NCBI GenBank assembly: GCA_018333525.1
Contig: JAGXTF010000073.1
Span: 1-32,152 of the forward strand
DNA from: Bacteroidota bacterium
GTDB lineage: Bacteria > Bacteroidota > Bacteroidia > NS11-12g > UBA955
DNA length: 32,152 nt
Direction of reading: 5' to 3'
Shown: positions 1 to 32,152 of the stretch, in pieces
How the letters are laid out: each line of letters opens with the position of its first letter
Position numbering within the stretch: position 1 is the first letter of the stretch
Made by a program: the position numbers and the translations under genes
The notes under the pieces: generated by a model
What the model saw: only the letters and a program-made list of their open reading frames with translations
Told to the model about the DNA's origin: nothing
Database searches by the model: none

Positions 1-370
1 GTTCGCTTTCAGCATTTCTGTTTATCCGCGTCGCGGTTATTCGGCTGAAAGCCACCAACGACGCCCAACCTACCCGAATCGCCCATTCGAAGACGCTCCC
101 CGTTGTTGGTGTTCGCTTTCAGCATTTCTGTTTATCCGCGTCGCGGTTATTCGGCTGAAAGCCACCAACGACGCCCAACCTACCCGAATCGCCCATTCGA
201 AGACGCTCCCCGTTGTTGGTGTTCGCTTTCAGCATTTCTGTTTATCCGCGTCGCTGGTATTCGGCTGAAAGCCACCAACGACGCAAAGTCCCAGATAAAA
301 CTAATTTTAAAAACATGAATTATCCGCGTCGCTGTATATCGGCTGAAAGCCACCAACGACGCCCATCCTT
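1..370. repeat. Array of ~110-bp hairpin repeats (array 1, open at window start)
   Basis: The segment GTTCGCTTTC recurs at 1, 111 and 221, an exact 110-bp period, and the first two full periods are nearly identical. Each unit holds an imperfect inverted repeat: a left arm CGTTGTTGGTG-TTC-GCTTTCAGC style sequence and a right arm GCTGAAAGCCACCAACGACG. They can form an 11-bp and a 9-bp stem separated by a 3-nt bulge, around a ~30-nt loop. In the first two units the loop carries its own palindrome CCGCGTCGCGG. A constant linker of about 36 bp (CCCAACCTACCCGAATC...) separates units. The third unit diverges after its right arm, and a half copy with only the right arm lies at about 320-368. The array begins before the window. 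Long open frames across it are repetitive and are not taken as genes. Confidence 0.9.
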
Positions 371-870
371 CATTTCCCCAACATATCCCGAAAATGTTCC
401 TTCCCCAAAGGCAATTGCTTTAAATTTCCAATAAGCAATAATGCGCGTTCAATTCTTTTGTCCTGATTTTTTACGCTGTTTACATATTGAATAATATATC
501 TTTTTTTCCCGGGAGTTAGCAATTCAAATCGTTTTTCTCCTTCTGCATCGCTGAGCAATACCTGTTCCAATTCCACAGGCATTTCCATTCCATATTTGGA
601 TATGTCTTCCTCTAAAATCACATCTACCAAATCGCCTTTTTGCACGTGAAGTTTTTTCATGCGTTGGTTCGAAATACTGATATATGCGGCACCTTCGCCC
701 AGCGCCATAAACCCACACTGCCAACGTTCTTTTCCATTTACAACGCAAATCAAACGTTTCACCATTTTACCACCTGTTTTCTCTATAATTTCTGCAGGAA
801 TATATAAATAATGCATCCCGGATAAATGGGTTAATAAGCCAATATGTGTCTTAAATTTAATTGGATCCAT
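370..870 (-). CDS. YdeI/OmpD-associated family protein (DUF1905 + OmdA domains)
   Basis: This is a 166-residue protein starting at an ATG. The N-terminal half (about 1-95) looks like the DUF1905 beta-barrel-like domain, with the segment LHVQKGDLVDVILEED. The C-terminal half (about 98-166) looks like the OmdA/YdeI domain: an ELEQ-LLSD segment, then FELLTPGKKRYIIQYV and a run ending near GKEHFRDML. The family is common in Bacteroidota and soil bacteria and is named after a bacteriocin-protection phenotype, but its biochemical role is not established. There is no signal peptide or membrane segment, so it should be cytoplasmic. Its 3' end directly abuts the last half-copy of the repeat array. The upstream gap to the K+ channel gene is 152 bp, so it may have its own promoter. 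The family call is fairly sure, the function is not. Confidence 0.75.
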   Translation of the reverse strand: MDPIKFKTHIGLLTHLSGMHYLYIPAEIIEKTGGKMVKRLICVVNGKERWQCGFMALGEGAAYISISNQRMKKLHVQKGDLVDVILEEDISKYGMEMPVELEQVLLSDAEGEKRFELLTPGKKRYIIQYVNSVKNQDKRIERALLLIGNLKQLPLGKEHFRDMLGK

Positions 871-1022
871 TGCGTTATTGCATTAGAAAATATGGCCAAT
901 GTTTTATGAAAAATAAATCAAACATTTCTTCACAATAATAATTAATTTTTATTTTAATTATTCAACAGCGCATCTCCTAATCCCCTAACGCTCTAACGCT
1001 CTAATCTCGCTAACGCTCCAAT
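871..1022. repeat. Intergenic region with short CTAACGCTCTAA-type repeats
   Basis: Bases about 977-1020 consist of a degenerate short tandem sequence built on CTAACGCTCTAA. A similar CTCTAA-rich stretch occurs at about 5409-5434, so this is probably a dispersed low-complexity intergenic element of this genome. The rest of the interval is A+T-rich and shows no gene. No convincing terminator hairpin was seen. Confidence 0.6.
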
Positions 1023-2027
1023 TCAAACCTTCCCTGAACGTCCGGCTTTTCCGGAAGCAGTCTGCACTTCCTCTTGTGGTATTTCCGGAGGGAGTTCGGC
1101 CATTTCAAATTCTCCAAGTTTGTTCATGTCCAGTACTGGTTTTCCATCAGTAGTGGTACCAATTGTTGATTGGAATTTTGCCCCCCAAATCAATTCATCC
1201 ACGAAATAAGAAAATCGGTCAATAACCGTTTGTGAAGTAGTTTCTTCAAGCGCTTTAAACAAAACAATAAATTCTGTCCGGGCATTTACAAGATCTTCCA
1301 TTGTTTTTCCCCAGAGTGGACTCTTTTCATCAATTGGATGTACGATGGTCCAGCTTAAATTCATAAAATTGATTTTATCCAATTCCAAATCCAATACATA
1401 AAATCTTCTGCGCAATTGCCCGTCTGATTCATCGTTCATTCCCAAAGAAACTGAAACGGTATTTTCAATAGTTATGGAATATTTTCTTTTACTGGCAATT
1501 CGAAACATTGCAGCTCTTTGTGTTCCCCTGTATGGTGAAATCAAAACATTATCACTATGCAGCAGATGTGCTTTTGGTCTGCTAAATCTGCCATATAACA
1601 AACCTGTTGCTACTGCAAATGCCAATAAGCCTACAAGACCTTCCGTACTCGCCACAATATTCGTCCAAAAACCATGGGGGCTGACTCTTCCAAATCCAAT
1701 AGTGGTAAGACATTGTGTAGAAAAGAAAAATGCCTCCCCAAAATCTTTCCAGAAATTATCGGATGGTTCCATTCCAAGATTTTCAACACCCAGATAATAA
1801 TAGATTCCTGCAAAAAGTACATTGGTTGCTATATAAGCCACAAATACCATTAAAAAGAACTTGCTCCATTTCATGGTGGTAAGTTTGTGAAAGATATCCG
1901 AGGGACTAATCCATGGGCCACCTATGCGATCTACATTTGCGGAGCCATCGCGATTCATAAACCGCTGCCCGTTTTTGGATGCTAAGGTGCCAAATCCAAG
2001 CTCTTTGGACCTGATGTTTTTTGCCAT
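1023..2027 (-). CDS. Inward-rectifier potassium channel (KirBac-type)
   Basis: This is a 334-residue membrane protein with the Kir architecture. An amphipathic N-terminal region (to about 50) is followed by TM1 (about 55-77), a pore helix and selectivity filter TTIGFGR (109-114), TM2 (about 122-145), and a cytoplasmic immunoglobulin-like Kir domain (about 150-310). The stretch after TM2, GRFSRPKAHLLHSDN, is characteristic of bacterial Kir proteins, as is LLFRIASKR-like sequence (here MFRIASKRKY). The filter has Phe in place of the usual Tyr and Arg in place of Asp after the GYG-equivalent. It should sit in the inner membrane as a tetramer conducting K+. It lies 49 bp downstream of the sigma/partner pair on the same strand and may be co-transcribed. 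A TATATTTG box lies 4 nt before the ATG. Confidence 0.92.
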   Translation of the reverse strand: MAKNIRSKELGFGTLASKNGQRFMNRDGSANVDRIGGPWISPSDIFHKLTTMKWSKFFLMVFVAYIATNVLFAGIYYYLGVENLGMEPSDNFWKDFGEAFFFSTQCLTTIGFGRVSPHGFWTNIVASTEGLVGLLAFAVATGLLYGRFSRPKAHLLHSDNVLISPYRGTQRAAMFRIASKRKYSITIENTVSVSLGMNDESDGQLRRRFYVLDLELDKINFMNLSWTIVHPIDEKSPLWGKTMEDLVNARTEFIVLFKALEETTSQTVIDRFSYFVDELIWGAKFQSTIGTTTDGKPVLDMNKLGEFEMAELPPEIPQEEVQTASGKAGRSGKV

Positions 2028-2076
2028 AAGGCAAATATAACAAATGGAATTATGGAAAGGTTGGAATGATCTTATA

Positions 2077-3570
2077 CTATTGCAAAGATGCCTTCCCGGA
2101 AAGACCTTTCATCCAATGGTTTATTTCGCCAACACTATCCAGACTGGCATCCAATGCAACCCAAACCGGATCCATACCTTCGTCAAAAGCAGTTCTGTTT
2201 TCAATGTTGCGCAAATCGGAATACGTCCATTTTCCTTCCATGTTTTTTGCAAGCAGAACACAATTTTCATTTGCACGTAATGCAATCACAGATTCTTTAT
2301 TTTCAATTCTGTGTAAGGTGTTTTTATTCAAGAAAATTTGATATACCAGCCCATTGATTTTTTTGAATAATCTTGCAGATTTATCATTTGCTATTTCCCT
2401 GACTGCATGTAGTTGGGATTTGGCAACCTGGTATAAACCAAATTTCTTTATTTTTATTTCACTTACGGGAAGTTTGGTTTCAGTTATTATCTGATCTGCC
2501 GGTGCTGGTAAGGATATATCCAGATTGGTTTCCTGCCTGTAAACATCCATTGCAACTTTGTATTCTTTCATGGCCATTTTGTATTCGGATTCGTTGGTAA
2601 ATACCGGGTATACCTGAAAGCGATGAATAGTTCCGTTGTCGTAAAAAGAAACCAGATATTGACCGACAATTTCCGATTTAATCACCTTTATTTTATCCAT
2701 TACCTCAGGCAATTCTTCAGGAAAATATTTTTGTCCGGGAATAACTTCAAAAGTTACATTTTTATATTTACTGAGTTCCGGAATAAAACTCAAATCGATA
2801 TCAAATGCATGGTTATGCAAATCGCGCATTTTAGGTCTGGCAGGCTTTTGCTTCGTTTCCAAACGGGCAACTTCATCCGCCTGATTGGTTGAAAGTGCCA
2901 TGCCTTTTTCCTGTTGAATATGATATACGGCTTTTTGCAAATAACTCCAGGATTCACTATCATTTTTGCTCTGATACCAGTGATTATCGGGCTTTGTATG
3001 ATTGGTGCAAAACGCTATGGTAATTTGTTTTTGCGGGTGAATGATTTCGCTATGCAACGTTTTTATTTCAAACATTCCATTGGATTCCAACATAACCATT
3101 CCTTCCTTATTTGGGTATTCCAATTTCACATCCGCTGCAATCCAGTCTGCCGCATTTCTCATTTCGCGATAGAGCAATTGGGTGTTGTCCAACTTACCTC
3201 CATCTGCTGAAGTTATGGAACTTGGGGGGATAATGATTTTCGTACAACCCTTGTATAGAATGGTATCCCCATTTATCAGATCTACATTCAGCGTGTCAAA
3301 GCCGGTAACAAAAGGTTTAACGGTTACAGTATTTACTGTGGTAATAACTTTTGGCTTTGGTAATTCCACAGATTGGTTTTTGTTGTAATGCACCACTCCA
3401 AAAATACCGGCAACTACAGCAACACCTCCGCTGGTATAAGTAAGCCAATGACTCCACCAGGGTGTAGCCATTTGTATTGCCGCTTTTGCAGCTAAACCTT
3501 CAAATGAAGGCTTATTCGGAATGTCTGGTTTTCCTTCATTGCGCACTACGTGAATTCTTTCGGGTTTCAT
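2077..3570 (-). CDS. Membrane-anchored protein coupled to ECF sigma factor (possible anti-sigma)
   Basis: This 497-residue protein is not a recognised named family as a whole. It has a short N-terminal tail (1-43), one membrane segment (about 45-62) and a large C-terminal region predicted to be periplasmic. Residues about 105-170 hold a pattern seen in many Bacteroidota surface proteins: IIIPPSSI, then LLYREMRNAADWI, then LESNGMFEI. Those proteins usually show YREF-DAADIF-SAGMFEI. The rest is mixed alpha/beta with no motif recognised. Its ATG overlaps the stop of the upstream ECF sigma gene by 4 bp (ATGA), which implies translational coupling. That position and topology suggest an anti-sigma or sensor role, but the N-terminal tail is too short for a canonical zinc-binding anti-sigma domain. 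The anti-sigma function is inference. Confidence 0.6.
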   Translation of the reverse strand: MKPERIHVVRNEGKPDIPNKPSFEGLAAKAAIQMATPWWSHWLTYTSGGVAVVAGIFGVVHYNKNQSVELPKPKVITTVNTVTVKPFVTGFDTLNVDLINGDTILYKGCTKIIIPPSSITSADGGKLDNTQLLYREMRNAADWIAADVKLEYPNKEGMVMLESNGMFEIKTLHSEIIHPQKQITIAFCTNHTKPDNHWYQSKNDSESWSYLQKAVYHIQQEKGMALSTNQADEVARLETKQKPARPKMRDLHNHAFDIDLSFIPELSKYKNVTFEVIPGQKYFPEELPEVMDKIKVIKSEIVGQYLVSFYDNGTIHRFQVYPVFTNESEYKMAMKEYKVAMDVYRQETNLDISLPAPADQIITETKLPVSEIKIKKFGLYQVAKSQLHAVREIANDKSARLFKKINGLVYQIFLNKNTLHRIENKESVIALRANENCVLLAKNMEGKWTYSDLRNIENRTAFDEGMDPVWVALDASLDSVGEINHWMKGLSGKASLQ

Positions 3571-4172
3571 TGGTTCACGCTCCTTTCCACTATTTTTTTA
3601 AGGTGTTGTATAATTCTATGTAGTTTTACTCTCATATGGTTTACATTGGTTTTTTCGATTGCTGCGAGCTCTTCATAGCTCATTTTTTCAAAGTATTTCA
3701 TCACTATCAGATCCCTGTCTGAATCTGGTAATTTCTTTATGGCCTTTATTATTTCTCCGATATTTTCCTCCTTGGCTATATCGGATTCCATATTATCCGC
3801 CATTTCCATCAATCCATCATCACGCACCCAAAGTTTTGCATCCCGATTCGCCTTCTTAAAATAATCAGCAATTACATTTCTTGCAATAGCATAAAGCCAG
3901 GAACCAAAATTATAGCCCTGGTATTTGTATTTGCCAATATGCATCATGGCTTTTTCAAATACCAGTGATGTGAGATCGAGACAATCTTCTTTTTCATAAC
4001 ACCGGCGGTAAACAAACAGATAAACTGCCTCGTAATACTTGTCGTAAAGAGGGTGAAAGGCATTCAGGTTATTCACAGAATCGGCTATCCATACAAGTTC
4101 TTCAAGATGTGCCGGATTCGTGCCTGTTTGGGTATTTTCAGTTATCTTCATCAAAATTGCAACCGGGTACAT
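3567..4172 (-). CDS. RNA polymerase ECF-type sigma factor
   Basis: This is a 201-residue sigma-70-family protein with regions 2 and 4 only. Region 2 (about 40-110) includes LYDKYYEAVYLFVYRR and FGSWLYAIARNVIADYFKK, the core-binding and -10-recognition helices. Region 4 (about 138-195) includes IKKLPDSDRDLIVMKYFE and a helix-turn-helix MSYEELAAIEKTNVNHMRVK. It would direct RNA polymerase to a small regulon. Two ATG starts are possible, at 4172 and at 4151 (MKITEN); neither has a Shine-Dalgarno sequence, as expected in Bacteroidota, and the N-terminal difference is 7 residues. It overlaps the next gene by 4 bp, and that gene encodes a single-pass membrane protein, so the pair is a likely signal-transduction module. 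The sigma call is firm; the signal is unknown. Confidence 0.93.
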   Translation of the reverse strand: MYPVAILMKITENTQTGTNPAHLEELVWIADSVNNLNAFHPLYDKYYEAVYLFVYRRCYEKEDCLDLTSLVFEKAMMHIGKYKYQGYNFGSWLYAIARNVIADYFKKANRDAKLWVRDDGLMEMADNMESDIAKEENIGEIIKAIKKLPDSDRDLIVMKYFEKMSYEELAAIEKTNVNHMRVKLHRIIQHLKKIVERSVNQ

Positions 4173-4253
4173 GGTTTGGATATACTAACAGTAGTGTTCC
4201 CAATTCATTACAATAAACGGGAAAAATGTTTTTAAAATGTGTTATTGAAGTTC

Positions 4254-4286
4254 GATGTGGGATGTCAGATGTGGGATGTCAGATGT
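4254..4286. repeat. 14-bp tandem direct repeat
   Basis: GATGTGGGATGTCA occurs twice in perfect tandem at 4254-4267 and 4268-4281, followed by a third partial copy GATGT. It sits immediately upstream of the second hairpin-repeat array. A related ATGTGGGATGTT occurs directly after that array at about 4719-4730, so the motif flanks the array on both sides. Confidence 0.85.
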
Positions 4287-4299
4287 TAAATACAATCAG

Positions 4300-4711
4300 C
4301 CTTTCGAAGACGATCCCCGTTGTTGGTGTTCGCTTTCAGCATCTCCGGTTATCCGCGTCGCTGGTATTCGGCTGAAAGCCACCAACGACGCCCAACCTAC
4401 CCGAATCCAACCTTCGAAGCATTCCCGTTGTTGGTGTTCGCTTTCAGCATTTCTGTTTATCCGCGTCGCTGGTATTCGGCTGAAAGCCACCAACGACGCC
4501 CAACCTACCCGAATCCAACCTTCGAAGCCCATTCCCGTTGTTGGTGTTCGCTTTCAGCATCTCTGTTTATCCGCGTAGCTGTTTTACAGCTGAAAGCCAC
4601 CAACGACGCCCAACCTACCCGAATCCAACCTCCGAAGCCCATTCCCGTTGTTGGTGTTCGCTTTCAGCATCTCTGTTTATCCGCGTAGCTGGTATTCGGC
4701 TGAAAGCCACC
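4300..4711. repeat. Array of ~110-bp hairpin repeats (array 2, four units)
   Basis: This is the same unit as at 1-370. GTTCGCTTTC recurs at 4328, 4436, 4546 and 4656, giving periods of 108, 110 and 110 bp. Each unit again has the left arm TTGGTGTTCGCTTTCAGC and right arm GCTGAAAGCCACCAACGACG. The linker differs slightly from array 1 (CCCGAATCCAACCTTCGAAGC). Variation concentrates in the loop. The unit starting at 4546 has AGCTGTTTTACAGCT, a different local hairpin, in place of the usual loop palindrome. The last unit loses the end of its right arm at about 4711. The conserved arms with variable loops suggest selection on, or origin from, a folded nucleic acid. Confidence 0.9.
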
Positions 4712-4743
4712 GGAGGAATATGTGGGATGTTAGAATTCAGAAT

Positions 4744-5236
4744 TCAGGAACGATATTCAGTTAATGTGAAGCTGCAAAATTGACAAAGAATGATATTTCC
4801 AATGTTATAGGCGGATAACCAATATACTCTCGCTTTATCATAAACGACTGTAGTTTTACTAAAATCGTCATGCCATACAGTTTGTCCCAGCAAAAAAACA
4901 TTGGTTATAATAGAATAAATCTGCAAATACTGCGGACCAGAATTACGCCAAAACCAGGCTTTTCACCGTCCCATGTAACGACATGGGTTTTTGTAAAAAG
5001 TTTTCCCAGTGTCTTTCCCCACAAATCTTCCGGTAAGGCATAATACAATACCGCCATACTTAAAAAATAAGGCAAAAAGAAGGCCCTCAGCTCTTCGGGA
5101 ATGGATTGCCATATTCGGCAATGAAAAACGCGTGAATAAAGCTCAACGTTGCAAGTCCAATTCGGTCTATTACAAAATTTATGAATCGTGTCAGTTTTTG
5201 TGCCGGTAAGTGTAATTTAGATTCAGAGGTTTCCAA
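4744..5236 (-). pseudogene. Broken RDD-family membrane protein gene (two frameshifts)
   Basis: Minus-strand translation pieced across three frames gives an RDD-domain protein. Piece 1, from a TTG at 5236, reads LPAQKLTRFINFVIDRIG then LSFIHAFFIAEYGN and ends at TGA 5089-5087. Piece 2 is offset by one base and reads IPEELRAFFLPYFL, LYYALPEDLWGKTLGKLF, TWDGEKPGFGVILVRSICRF, with TAA at 4907-4905. Piece 3 is offset again and reads LLGQTVWHDDFSKTTVVYDK, then runs to a stop at about 4744. RFxNFxIDRI, LGKLxTxTxVV, RSxxRFxP and WHDxxSKTxVV are hallmarks of RDD proteins (multi-pass, function generally unknown). Both offsets fit single-base deletions, near 5090-5110 and 4895-4915. No in-frame ATG remains. 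The last ~90 bp probably lie beyond the original gene end. Sequencing error is a possible but less likely alternative. Confidence 0.82.
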
Positions 5237-5331
5237 TATTTCTATTGTGCACGAGTTCTACAAATATAGAAACTGCCAATGTTAAACGTCTATTAAAATA
5301 GGGCAAGCACAGTAGGTTGTTGAGCGGAGTT

Positions 5332-5393
5332 GGTGGTTGAGCGGAGCCGAAACCACCGGCTGTTTCGACTCCGCTCAACCACCGGCTGTTTCT
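5332..5393. repeat. REP-like inverted repeat (GGTTGAGCGGAG...CTCCGCTCAACC)
   Basis: GGTGGTTGAGCGGAGCCGAAA (arm from 5332 to 5352) pairs with 5363-5383 with one mismatch over 21 bp and a 10-nt loop. A 14-bp direct repeat CCACCGGCTGTTTC (5353-5366 and 5380-5393) overlaps it, and a third partial TTGAGCGGAGT copy lies just before at about 5320-5330. Sequences of the TTCGACTCCGCTCAACC type are familiar dispersed intergenic palindromes in Bacteroidota genomes. It lies between the RDD remnant and the pirin gene and could terminate transcription from either side, but there is no T-tract. Confidence 0.7.
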
Positions 5394-5436
5394 ACCTCGC
5401 GAAACCACGCTCTAATTCTCTAACTCTCTAACACTT

Positions 5437-6294
5437 TCAATCAATCCATACCCCCATTTTCCCCATTCTGTAATCCCGCATCGCTTCCAGAATCTGGGTA
5501 TCCGAATTCATCACAAATGGACCCTGGGCTACAATGGGTGCGTTAAAAGGTGTACCATGCCCCAATAGAATGATGGAATCTTCCTTTGCATCAATTTCTA
5601 TGGCTCCATCTTCTTTTGAAAATTGTACCAGTTTATGTGTATTTGCCGGATTCCCGTTCACTACAATTTCTCCATTAACGATATAAAACATGATGTTTTT
5701 TTCTGCTTCCACATCCCAGGAAAACGTACCACCTGCCTTAATTTCCAGCCAGGCAGTAAATAAATTGGTAATTGATTTCGCAGGACCTTTTTTGCCAGCA
5801 AAATCCCCTGAAATTAAATGAAGAACAGATTTCCCATCTACCCCATTGATTTGGATGATTTTCTCAGCATCCAAATCCTGATAACCAGGTGCTGTCATTT
5901 TTAATTCCGGGGGCAAATTCATCCAAATTTGTACAAGATGAACATTACCTCCATTTTCCTGAAATTCTTTGGATGAAATTTCCGTATGAATAATTCCCCT
6001 TCCGGCAGTCATCCATTGCACCCCTCCGGGACGAATAACACCTTCACCACCATGGCTGTCTCTATGATAAACTTCTCCTTCAAAAACAAAAGTTAAAGTC
6101 TCAAATCCACGATGCGGATGCGGACCAAAAGGCAGTCCGGGATTATGGGGCTCAAATGTAGCAGGACCGTGATGGTTTATAAATATAAATGGATCCAGAT
6201 GTGCGAGACCAAAAGATGGAAGCGCCCTCCAGGTGGGAAGGTTATCCATTGGAGTATTTGCAGCCGGGAAAATGTTTATGATGGGTTTGAGCAT
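5437..6294 (-). CDS. Pirin family protein
   Basis: This is a 285-residue bicupin of the pirin family, counted from the ATG at 6294; a TTG at 6309 would add 5 residues but is less likely. The N-terminal cupin shows the metal-site signature: PHPHRGFETLTF (His59 and His61) and GRGIIHTE (His103 and Glu105), with the intervening GEVYHRDSHGGEGVIRPGGVQWMTAG segment typical of pirins. The C-terminal cupin (about 165-240) lacks an obvious metal site, as is usual. Some pirins show quercetin 2,3-dioxygenase activity; others act as redox or transcription cofactors, so the exact role is open. It is cytoplasmic and apparently monocistronic, divergent from the propeller gene with 135 bp between them. Confidence 0.93.
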   Translation of the reverse strand: MLKPIINIFPAANTPMDNLPTWRALPSFGLAHLDPFIFINHHGPATFEPHNPGLPFGPHPHRGFETLTFVFEGEVYHRDSHGGEGVIRPGGVQWMTAGRGIIHTEISSKEFQENGGNVHLVQIWMNLPPELKMTAPGYQDLDAEKIIQINGVDGKSVLHLISGDFAGKKGPAKSITNLFTAWLEIKAGGTFSWDVEAEKNIMFYIVNGEIVVNGNPANTHKLVQFSKEDGAIEIDAKEDSIILLGHGTPFNAPIVAQGPFVMNSDTQILEAMRDYRMGKMGVWID

Positions 6295-6429
6295 AAAATA
6301 ATTGAACAAATTATTGAGTGATTGGTTTGATTACTCAAAGAAATTTCTTGAATGAATTGGAATAAAACAAAAGTTGTTTTCCGGATGGTTGAATATTTAT
6401 TAAATTGCGATTGATTAGTATCCTTCTAA

Positions 6430-7887
6430 ATGAAATTATATCATTTAATAGTCTTAAGAAATATAATTATTATTTCTCTTTATATTTTTTCCACAAAAAT
6501 ATATGCACAAGACACTATTTTTATAAAGAATGTCACTTTTGATGATTGTTCATCTAAAAGTGCAATCGATAGTGGCTGGAGCAGTATTCCGGGATATGGT
6601 GGAAACATAATTCAATTATTTAGTAATAAGGAGATTAGAGGAATATTTCTACATAAGAACAAGCCGTTGTCGTTCTGGATTCTCGTCGATACATTTAATA
6701 AAGCATGTTTATACAGAACTAGTAATTATTATTTTAAAAATGAAGAAATACAATTACTTCGTGATTTTATTAAAAGAAGTAATGGTTGGTATTGTGGTAA
6801 AAAAGGAGGACAAAATTGCGCATCAGTTTTCGAAATTGAAATTCAGGCAGATGGTCCTCGTATTTTTGCAAAGCTGAGATTAATCACCAATAAAAAATAC
6901 AATGCTTACTCCGTTTCTAGCGTCAATATAATTAACCCGAGATCGATAAGGGTGGATAATAAAATTCTCCAAAATATCAAAGTATATAATGCTGCGAATT
7001 CTGAAATTCCATGTGATTTCGGCAATTCAATTTGCGTAGATGAGATGGATGTTGTTTGGTATGGTACCTGCAATGGAATTGTTCAGATTATAAATGATAA
7101 ATTTGATGTAATACTTAGTGAAATTAATTCCAAAAAAAATATTGATATATTCAGATGTGAAGCTGATGGGAATAATATCAAATGGTTTCGCGTTGATACT
7201 AGTATTTATTCCTACGATGGTAATAGGTGGAGATGCTACGATTCTCTTGAAATTCTGAAAGGTATTAGAGATATTTATTGTGATCGGTTTAGTAGAGTAT
7301 GGTTTTTTGGTACGAAATACATTGTATGTTTAGAAAATAATAAATGGATAAAATTCAAGTCGAGTGATTTTGGGATATCGCGAACAGATGTTTGTGGAAT
7401 GTTTGTAGACGGCAAAAAACGGATGTGGATTGGAGATTTTGAAAAAACTGTAATGATTGATAATGGAAAAATTATAAAACTTAATAATATTAATGACGCT
7501 CTCAAGGGATTTTCTATATGTGAAGGTGTCGAAGATACTTCAGGTAATATATGGTTTCGACTTTATCAAAATGGCGTTTATCCGCAGAAAAAGGGATTGG
7601 TAAAATATACGTTAACAGAACAATGGGAGTTTTTTGATGTATATAATTCTGGTATACCCAGATCAGATTTGACAAGTATAGCAATTGATAAATCTACAAA
7701 TAACATCTGGATGGGGATACAATATGCCGGACTCACATGTTTTGACGGGAAAGATTGGACTACATATACACAGGAGAATTCGAATATTCAAAATTATTTG
7801 ATTAATGATATTGCTATAGATAGCAAGGGAAATATATGGTGTTCCTCTATGGATGGACTTTATAAAGTAGAAACGCGCGGACGTTGA
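6430..7887 (+). CDS. Secreted two-component-regulator-propeller-like protein
   Basis: This is a 485-residue protein with a Sec signal peptide (about 1-26, ending near IYAQD) and no later membrane segment. From about 195 to the end it carries repeated blade-like units with the signature of two-component regulator propellers: IWMGIQYAGLTCFDGKDWTTYT, DSKGNIWCSSMDGLYKV, and earlier RVWFFGTKYI, RMWIGDFEK, GNIWFRLYQNGV. In canonical members such blades form the periplasmic sensor of hybrid kinases; here no kinase part follows. The N-terminal ~170 residues are unrecognised. Base composition is visibly more A+T-rich than the neighbours, with many AAT/ATA/TTT codons, which suggests recent acquisition or relaxed selection. 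The C-terminal secretion domain typical of type IX cargo is not seen. Confidence 0.7.
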   Translation: MKLYHLIVLRNIIIISLYIFSTKIYAQDTIFIKNVTFDDCSSKSAIDSGWSSIPGYGGNIIQLFSNKEIRGIFLHKNKPLSFWILVDTFNKACLYRTSNYYFKNEEIQLLRDFIKRSNGWYCGKKGGQNCASVFEIEIQADGPRIFAKLRLITNKKYNAYSVSSVNIINPRSIRVDNKILQNIKVYNAANSEIPCDFGNSICVDEMDVVWYGTCNGIVQIINDKFDVILSEINSKKNIDIFRCEADGNNIKWFRVDTSIYSYDGNRWRCYDSLEILKGIRDIYCDRFSRVWFFGTKYIVCLENNKWIKFKSSDFGISRTDVCGMFVDGKKRMWIGDFEKTVMIDNGKIIKLNNINDALKGFSICEGVEDTSGNIWFRLYQNGVYPQKKGLVKYTLTEQWEFFDVYNSGIPRSDLTSIAIDKSTNNIWMGIQYAGLTCFDGKDWTTYTQENSNIQNYLINDIAIDSKGNIWCSSMDGLYKVETRGR

Positions 7888-7921
7888 AATATTTAGGTAT
7901 TAATGTTCAAATTATGAAATT

Positions 7922-8647
7922 TCACAACCCCAAAATTTCCTTCAATCGGACGTAACCCTGTCTGCTCACAGGCAGATGAAACCCGCTTCTGAGGCGCAAT
8001 TCGGTATTGTCGCCACCATGGTGATCCAGTGCGGAAATATGAGAAACATTTACCAAAAAGGATCGATGGCATCGCACAAATTGTTTTTCTCCCAAACTTT
8101 TTTCATAAAATGCCATAGTCTTTTTCTTCACAAAAACCTGATCCCCACTATGGATTTTAACATAATCATCCCAGGCTTCAATATAGCTGATTTGATCGGC
8201 AGGAATAATGCGTATTTCACCCTGATGTTTCACAACCACTCTTTGTGATTCATCTACAGTTTTTCCGTAACTTTGTTCTAATTTATCCAGTGTAACAGCA
8301 TGCTGTGAAACTTTTAGCATAGCCTTGTCAAATCTGCCTTCCCCAAAGGGTTTTAACAAATAATCGACGGCATTTTCTTCAAATGCTTTCAATGCATATT
8401 CGTCAAAAGCTGTAGTAAAAATTACAGCGGGTTTTTCTTCCAGCAATTCGAGCATTTCAAATCCGTTAATTCTGGGCATTTGAATATCCAGAAATATCAG
8501 ATCCGGTTTTAATTCCTGTATTTTTTTGATTCCTTCAAATCCATCTGCACATTCTGCTACCACAGTGAATTCGGTATATTTCTCCAGGCAGGATTTTATA
8601 TGGGATCTCGCCAGCGGTTCATCGTCAATAATAATTATTTTTTTCAA
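7922..8647 (-). CDS. LytTR-family response regulator (LiaF-linked system)
   Basis: This is a 241-residue regulator. The receiver domain (1-118) has the acidic pocket IIDDEP, phospho-acceptor Asp54 in LIFLDIQMP, a conserved Thr in IFTTAFDEYALKAF and Lys in LLKPF. The C-terminal LytTR DNA-binding domain (about 138-240) has GEIRIIPADQISYIEAWDDYVKIH and FVRCHRSFLVNVSHI. The start is a TTG that overlaps the stop of the kinase gene (TTGA, 4 bp), so translation is coupled. LytTR proteins bind paired direct repeats upstream of target promoters. It is the last gene of the LiaF/DUF4288/kinase/regulator operon and so probably responds to envelope conditions. No terminator was evident in the 34-bp convergent gap to the propeller gene. 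Confidence 0.95.
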   Translation of the reverse strand: MKKIIIIDDEPLARSHIKSCLEKYTEFTVVAECADGFEGIKKIQELKPDLIFLDIQMPRINGFEMLELLEEKPAVIFTTAFDEYALKAFEENAVDYLLKPFGEGRFDKAMLKVSQHAVTLDKLEQSYGKTVDESQRVVVKHQGEIRIIPADQISYIEAWDDYVKIHSGDQVFVKKKTMAFYEKSLGEKQFVRCHRSFLVNVSHISALDHHGGDNTELRLRSGFHLPVSRQGYVRLKEILGL

Positions 8648-9678
8648 GATGTAATTGGGATTTTTAAGCTGGCGCTAAAGAAATTATTTTCAATGTCCGT
8701 ATGCACCAGATCATTTCTGCCATACAATAAAAAGAGTCTTCTCTGAAGCGAGTTTAGCCCGAAACCCGTACCTTTTTTTGTACCGCTCAATTCCGGGTCA
8801 AAAGGATTTTTTACTGAGAGAATAACATGTTTGTTTTCTTCACTTACTTCAACCCATAATTTTACCGGCCCGGATGTTTGATACACACCAAACTTAATGG
8901 CATTCTCCACCAGGGGTTGCAAGACCAATGCAGGAATTTTGACCGAATTTAATTTTTCATCCACTTTCCATTCCACTTGCAAGCGATCTGAAAACCGCAC
9001 CATCTCTATTTCCAGATATAACCGTGTGTGTTCGATTTCTTCTTCTACCGTCAATTGTGCATGGTTGTCTTTGCGCAAAGTCCCACGCAAAAAATCGCTC
9101 AACTGTAATACCATGTTTCTGGCTTTTTGTGCATCTGTTGCTGCAAGAGATTGAATACTGTTTAATGAATTAAATAAAAAATGTGGTTGCAACTGTTGTC
9201 TCAGTGCATTTAATTCTGTTTCCCTGTATAATTGCTGAATTTCATTAAACCTGCTTTGGCTGCGGGCTTCGCTCTCACTTTGCCTGCGAATCCATACAAT
9301 TAATGCAGAACAGACCATCACAACCAAAGCGATAAAAAAACGAAGCATTACGGATTGTAAAAGCATGTCCTGATACTTTTCATTGGATGCTGGTACTACT
9401 AGTGAAACCAGACTAAAAGATCCGAATATCCATGCAATCCCCAACAAAAAAATCCACACAAATAATTTCCAGATTCTGCCTTGTGTAGGACGGTAAAATC
9501 GCAGAATATTGGAAATAATTTTTGTGCAAAGTACAAATATGGAAATGCTGATAATGGAGTCAAAAAAGGCTAGCTGATAATCTTGAATATAATTGCTGAG
9601 GACCAGCCACATTGCACCAACACCCGCAAGTGCGGGTGCCAATGTTTGAATCATAATTTGTTGCCAGCGCGGATTCAT
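8644..9678 (-). CDS. LytS-type sensor histidine kinase
   Basis: This is a 344-residue kinase. The N-terminal half has four hydrophobic segments (about 11-29, 38-58, 70-95, 110-130). A coiled linker follows, then the His_kinase domain with phospho-acceptor His166 in LQPHFLFNSLNSIQSL. The HATPase region has an intact N-box (LVLQPLVENAIKFG) and G-box (GTGFGLNSLQRRL). There is no extracellular sensory domain, so it is an intramembrane-sensing type. It partners the downstream LytTR regulator, overlapping by 4 bp, and lies 2 bp after a DUF4288 gene. The LiaF-like protein at the head of the operon may modulate it, as LiaF does LiaS in Firmicutes, although the kinase families differ; that role is inference. 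Confidence 0.94.
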   Translation of the reverse strand: MNPRWQQIMIQTLAPALAGVGAMWLVLSNYIQDYQLAFFDSIISISIFVLCTKIISNILRFYRPTQGRIWKLFVWIFLLGIAWIFGSFSLVSLVVPASNEKYQDMLLQSVMLRFFIALVVMVCSALIVWIRRQSESEARSQSRFNEIQQLYRETELNALRQQLQPHFLFNSLNSIQSLAATDAQKARNMVLQLSDFLRGTLRKDNHAQLTVEEEIEHTRLYLEIEMVRFSDRLQVEWKVDEKLNSVKIPALVLQPLVENAIKFGVYQTSGPVKLWVEVSEENKHVILSVKNPFDPELSGTKKGTGFGLNSLQRRLFLLYGRNDLVHTDIENNFFSASLKIPITS

Positions 9679-9680
9679 TT

Positions 9681-9998
9681 TTATCCCTGAAAAGCCAGTT
9701 CGTGTTTTGATTTTTGAAAATATCCGGGTTGGGTTTTGCTCAGGGAGACAATTTCCATTATTTCGTTATCTGATGCCAATGCTTGTAAATGGCGGTGTCC
9801 CAAATATTTCCATGAAATTTTTTCTCCATGTGTATTCAGAAATATTTCAGATTGCGCATTTCCATGAAAATCCACATTTACCAATGCTTCTTTTTCTGAA
9901 TTTGCCGGAACCATTACCCAGGTTTCTTCAAACCATTTTTTCTTTTGGGTTTCCGGATATTCTACCGCATAAACCAGGCATGCTGTAAACCATTGCAT
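9681..9998 (-). CDS. DUF4288 domain-containing protein
   Basis: This is a small 105-residue protein with the DUF4288 pattern. It begins MQWFTACLVYAVEY, followed by a segment with W-EE and SEKEAL (the family has an x-SEEEAL- motif), and then GEKISWKYLGHRHLQAL. There is no signal peptide or membrane segment, so it is probably cytoplasmic. Function is unknown for the family. Its position is informative: it is packed between a LiaF-like membrane protein (1-bp gap) and a LytS kinase (2-bp gap), so it is very probably an accessory part of this envelope-stress signalling operon. Confidence 0.75.
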   Translation of the reverse strand: MQWFTACLVYAVEYPETQKKKWFEETWVMVPANSEKEALVNVDFHGNAQSEIFLNTHGEKISWKYLGHRHLQALASDNEIMEIVSLSKTQPGYFQKSKHELAFQG

Positions 9999-9999
9999 A

Positions 10000-10773
10000 T
10001 TAATATCCTTTTATAGAAACACCACCGAATACCACATCTCCTTTGAGAATAAGCACTTTGGTATCCTGTATTTCCTGTTTCAAGGGCCTTTTGTCTTCTA
10101 CTCCGCCCAATATGGTACGTATTTCGGTTTTTACATTCCAGGAAGCAGGAAGCGTAATATCCACACCACCAAACACTGCGTTAATTTCCAGAGTTATGGT
10201 GCCATCAATATCGGCATTGAGAAGGTTGATATCTGCACCTCCAAATACACAACTTATTTTACCTCCTTTGAAATTTTTACTGATGATATTTTTTTCCACT
10301 CCTGCAAAAACAGAATCTACATTAATATAATCGCCATCTGCATCTTCAAAGGTTTGCGTTTGGCTATATTCTTGCATTTCCTGCCACTTTTCCATGCGTT
10401 TTTTGCGCCATTTGCCCCAGGGACTCAGTATCAAACTCAAACCAAATAAAATGATCAGCATAGGCCATAGAATGTGTCCGATTTTGACTCCCGGCATCAT
10501 GTATTCCATCATAAATACAACCCCTATAGTTAAGGGTATCAAACCTCCGGGTCTTTGAAATCCGTGTTTACCAAGGATAAAGAGTCCGACAATAATAAGT
10601 ATTACCGGCCAGTGAAAAAGCCAGAGCGGCATTGCCACTCCCATTTGTTTTGCTAAAAATACACCGCCAATTACTATTGCAATAATGCCGGCCATAATGC
10701 GCCCGCGGCGCTGCTGTTTTTCGAATTCAGGATGCATCCAGTGTTTCCATTTTTTGTGTTCAAAGCGTTCCAT
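10000..10773 (-). CDS. LiaF-like membrane protein (LiaI/LiaF-like TM region + LiaF C-terminal domain)
   Basis: This is a 257-residue protein from the ATG at 10773; an upstream TTG-type extension to 10863 is possible but does not look like family sequence. About 24 charged residues precede four hydrophobic segments (25-43, 52-69, 77-93, 98-117), with GLFILGKHGFQRPGG and WPMLIILFGLSLIL typical of LiaI/LiaF-like proteins. The C-terminal part (about 147-257) is a beta-helix-like domain with repeating FGG/FAG turns: VFAGVEKNIISKNFKGG, VFGGADINLLNADI, VFGGVDITLP, ILGGVEDKRP, VVFGGVSIKGY. The family responds to cell-wall-active agents in Firmicutes. In Bacteroidota its head position in a kinase operon suggests a membrane-state sensor or kinase modulator. 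It is the first gene of the operon. Confidence 0.88.
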   Translation of the reverse strand: MERFEHKKWKHWMHPEFEKQQRRGRIMAGIIAIVIGGVFLAKQMGVAMPLWLFHWPVILIIVGLFILGKHGFQRPGGLIPLTIGVVFMMEYMMPGVKIGHILWPMLIILFGLSLILSPWGKWRKKRMEKWQEMQEYSQTQTFEDADGDYINVDSVFAGVEKNIISKNFKGGKISCVFGGADINLLNADIDGTITLEINAVFGGVDITLPASWNVKTEIRTILGGVEDKRPLKQEIQDTKVLILKGDVVFGGVSIKGY

Positions 10774-10983
10774 AGTGTTTTGTTTTACGATACAAAACTG
10801 CAATTCTTTACTACGCCAGGGCCCCGAAATTAGGTGAAATCGTGCAATTAAGGAGGTGAACAATCAAAAAAAGTCGGTGAATGGGGAAAGCCCGCTTTTA
10901 TAAAAATTCAGAAACTACAGGAATATGTTTTAAATCTAAATAATACCGGCTTAATGGATACCTATTTGTAACAAATAAAAACT

Positions 10984-11718
10984 CTAATTCTGCGACAAAA
11001 ACAACTTGGCATGTTCAAGGTCTTCAGGTGTATCCACCGAAGGACTTTGCCAATGTGTTTCAGCAACCGAAATGGAATATCCATTTTCTAACCAGCGCAA
11101 TTGTTCCAATTTCTCGGTATTCTCCAGAGAACTGGTTGCCAACGCGGTAATTTCCATCAATGTATCTGCCCTGTAAGCATACATCCCTATATGTTTAAAA
11201 TATTTTTGTGCGGCGCTGGCTTCACGCTGAAATGGAATTCTGCTGCGACTGAAATACAGGGCTTTTTGGTGGATATCGGTAACTACTTTAACCACATTCG
11301 GATTGTCAATTTCACCGATATCAAATAATTCTTTCTTTAACGTTGCGATTTGGGTGGAATGGCTTTCAAACAAACGCAGCAAATCCTTAACCTGAGATGG
11401 TTTTATGAAGGGTTCATCACCCTGAAGGTTCACCACAACATCGCAATGTAATCCACTTTTTACAAAAGCCTCGCAACAGCGATCCGTGCCACTTTGGTGT
11501 TCCGGATTGGTCATGATCACAGTTGCATATGCTTCAGCATGTTCCCGAATTCTCTCATCATCCGTAGCAATAATTACTGCTTCATATCCCATCACACTTT
11601 TAGCTGCATCATAAACCCTTCGCAACAAAGTTTTTCCACCAATATCTGCAAGCGGTTTGCCCGGGAATCTGGTACTGCCGAATCTCGCCGGAATGATGAT
11701 GCAAAATGAAGGAAACAC
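10984..11718 (-). CDS. kdsB: 3-deoxy-manno-octulosonate cytidylyltransferase
   Basis: This is a 244-residue enzyme that activates KDO as CMP-KDO for lipopolysaccharide inner-core synthesis in the cytoplasm. The N-terminal nucleotide-binding signature is IIPARFGSTRFPGKPLADI (about 8-26). Other family motifs are IIATDDERI, TNPEHQSGTDRCCEA (the CTP-contacting SGTDR), NLQGDEPFI (metal- and substrate-binding) and YFSRSRIPFQRE. Length matches the usual 245-255. The best start is GTG at 11718, since no ATG precedes the core motif. A promoter-like TTG-N18-TATATTTG lies only 4 nt before it. The gene stands alone between the LiaF operon and the sulfur operon, all on the same strand. It shows that this organism makes KDO-containing LPS. 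Confidence 0.96.
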   Translation of the reverse strand: MFPSFCIIIPARFGSTRFPGKPLADIGGKTLLRRVYDAAKSVMGYEAVIIATDDERIREHAEAYATVIMTNPEHQSGTDRCCEAFVKSGLHCDVVVNLQGDEPFIKPSQVKDLLRLFESHSTQIATLKKELFDIGEIDNPNVVKVVTDIHQKALYFSRSRIPFQREASAAQKYFKHIGMYAYRADTLMEITALATSSLENTEKLEQLRWLENGYSISVAETHWQSPSVDTPEDLEHAKLFLSQN

Positions 11719-11722
11719 AGTT

Positions 11723-11751
11723 CAAATATAGGATTTAAACCAATGAAACAA
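11723..11751 (-). promoter_or_regulatory. Bacteroidota-type promoter candidate for kdsB
   Basis: On the minus strand a TTG (11751-11749) is followed by 18 nt and then TATATTTG (11730-11723), matching the TTTG / TAnnTTTG sigma-ABfr consensus. The box ends 4 nt before the GTG start codon. Transcription would then begin at or within a few bases of the start codon, implying a leaderless or near-leaderless message. Confidence 0.45.
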
Positions 11752-11807
11752 CAGCGGATCTAAAATGCAGAATAAATAACGAAAATTACGGTGTAATCGA
11801 CAACGAT

Positions 11808-12524
11808 TTATTGCGCAATATTTTTAAGCAATTCTTCTTTGGTTGCAATACCAATAACGGTTGATTTTCTCTGGTGATTTTTATAAATGAGAAGGGTAGG
11901 GAGCTCATCAATATACATCTGACGCATCAAGAGCGGATTTAAATCAGCATCAATGCGCAGGAGCAATAAACTGTCCTTTTTTTCCGTGGCAATTTCCTCC
12001 AAAACAGGTTTCATTTTTTTACACGGACCGCACCAGTCGGCATAAAAATCTACAAAAACGATATTGTTCTTTTGAATAATGGAATCCAATTGCGCTTTCG
12101 TCATGGTGAGTTTCTTAGGCGCGGCCTGCGTGATTTCAGGCAGCCCTGCTTTGCGCCATTGTAACAATCCTCCGTCCATTTCAAATACGGTTTTATATCC
12201 GGATTCGCGCATGTGTTGTGCCGCTTCTGCACTTCGCATTCCGCTCAGACAATACACATAAACAGGTTTGTCTTTTATTATGGATTCAATATTTTTATCA
12301 AAATCAGATCCATTCCAATCCACATTTTTACTGCCGGCAATGTAACCTCTCGCATATTCTCCGGCGGTTCTTACATCCAATATTTGTGCATTGGAATCCC
12401 CTTTAATTTTTTCAGAAAATTCCGTTGCACTCAGGCTTGTTTTTATTTGTTGAGAATTGCTGTTACATGCTTGAAGCAAAATAAAACCCACCACAGCGAG
12501 TTTTACAATTACAGATTTCATCAT
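11808..12524 (-). CDS. Rhodanese-thioredoxin fusion lipoprotein
   Basis: This is a 238-residue protein. The N-terminus is a lipoprotein signal (VVGFILLQAC, acylated Cys20). Residues about 30-130 form a rhodanese domain with QILDVRTAGEYARGYIAGS and active-site loop YCLSGMRS (Cys92). Residues about 138-238 form a thioredoxin domain with the redox motif WCGPCK (Cys165/Cys168) and the cis-Pro segment ELPTLLIY. It should be anchored in the periplasmic or outer-membrane lipid layer. There it could take sulfane sulfur on the rhodanese Cys and pass it to, or be reduced by, the fused thioredoxin. It is the last gene of the sulfur operon, immediately after the cytoplasmic thioredoxin gene with no gap. 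The fusion reproduces in one exported protein what the cytoplasmic genes of the operon supply separately. Confidence 0.92.
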   Translation of the reverse strand: MMKSVIVKLAVVGFILLQACNSNSQQIKTSLSATEFSEKIKGDSNAQILDVRTAGEYARGYIAGSKNVDWNGSDFDKNIESIIKDKPVYVYCLSGMRSAEAAQHMRESGYKTVFEMDGGLLQWRKAGLPEITQAAPKKLTMTKAQLDSIIQKNNIVFVDFYADWCGPCKKMKPVLEEIATEKKDSLLLLRIDADLNPLLMRQMYIDELPTLLIYKNHQRKSTVIGIATKEELLKNIAQ

Positions 12525-12839
12525 TCAAAGATATTGTTTTAAAATCATTTCCAATTGTGCCACCTGAACAACGCCACTTTGCCTCCATTTCAATTCGTTA
12601 TTTTGAAATACCATTAAGGTCGGTACACCGCGAATCTGATATTTTTCTGAAATATCTGGGTTCTTATCTACATCAATTTTAATTACTGTTGCGCTATCTC
12701 CGAGCTTCTTTTTTAATGCTTCCAATATTGGTTTCATCATTTTGCACGGACCACACCATTCTGCTGAGAAATCAACCAAAACAGGTTTAGAACCTGAAAT
12801 TAATTCTTTAAAAGATTGTGGTGGTTTTATGTTGTTCAT
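12525..12839 (-). CDS. Thioredoxin
   Basis: This is a 104-residue cytoplasmic thioredoxin using the ATG at 12839 (MNNIKPPQSF). A longer frame to 12914 would overlap the preceding rhodanese gene and add atypical sequence, so it is rejected. The active site is WCGPC (Cys29/Cys32) inside VLVDFSAEWCGPCKMMKP. The cis-proline region RGVPTLMVF and the helix after it are intact. As a disulfide reductase it could reduce persulfides formed on the adjacent single-domain rhodaneses, releasing sulfide. It sits 40 bp after a rhodanese gene and directly abuts the rhodanese-thioredoxin lipoprotein gene. Its packing in this operon marks it as a dedicated rather than housekeeping thioredoxin (inference). Confidence 0.95.
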   Translation of the reverse strand: MNNIKPPQSFKELISGSKPVLVDFSAEWCGPCKMMKPILEALKKKLGDSATVIKIDVDKNPDISEKYQIRGVPTLMVFQNNELKWRQSGVVQVAQLEMILKQYL

Positions 12840-12879
12840 ATTATTGTTTATGGATTTAGAACGGTGTTTGGCTATCTGA

Positions 12880-13191
12880 TTACCTGAGTTTGTTTTGCAG
12901 CGATGCCCATCCACCGCCGTTATACACCTCGGAGATTCCGGCAGATTTCAGAATGGACTTTGCAGACGCGCTTCGCATACCGGATGCGCAGCAGGTAATA
13001 ATCACCATATCCTTTTTGAATTTCTTTAAATTCTTTTGTAATTCCTGCAATGGAATATTCATGGAATTTGGGATATGCCCGCCAGCGAATTCACCTTTGG
13101 TGCGAACATCAACAATCATAGCGCCATTAGAAACCAGCTCTTTGTAATTGGTTTTTGATCCGGAGATCATATTTTTTAGAAATGAAAACAT
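12880..13191 (-). CDS. Single-domain rhodanese (sulfurtransferase) 1
   Basis: This is a 103-residue rhodanese with the usual order: MIVDVRTKGEFAGGHIPNSMNIPL (CH2A-type region, about 25-48), then active loop CCASGMRSA, with catalytic Cys68 in the C-x-S-G-x-R pattern and a vicinal Cys67, and then the C-terminal GGGW element. There is no signal peptide; the N-terminal FSFLKNMI is short and not a convincing membrane segment, so it is probably cytoplasmic. It would carry sulfane sulfur as a Cys persulfide. It is a paralogue of the next upstream gene, with a 3-bp gap. Vicinal cysteines at the active loop are shared by both paralogues. Confidence 0.93.
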   Translation of the reverse strand: MFSFLKNMISGSKTNYKELVSNGAMIVDVRTKGEFAGGHIPNSMNIPLQELQKNLKKFKKDMVIITCCASGMRSASAKSILKSAGISEVYNGGGWASLQNKLR

Positions 13192-13194
13192 ATT

Positions 13195-13467
13195 TTATTT
13201 TGTGTCGTAATTTACATCCAGCCAGCTTCCACCATTGGTACAATCTATCCCTTGTCCCTTTAAATAAGCCACGGCCATGCCACTTCTGTTGCCACTGGCA
13301 CAACAGAATATCATTGGTTTTGGCAATTTGCGGATTTCTTCGAGTTTTAAAGTTATTTCCTGTAAAGGAATGTTAATACTTCCTGCCACATTTCCGCCTG
13401 AAAATTCTTGTGGACTGCGTACGTCTATTATAGTGCCATACTGCACTTTTGCTCTGTTTGAAAACAT
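13195..13467 (-). CDS. Single-domain rhodanese (sulfurtransferase) 2
   Basis: This is a short 90-residue rhodanese. It has TIIDVRSPQEFSGGNVAGSI, then NIPLQEI, then the active loop CCASGNRSG (catalytic Cys56, vicinal Cys55) and the terminal CTNGGSW. The protein is cytoplasmic by sequence. It follows the DUF2892 membrane protein gene by 21 bp. In YgaP-type proteins a rhodanese and a DUF2892 membrane hairpin are fused in one chain, so this adjacent pair looks like the split form. It probably receives or donates persulfide at the inner membrane face. Confidence 0.92.
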   Translation of the reverse strand: MFSNRAKVQYGTIIDVRSPQEFSGGNVAGSINIPLQEITLKLEEIRKLPKPMIFCCASGNRSGMAVAYLKGQGIDCTNGGSWLDVNYDTK

Positions 13468-13488
13468 AAGATTCTGTTTCTGAATGGT

Positions 13489-13701
13489 TTAATCTTTTTG
13501 TTCCACTTTGAGCGTTGACAATCCAAAAGTCCAATAAATCAGGCATCTGGAAAATGCCGCTGTTCCAATAAGCAATCCGGCTGCTATCCATAATAACCAA
13601 TTCACTACGATTGATAATTCCGTATTAATCGTAAGCCCGATGAGCACCAGGCCTATTAAAATGCGAATTACTCTGTCCGCTTGTCCAACATTCTTATTCA
13701 T
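13489..13701 (-). CDS. DUF2892 (YgaP-like) inner membrane protein
   Basis: This is a 70-residue protein with two hydrophobic segments (about 12-26 and 30-50). It has the DUF2892 signature: N-terminal MNKNVGQADRVIRILIG and the C-terminal FSRCLIYWTFGLSTLK. The latter matches the family pattern F-CPLY-LG-ST but with Leu replacing the Pro after Cys. The Cys in this motif is retained. In E. coli YgaP the same domain is fused to a rhodanese and is implicated in thiocyanate/sulfur export. Here it starts the structural part of the sulfur operon, 60 bp after the Crp/Fnr gene. Confidence 0.88.
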   Translation of the reverse strand: MNKNVGQADRVIRILIGLVLIGLTINTELSIVVNWLLWIAAGLLIGTAAFSRCLIYWTFGLSTLKVEQKD

Positions 13702-13761
13702 TTTAGAGGGTTTAGGAGTACAAAGTTATCCTTGTTGGAACAACACCCTACGCTACTTTTG

Positions 13762-14391
13762 TTACAAACTCGCCATGAGTTTGATTTGGTTGCGATATAG
13801 AATTACTCGCCTATCGTTTTCCAGTCGTTTGAGCAATCTGCTGATGACCACTCGGGAGCTGCCCAAATCAGTGGCTATTTGCTCATGCGTGAGATTAACA
13901 AGAGTGGAACCTGTGGATTTAGAAATCTGTTTGAGATATAAGACGAGTCTGTCATCTAGTTTTTGAAAGGCAATCTGATCAATATTGCGCAACAATTCGT
14001 CAAACCTGTTTTTAAAAGTCTTCATCACAAATGCTTTCCAGGTGGGGTATTTCACCAGCCATTCATCCATAACTGATATAGGCAATAAAATCATTTCTAC
14101 ATCGGTTTCTGCCACTGCCCGTATTTCGCTGGGATATTGCTGCATGCAACAAGTAAATGTCATGGCACAACTTTCAGATGGATTTACATAATAAAGCAAC
14201 AACTCATGTCCCTCCTCATCCTGTCGCATTACCTTAATGGTACCATGCATAATCAATGGCATATTACGAACGGCATCCCCTATATCCAGGAATGTGCTGC
14301 CTGCAGTGATTTTCTGAACCTTGCCCCGGTTTTCTATCTCTTGAATCAATTCCGGTTCGAAGGTTATTTTGTAGTTGGATGCATCAGGCAT
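13762..14391 (-). CDS. Crp/Fnr-family regulator with Cys cluster (candidate sulfur-responsive regulator)
   Basis: This is a 209-residue protein from the ATG at 14391 (MPDASNY); an upstream ATG at 14439 would add 16 residues, including two Cys and a His. A cyclic-nucleotide-binding-fold effector domain (about 14-120) is followed by a long dimerisation helix and a winged HTH (about 167-198) with LTHEQIATDLGSSRVVISRLLKRLE, the Crp-type recognition helix. The unusual element is ESCAMTFTCCMQ (Cys75, Cys81, Cys82), placed where Crp contacts the phosphate of cAMP. The canonical RxxS pocket is absent, so cAMP binding is unlikely. It heads an operon of sulfurtransferases and thioredoxins, which makes a thiol-based sensor of persulfide, sulfide or copper the natural hypothesis. 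A TTGTTTG-C-CAAACAA palindrome lies 48 bp upstream. Confidence 0.9.
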   Translation of the reverse strand: MPDASNYKITFEPELIQEIENRGKVQKITAGSTFLDIGDAVRNMPLIMHGTIKVMRQDEEGHELLLYYVNPSESCAMTFTCCMQQYPSEIRAVAETDVEMILLPISVMDEWLVKYPTWKAFVMKTFKNRFDELLRNIDQIAFQKLDDRLVLYLKQISKSTGSTLVNLTHEQIATDLGSSRVVISRLLKRLENDRRVILYRNQIKLMASL

Positions 14392-14438
14392 GCGACAATG
14401 ATAACAAATTTCATTGGTTTTTGTTGAAACAAGTATCA

Positions 14439-14453
14439 TTGTTTGCCAAACAA
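14439..14453. promoter_or_regulatory. 15-bp palindrome, candidate operator of the Crp/Fnr sulfur operon
   Basis: TTGTTTG-C-CAAACAA is a perfect 7-bp dyad around one central base. It lies 48 bp upstream of the preferred ATG of the Crp/Fnr gene and between it and the stop of the STAND gene. Spacing and symmetry suit a dimeric HTH regulator, and autoregulation is a reasonable guess. If the upstream ATG (14439) were the true start, the palindrome would still sit directly before it. Confidence 0.5.
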
Positions 14454-14460
14454 CTTTGCA

Positions 14461-17055
14461 TTAAGCTGCAACAGACAGTGCGGAAGTGTCTTCTAATGTA
14501 AATCGAATCATGGCATCCATGTCCATGGAATTGCCCGCTTTCCAGGCACTGTCAAACGCATTTTGTCCCATTCCGTTTCTTAACTGAACTTTTGACCTGT
14601 CAATGAGCGCTTCCAAATCATCCCAAACCGGCAAATGGGTTCGATTCCTAAAACCATCCACAGCAGATAATAATGTAACTGCATGTGCAAATTTGTTTTC
14701 ATTTATGGAAACCAATGCCCATATTTCAACAGACCAGGAAAGGGCTTCATAGAAATGTATTTCTCTGCTCATGGTTAACGCTTCCCTGAGATAATCTTTG
14801 GCAATGGCATTTTTTTCCAGAACTTCACATAACGCAAATCCACACAAGCAAATGATGGTATTAATATCATCCTTGTTTCTTCGGGCAAGTTCGAGACTCT
14901 CCACATAGTATTGTTTGGCCTCCTCTGTTTTTCCTCCCATATAAACGGCATTTCTGCCTAAGCCACTTAATGCCAGATTAATACCGGTAGACAGACCGAT
15001 TTTTTTGAATTTTTCAAGGCTAACTTTAAGCAAATCCTCTGCAGAATCATAATGCTGTAAAATGGTGGCTACAACACCGCAAATTAGCATGGCAGTTGCA
15101 ACCAGTTCATCATCATCCTGATTCCTGATTTCTTCAAAATGTTTCTGTAGTGAATTGCCAAATGTTTGAAAATCTCTTTGTAAAAATGCCATAATCCCTA
15201 CATTGCAAATTAATTTTGGATAAACTTTTGAATTGGAGATTGTTTGTTGATTTTCTCCTTTTTCCCAGGCTTGTTTCAACCATTGGTACGCCTCTTTGGT
15301 ATGGGCATTGATCCACCAGAAAAGCCATAAATTCCAGGAAATTTCGGTGAGTTTTTCGATTTCATTTTCCTGCAACAAAAATTCCATCACAGATCGAATA
15401 TTGGAATGTTCTTTTTCCAACTCTGCAAGGATATAAACCTGATCTATTTTATCTTTCTGTAATTTCATTTCATTCAATGCCGCCAGATAATAGTTGGCCT
15501 GTTTGAATTTCAGTTGGGTATACCTGTTTTGTTGTTGTAATTTTTCCATTGCAAAATCTCGTACACTTTCCAACATTTGAAAGCGAACAATTTCACCCTG
15601 ATCCATTTTAAATATCAGACTTTTGTTCATCAGAGATTCCATCAGCGCAAATACATCTTCTCCCAAATCTGCACCAAGCATTTCTGCGGCATGAATATGA
15701 AATCCGGCCTGAAACAAACTCACACGCAATAAAAAATCCTGTTCCGCATCTGTGAGCAATTCAAAGCTCCACTCAATGGTGTTGCGAATGGTTTTTTGCC
15801 TGTCCGGAATATCTCTGAAACTGCCTTTTAATACATCCAGGCGATGATCCAACTTTTGTAGCAAACCCAAAGGACTGAACAAATTGATTTGCCCTGCAGC
15901 GAGTTCAATAGCCAAAGGCAAACCTTCCAGTTTGTGACAGATTTGAAATATAATGTCTTTGTTGAATTCATTGTATTCAAATCCCGGTTGTATGGCTGTT
16001 GCGCGTTTGATAAACAATTCTATTGCAGCAGGTAGTTTATTTTCATCCTGAAAATCATCTGTTTCAAAATGATCTTTGAGCGCAGGAATGGAAACCACAT
16101 GTTCAAAAGAAAGTGAAAGCCTTTCTCTGCTCGTTACTATAATCTTCAGTCCGGGGCAGGAGAGAAGCAGATCTTCCACATAACTGGCGGCAGGAATTAT
16201 TTGTTCAAAATTGTCCAGAATAAGCAAATACTTTTTGTCGGATAAAAAAAGTTTGATGCTCTCCATATTATTGGAATTTGAAGCTTTTATTCCCAACACA
16301 GATGCTATGGTTTCAGGTACCAATCCGATATCCCTGATCGGCGCAAGTGGTACAAATGCACTGCCATCCAAAAAGTAATTTTGTAGCATTCTGGCTGTTT
16401 CAAGAGCCAGTCTGGTTTTGCCAATTCCACCCGGTCCTGAAAGCGTAATCAATCGGATTTCATCATCTCCTAACATTTCAGATAAATGTTTCAGGCAATG
16501 TTTCCTGCCAATAAGCGGATTCGGGGAAGCAGGCAATTTGTGAATGGTATGTTTGTCTTTTTGTTGGTTATCGTTTGCCAGATTAAACTTTTCAGTAAGT
16601 AAAACCGCCAGGTCATTGATGATGAGTTGTTCTAATTCTGCATTATTGGCAAATGTTTTATAAGATACTTTATCATCATTTTCTATTTTTTGCAACAAAT
16701 CTGTGAGTCTGGTTTCTCTTTTTCCATCGCTGTTTTTAATATAAATGAGCTTTGGCATTTCAGCGGATAGGAGGTATTCATCCTCCAACCCGGAAATCGA
16801 TTCTTCAGGCGCTATCCATCCATATTTTTCCCAATAAATACCGATAAAAATCTGACTTTGAGCCAGGTACTCGCGATACAGATCTTTGGGTGCATAAGGT
16901 CTTGCTCCAAGTTCAAACATCACTGGAATCAACTGCATATTTTGAATGGCTTTTTTTGCAGTAGTTCTCTCTTCCGCAAGCTCCTGGAGAGTAGAGCTCA
17001 CAAATACCCGAAGTCTCTGATCGGGAGTGATAATGGAAGATATATTATGTGTCAT
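14461..17055 (-). CDS. DUF4062 - STAND NTPase (NB-ARC-like) - TPR protein
   Basis: This is an 864-residue signalling ATPase with three parts. Residues about 14-155 are a DUF4062 domain (LRVFVSSTLQELAEER, then FELGARPYAPKDLYREYL and IFIGIYWEKYGW). Residues about 180-480 are a STAND NTPase with P-loop GPGGIGKTRLALE (207-214), Walker B KKYLLILDNFEQI (Asp281), sensor-like KIIVTSRERL and a GLPLAIELAAG motif. Residues about 500-860 are alpha-helical repeats of TPR type. There is no DNA-binding domain, in contrast to the actinobacterial AfsR/LuxR relatives that share this ATPase type. The DUF4062 part has a flavodoxin-like/TIR-SLOG-like look and occurs as the N-terminal effector or sensor of many STAND proteins, some in defence loci. 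Start ATG at 17055 is clear. It ends 69 bp before the Crp/Fnr start. Confidence 0.88.
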   Translation of the reverse strand: MTHNISSIITPDQRLRVFVSSTLQELAEERTTAKKAIQNMQLIPVMFELGARPYAPKDLYREYLAQSQIFIGIYWEKYGWIAPEESISGLEDEYLLSAEMPKLIYIKNSDGKRETRLTDLLQKIENDDKVSYKTFANNAELEQLIINDLAVLLTEKFNLANDNQQKDKHTIHKLPASPNPLIGRKHCLKHLSEMLGDDEIRLITLSGPGGIGKTRLALETARMLQNYFLDGSAFVPLAPIRDIGLVPETIASVLGIKASNSNNMESIKLFLSDKKYLLILDNFEQIIPAASYVEDLLLSCPGLKIIVTSRERLSLSFEHVVSIPALKDHFETDDFQDENKLPAAIELFIKRATAIQPGFEYNEFNKDIIFQICHKLEGLPLAIELAAGQINLFSPLGLLQKLDHRLDVLKGSFRDIPDRQKTIRNTIEWSFELLTDAEQDFLLRVSLFQAGFHIHAAEMLGADLGEDVFALMESLMNKSLIFKMDQGEIVRFQMLESVRDFAMEKLQQQNRYTQLKFKQANYYLAALNEMKLQKDKIDQVYILAELEKEHSNIRSVMEFLLQENEIEKLTEISWNLWLFWWINAHTKEAYQWLKQAWEKGENQQTISNSKVYPKLICNVGIMAFLQRDFQTFGNSLQKHFEEIRNQDDDELVATAMLICGVVATILQHYDSAEDLLKVSLEKFKKIGLSTGINLALSGLGRNAVYMGGKTEEAKQYYVESLELARRNKDDINTIICLCGFALCEVLEKNAIAKDYLREALTMSREIHFYEALSWSVEIWALVSINENKFAHAVTLLSAVDGFRNRTHLPVWDDLEALIDRSKVQLRNGMGQNAFDSAWKAGNSMDMDAMIRFTLEDTSALSVAA

Positions 17056-17464
17056 AAAAAGTTTATTTATTCTGAGTTTATGAATGCAAAATTGCAGGAT
17101 ATGAATAAGGAGTAATTTTAAATTCGGACGAGTTGCGAAATTTTGTTTCTGAGTTGTAAAAACCGGTTACAGAATTGAATTTAAAATTTCAAATGTGAGA
17201 CAAATGCAGCGCGAATTTGGAATAATTAAAGGTTCCGATTTCGGATACCACTAAACGCAACTTTGATAATTAATACTATTGGTTATCTGTAAAAAAAACT
17301 GCTTCTATTAAGAAGAATTCCCCACCCATATTAATATACCGGTACTTTACAATCACATAATCCATCACTTGCCTTCTGAGTTACTATGTACTATGTACTT
17401 GGTACTGGGTACTAGGTTACTGGGTTACTGGGTACCAGGTACTAAGCACTCAGTAAGTTCCCTT
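17056..17464. other. 409-bp non-coding interval upstream of the STAND gene
   Basis: No gene is evident. The first ~300 bp are A+T-rich and must contain the promoter of the STAND gene; a CAATTTTG box (one mismatch to TAnnTTTG) lies about 40 bp upstream of its ATG. The last ~80 bp are low-complexity GTACT-type repeats, listed separately. No terminator hairpin for the regulator gene or small RNA could be identified with confidence. Confidence 0.5.
17381..17453. repeat. Low-complexity GGTACT/GGGTTACT repeat tract
   Basis: A run of degenerate copies of TACTGGGTAC-like units reads ACTATGTACTATGTACTTGG, then GTACTGGGTACTAGGTTACT, then GGGTTACTGGGTACCAGG. It lies just downstream of the LytTR gene that ends at 17465. 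Like the CTCTAA tracts, it is a dispersed intergenic low-complexity element and is not coding. Confidence 0.75.
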
Positions 17465-18235
17465 TCACTTCCCCAACCAAACCTTAAAGTCAGAAACTTT
17501 TTCGCGGCTTACCAAAACTTCTTTGTCCATTTCAGGTTGCAAAATCAATTTCAATCGATTGCCAAAATAGTCCTGTATTTTATCGATGCATTTTACAGAA
17601 ATAATAAATGCCCGATTCACTCGGAAAAATGTTGTCGGATCTGCCACCCCCTCGATCTCATCCATGGTGTAATCCAATATGTATTTGTGATCGTCGTGGG
17701 TTTTAATAAATGTAAGTTTATCATCGCTATAAAAATAAGCGATATCATCTACATCAATACTGATAAATTTTTGTTGGTATTTTACCAGATACCTACGGCG
17801 ATATTCTTTGGGTTGAACCGATTGTCGTAACTCCTGAATCAGCCGACTCATCTTGGTTTCATAATTCTCTTGGGACTTTTGATTCAACGCCTTAAATTTA
17901 TTTAATGCTGCCTCCAGATCTTCTTTTTGTACAGGCTTCAATAAATAATCAATACTATTAACTTTAAACGCTTTTAATGCAAATTCATCATAACTGGTAG
18001 TGAAAATTACCGGTGATATCACTTTAATGCGGTTGAAAATTTCAAAACTCTGCCCATCTGCCAGTTCAATGTCCATCAGTATGAGATCCGGTTGGGGATT
18101 ATTGCTTAGCCATTCAACGGATGCAGAAATACTATCAGCCGTTCCGGAAATTACAATGTTTGGATCTATTCCCATCAATGTTTTTTGTAGTTTCCGTACC
18201 GCGAGATCTTCGTCTTCAACAATAAATATATTCAT
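17465..18235 (-). CDS. LytTR-family response regulator (two-kinase system)
   Basis: This is a 256-residue regulator. The receiver domain (1-120) has the IVEDED acidic pair, phospho-acceptor Asp55 in LILMDIELADG, IFTTSYDEFALKAF and the Lys of LLKPVQKEDL. A linker of about 25 residues is followed by a LytTR domain (about 145-252) with QQKFISIDVDDIAYFYSDDKLTFI and FFRVNRAFIISVKCIDKI. It is the third gene of a kinase-kinase-regulator set, 130 bp downstream of the second kinase. That gap is wide enough for an internal promoter. It is paralogous in design to the regulator at 7922-8647 but is clearly a separate system. Confidence 0.95.
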   Translation of the reverse strand: MNIFIVEDEDLAVRKLQKTLMGIDPNIVISGTADSISASVEWLSNNPQPDLILMDIELADGQSFEIFNRIKVISPVIFTTSYDEFALKAFKVNSIDYLLKPVQKEDLEAALNKFKALNQKSQENYETKMSRLIQELRQSVQPKEYRRRYLVKYQQKFISIDVDDIAYFYSDDKLTFIKTHDDHKYILDYTMDEIEGVADPTTFFRVNRAFIISVKCIDKIQDYFGNRLKLILQPEMDKEVLVSREKVSDFKVWLGK

Positions 18236-18365
18236 GGTTTTGGTGTTCTTTATCTAATGCTATTACAAATTTCCAGAGTTATATCTGAATATTTCCTGTC
18301 TATTATATGAATTGAAGGAATTATTCACTGAATTGTAATTTTTACAGGATAGAATTATCATTCTG

Positions 18366-19400
18366 TTACTGATCAATTAATGGAATACTCACTAAAAATT
18401 TATTATCGTCGGATTGAATGAAAACATCCTCCCTCTGCAGCAACTCGTATTTCTTTTTTATATTGGAAAGTCCAATACCGGTGGAATCCACTGTGAGAAC
18501 CTTTTTGTTCAAATTGTTCTCCACTTCTATTCGCTTGTCGGGTGTGGTTCTGATATGCACATGTACCGGATTGTTTTTACTGAGTACATTGTGTTTCACT
18601 GCATTTTCTACCAATAATTGTAAACTTAAGGATGGGATTTCCAAATGGTTAAAAGCAGGGTCAATATCTATCGACATTTGAAGACTATTGCCGTATCTGG
18701 TTTGCAGCAATTGAAAATATGTGCGGATAAAATCTGTTTCCTGTTCTACGCTATTCATTCCCCTTTCGTTATTATTCAAAAGATATCGGTAAACCCTGCT
18801 GAGTTCATCCAGGAATTTTTCCGCCCTGACCTTATCTTCACCAATCAGGGAGGATAAAGTATTGAAGGAATTAAAGAGAAAATGTGGATTTACTTTTTGC
18901 TTTAAATTTTCAAATTCATGATGCAGTTGCAATTGTTCTATATGTTCTTTTTCCTCCGCCACATCTCTGAATTTTTCAATGATATAGAGTACTTCCCAAA
19001 GGGATTCAAAAATGATATTGATGGTGAGACCTACAAAAAAACCATATTTCAAATCTTCCAGGTTCAAATTATATCCCAGGACATGGAAATAATGAAATAC
19101 CATAAAAATGACCAAAACAGAAGGTGACATAATCAATAAATTCACCAGGAATTTATATTTAACTCTCTTTGCTGTTTCCTCTAACTTGGGAAATTTGTGC
19201 CGTAGATATTGGTCGTAAACACCATGTAGTCGCCATGAAAAATATCCGATAAAATAGATAATAGGATAGGTGAGAGCCGCCACCCTCCAATCTTGAAATA
19301 TCCTTTCCCCATACATGATATAGGATAATGCGAAGATGATAAAAGGCATAGATGTCCAAAACCCTATCACCTGATATTTCGGAAGTTTATGTATTTTCAA
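18366..19400 (-). CDS. LytS-type sensor histidine kinase (intact member of pair)
   Basis: This is a 344-residue kinase with membrane segments at about 12-29, 42-58, 85-105 and 118-138, a charged helical linker, and the His_kinase/HATPase module. Phospho-acceptor His173 is in VNPHFLFNSFNTLSSLIGED. The N-box LQLLVENAVKHN (Glu265, Asn266) and G-box DSTGIGLSNIKKKYELL are complete. The start appears to be TTG at 19400, inside the 3' end of the preceding kinase gene (14-bp overlap), so translation is coupled. It shares both the transmembrane plan and the NPHFLFNxFNxLSxLI motif with that gene, so the two arose by tandem duplication. It should phosphorylate the regulator at 17465-18235. Confidence 0.92.
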   Translation of the reverse strand: MKIHKLPKYQVIGFWTSMPFIIFALSYIMYGERIFQDWRVAALTYPIIYFIGYFSWRLHGVYDQYLRHKFPKLEETAKRVKYKFLVNLLIMSPSVLVIFMVFHYFHVLGYNLNLEDLKYGFFVGLTINIIFESLWEVLYIIEKFRDVAEEKEHIEQLQLHHEFENLKQKVNPHFLFNSFNTLSSLIGEDKVRAEKFLDELSRVYRYLLNNNERGMNSVEQETDFIRTYFQLLQTRYGNSLQMSIDIDPAFNHLEIPSLSLQLLVENAVKHNVLSKNNPVHVHIRTTPDKRIEVENNLNKKVLTVDSTGIGLSNIKKKYELLQREDVFIQSDDNKFLVSIPLIDQ

Positions 19401-20442
19401 TTATCGCCTCCTTTTGCGTAAAAAATGGGAGCTTGATGGTTCTTAAATTATCGGATTCCAATACCTGCATGGATTTATCAGATAAAAGACTGTATTTCAG
19501 GAAGAGGTTATCTAAACCCTCATCGTTGTTGAGGTTTTTTACAATTGTTTTTTCCTGAACGCTATGCCGAATTACAAGATATTCCCTGTTTTCCATATAA
19601 ATATCTATGGCAATAGGAATGGATTTACTAAAAGTATTGTTATAAATGATGTATTCTAAAACCACCTGCAAACTCAAGGGGGGCAAATAAAGTCCTTGCA
19701 AACCACTTTTTAGATTTACAGTAAATTGTATGGCATTTCCAAATCGCTGTCGTATCAAATACAAATAAGACTCCGCAAATTTTATTTCATCTTCAGCCTT
19801 CACCAGATATTCATTATCGCTTCGCAACAAATACCTGTGTACTTTGGTCATTTCATCTAAAAACTTTTCAGCCAGTTTTTCATCTTCCTGTATCAAACCA
19901 CTCAGGCTGTTAAAACAGTTAAACAGAAAATGCGGATTCATTTGTCCTTTCAATCCCAGCACTTTGCTGCGCTGGTAAGAATTGCGCAATCTTTTATTTT
20001 CTGCCAACGAGTTTTTCCATTTTTCCCAATTTGCCATTCCTTCATTGATAAATGTGATTAAGGTACTCATCACACATGCATACAGAACGGTAAACCAAAT
20101 GGTTTCCGGGTGTGGATCACAATTATAAATAGTTGTATTGCCGAAAATAAAATAGGCACCGTAAATAGCCCCGATATTCATGAAATAAAAGGCGGGAAGC
20201 ATCAGAAATATGCGTTTAAAAAGATCTCCCGCAGCGGAATATTTCCTTTGAATGAATACGGCAACCGTACCGAAAATGCCGTAAATCATAAAGAAATAAA
20301 TGGCACTATACAGAAAGCCAAGTAAAAACGTGGAAACTGAATCAAAAATGCAGGTACCAAAAATCAGCAGGTTCATAAAGATGATATATGGTATAATCAC
20401 CCAGATGAAAACTATTGGTTCCTTGCTGCTGTATCGCCTCAT
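19387..20442 (-). CDS. LytS-type histidine kinase homologue with degenerate ATP-binding site
   Basis: This is a 351-residue paralogue of the next gene. Membrane segments lie at about 11-30, 36-62, 78-100 and 115-133. The His_kinase box is intact: His171 in MNPHFLFNCFNSLSGLIQED. The ATPase half is not: the N-box position reads SLQVVLEYIIYNN, so the catalytic ENAxKH becomes EYIIYN and the Mg-ATP-binding Asn is lost (Tyr264). The G-box reads NDEGLDNLFLKYSLL rather than GxGxGLxN. The protein is full-length with no frameshift, which argues for retained function as a pseudokinase. It could be a phospho-acceptor subunit acted on in trans by the partner kinase. The start ATG at 20442 is clear, and it is the first gene of the operon. 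Confidence 0.9.
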   Translation of the reverse strand: MRRYSSKEPIVFIWVIIPYIIFMNLLIFGTCIFDSVSTFLLGFLYSAIYFFMIYGIFGTVAVFIQRKYSAAGDLFKRIFLMLPAFYFMNIGAIYGAYFIFGNTTIYNCDPHPETIWFTVLYACVMSTLITFINEGMANWEKWKNSLAENKRLRNSYQRSKVLGLKGQMNPHFLFNCFNSLSGLIQEDEKLAEKFLDEMTKVHRYLLRSDNEYLVKAEDEIKFAESYLYLIRQRFGNAIQFTVNLKSGLQGLYLPPLSLQVVLEYIIYNNTFSKSIPIAIDIYMENREYLVIRHSVQEKTIVKNLNNDEGLDNLFLKYSLLSDKSMQVLESDNLRTIKLPFFTQKEAIIENT

Positions 20443-20610
20443 TACCAGGCCGCGAATTTAGCCCTGCGCCTGTATTTGAAAATATAAATCCCTCTGAATT
20501 GTTATTTATGGAGGCTGAATTGGAGATAACCAGAGATAATCTGTAGGTTACTTCAAATCCAACTGGGTTTTGAATTTGATTCAGCACCATTTTATGCGCC
20601 AATATTTTTG

Positions 20611-20618
20611 TAATTTTG
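20611..20618 (+). promoter_or_regulatory. TAnnTTTG (-7) promoter box candidate for the P5C dehydrogenase gene
   Basis: TAATTTTG matches the Bacteroidota -7 consensus exactly and ends 9 nt before the ATG at 20628. No clear TTG sits at the expected -33 distance. Support is therefore the box and its position only. Confidence 0.3.
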
Positions 20619-20627
20619 CGGTTCAGA

Positions 20628-22256
20628 ATGAATGGATTTTTTAAACTCCCAAATCCGGTAAATGAACCGGTATTTGAATATGCTCCGGGGAGCAACGAGA
20701 AGAAAATGTTAAAGGCCGCATTGCAGGCTGCACGTAGTGTGGTTGAAGATATTCCCATGTACATCGGTGGTAAGGAAATTCGTACAGGGAAAACCTCGGA
20801 TATTTATCCGCCGCATGATTTACAACACAAAATAGGTTTTTTTCATCAGGGAGATAAAAGCCATGTGGAAGCCGCCATTCAAAGTGCCCTGGCTGCCAAA
20901 TCCGATTGGGAACAAATGCCCTGGGAACAGCGAGCCGCAATTTTTTTGAAAGCTGCTGAACTGCTGAGCGGGCCCTACCGTTATGCAATTAATGCCGCTA
21001 CCATGCTGGCACAAAGCAAAAATCCATATCAGTCTGAAATTGATGCTGTTTGTGAATTGATAGACTTTTTGAGATTTAATGTGCATTATATGGCGGAAAT
21101 TTACAGCGAACAACCCCCAGCCAACAGCAAGGGAATTTGGAACAGGCTGGAGTACCGTCCTCTGGAAGGATTTGTGTTTGCACTAACCCCATTCAACTTT
21201 ACTGCAATAGCAGGAAACCTGCCTACCAGCGCAGCCATGATGGGCAATGTGGTGGTTTGGAAACCGGCAAACAGCCAGATTTACAGTGCAAATCTTTTAA
21301 TGAAAGTTTTTCGCGAAGCCGGATTGCCTGATGGTGTAATCAATCTGGTTTATGTTTCCGGACCCGATGCCGGAGATGTGATACTGAACCATCCGGATTT
21401 TGCTGGCATACATTTTACAGGTAGCACCGGTGTTTTTAGACAGATTTGGAAAACGGTTGGCGATAACATTGCCAAATACAAAAGCTACCCCAGAATTGTG
21501 GGGGAAACCGGTGGTAAAGACTTTATCCTGGCACACCAAAGTGCCGACGTGGATGTTTTGGTAACAGCTATGATCCGCGGTGCATTTGAGTTTCAGGGAC
21601 AGAAATGCTCTGCAGCGAGCAGGGTATATGTTCCAAAATCTATTTGGCCTGCTACCAGAGAAAAACTGGTGAAAGAAATGGCCACTTTAAAAATGGGGCC
21701 AACAGAAGATTTTAGCAATTTTGTCAATGCAGTAATTGATGCCAAATCATTTGAAAAAATTACCTCCTATATAGATCAGGCTAAAAAAGATGGAATAGAA
21801 ATTCTTTGCGGTGGCAACTATGATAATTCCAAAGGGTATTTTATTGAACCTACAATTTTAATGGCTCCAAAGCCCGATTATACCACCATGTGTGAAGAAA
21901 TCTTTGGTCCGGTGCTGACCGTATATGTATATGACGATGCGGATTGGAATAAAATGTTCCATTTGGTGGATTCCACCAGTGAATATGCCTTGACCGGTGC
22001 GATTATTTCTCAGGACAGAAAAGCCATTGCCGATGCCACTTTTGGCCTCAGAAATTCTGCAGGTAATTTTTATATTAATGACAAACCTACAGGTGCAGTT
22101 GTTGGCCAACAACCATTCGGAGGCGCGAGGGGTAGTGGAACCAATGATAAAGCCGGAGCAAAAGTGAATTTGCTGCGGTGGGTGAGTCAGAGAACCATTA
22201 AAGAAACTTTCACACCTCCCAAAGATTATCGCTATCCGTTTTTGAACGAAGCATAA
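20628..22256 (+). CDS. pruA: Delta-1-pyrroline-5-carboxylate (L-glutamate gamma-semialdehyde) dehydrogenase
   Basis: This is a 542-residue NAD-dependent aldehyde dehydrogenase using the ATG at 20628 (MNGFFKLPNP). It oxidises glutamate gamma-semialdehyde, the proline catabolism intermediate, to glutamate. Length and N-terminal NEPVFEYAPGS match the single-function ALDH4A1-like form rather than bifunctional PutA. Key sites: FALTPFNFTAIAGN (cofactor region), KPANSQ, FTGSTGVF (the NAD Rossmann turn), general-base Glu293 in VGETGGKDF, and nucleophile Cys327 in GQKCSAAS. Later motifs are EEIFGPVLTVYVY and GQQPFGGARGSGTNDKAG. It faces away from the kinase operon, so the 185-bp gap carries both promoters. 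No proline dehydrogenase is in the window. Confidence 0.96.
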   Translation: MNGFFKLPNPVNEPVFEYAPGSNEKKMLKAALQAARSVVEDIPMYIGGKEIRTGKTSDIYPPHDLQHKIGFFHQGDKSHVEAAIQSALAAKSDWEQMPWEQRAAIFLKAAELLSGPYRYAINAATMLAQSKNPYQSEIDAVCELIDFLRFNVHYMAEIYSEQPPANSKGIWNRLEYRPLEGFVFALTPFNFTAIAGNLPTSAAMMGNVVVWKPANSQIYSANLLMKVFREAGLPDGVINLVYVSGPDAGDVILNHPDFAGIHFTGSTGVFRQIWKTVGDNIAKYKSYPRIVGETGGKDFILAHQSADVDVLVTAMIRGAFEFQGQKCSAASRVYVPKSIWPATREKLVKEMATLKMGPTEDFSNFVNAVIDAKSFEKITSYIDQAKKDGIEILCGGNYDNSKGYFIEPTILMAPKPDYTTMCEEIFGPVLTVYVYDDADWNKMFHLVDSTSEYALTGAIISQDRKAIADATFGLRNSAGNFYINDKPTGAVVGQQPFGGARGSGTNDKAGAKVNLLRWVSQRTIKETFTPPKDYRYPFLNEA

Positions 22257-22265
22257 ATTTTTCCC

Positions 22266-22298
22266 AAAAGAGATTTTCCCAAAAAGAAAATCTCTTTT
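22266..22298 (+). terminator. Hairpin terminator or attenuator after pruA
   Basis: AAAAGAGATTTTC (22266-22278) and GAAAATCTCTTTT (22286-22298) form a perfect 13-bp stem with a 7-nt A-rich loop. The right arm ends in TTTT. It lies 10 bp after the pruA stop and 12 bp before the DUF486 ATG, so it should separate the two genes or attenuate read-through. Confidence 0.8.
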
Positions 22299-22309
22299 AG
22301 TTTGCAGCA

Positions 22310-22681
22310 ATGAGAACATTGTATACAGTTGCCTTACTGATTGCTTCTAATACTTTTATGACACTGGCCTGGTATGGCCATTTAAAATGGAAGAATATTG
22401 CGTTTTTAAATAAATACGGAATTATTGGTGCAGTATTATTCAGCTGGTTTATAGCATTTTTTGAATACCTTTTAATGGTGCCCGCCAATCGCTTTGGAAG
22501 CAGGGAAACCGGGGGCAATCTGGATTTATTTCAGTTAAAAATTATTCAGGAAGTAATATCCATTTCTGTGTTCATCATTGTAGTTATTTTTCTGTTTAAA
22601 GGAGAAACCATTCACTGGCGATACATTGCCTCACTTTCCATGATTCTAGGTGCGGTATGGCTGGTATTTGGGGTGAAATAA
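22310..22681 (+). CDS. DUF486 / DMT-like small membrane protein
   Basis: This is a 123-residue inner-membrane protein with four hydrophobic segments (about 3-22, 33-54, 76-98, 103-120). The family hallmarks are SNTFMTLAWYGHLKW, FFEYLLMVPANRFG and LKIIQEVISISVF. DUF486 proteins belong to the drug/metabolite-transporter superfamily by fold, but their substrate is unknown. The N-terminal charge pattern and length are typical. It follows pruA with a strong hairpin between them, so co-transcription is doubtful. Its stop codon lies in a perfect 18-bp palindrome shared with the convergent gene. Confidence 0.88.
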   Translation: MRTLYTVALLIASNTFMTLAWYGHLKWKNIAFLNKYGIIGAVLFSWFIAFFEYLLMVPANRFGSRETGGNLDLFQLKIIQEVISISVFIIVVIFLFKGETIHWRYIASLSMILGAVWLVFGVK

Positions 22682-22690
22682 TTATTTCAC
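22673..22690. repeat. 18-bp perfect palindrome containing both convergent stop codons
   Basis: GTGAAATAATTATTTCAC is exactly self-complementary. Read on each strand it encodes Val-Lys-stop, so the DUF486 gene ends ...GVK-stop and the minus-strand gene ends ...IVK-stop. The coding ends abut at 22681/22682 with no spacer. It may act as a weak bidirectional 3' end signal. Confidence 0.85.
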
Positions 22691-23110
22691 GATTCCCTTT
22701 ATGTTTTCAAGATTTACAATTTCGACCTTGTCTTGCTCAATTTGAATTTCGGCTTTGATCAGAATGATTTGATAATAACAGGGAGAATTGCATTTATCGA
22801 GAAATGCCTGAACAGTGATAAAATTGTTTCCGCGTACAATAATGGTTTCCTGGCCTTTTTTATCCATTCCGATAAAAGTATAAGACTGGATTTTCACTGG
22901 GTTTGAACTCTTCAATGAAGTATCTGCATTGCATGAAACCAACAATCTTCTCTTGCCTTTCAAATCTGACTTGTTAACGGTATCTCCCAATATAATATCA
23001 TCTGCCATGATGGTACATTTCATTTTTCCGGATAGCTGCTTCATTTTAGATGTTTGCGCTAATCCGAAACAGCTGAAAAGCCAAAAAGAAAAGAACATGA
23101 AATACTTCAT
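22682..23110 (-). CDS. Small secreted GldM-C-terminal-domain-like protein 3
   Basis: This is a 142-residue protein with a Sec signal peptide (about 1-19, MKYFMFFSFWLFSCFGLAQT). The mature part contains ILGDTVNKSDLKG, then VKIQSYTFIGMDKKGQETIIVRGNNF, then a Cys pair CNSPC and IILIKAEIQI. The middle pattern resembles the last beta-domain of the gliding/type IX motor protein GldM: a strand ending F, an acidic-x-G turn, a T/S/N-rich strand, a helix, then G-[DS]-x and a strand leading to I-A. The same pattern occurs in the two upstream genes, so the three are tandem paralogues. This copy has CNSPC where the others have a Gly-Asp turn. The family link is by eye; function is unknown. Confidence 0.6.
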   Translation of the reverse strand: MKYFMFFSFWLFSCFGLAQTSKMKQLSGKMKCTIMADDIILGDTVNKSDLKGKRRLLVSCNADTSLKSSNPVKIQSYTFIGMDKKGQETIIVRGNNFITVQAFLDKCNSPCYYQIILIKAEIQIEQDKVEIVNLENIKGIVK

Positions 23111-23140
23111 GCCCTTTTAAACTGAATATTGTCTAAAACA

Positions 23141-23602
23141 TTACTTCAGAAATCCGCTGGAATTCTGAATATAAATTTCTCTATCCTTGAACGGACCGTT
23201 AGTGTATAAGCAATGAATGTTAGTAAAGAAAAAAAAGTCCCCGGGATTTGCATATTCCACTATGCCTTTAATTATATCCAGTGAATTGGATTCTGATTGA
23301 ATAGTTTTCAAACCATCATTAGTCTTTAATACAAAAGTATAAGATATAACTTTCAATGGAATTTCGTTCAGGTTAGAAGTATCATTCATATCCTTGACAC
23401 TCATTCTGGTGTGAAATAATAACTCTTTTATAGAAATACTGTCTCCAATAGGCTTATTGCCAAAAGACATTACATAATGTGGTTTGACAAACGTATTAAT
23501 CTTGTTCGCTGCAAACGAATAACATATGAATACCCAAAAAATACCAATAAGTACTTTTTTTTTACAGATCAAAAAACCTGAGGAGAAAACCGTATTATTC
23601 AA
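23141..23602 (-). CDS. Small secreted GldM-C-terminal-domain-like protein 2
   Basis: This is a 153-residue protein with an N-terminal signal segment (KKKVLIGIFWVFICYSFAAN). The frame opens at a TTG (23602); a second TTG at residue 11 is also possible, and no ATG is available before the signal sequence. A run of nine A residues lies in the signal-encoding part. The mature region has YVMSFGNKPIGDSISIKELL, then PLKVISYTFVLKTNDGLKTI, SNSLDIIKGIVEYANPGDFF and FTNIHCLY, the GldM-D4-like pattern shared with its neighbours. It begins 1 bp after the stop of the preceding paralogue and ends 30 bp before the next. It should be periplasmic or exported. Function is unknown. Confidence 0.6.
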   Translation of the reverse strand: MNNTVFSSGFLICKKKVLIGIFWVFICYSFAANKINTFVKPHYVMSFGNKPIGDSISIKELLFHTRMSVKDMNDTSNLNEIPLKVISYTFVLKTNDGLKTIQSESNSLDIIKGIVEYANPGDFFFFTNIHCLYTNGPFKDREIYIQNSSGFLK

Positions 23603-23603
23603 A

Positions 23604-24089
23604 TTATTGAAATTGGTATGCTACATTTCCAAGGTATACGATCTGAGGTTTTTCATTATCACCGGAAATTTCGCAACGTATATCTGTAAACATGTAAAAA
23701 TCTCCAGATTTGGCTTTTGACAATATTGTCTGAAGAGGTTTCAGACTGTTGGATGTTATTTCCGTTCTGTATACGCCGGAGTCGGAGATATGTGTAAACT
23801 TATAACCAACAATCTTAAAATAGGGCAATTCTGTGTGGTTAGTGTCTTTAATGTTGAGAAAATTCAATTGCTCTGAACCCAATAGAATATACTTGGAAAC
23901 AGCTGAATCTTCAATGTTATGATAATCAGCAGTTAATCTATACCGTTCGTTGTTTTGCGAATTTCGATCAGCAGCAGTTTGGGCACTGACAAAATGCGTC
24001 GTAACCAAAACAGTAAAAAGCAGTGAGCCCCTGACTGATAAATTTAGAATTGGAAATCTTGAAAAGAGAGCAATAAATTTCTGTTTCAT
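23604..24089 (-). CDS. Small secreted GldM-C-terminal-domain-like protein 1
   Basis: This is a 161-residue protein with a long N-terminal signal (charged start, hydrophobic core about 22-36, cleavage near FVSAQT). The mature part has KYILLGSEQLNFLNIKDTNH, then FKIVGYKFTHISDSGVYRTE, ITSNSLKPLQTILSKAKSGD and FYMFTDIRCE. The last two segments are the clearest match in the trio to the GldM C-terminal domain pattern (S-G-x-F, G-D, F/Y-x-x-I). It is the first of three tandem paralogues and lies 30 bp downstream of the di-heme peroxidase gene on the same strand, so it probably belongs to that transcript. Function is unknown. Confidence 0.62.
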   Translation of the reverse strand: MKQKFIALFSRFPILNLSVRGSLLFTVLVTTHFVSAQTAADRNSQNNERYRLTADYHNIEDSAVSKYILLGSEQLNFLNIKDTNHTELPYFKIVGYKFTHISDSGVYRTEITSNSLKPLQTILSKAKSGDFYMFTDIRCEISGDNEKPQIVYLGNVAYQFQ

Positions 24090-24119
24090 AATCTTAATAA
24101 CGATTATGATTCCAAAAAA

Positions 24120-25220
24120 TTACTGAACAAACGGATTGCTGAATCTCTTGTCGTGCAGGTAAGAATTGTCAGTTAGTGTTCTCAGAAACGCAATCAAAGC
24201 GGTTTTGTCGGTATCCGGGATATTGAATTTCTTAGGTCTGCTTTGACCTGAATTTGGATCGGTTTCGCGCAACTGCCAGCTCAGACTCTGGTTCATTTGG
24301 ATTCCGGCACTGTAATGGTCTATAACTTCGCTCAGGCTGTTGAAACGCCCGTCATGCATGTATGGCGCTGTGAGGGCTATATTTCTTAAAGATGGAACCT
24401 TAAATCCACCCATGGAATCACCGCTTCCTTTTCCTTCAGGATCCAGGCCAATATTGGACATGATTTCGCTCCAGCCACTCTGGATTTTGGATGGTACTCC
24501 GTGGCAGGAGGCACAATTATAGGTAGTAAAAAACAACTGCTTTCCGTAGTTCTCCATATCACTGAAGTTAGAAAAGTTTGCTGTAGTTGTAGTCGCAAAG
24601 CCCTGGTCGTATTTGCTGTTAGCACTTTGCATGGAACGCAGAAACTGTCCCATAGCCTTGGAGATATTGTTTTGGTTTGCCTCTGATTGGAATACTTTGT
24701 TAAAGGTCTCCTGATAAAAAGGAATACGATTGATATTTTTTACAACTTCATCCAAACTCAAAAATCCCATTTCAATATGATTGGCAACCGGCATTAAACT
24801 CAATTTCTCCAGTGTATTTGCGCGGTTTCTCCAAAATAATACATTATCTGAGTTCAGATTACTGATGGCCAAAGCATTCATTCCGGTTTGTTTTCCGGTA
24901 AATCCAACACTGAAAGCTACATTGTCGGCAAATCCAATTTCCTGTTTGTGGCAGGAGGCGCAGCTAATGGTTCCGGTAAGGCTAAGTCTGGAATCATAAA
25001 ACAATAACCTGCCAAGTGCCGCCATATCATTATCAACGGTGGCTTTTTGCAACACATTTTGTGTGATTTTGTTATTTACAATTTCATTGTAATCCGATGC
25101 AAAAACATCCTGTTTGGGAAGCTTGTCGGCCTGATTTACTTTCATTTCCCTTTTGCAGGAGAGGAATGCAACGCTTAAAGAAGCGGTGAGAATGGAAAGC
25201 TGAATGATTTTTGATTTCAT
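24120..25220 (-). CDS. Di-heme cytochrome-c peroxidase family lipoprotein (CcpA/MauG-like)
   Basis: This is a 366-residue exported protein with a lipoprotein-type signal (AFLSCKRE, Cys22). Two c-type heme sites are present: Cys87-x-x-Cys90-His91 in GTISCASCHKQEIGFADN and Cys236-x-x-Cys239-His240 in TTYNCASCHG. Family motifs are LGRLLFYDSRLS, the VPSLRNIALTAPYMHDGRF segment (Met288 as likely distal ligand of one heme), SLSEVIDHY and ALIAFLRTLTD. Such proteins reduce H2O2 with cytochrome electrons or carry out MauG-type oxidation; which one is not decidable here. It follows a beta-barrel-like gene by 11 bp and precedes the GldM-D4-like trio. That arrangement makes oxidation of a partner protein as plausible as detoxification. 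Confidence 0.93.
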   Translation of the reverse strand: MKSKIIQLSILTASLSVAFLSCKREMKVNQADKLPKQDVFASDYNEIVNNKITQNVLQKATVDNDMAALGRLLFYDSRLSLTGTISCASCHKQEIGFADNVAFSVGFTGKQTGMNALAISNLNSDNVLFWRNRANTLEKLSLMPVANHIEMGFLSLDEVVKNINRIPFYQETFNKVFQSEANQNNISKAMGQFLRSMQSANSKYDQGFATTTTANFSNFSDMENYGKQLFFTTYNCASCHGVPSKIQSGWSEIMSNIGLDPEGKGSGDSMGGFKVPSLRNIALTAPYMHDGRFNSLSEVIDHYSAGIQMNQSLSWQLRETDPNSGQSRPKKFNIPDTDKTALIAFLRTLTDNSYLHDKRFSNPFVQ

Positions 25221-25231
25221 GGTTTTTTGTT

Positions 25232-25885
25232 TTATAGAAAAAAAGAAAAGAATAGACTTAATGGTGTGGAATACGACATTCCACCGGACTTTGATTTGTT
25301 CACCACTGAAGAATCCGGGAAGTCCGGATTTTCAACCGCATCCTTGGAACTGCTTCTGTTCCAATTCAAGTTTGCTTCTGTAAACAATGTGATTTTATCA
25401 TTGATGCGAAATTCCAGGGTCAATACACCTGCCACACCCATGGATTTAAATTGCTGCGTAACTACTGTGGTTTGAACAAATTGACCACCATTCGGGAATG
25501 TTTTGGTTTCCTTGTTTGCAGAGGTTGAAAACAAATCCGCTCCATAATAAATATACCAGCGTTTGGATAATTGTCTGGTTTTATCTACTCCCAGTCGCAA
25601 TGCATAAGACTTGTTGGAAGTTTCCTGACGGAACTGATTGGCGCCATTTTCATCATTGCTGAAACTATAGTTGCCACCCAAACCTGCGCGGAAATTTATT
25701 TTTTTGGCATGATACCTGTAAGTGAGTAAATAAGGGTTGTTTTCAACCAGTGTACTGTTGTTTTGAGCAACAAATTGCTTGAAAAATTGGGTACCATTCA
25801 CACCAACCTGATGGTTGCTCTGGGCAATAAGTCCGTAGGAAGAAATAAAGATCAATCCAAAAATCGTGTTTTTAGCTGAAATCAT
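25232..25885 (-). CDS. Predicted outer-membrane beta-barrel-type protein
   Basis: This is a 217-residue protein using the ATG at 25885 (MISAKNTIFG). It has a Sec signal peptide (cleavage near GLIAQS) followed by repeated amphipathic strands with aromatic ends: YLLTYRYHAKK, FRAGLGGNYSFS, YALRLGVDKTRQL, WYIYYGADLF, MGVAGVLTLEFRI, ITLFTEANLNW. The C-terminus is very hydrophobic and ends in Phe-Leu (LSLFFSFFL). Eight to ten strands fit a small OmpA/OmpW-type barrel, but no named family is recognised. It is the first gene of an operon with the di-heme peroxidase (11-bp gap). Two palindromes overlap its presumed promoter. Confidence 0.7.
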   Translation of the reverse strand: MISAKNTIFGLIFISSYGLIAQSNHQVGVNGTQFFKQFVAQNNSTLVENNPYLLTYRYHAKKINFRAGLGGNYSFSNDENGANQFRQETSNKSYALRLGVDKTRQLSKRWYIYYGADLFSTSANKETKTFPNGGQFVQTTVVTQQFKSMGVAGVLTLEFRINDKITLFTEANLNWNRSSSKDAVENPDFPDSSVVNKSKSGGMSYSTPLSLFFSFFL

Positions 25886-25886
25886 G

Positions 25887-25913
25887 CTATACAAGTATAG
25901 ACACTATATAGTG
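25887..25913. promoter_or_regulatory. Two adjacent palindromes upstream of the peroxidase operon
   Basis: CTATAC-AA-GTATAG (25887-25900) and CACTATATAGTG (25902-25913) are both perfect dyads, one base apart, and end 1 bp before the ATG at 25885. On the minus strand the first includes TATACTTG, one mismatch from the -7 box TAnnTTTG. They could be a double operator for a repressor or a structured 5' end. Confidence 0.5.
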
Positions 25914-25930
25914 ACTTTAGTTGCCCATGA

Positions 25931-25952
25931 CAATTAAATTACAATTAAATTA
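25931..25952. repeat. 11-bp tandem direct repeat
   Basis: CAATTAAATTA occurs twice in direct tandem in the spacer upstream of the barrel/peroxidase operon. It is A+T-only apart from one C per unit. It could be an UP-like element or chance. Confidence 0.6.
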
Positions 25953-26037
25953 CGCAATTTATATGTGTATAAACTACGTTTTTAATTCATTTTAAATGAT
26001 TTAGAAACGGATGAATGGGCTGGATTGAAATTCAACC

Positions 26038-26871
26038 TTACAGATGCGGATTCAGCTTATCGGCCAGAACCCCGCTTACAATATTTTTGTATTTTTTCCC
26101 TTTATACTCTCCGATCCAACGTATACCACGACTGGCATTGGTGATGAAAATTTCATCCGCACTGGTTAGTGAAACTTCACTCAACGGTTGTTCCAAAACA
26201 GTATATCCGTATGCTTCTGCAAGGTGTATAACTACTTTGCGCATGACACCGTCAATACAATATTCACTTAGAGGTGGGGTGGAAATAAACTCACCGGCTA
26301 CAATAAATATATTGCTGCTGATACATTCTGCAATACGTCCATGGTCATTAAAAATGATACACTCATCCAGATTGTTTTCTTTGGCATAGATTCCGGCCAT
26401 TACATAAATCAATGATGAAGTAGTTTTGAGCATGGATGTATAATTGCCGTTTTTGGACATCTCCTTATATGCTCCCAATGTCAACCCTTTTTCATTCCAA
26501 TCGTAATTGCTGTTTTCAATGGGAAGCAATTCTGAGATGATGGTTGTCACCGAGTTTTCGGGAGTATAAAATCCCTCTGATTCTCTTAGAAAGGTGCAAC
26601 GTACTCTCGCATTGGCAATCTGATGTTGTTGGGCAACAGATTCCACCCATTGTAAAATAATTCCATCCTTCACTTCCTCAGTTAAATTCATTTTTAACAG
26701 CATGGCACTTTTGTGAATTCTGGCCATATGATGGTCGAAATGCAACAAGCGTCCATTGCTCCATTTCATGCTTTCAAAAAAACCATCGCCGTAGCGATAA
26801 CTCCTTGTTGTGGGAGGAAAATATGGAGTTAATGCCTCACAATTTTTTCCGTTGATGTTAAAAAAGGACAT
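26038..26871 (-). CDS. Class IV PLP-dependent aminotransferase (BCAT / aminodeoxychorismate-lyase family)
   Basis: This is a 277-residue fold-type IV enzyme. The N-terminal motif is YRYGDGFFESMKWSNGRLLHFDHHMARI. The PLP-binding Lys is Lys149 in YTSMLKTTSSLIYVMAG, and Glu182 lies in the IFNDHGRIAECISSNIF segment. The C-terminal part has MRKVVIHLAEAYGYTV and ADEIFITNASRGIRWI. Length fits PabC (4-amino-4-deoxychorismate lyase, folate synthesis) better than BCAT (usually over 300), and the sequence lacks clear BCAT specificity signatures. The exact substrate is uncertain. It lies 3 bp after the lipocalin-like gene and is the last gene of the etf-nuclease run. Confidence 0.88.
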   Translation of the reverse strand: MSFFNINGKNCEALTPYFPPTTRSYRYGDGFFESMKWSNGRLLHFDHHMARIHKSAMLLKMNLTEEVKDGIILQWVESVAQQHQIANARVRCTFLRESEGFYTPENSVTTIISELLPIENSNYDWNEKGLTLGAYKEMSKNGNYTSMLKTTSSLIYVMAGIYAKENNLDECIIFNDHGRIAECISSNIFIVAGEFISTPPLSEYCIDGVMRKVVIHLAEAYGYTVLEQPLSEVSLTSADEIFITNASRGIRWIGEYKGKKYKNIVSGVLADKLNPHL

Positions 26872-26874
26872 GCC

Positions 26875-27285
26875 TTAATTTTTGCGGGAATATAGAAATT
26901 TTAAATTTCCTTCTTGCAAACAAAGGCTGTCTTTGTCCAAGTAACAAAACATAAAGGCGCGGGATTTTCCGTCGGAATATTGAAATCTCAATCCCTTAAC
27001 GGATTTGTTTTTTCGTCGGATATAAATGGGTTTCCAATTTCCACTGGCATGTTTGTTTGCGGATTCAATGTTGTAATAGAATTTGCCATTGTTTAAAATT
27101 ACCATAGTATCAGTAGATGAAACTTTCCAGAAAAAGGAGTCGTTTTTTGTAACGGCGCGGTATTGCCAGATACCGGTAAATTTCCACTTGGTGTCAGTGT
27201 TAGAATTAGACGAAACGAACACGGCGACGGTAGTAAAAAGAATGGAATAAAGGAGAATATTATTTTTTGCGCTTTGCAATTTCAT
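26875..27285 (-). CDS. Small exported lipocalin-like hypothetical protein
   Basis: This is a 136-residue protein using ATG 27285 (MKLQSAKNN); an earlier Met at 27318 would lie deeper inside the nuclease gene and precede a poor signal sequence. A hydrophobic signal segment covers about 9-25. The mature domain has a WKFTGIWQYRAV start, ILNNGKFYYNIESANKHASGNWKP in the middle, then RFQYSDGKSRAFMFCYLDKDSLCLQ. G-x-W near the start and an antiparallel-strand pattern are seen in Bacteroidota lipocalin-like proteins, but the match is weak. It overlaps the preceding nuclease gene by 26 bp and stops 3 bp before the aminotransferase. Function is not recognised. Confidence 0.6.
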   Translation of the reverse strand: MKLQSAKNNILLYSILFTTVAVFVSSNSNTDTKWKFTGIWQYRAVTKNDSFFWKVSSTDTMVILNNGKFYYNIESANKHASGNWKPIYIRRKNKSVKGLRFQYSDGKSRAFMFCYLDKDSLCLQEGNLKFLYSRKN

Positions 27286-27865
27286 CGCGGATTTTGGCTG
27301 CTTTTGCATAATCCTCATCGCGAATGGCTTCTTCCAGCAAACTGTCCAGTTCTTCCAGACTGTGCGAGGAATATCCCGAATGCGATTTGCTTATAGGAAC
27401 CAATTCTTCATGAATGACGCGGCCTGGGGTTTCTTCCTTCCCGCCTGATTCGTCTTCAGCCGTTTCGTATCCGGCTTCTTCCAAAACATGCATTTCACAA
27501 AAAATGGGACATTTGAATTTGGCAGCAATGGCAATGGCGTCACTGGTCCGACTGTCAATTTCCATTTCTTCTCCTTCGCGGGTACAAAGTATTTTACTAA
27601 AAAAAATACCTTCCTGTAAATCGGTAATTACCACTTCGGTAACATCAATTTTATAAGCTTGCATGGTAGCTACCAATAAATCATGGGTTAAAGGGCGTGA
27701 GGGTTTCATCCCTTCCAATTCCATGGCTATTGCCTGCGCTTCAAATGCGCCGATCAGAACAGGTAAATTTCTGGTGCCGTTTTTTTCGTTTAAAATCAGG
27801 GTATAAGCTCCATGCGAATGTGCAGGAACGATTGACAATAATTGAAGCTCACATTTCTTCGCCAT
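27260..27865 (-). CDS. Bifunctional nuclease family protein (DUF151) with UVR motif
   Basis: This is a 201-residue cytoplasmic protein. The DUF151 domain spans about 8-135: GTRNLPVLIGAFEAQAIAMELEG, RPLTHDLL, FFSKILCTREGEEMEIDSRTSDAIAIAAKFKCPIF, the last segment being the most conserved of the family. After an acidic linker the C-terminus carries a UvrB/UvrC (UVR) motif, SLEELDSLLEEAIRDEDYAKAAKIRDEI (about 168-197). Family members are reported to have nuclease activity, and this DUF151-UVR form is widespread in Bacteroidota. It lies 15 bp downstream of etfA. Confidence 0.93.
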   Translation of the reverse strand: MAKKCELQLLSIVPAHSHGAYTLILNEKNGTRNLPVLIGAFEAQAIAMELEGMKPSRPLTHDLLVATMQAYKIDVTEVVITDLQEGIFFSKILCTREGEEMEIDSRTSDAIAIAAKFKCPIFCEMHVLEEAGYETAEDESGGKEETPGRVIHEELVPISKSHSGYSSHSLEELDSLLEEAIRDEDYAKAAKIRDEIAKRKK

Positions 27866-27880
27866 ACGGTAATGGGAAAA

Positions 27881-28834
27881 TCAGGCTTTAAGTGCTTTTG
27901 CTGCTGCAATCACCTTTGGGAGCACTTCAAAGGCGTCTCCGACAATTCCGTAATCCGCAGCCTTAAAAAACGGGGCTTCCGGATCCTTGTTGATAGCGAC
28001 AATCACTTTGCTGCTGCTTACACCGGCAAGGTGTTGTATAGCACCTGATATTCCAACTGCAATATACAAATTTGGTTTGATAGTTATACCGGTTTGTCCA
28101 ACATGTTCGCTATGTGGTCTCCAATGCATATCACTAACCGGCTTGGAACAGGCTGTTGCACCCCCAAGAACATCGGCTAATTCTTCAAGCATTCCCCAGT
28201 TTTCCGGGCCTTTCATACCTCTGCCACCTGAAATCACAATCTCAGCTTCAGTAAGTGGAATTTTACCACTCACTTTATTTACAGAAACAATTTTTGAATG
28301 ATTCGGTACCTGACTTAAATCCGCTTGAAAACTGCTGATGGAAGCGGTATTCCCGGTGTTCGGAATTTCAAATGAATTCGGTGTAATTGCCAATACTTTT
28401 TTGGAATTTTCTACCTTAACCCACCCAAATGCTTTACCCGAAAAAACACTGCGTCGAATACGGAATCCATTGGATGTATCCGGCATTGAAATTACATTGG
28501 TAACCAGGGATGCTCCAAGTTTTACTGCAAGTCTGCCTGCAATGGATTTTCCGGAATATGAGTTTGAAATTACTGCTGTTTCTGCATTGTTATTTTTGCA
28601 AATTTGTGCCAGAATTTCTGCATAATTTTCTGCTTGAAATTCCCCGTTATATTCAACAGTAACAATTTCATTAGCTCCGCTGTTTCCCAGGGCTTCTGCA
28701 TTACTCACCGGGCCTATGCATACTGCAATTACAGGACCTGCGTCTGTAGCCATGCCGGATGCAAAACCAACCGCTTCGAAAGCGGATTTTTTTAATTGAT
28801 TTTCGGAAGTTTCCGCAAATACGATGATTGCCAT
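27881..28834 (-). CDS. etfA: Electron transfer flavoprotein alpha subunit
   Basis: This is a 317-residue FAD-binding subunit of the ETF heterodimer, which takes electrons from acyl-CoA and related dehydrogenases. The N-terminal domain (about 1-185) is of the ETF alpha/beta type. The C-terminal FAD-binding domain has the family signature VVISGGRGMKGPENW, LGGATACSKPVSDM, GQTGITIKPNLYIAVGISGAIQHLAG and VAINKDPEAPFFKAADYGIVGD. Length is normal. It lies 1 bp after etfB on the same strand, as usual, and a nuclease gene follows 15 bp later. Confidence 0.97.
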   Translation of the reverse strand: MAIIVFAETSENQLKKSAFEAVGFASGMATDAGPVIAVCIGPVSNAEALGNSGANEIVTVEYNGEFQAENYAEILAQICKNNNAETAVISNSYSGKSIAGRLAVKLGASLVTNVISMPDTSNGFRIRRSVFSGKAFGWVKVENSKKVLAITPNSFEIPNTGNTASISSFQADLSQVPNHSKIVSVNKVSGKIPLTEAEIVISGGRGMKGPENWGMLEELADVLGGATACSKPVSDMHWRPHSEHVGQTGITIKPNLYIAVGISGAIQHLAGVSSSKVIVAINKDPEAPFFKAADYGIVGDAFEVLPKVIAAAKALKA

Positions 28835-28835
28835 T

Positions 28836-29570
28836 TTATATCACTTTTGCTTCGTTGCGTAATAATTGTATTAATTCTCCTGCATTCTCAGCATCAATTA
28901 ATTTCACTCCCTGTTTTGGATTTGGAAGTTCAAATGATGCATATTGTTCGCCCCCATTCACCGGTGCAGCTTCAACAACTGCCAAAGGTTTGGTTCTCGC
29001 CGCCATGATGCCACGCATATTTGGAATACGTGGTTCACAGAGATCTTTTTGTGCACTGCCAACAAATGGCAGCGTTACCTGTATCACTTCACGGCCACCA
29101 TCAATATCGTGTTCTATCGTTGCTTCATTTCCCTGTATGTCTAATTTGGTAATGACATTGATGGAAGGTATTCCCAATAATTCACCCAAAAGCGGACAAA
29201 CGGAACCACCGTTATAATCGATACTCTCCCTGCCGGTTAAAATAAAATCGTATTGATCTTTTGCCACCGCTGCAATCTGAGCAGCAACAAACATCGCATC
29301 TGTAGGTACCGCATCAATGCGGATGGCATCATTGGCACCCATACTAAGCGCTTTGCGAATGCTTGGTTCACTTTCTGCCGTTCCAACGTGGATTACAGTT
29401 ACACTGCCACCTGCGGGTTCTGCTATATCCAATGCGCGTGTTAAAGCCAACTCATCATAAGGATTGATGATGAATTGTACTCCTTGTTGATTAAATTTTG
29501 TACTGTTTTCAGTGAATGTGATTTTGGTGGTAGTATCCGGCACCACACTCATGCATACGAGGATTTTCAT
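28836..29570 (-). CDS. etfB: Electron transfer flavoprotein beta subunit
   Basis: This is a 244-residue subunit paired with EtfA. Motifs seen are MKILVCMSVVPDTTTKI at the start, IINPYDELALTRALDIAE, VIHVGTAESEPSIRKALSMGANDAI and FILTGRESIDYNGGSVCPLLGELL (AMP-binding region). The terminal segment has EPRIPNMRGIMAARTKPLAVV, the ETF-beta signature region. ETF shuttles electrons from beta-oxidation and amino-acid dehydrogenases to the quinone pool. It is the first gene of a run etfB-etfA-nuclease-lipocalin-like-aminotransferase with gaps of 15 bp or less. A good promoter lies 27 bp upstream. Confidence 0.97.
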   Translation of the reverse strand: MKILVCMSVVPDTTTKITFTENSTKFNQQGVQFIINPYDELALTRALDIAEPAGGSVTVIHVGTAESEPSIRKALSMGANDAIRIDAVPTDAMFVAAQIAAVAKDQYDFILTGRESIDYNGGSVCPLLGELLGIPSINVITKLDIQGNEATIEHDIDGGREVIQVTLPFVGSAQKDLCEPRIPNMRGIMAARTKPLAVVEAAPVNGGEQYASFELPNPKQGVKLIDAENAGELIQLLRNEAKVI

Positions 29571-29596
29571 GAAATATCTCTGGTGAAAAAGGACTG

Positions 29597-29629
29597 CAAA
29601 AGTACAAAAAAGGGCCTAATGAATAACAA
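29597..29629 (-). promoter_or_regulatory. Bacteroidota-type promoter for etfBA
   Basis: On the minus strand TTG (29629-29627) is followed by 22 nt and TACTTTTG (29604-29597), an exact TAnnTTTG -7 box. The box ends 26 nt before the etfB ATG, so the leader would be about 20 nt. Spacing is at the long end of the accepted range. Confidence 0.55.
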
Positions 29630-29801
29630 TAAACTCCGCAGTTTCAGAATTTCACCCGTTCATACATAAATAAACTTAAATCGTACAGTACGCCAATTAG
29701 TTTTTAAAGTACGTTATTTTAGACGATTGCCAATTGTGTGCAGATGCATTTTCCAGAGCTGGAGGTAAAATCAGAATTTTGCATTCACTCATAAATATTA
29801 A

Positions 29802-31142
29802 ATGAGATACCATTTTATTGCAATAGGAGGTGCGGTAATGCACAATTTGGCCTTGGAACTGGCAGCGCTGGGAAATGATGTAAGCGGTAGCGACGATGAA
29901 ATTTTTGACCCCGCCAAAAGCCGTTTGGAAAAGGCCGGAATTTTACCTGAAAAACAAGGCTGGTTTCCGGAAAAAATTACCGGTAATCTGGATGCGGTAA
30001 TTCTTGGAATGCATGCCCGTGGCGACAATCCCGAATTAATTAAAGTAAAAGAATTGGGAATTCCGGTGTACTCATTTCCGGAATTTATTTATGAGCATAG
30101 TAAAAATAAAACCCGAGTAGTTATTGGTGGAAGCCATGGTAAAACAACATGTACTGCCATGCTCATGCATGCATTGAAAAAGCATGGTTTGGAGTTTGAT
30201 TATCTGGTGGGGTCACAATTATCCGGTTTTGAAAGGATGGTTAAATTGAGTGATGCACCCTTAATTATAATTGAAGGCGACGAATATCTCACTTCTGCAT
30301 TGCAGCCCATTCCGAAATTTCACCTGTATAAACCGCACCTGGCAATGCTTACAGGTATTGCCTGGGACCATGTAAATGTGTTTCCAACTTTTGAAAATTA
30401 TTTGGAGCAGTTTGAGATTTTTGAAAAAACCATGGTAAAATCAGGAAAATTATTCTGGTTTAATCAGGATCAGAATTTACAAAAAATCAGTGAGAATTTT
30501 ACCATTTCAAACCAATGGTACAATGAACCGGAATTTCAGATTTCCGAAAAAGGAACCCGGGTGCATTTTGAAGGCCGGTCTTACGATTTGAGTATTTTTG
30601 GAAGACATAATTTGCAAAATGCGGAAGGTGTGCGATTGCTGGCATCAGAGCTTGGAATTAGTGGTCCGGATTATTGGAAATACATGGAAGATTTTTCAGG
30701 TACTGCCAAACGTCTCGAAAAAATATTTGAATCGGAAAATAGAATTATTTACAGGGATTTCGCCCATGCCCCTTCTAAAGTGCAGGCTACTGTGAGTGCC
30801 ATTCGGGACCAATATCCGGATCAAAATTTTGTATCGGTATTTGAACTGCATACATACAGCAGTTTGAGAAGTGATTTTTTACCGGGATATGCAGGAACTA
30901 TGAACCCGGCTGACAAGGCTTTTGTACTTTTTGATCCTCATGTGTACGAATTAAAAAAAATGCCGGTTCCGGAAACTTCAGAAATTGAAAATGCAATAGG
31001 AAATTGTGTAGCTTTCAGCAATCCTGATTTACTTAAAAAAGCAATTGCAACGGAATTAAATTCTGGGAAGAAAACTATTTTATTGTTAATGAGCAGCGGA
31101 AATTTCGGTGGTATTTCTCCCCTGGATTTCTCCGAAAATTAA
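29802..31142 (+). CDS. mpl: UDP-N-acetylmuramate:L-alanyl-gamma-D-glutamyl-meso-diaminopimelate ligase
   Basis: This is a 446-residue Mur-ligase-fold enzyme of murein recycling. It attaches a recovered tripeptide to UDP-MurNAc in the cytoplasm. The N-terminal Rossmann domain begins YHFIAIGGAVMHNLALEL with GSDDEIFDPAKSRLEKAGI. The ATP site is VVIGGSHGKTTCTAM (Lys114). Other conserved parts are IIIEGDEYLTSALQ, GIAWDHVNVFPTFENYLEQF, FGRHNLQNAEG and YRDFAHAPSKVQATV, where the family has D-x-AHHPT-like sequence in MurC and D-xAHxPxK in Mpl. Length matches Mpl (about 450). Its stop overlaps by 4 bp the stop of the convergent ABM gene. Confidence 0.95.
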   Translation: MRYHFIAIGGAVMHNLALELAALGNDVSGSDDEIFDPAKSRLEKAGILPEKQGWFPEKITGNLDAVILGMHARGDNPELIKVKELGIPVYSFPEFIYEHSKNKTRVVIGGSHGKTTCTAMLMHALKKHGLEFDYLVGSQLSGFERMVKLSDAPLIIIEGDEYLTSALQPIPKFHLYKPHLAMLTGIAWDHVNVFPTFENYLEQFEIFEKTMVKSGKLFWFNQDQNLQKISENFTISNQWYNEPEFQISEKGTRVHFEGRSYDLSIFGRHNLQNAEGVRLLASELGISGPDYWKYMEDFSGTAKRLEKIFESENRIIYRDFAHAPSKVQATVSAIRDQYPDQNFVSVFELHTYSSLRSDFLPGYAGTMNPADKAFVLFDPHVYELKKMPVPETSEIENAIGNCVAFSNPDLLKKAIATELNSGKKTILLLMSSGNFGGISPLDFSEN

Positions 31143-31432
31143 CCATTCCATATTCTTGAAACGCTCCAGGCCTCGGCTTTAGCTGCAAATAATGCTTTGG
31201 TTTTGGCCCAGGTACTTAGAAATAATTCGCTCTTTCGATAATTTTCCAGATTGCTTTTGGATTCCCAGAAGCTATAGGTAAAAAGCACATTGGATTGCAT
31301 ATGATCCCTATATAATTCCAAATGGTTGCATCCAGGAAAATTTCTTATCTGTGAAGCACTCTCATGAAATATTTTTAAAAAATCTCCTACTTTATCCTCT
31401 TCAAAGGTCATTTTTACTATGCGGATGATCAT
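31139..31432 (-). CDS. Antibiotic-biosynthesis-monooxygenase (ABM) domain protein
   Basis: This is a 97-residue single-domain protein with the ferredoxin-like ABM fold pattern: IIRIVKMTFEEDKVGDFLKIF, then IRNFPGCNHLELYRD, then VLFTYSFWESKSNLENYRKSELF and a final WAKTKALFAAKAEAWSV. GC-x-x-LE and F-x-FW-ES-x-LExYR are typical of the family's stress-linked quinone-monooxygenase-like members. The substrate is unknown. It overlaps the convergent mpl gene by 4 bp at the stops and follows the SAM-hydrolase-like gene with a 51-bp gap on the same strand. Confidence 0.85.
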   Translation of the reverse strand: MIIRIVKMTFEEDKVGDFLKIFHESASQIRNFPGCNHLELYRDHMQSNVLFTYSFWESKSNLENYRKSELFLSTWAKTKALFAAKAEAWSVSRIWNG

Positions 31433-31483
31433 CGGTTAATGCCTTCAAATAAAGGCAGAATTCAGGCTGGCACAAAATAAAAT

Positions 31484-32152
31484 TTACGCCGAATTCAGAA
31501 TAGAACTTTCACTGATTTCCAACATAACCATAGTACCATATTTTAAACCCAGATATTGTTCTGCAGATCCGCAATGTATCGCAATCTGGAGTAAATTGCC
31601 ATATCCGAATAGCGCAAGTTTATTGCCTTCCTGAACATCTCTGTACGACGCGGATATTTGTTCTATATTGTCTTTTAAGCCAAGTCTGATTCGAAACGAA
31701 CGGTTGGATGTGAATTTCTCAAATTCGGATTTGTCCATATTGAGATAAGCGTTTCCTTCTGCATCGTTATAAACAACCATCAAACGCCATACATTGCCCG
31801 TTACAGTTGGGGTAGGGAACAGGTATTTTCTTGGTTTTTCTTCCGCTTCAAAGGATTCGGTAGAAAAATGATTTTCCATTAACGTTTGTAGTACCGGTAC
31901 AAAACAATGAAACATGGGGTCTTTGCCATAGGGAAGTTCAGGAAGCTTGTAATAAGTAGCTTCTTCCGTTAATCCAATGGGTAAAAAGCCGTTGTCCGGC
32001 CCAATAAACCACTGTTTGCCGTCTTTAGCCAGAATGTATTTTTCCGGTAACCTGCTATCAGTATGAATGGCGCAAAGGTGGATGACATTTTCGGGGAACT
32101 CTGTTCTCAGAAGTTTCAGAAAAATTCCCGGGGCCATCATATCTCCTTTTTT
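31484..32152 (-). CDS. SAM hydroxide adenosyltransferase (DUF62) family, 5' truncated by window end
   Basis: The frame stays open to the window edge (the codons before the visible Met read KKGD), so the true start lies outside. The visible part is 218+ residues. It matches the DUF62/SAM_adeno_trans family: a segment LKLLRTEFPENVIHLCAIHTD at the edge, then YILAKDGKQWFIGPDNGFLPIGL (the GPDNG core), VTGNVWRLMVVYNDAEGN and a C-terminal beta domain with GNLLQIAIHCGSAEQYLGLKYG (family: NG-L-IA---G-A---L). Members hydrolyse S-adenosylmethionine to adenosine and methionine or act as halogenases. The N-terminal domain with the catalytic Asp is not visible. Cytoplasmic. Confidence 0.87.
   Translation of the reverse strand, partial: KKGDMMAPGIFLKLLRTEFPENVIHLCAIHTDSRLPEKYILAKDGKQWFIGPDNGFLPIGLTEEATYYKLPELPYGKDPMFHCFVPVLQTLMENHFSTESFEAEEKPRKYLFPTPTVTGNVWRLMVVYNDAEGNAYLNMDKSEFEKFTSNRSFRIRLGLKDNIEQISASYRDVQEGNKLALFGYGNLLQIAIHCGSAEQYLGLKYGTMVMLEISESSILNSA

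Follow-up and report, generated by a model that had tools for sequence, protein, structure and literature searches.

A bulged-hairpin repeat family in a Bacteroidota genome that is probably REP/BIME-like and structurally related to RAYT-flanking palindromes

We analyzed a window of 32,152 bp that comprises the whole of contig C73 from the draft genome of a Bacteroidota bacterium. Two tandem arrays of a hairpin-forming repeat, hereafter H, lie on the + strand near its left end. Tandem Repeats Finder (TRF) placed the left array at positions 1 to 284 (period 110, 2.6 copies, 98% matches); it runs off the contig end, so these coordinates give its minimum extent. Its hairpins were located with model R1 at approximately 1 to 63 (5' arm missing), 101 to 173, and 211 to 283. 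The right end of contig C47 continues this array, with 99% identity over 148 bp. Contigs C47, C73, and C43 all end within H arrays, which thus broke the assembly. To the right of the last full hairpin, we read from the sequence a spacer module, D (CAAAGTCCCAGATAAA...CATGAA; 284 to 319, + strand), followed by a half hairpin, H', which retains only the loop and right arms (320 to 369, + strand; 94% identical to the hairpin by blastn). Modules judged by eye to be similar to D occur downstream at other loci. The end of H' directly precedes the stop codon of an OmdA/DUF1905 gene on the - strand (370 to 870). The block between the arrays had been named for a sigma factor and a K+ channel, and domain matches agreed: sigma-70 regions 2 and 4 were recognized, along with the domains of an inward-rectifier K+ channel.

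The right array lies just downstream of a tract of GANGTNN heptads found by pattern search (4247 to 4286, + strand). Such heptads are located upstream of H on the same strand at 9 of 17 loci and on the opposite strand at none. TRF delimited the array at 4303 to 4711 (period 110, 3.7 copies, 93% matches), and model R1 extended it to 4303 to 4719, with units of 108 to 110 bp and four bulged hairpins on the + strand at 4318 to 4390, 4426 to 4498, 4536 to 4608, and 4646 to 4719. The first has an 11-bp foot, a 3-nt 5' bulge, a 9-bp upper stem, and a loop, and the second was also recovered by folding. In the fourth, the right arm is truncated: after GCCACC, the right foot arm is replaced by GGAGGAATATGTGGGATGT, a junction also present on contig C105. 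We regard open reading frames over the array (4320 to 4688 and others) as spurious, since a period of 110 bp is not divisible by 3. All hairpins of both arrays share a single orientation. The original prediction of two same-orientation arrays of a structured repeat of about 110 bp, with a half unit at the left and four units at the right, was therefore borne out by TRF and model R1, as well as by the folding and covariation results below.

The H hairpin spans about 73 nt, with the foot GTTGTYGGT/ACCRACRAC, a 5'-side bulge that is often TTC, and a loop of approximately 31 nt. When one 110-nt unit was folded as RNA and compared with shuffled sequences, the z score was -4.9 for the + strand and -1.5 for the - strand. 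Folded as single-stranded DNA, four copies gave z scores of -3.7 to -7.9 over both strands, and in each of the eight folds none of 200 shuffles was as good. Across 24 aligned copies, 97.5% of the cells of a 20-pair structure were paired. Changes on both sides of a pair affected 4 pairs and 18 cells, compared to a shuffle mean of 4.3 cells (0 of 500 as high). These double changes occur in both helices, for example, U-A/C-G (16 and 7 of 24 copies) and G-C/A-U (19 and 4 of 24). At foot column 5, 14 of the 24 copies have U-G, the commonest pair there, and this pair preserves the hairpin on the + strand. The bulged hairpin of H is thus maintained by compensatory changes. Conservation of a smaller hairpin within the loop, which had been part of the predicted unit, is not supported, since the consensus has zero pairs inside the loop.

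The original prediction had suggested counting copies across the genome and searching for a RAYT-type transposase. With a covariance model, we identified 39 same-strand copies of H on 14 contigs, which we grouped ourselves into 17 loci. The copies are intergenic and all gene arrangements are represented; at the 16 loci where both neighbors are known, these are tandem (9), divergent (5), or convergent (2). We found no neighbor gene common to the loci and, as had been reported for the window, no transposase nearby, either among annotated neighbors or, by Pfam, among 36 proteins at or near H loci. Identity between copies is 88% within loci versus 78% between loci (0 of 5,000 permutations as high). 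Array periods differ (about 110, 150, 193, and 212 bp), and contigs C43 and C111 carry unequal numbers of 193-bp units in sequence that is otherwise identical over 2,052 bp.

H appears to be narrowly distributed. The covariance model recovered no full-structure H in 56 relatives or in a 395-genome sample of the class. The class-wide search, run with stricter filters, matched only the genome itself and one chance-like sequence (G187, E = 9e-4, weak fold). The exact upper-stem pattern found 17 stretches over the genome contig collection, 10 of them in one series of Bacteroidales bins with a different repeat, and by eye the H foot is absent from all 17; diverged relatives could escape this pattern, as it fits only 22 of the 39 copies in the genome itself. 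We found no match indicating a phage or plasmid origin and no viral contigs. GC skew was too weak to be used for assessing replication-strand bias, and contig C76 carries H in both orientations.

A search with NCBIfam REP-transposase models revealed RAYT-like genes in the genome. Three of these, on contigs C104, C59, and C58, are related to one another (42 to 48% mutual identity), carry the motifs NH(I/F)H and Y(I/T)HxNP, and match NF047646 with E values of 5e-17 to 2e-20, below the model cut-off. All three have a hairpin with a GTYGGT foot within 500 bp, whereas such hairpins occur in 6 of 470 background windows of 1.5 kb, one of the 6 being the C59 gene itself. The RAYT-flanking hairpins are shorter than H, with a 10-bp foot, a 5-nt 5' bulge, and a 7-bp upper stem. 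They share with H the GT(T/C)GGT foot, the 5' bulge, and the two-stem layout, as seen when the hairpin next to the C104 gene (GCGGTTGGTG-TTCAT-GTCGCAT) is set against H (GTTGTTGGTG-TTC-GCTTTCAGC). The short RAYT-type hairpins alternate in orientation, and copies of them also occur elsewhere. In a relative from another genus (G008), GTTGTTGGTG...CACCAACAAC palindromes lie about 120 bp or less from a match to a RAYT gene that is 40% identical to that of C104. In a second relative (G012), no match to a RAYT lies closer than about 1.5 kb to either of the two matching palindromes.

Other RAYT-like genes, located on C77, C14, and C118 (the last one broken), have no GTYGGT-foot hairpins, and among class-1 Y1 genes only one of five has such a hairpin nearby. 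The link between hairpin and RAYT is therefore limited to one subfamily, which was defined after the matches had been seen. Five class-1 genes (PF01797) were considered as partners of H and dropped, having Y...Q..HH-type motifs and other palindromes alongside. No RAYT gene in the assembly is flanked by a copy of H. In all 20 H copies and all 29 short RAYT-type hairpins tested, the 8 nt on the 5' side of the foot contained neither GTAG nor GTGG.

H resembles several known repeats without matching any of them fully. One close comparison is with the REPs of the Bacteroidetes-type TnpAREP/RAYT subclass 2.6 (Quentin et al. 2018, PMC6006769); the hairpins that flank Bacteroidetes-type RAYTs are described there only as "atypical." As in that subclass, RAYT genes here are flanked by bulged hairpins that lack GTRG and have copies elsewhere, and H has their foot and bulge; unlike those REPs, H flanks no RAYT gene, has a loop of about 31 nt, and forms head-to-tail arrays. 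Because the W motif is WE or WK here, versus the WQ tabulated for subclass 2.6, the likeness does not settle the RAYT subclass. The foot, bulge, and second stem of H (11 bp, 3 nt, and 9 bp) fall within the rule given for long-type REPs, i.e., a basal stem of 7 to 20 nt and an optional second stem joined through a 1- to 3-nt bulge (PMC6006769). However, H lacks the canonical guide (GTAG/GTGG 0 to 2 nt 5' of the hairpin; 0 of 20 copies), exceeds the 20 to 40 bp of a canonical small-hairpin REP (PMC3733652), and has a loop far longer than the 2 to 5 nt of described REPs. With E. coli-type REP/BIME sequences (PMC8266576, PMC2817692), H shares an imperfect palindrome, a stem bulge, and an intergenic, clustered distribution, but it is about twice as long and has no GTAG; the E. 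coli TnpAREP requires the bulge and acts on only one of the strands. REPs within BIMEs alternate in orientation, whereas H copies within an array all point the same way. On the - strand, the right arm of most type-A copies contains CGTC, reminiscent of the CGTC-tagged REPs (Di Nocera et al. 2013, PMC3733652), a group for which no dedicated transposase was identified in that paper. The CGTC of those REPs is unpaired, and their stems measure 8 to 9 bp and their loops 4 to 5 nt; the corresponding stretch of H forms part of the paired foot and reads CGTT in other copies.

H is probably a REP/BIME-like, non-autonomous hairpin element whose structure places it in a superfamily of palindromes found beside RAYT genes, both here and in a relative from another genus. 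We defined this superfamily by a GTYGGT foot, a 5'-side bulge, and an upper stem, all of which H possesses; the members that adjoin RAYT genes are the short hairpins on C104, C59, and C58 and the G008 palindromes, and none are H copies. We conclude that H is a long-loop, head-to-tail variant without the GTAG/GTGG guide. Among relatives of the REP repeats known from bacteria, its copies most likely represent an unusual one whose mobility is passive. In the proposed mechanism, an HUH enzyme of the RAYT type, which may since have been lost, would recognize the foot and bulge in single-stranded form, on one of the two strands, and would copy or move the hairpin in trans. Given that no H copy flanks a RAYT gene, we infer rather than observe such mobilization, and we saw no empty site or excision of H. 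Head-to-tail arrays with their various periods could then have grown from single insertions, either by slippage at the site or by unequal exchange. More tentatively, what the RAYT-type enzymes of this lineage recognize may be a constant GTYGGT foot plus a 5' bulge, in place of a GTAG guide. The hairpin's upper half would then be free to diverge, giving many families. One of these would be long-loop H, whose own RAYT would have been lost and which would be kept and amplified in trans in the form of head-to-tail arrays. A foot-plus-bulge rule in common ties the three RAYT-flanking hairpins and the relative's palindromes to a large orphan repeat family, and it offers a concrete sequence test of how a group of RAYTs recognizes DNA without the GTAG guide.

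Could H instead be a MITE, that is, a deleted DDE-type insertion sequence with the hairpin arms as terminal inverted repeats, moved in trans? Its inverted-repeat ends, intergenic dispersal, and restriction to one lineage would fit, and a Bacteroidota MITE with internal tandem repeats is known: BrickBuilt of Porphyromonas gingivalis (PMC4596501), which is likewise lineage specific and intergenic, with 19 copies. BrickBuilt differs in having 23-bp units between a leader and a tail, and its abstract describes no RAYT-type hairpin. We consider this origin unlikely. A blastn search of the 118 contigs (E up to 10) detected no transposase-bearing element with matching ends, no target duplication was recognized by eye at single H copies, and an asymmetric bulge and a foot in common with RAYT-flanking hairpins are unexpected for a DDE MITE. 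The several unit lengths, the local homogeneity, and the unit-number difference between C43 and C111 are also what a passive minisatellite would show, spreading by slippage and recombination alone without a dedicated enzyme. This would leave 17 separate loci, conserved pairing, and the RAYT-hairpin foot unexplained, making it quite improbable as a full account.

The compensatory changes, the U-G preference at foot column 5, and the better + strand RNA fold are consistent with a transcribed structured RNA, such as a 3'-end stabilizer, a processing site, or a regulatory array, selected for RNA function. However, the same pairing is explicable by single-stranded DNA, H is not tied to gene ends or to a particular orientation, its loci share no neighbor gene, and Rfam gave no match in the window at the gathering score and only chance-level ones at E up to 5. 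Selection for RNA function is thus very doubtful, and of the three options initially offered, which also included a non-autonomous mobile element, the REP/BIME-like one stands best, while a structured RNA array lacks a consistent gene arrangement. An integron attC array was rejected, as there was no TIGR02249 integrase match over the cut-off and the 110-bp units hold no real genes or cassettes. Finally, the arrays had been proposed to delete or circularize the sigma factor and K+ channel block by recombination. They are direct repeats with a longest exact match of 76 bp, so recombination between them is physically possible. Their being the ends of an excisable cassette is nevertheless extremely improbable: no integron integrase scored above the cut-off, no deletion junction was seen in any contig examined, and H arrays at other sites enclose unrelated genes or none. 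In G008, the gene order is that of C47 and C73, with the K+ channel gene about 5 kb from those encoding a transglycosylase and adenylosuccinate lyase, but the arrays are absent.

The core of the ~110-bp unit is a bulged hairpin of ~73 nt (H), and its arrays lie at positions 1-284 and 4303-4719, with a half unit at 320-369, all in the same orientation. H consists of an 11-bp foot (C-GTTGTTGGTG / CACCAACRAC-G), a TTC bulge on the 5' arm, a 9-bp upper stem (GCTTTCAGC/GCTGAAAGC), and a loop of ~31 nt. Across 24 aligned copies, pairing was kept in 97.5% of cells, and it fell to 25 to 50% when the partners were slid by 1 to 3 columns. Changes on both sides affected four pairs and 18 cells in these copies (shuffled mean, 4.3 cells; 0 of 500 shuffles as high). 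Moreover, two sub-families preserve the foot through a double change (GTTGG/CCAAC versus GTCGG/CCGAC). Such compensation shows that hairpin formation is important, whether in single-stranded DNA or in RNA. No conserved pairing was seen inside the loop in the aligned copies. Many copies retain an imperfect direct repeat there (GTTATCCG / GTTATTCG, e.g., L033:1562-1591 on contig C111).

The window makes up all of contig C73 in a genome of 3.71 Mb (118 contigs, 97.8% complete, 3.8% contamination), for which gene content and the RAYT type suggest an assignment to Bacteroidota. With one unit as a blastn query, there were 43 matches in this genome (E ≤ 0.01). A covariance model gave 64 matches, comprising 39 same-strand copies on 14 contigs and 25 matches on the opposite strands of those copies. 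We grouped the 39 copies into 17 loci. Neighboring genes, called with a crude longest-ORF caller, were arranged in tandem at 9, divergently at 5, and convergently at 2 of the 16 loci with both neighbors known; the locus at the end of C105 was excluded, as it abuts the contig boundary. That H follows no consistent gene arrangement favors DNA over RNA as the form in which the hairpin matters. Of the 17 loci, 9 had GANGTNN heptads upstream within 150 bp on the same strand, and none had them on the opposite strand. Such tracts were found at 4247-4286 and ~25 other places, including alone between genes away from H; where they adjoin H, they are always upstream on the same strand. A palindrome, CGACAAGTCATGACTTGTCG, is repeated on the downstream side of certain H copies and heptad tracts (L040, L041, L043, and L100).

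Units were more similar within loci (88% identity, 14 pairs) than between them (78%, 262 pairs; 0 of 5,000 permutations), which points to local tandem expansion following dispersal. The right end of contig C47 continues the array at the left end of the window, with 99% identity over 148 bp. In the relative G008, homologs of the adenylosuccinate lyase (74%) and transglycosylase (64%) from the C47 end occur together with that of the window's K+ channel (60%) in the same order. From this array continuity and gene order, we infer that the two contigs are neighbors across a broken array. Contigs C43 (81711-82417) and C111 (1539-2060) are identical over 2,052 bp and carry unlike numbers of a 193-bp H-containing unit, which may reflect true length variation or an assembly effect.

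Outside this genome, blastn detected no H in 56 relatives from the same family and order. The covariance model recovered only the genome itself and G012 among 39 family genomes, and the genome itself plus one weak match among 395 class genomes. A foot pattern, GTTGTYGGT-N(35-65)-ACCRACRAC, matched 6 of 108 order genomes: the genome itself (22 forward), G012 (2), G008 (2), G440, G470, and G016. In G012, both matches form long palindromes bearing the GTTGTTGGTG foot, and the single places in G440, G470, and G016 showed no clear hairpin shape other than the pattern itself. One match, in G456, came from the reversed control. A scan of public genome contigs with an exact upper-stem pattern, which recovers 22 of the 39 copies in the genome itself, detected no H.

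Within the genome, PF01797 identified five class-1-like Y1 genes at positions unrelated to H (L045 [C118:286857] and L046 to L049; motif Y...Q..HH), with their own short palindromes alongside (e.g., GCACCGTAGGTGCG and CGACCCCTACAGGGTCG). The REP-transposase model NF047646 added further genes. Three of these, on C104, C59, and C58, resemble REP-associated tyrosine transposases (RAYTs), share 42 to 48% identity, carry HUH and Y-H-NP motifs, and score 62 to 73 bits against NF047646 (cut-off, 80). A four-protein RAYT-like profile weakly reached the solved TnpAREP entry 4er8 (E = 0.006).

All three genes are flanked by hairpins of 48 to 50 nt. Their 10-bp foot includes GTYGGT, the 5' arm carries a 5-nt bulge (TTCAT, TTCTT, CTCAT, or CTCTT), and the upper stem is 7 bp long. 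On C59, copies at 61349 and 62063 lie on either side of the gene. These hairpins belong to a second, shorter bulged-hairpin family (~48 nt; e.g., GTCGTTGGTCCTCATGCC...GGCGACCAACGAC) whose upper stems covary and whose copies alternate in orientation, found at C12:76079-76408, C31:24423, C59:61276-62111, C75:19419, C76:62617, C99:104, C118:286485, C15:88987 and 90503, and C32:5418-6506. A GTYGGT-foot hairpin lay within 500 bp of three of six class-2 RAYT-like places (the related C104, C59, and C58; C77, C14, and the broken copy on C118 had none), one of five class-1 genes, and the single RAYT examined in G008, where the exact GTTGTTGGTG/CACCAACAAC foot occurs 33 to 116 bp from the aligned end of the match. 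As background, such hairpins occurred in 6 of 470 windows of 1.5 kb, one being the C59 gene itself, in a sample of about one-quarter of the genome biased toward contigs bearing H or heptads. By our arithmetic, 3 of 3 versus 5 of 469 has a chance of about 3 in a million, for a sub-family picked after the matches were seen. Among 945 kb of the genome's sequence, each of 70 strand-hits to the foot was, by eye, H or a short RAYT-type hairpin.

In E. coli, TnpAREP is reported to act strand-specifically on single-stranded REPs and to require the bulge and the GTAG motif (PMC8266576). In Bacteroidetes subclass 2.6, the flanking structures are termed atypical, with copies present in the genome (PMC6006769). 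GTRG was found in 0 of 20 H copies and 0 of 29 short hairpins. With its conserved foot, 5' bulge, and absence of GTRG, H fits an atypical RAYT substrate of the subclass 2.6 kind. A RAYT would be a candidate for moving H. No RAYT in the genome was flanked by H, and Pfam gave no transposase or integrase match for any of 36 proteins encoded at H loci or close to them. Arrays may then grow through slippage or unequal exchange, because units are similar within loci and periods differ.

Other repeats were also present. The window contains a palindromic repeat, GGTGGTTGAGCGGAG...CTCCGCTCAACCACC, at 5311-5408, adjoining a pirin gene, and 8.7 tandem copies of the heptanucleotide TACTAGG at 17382-17444. 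An unrelated dispersed repeat, GGCTGAAAG...CTTTCAGC...TTATACACAA...GCCGGCTGAAAGCTGAAAG, occurs in Tannerellaceae, Dysgonamonadaceae, and Bacteroidales bins (L084, L086 to L088, L090 to L092, L094, L096, and L097), with some inverted pairs 300 to 400 bp apart.
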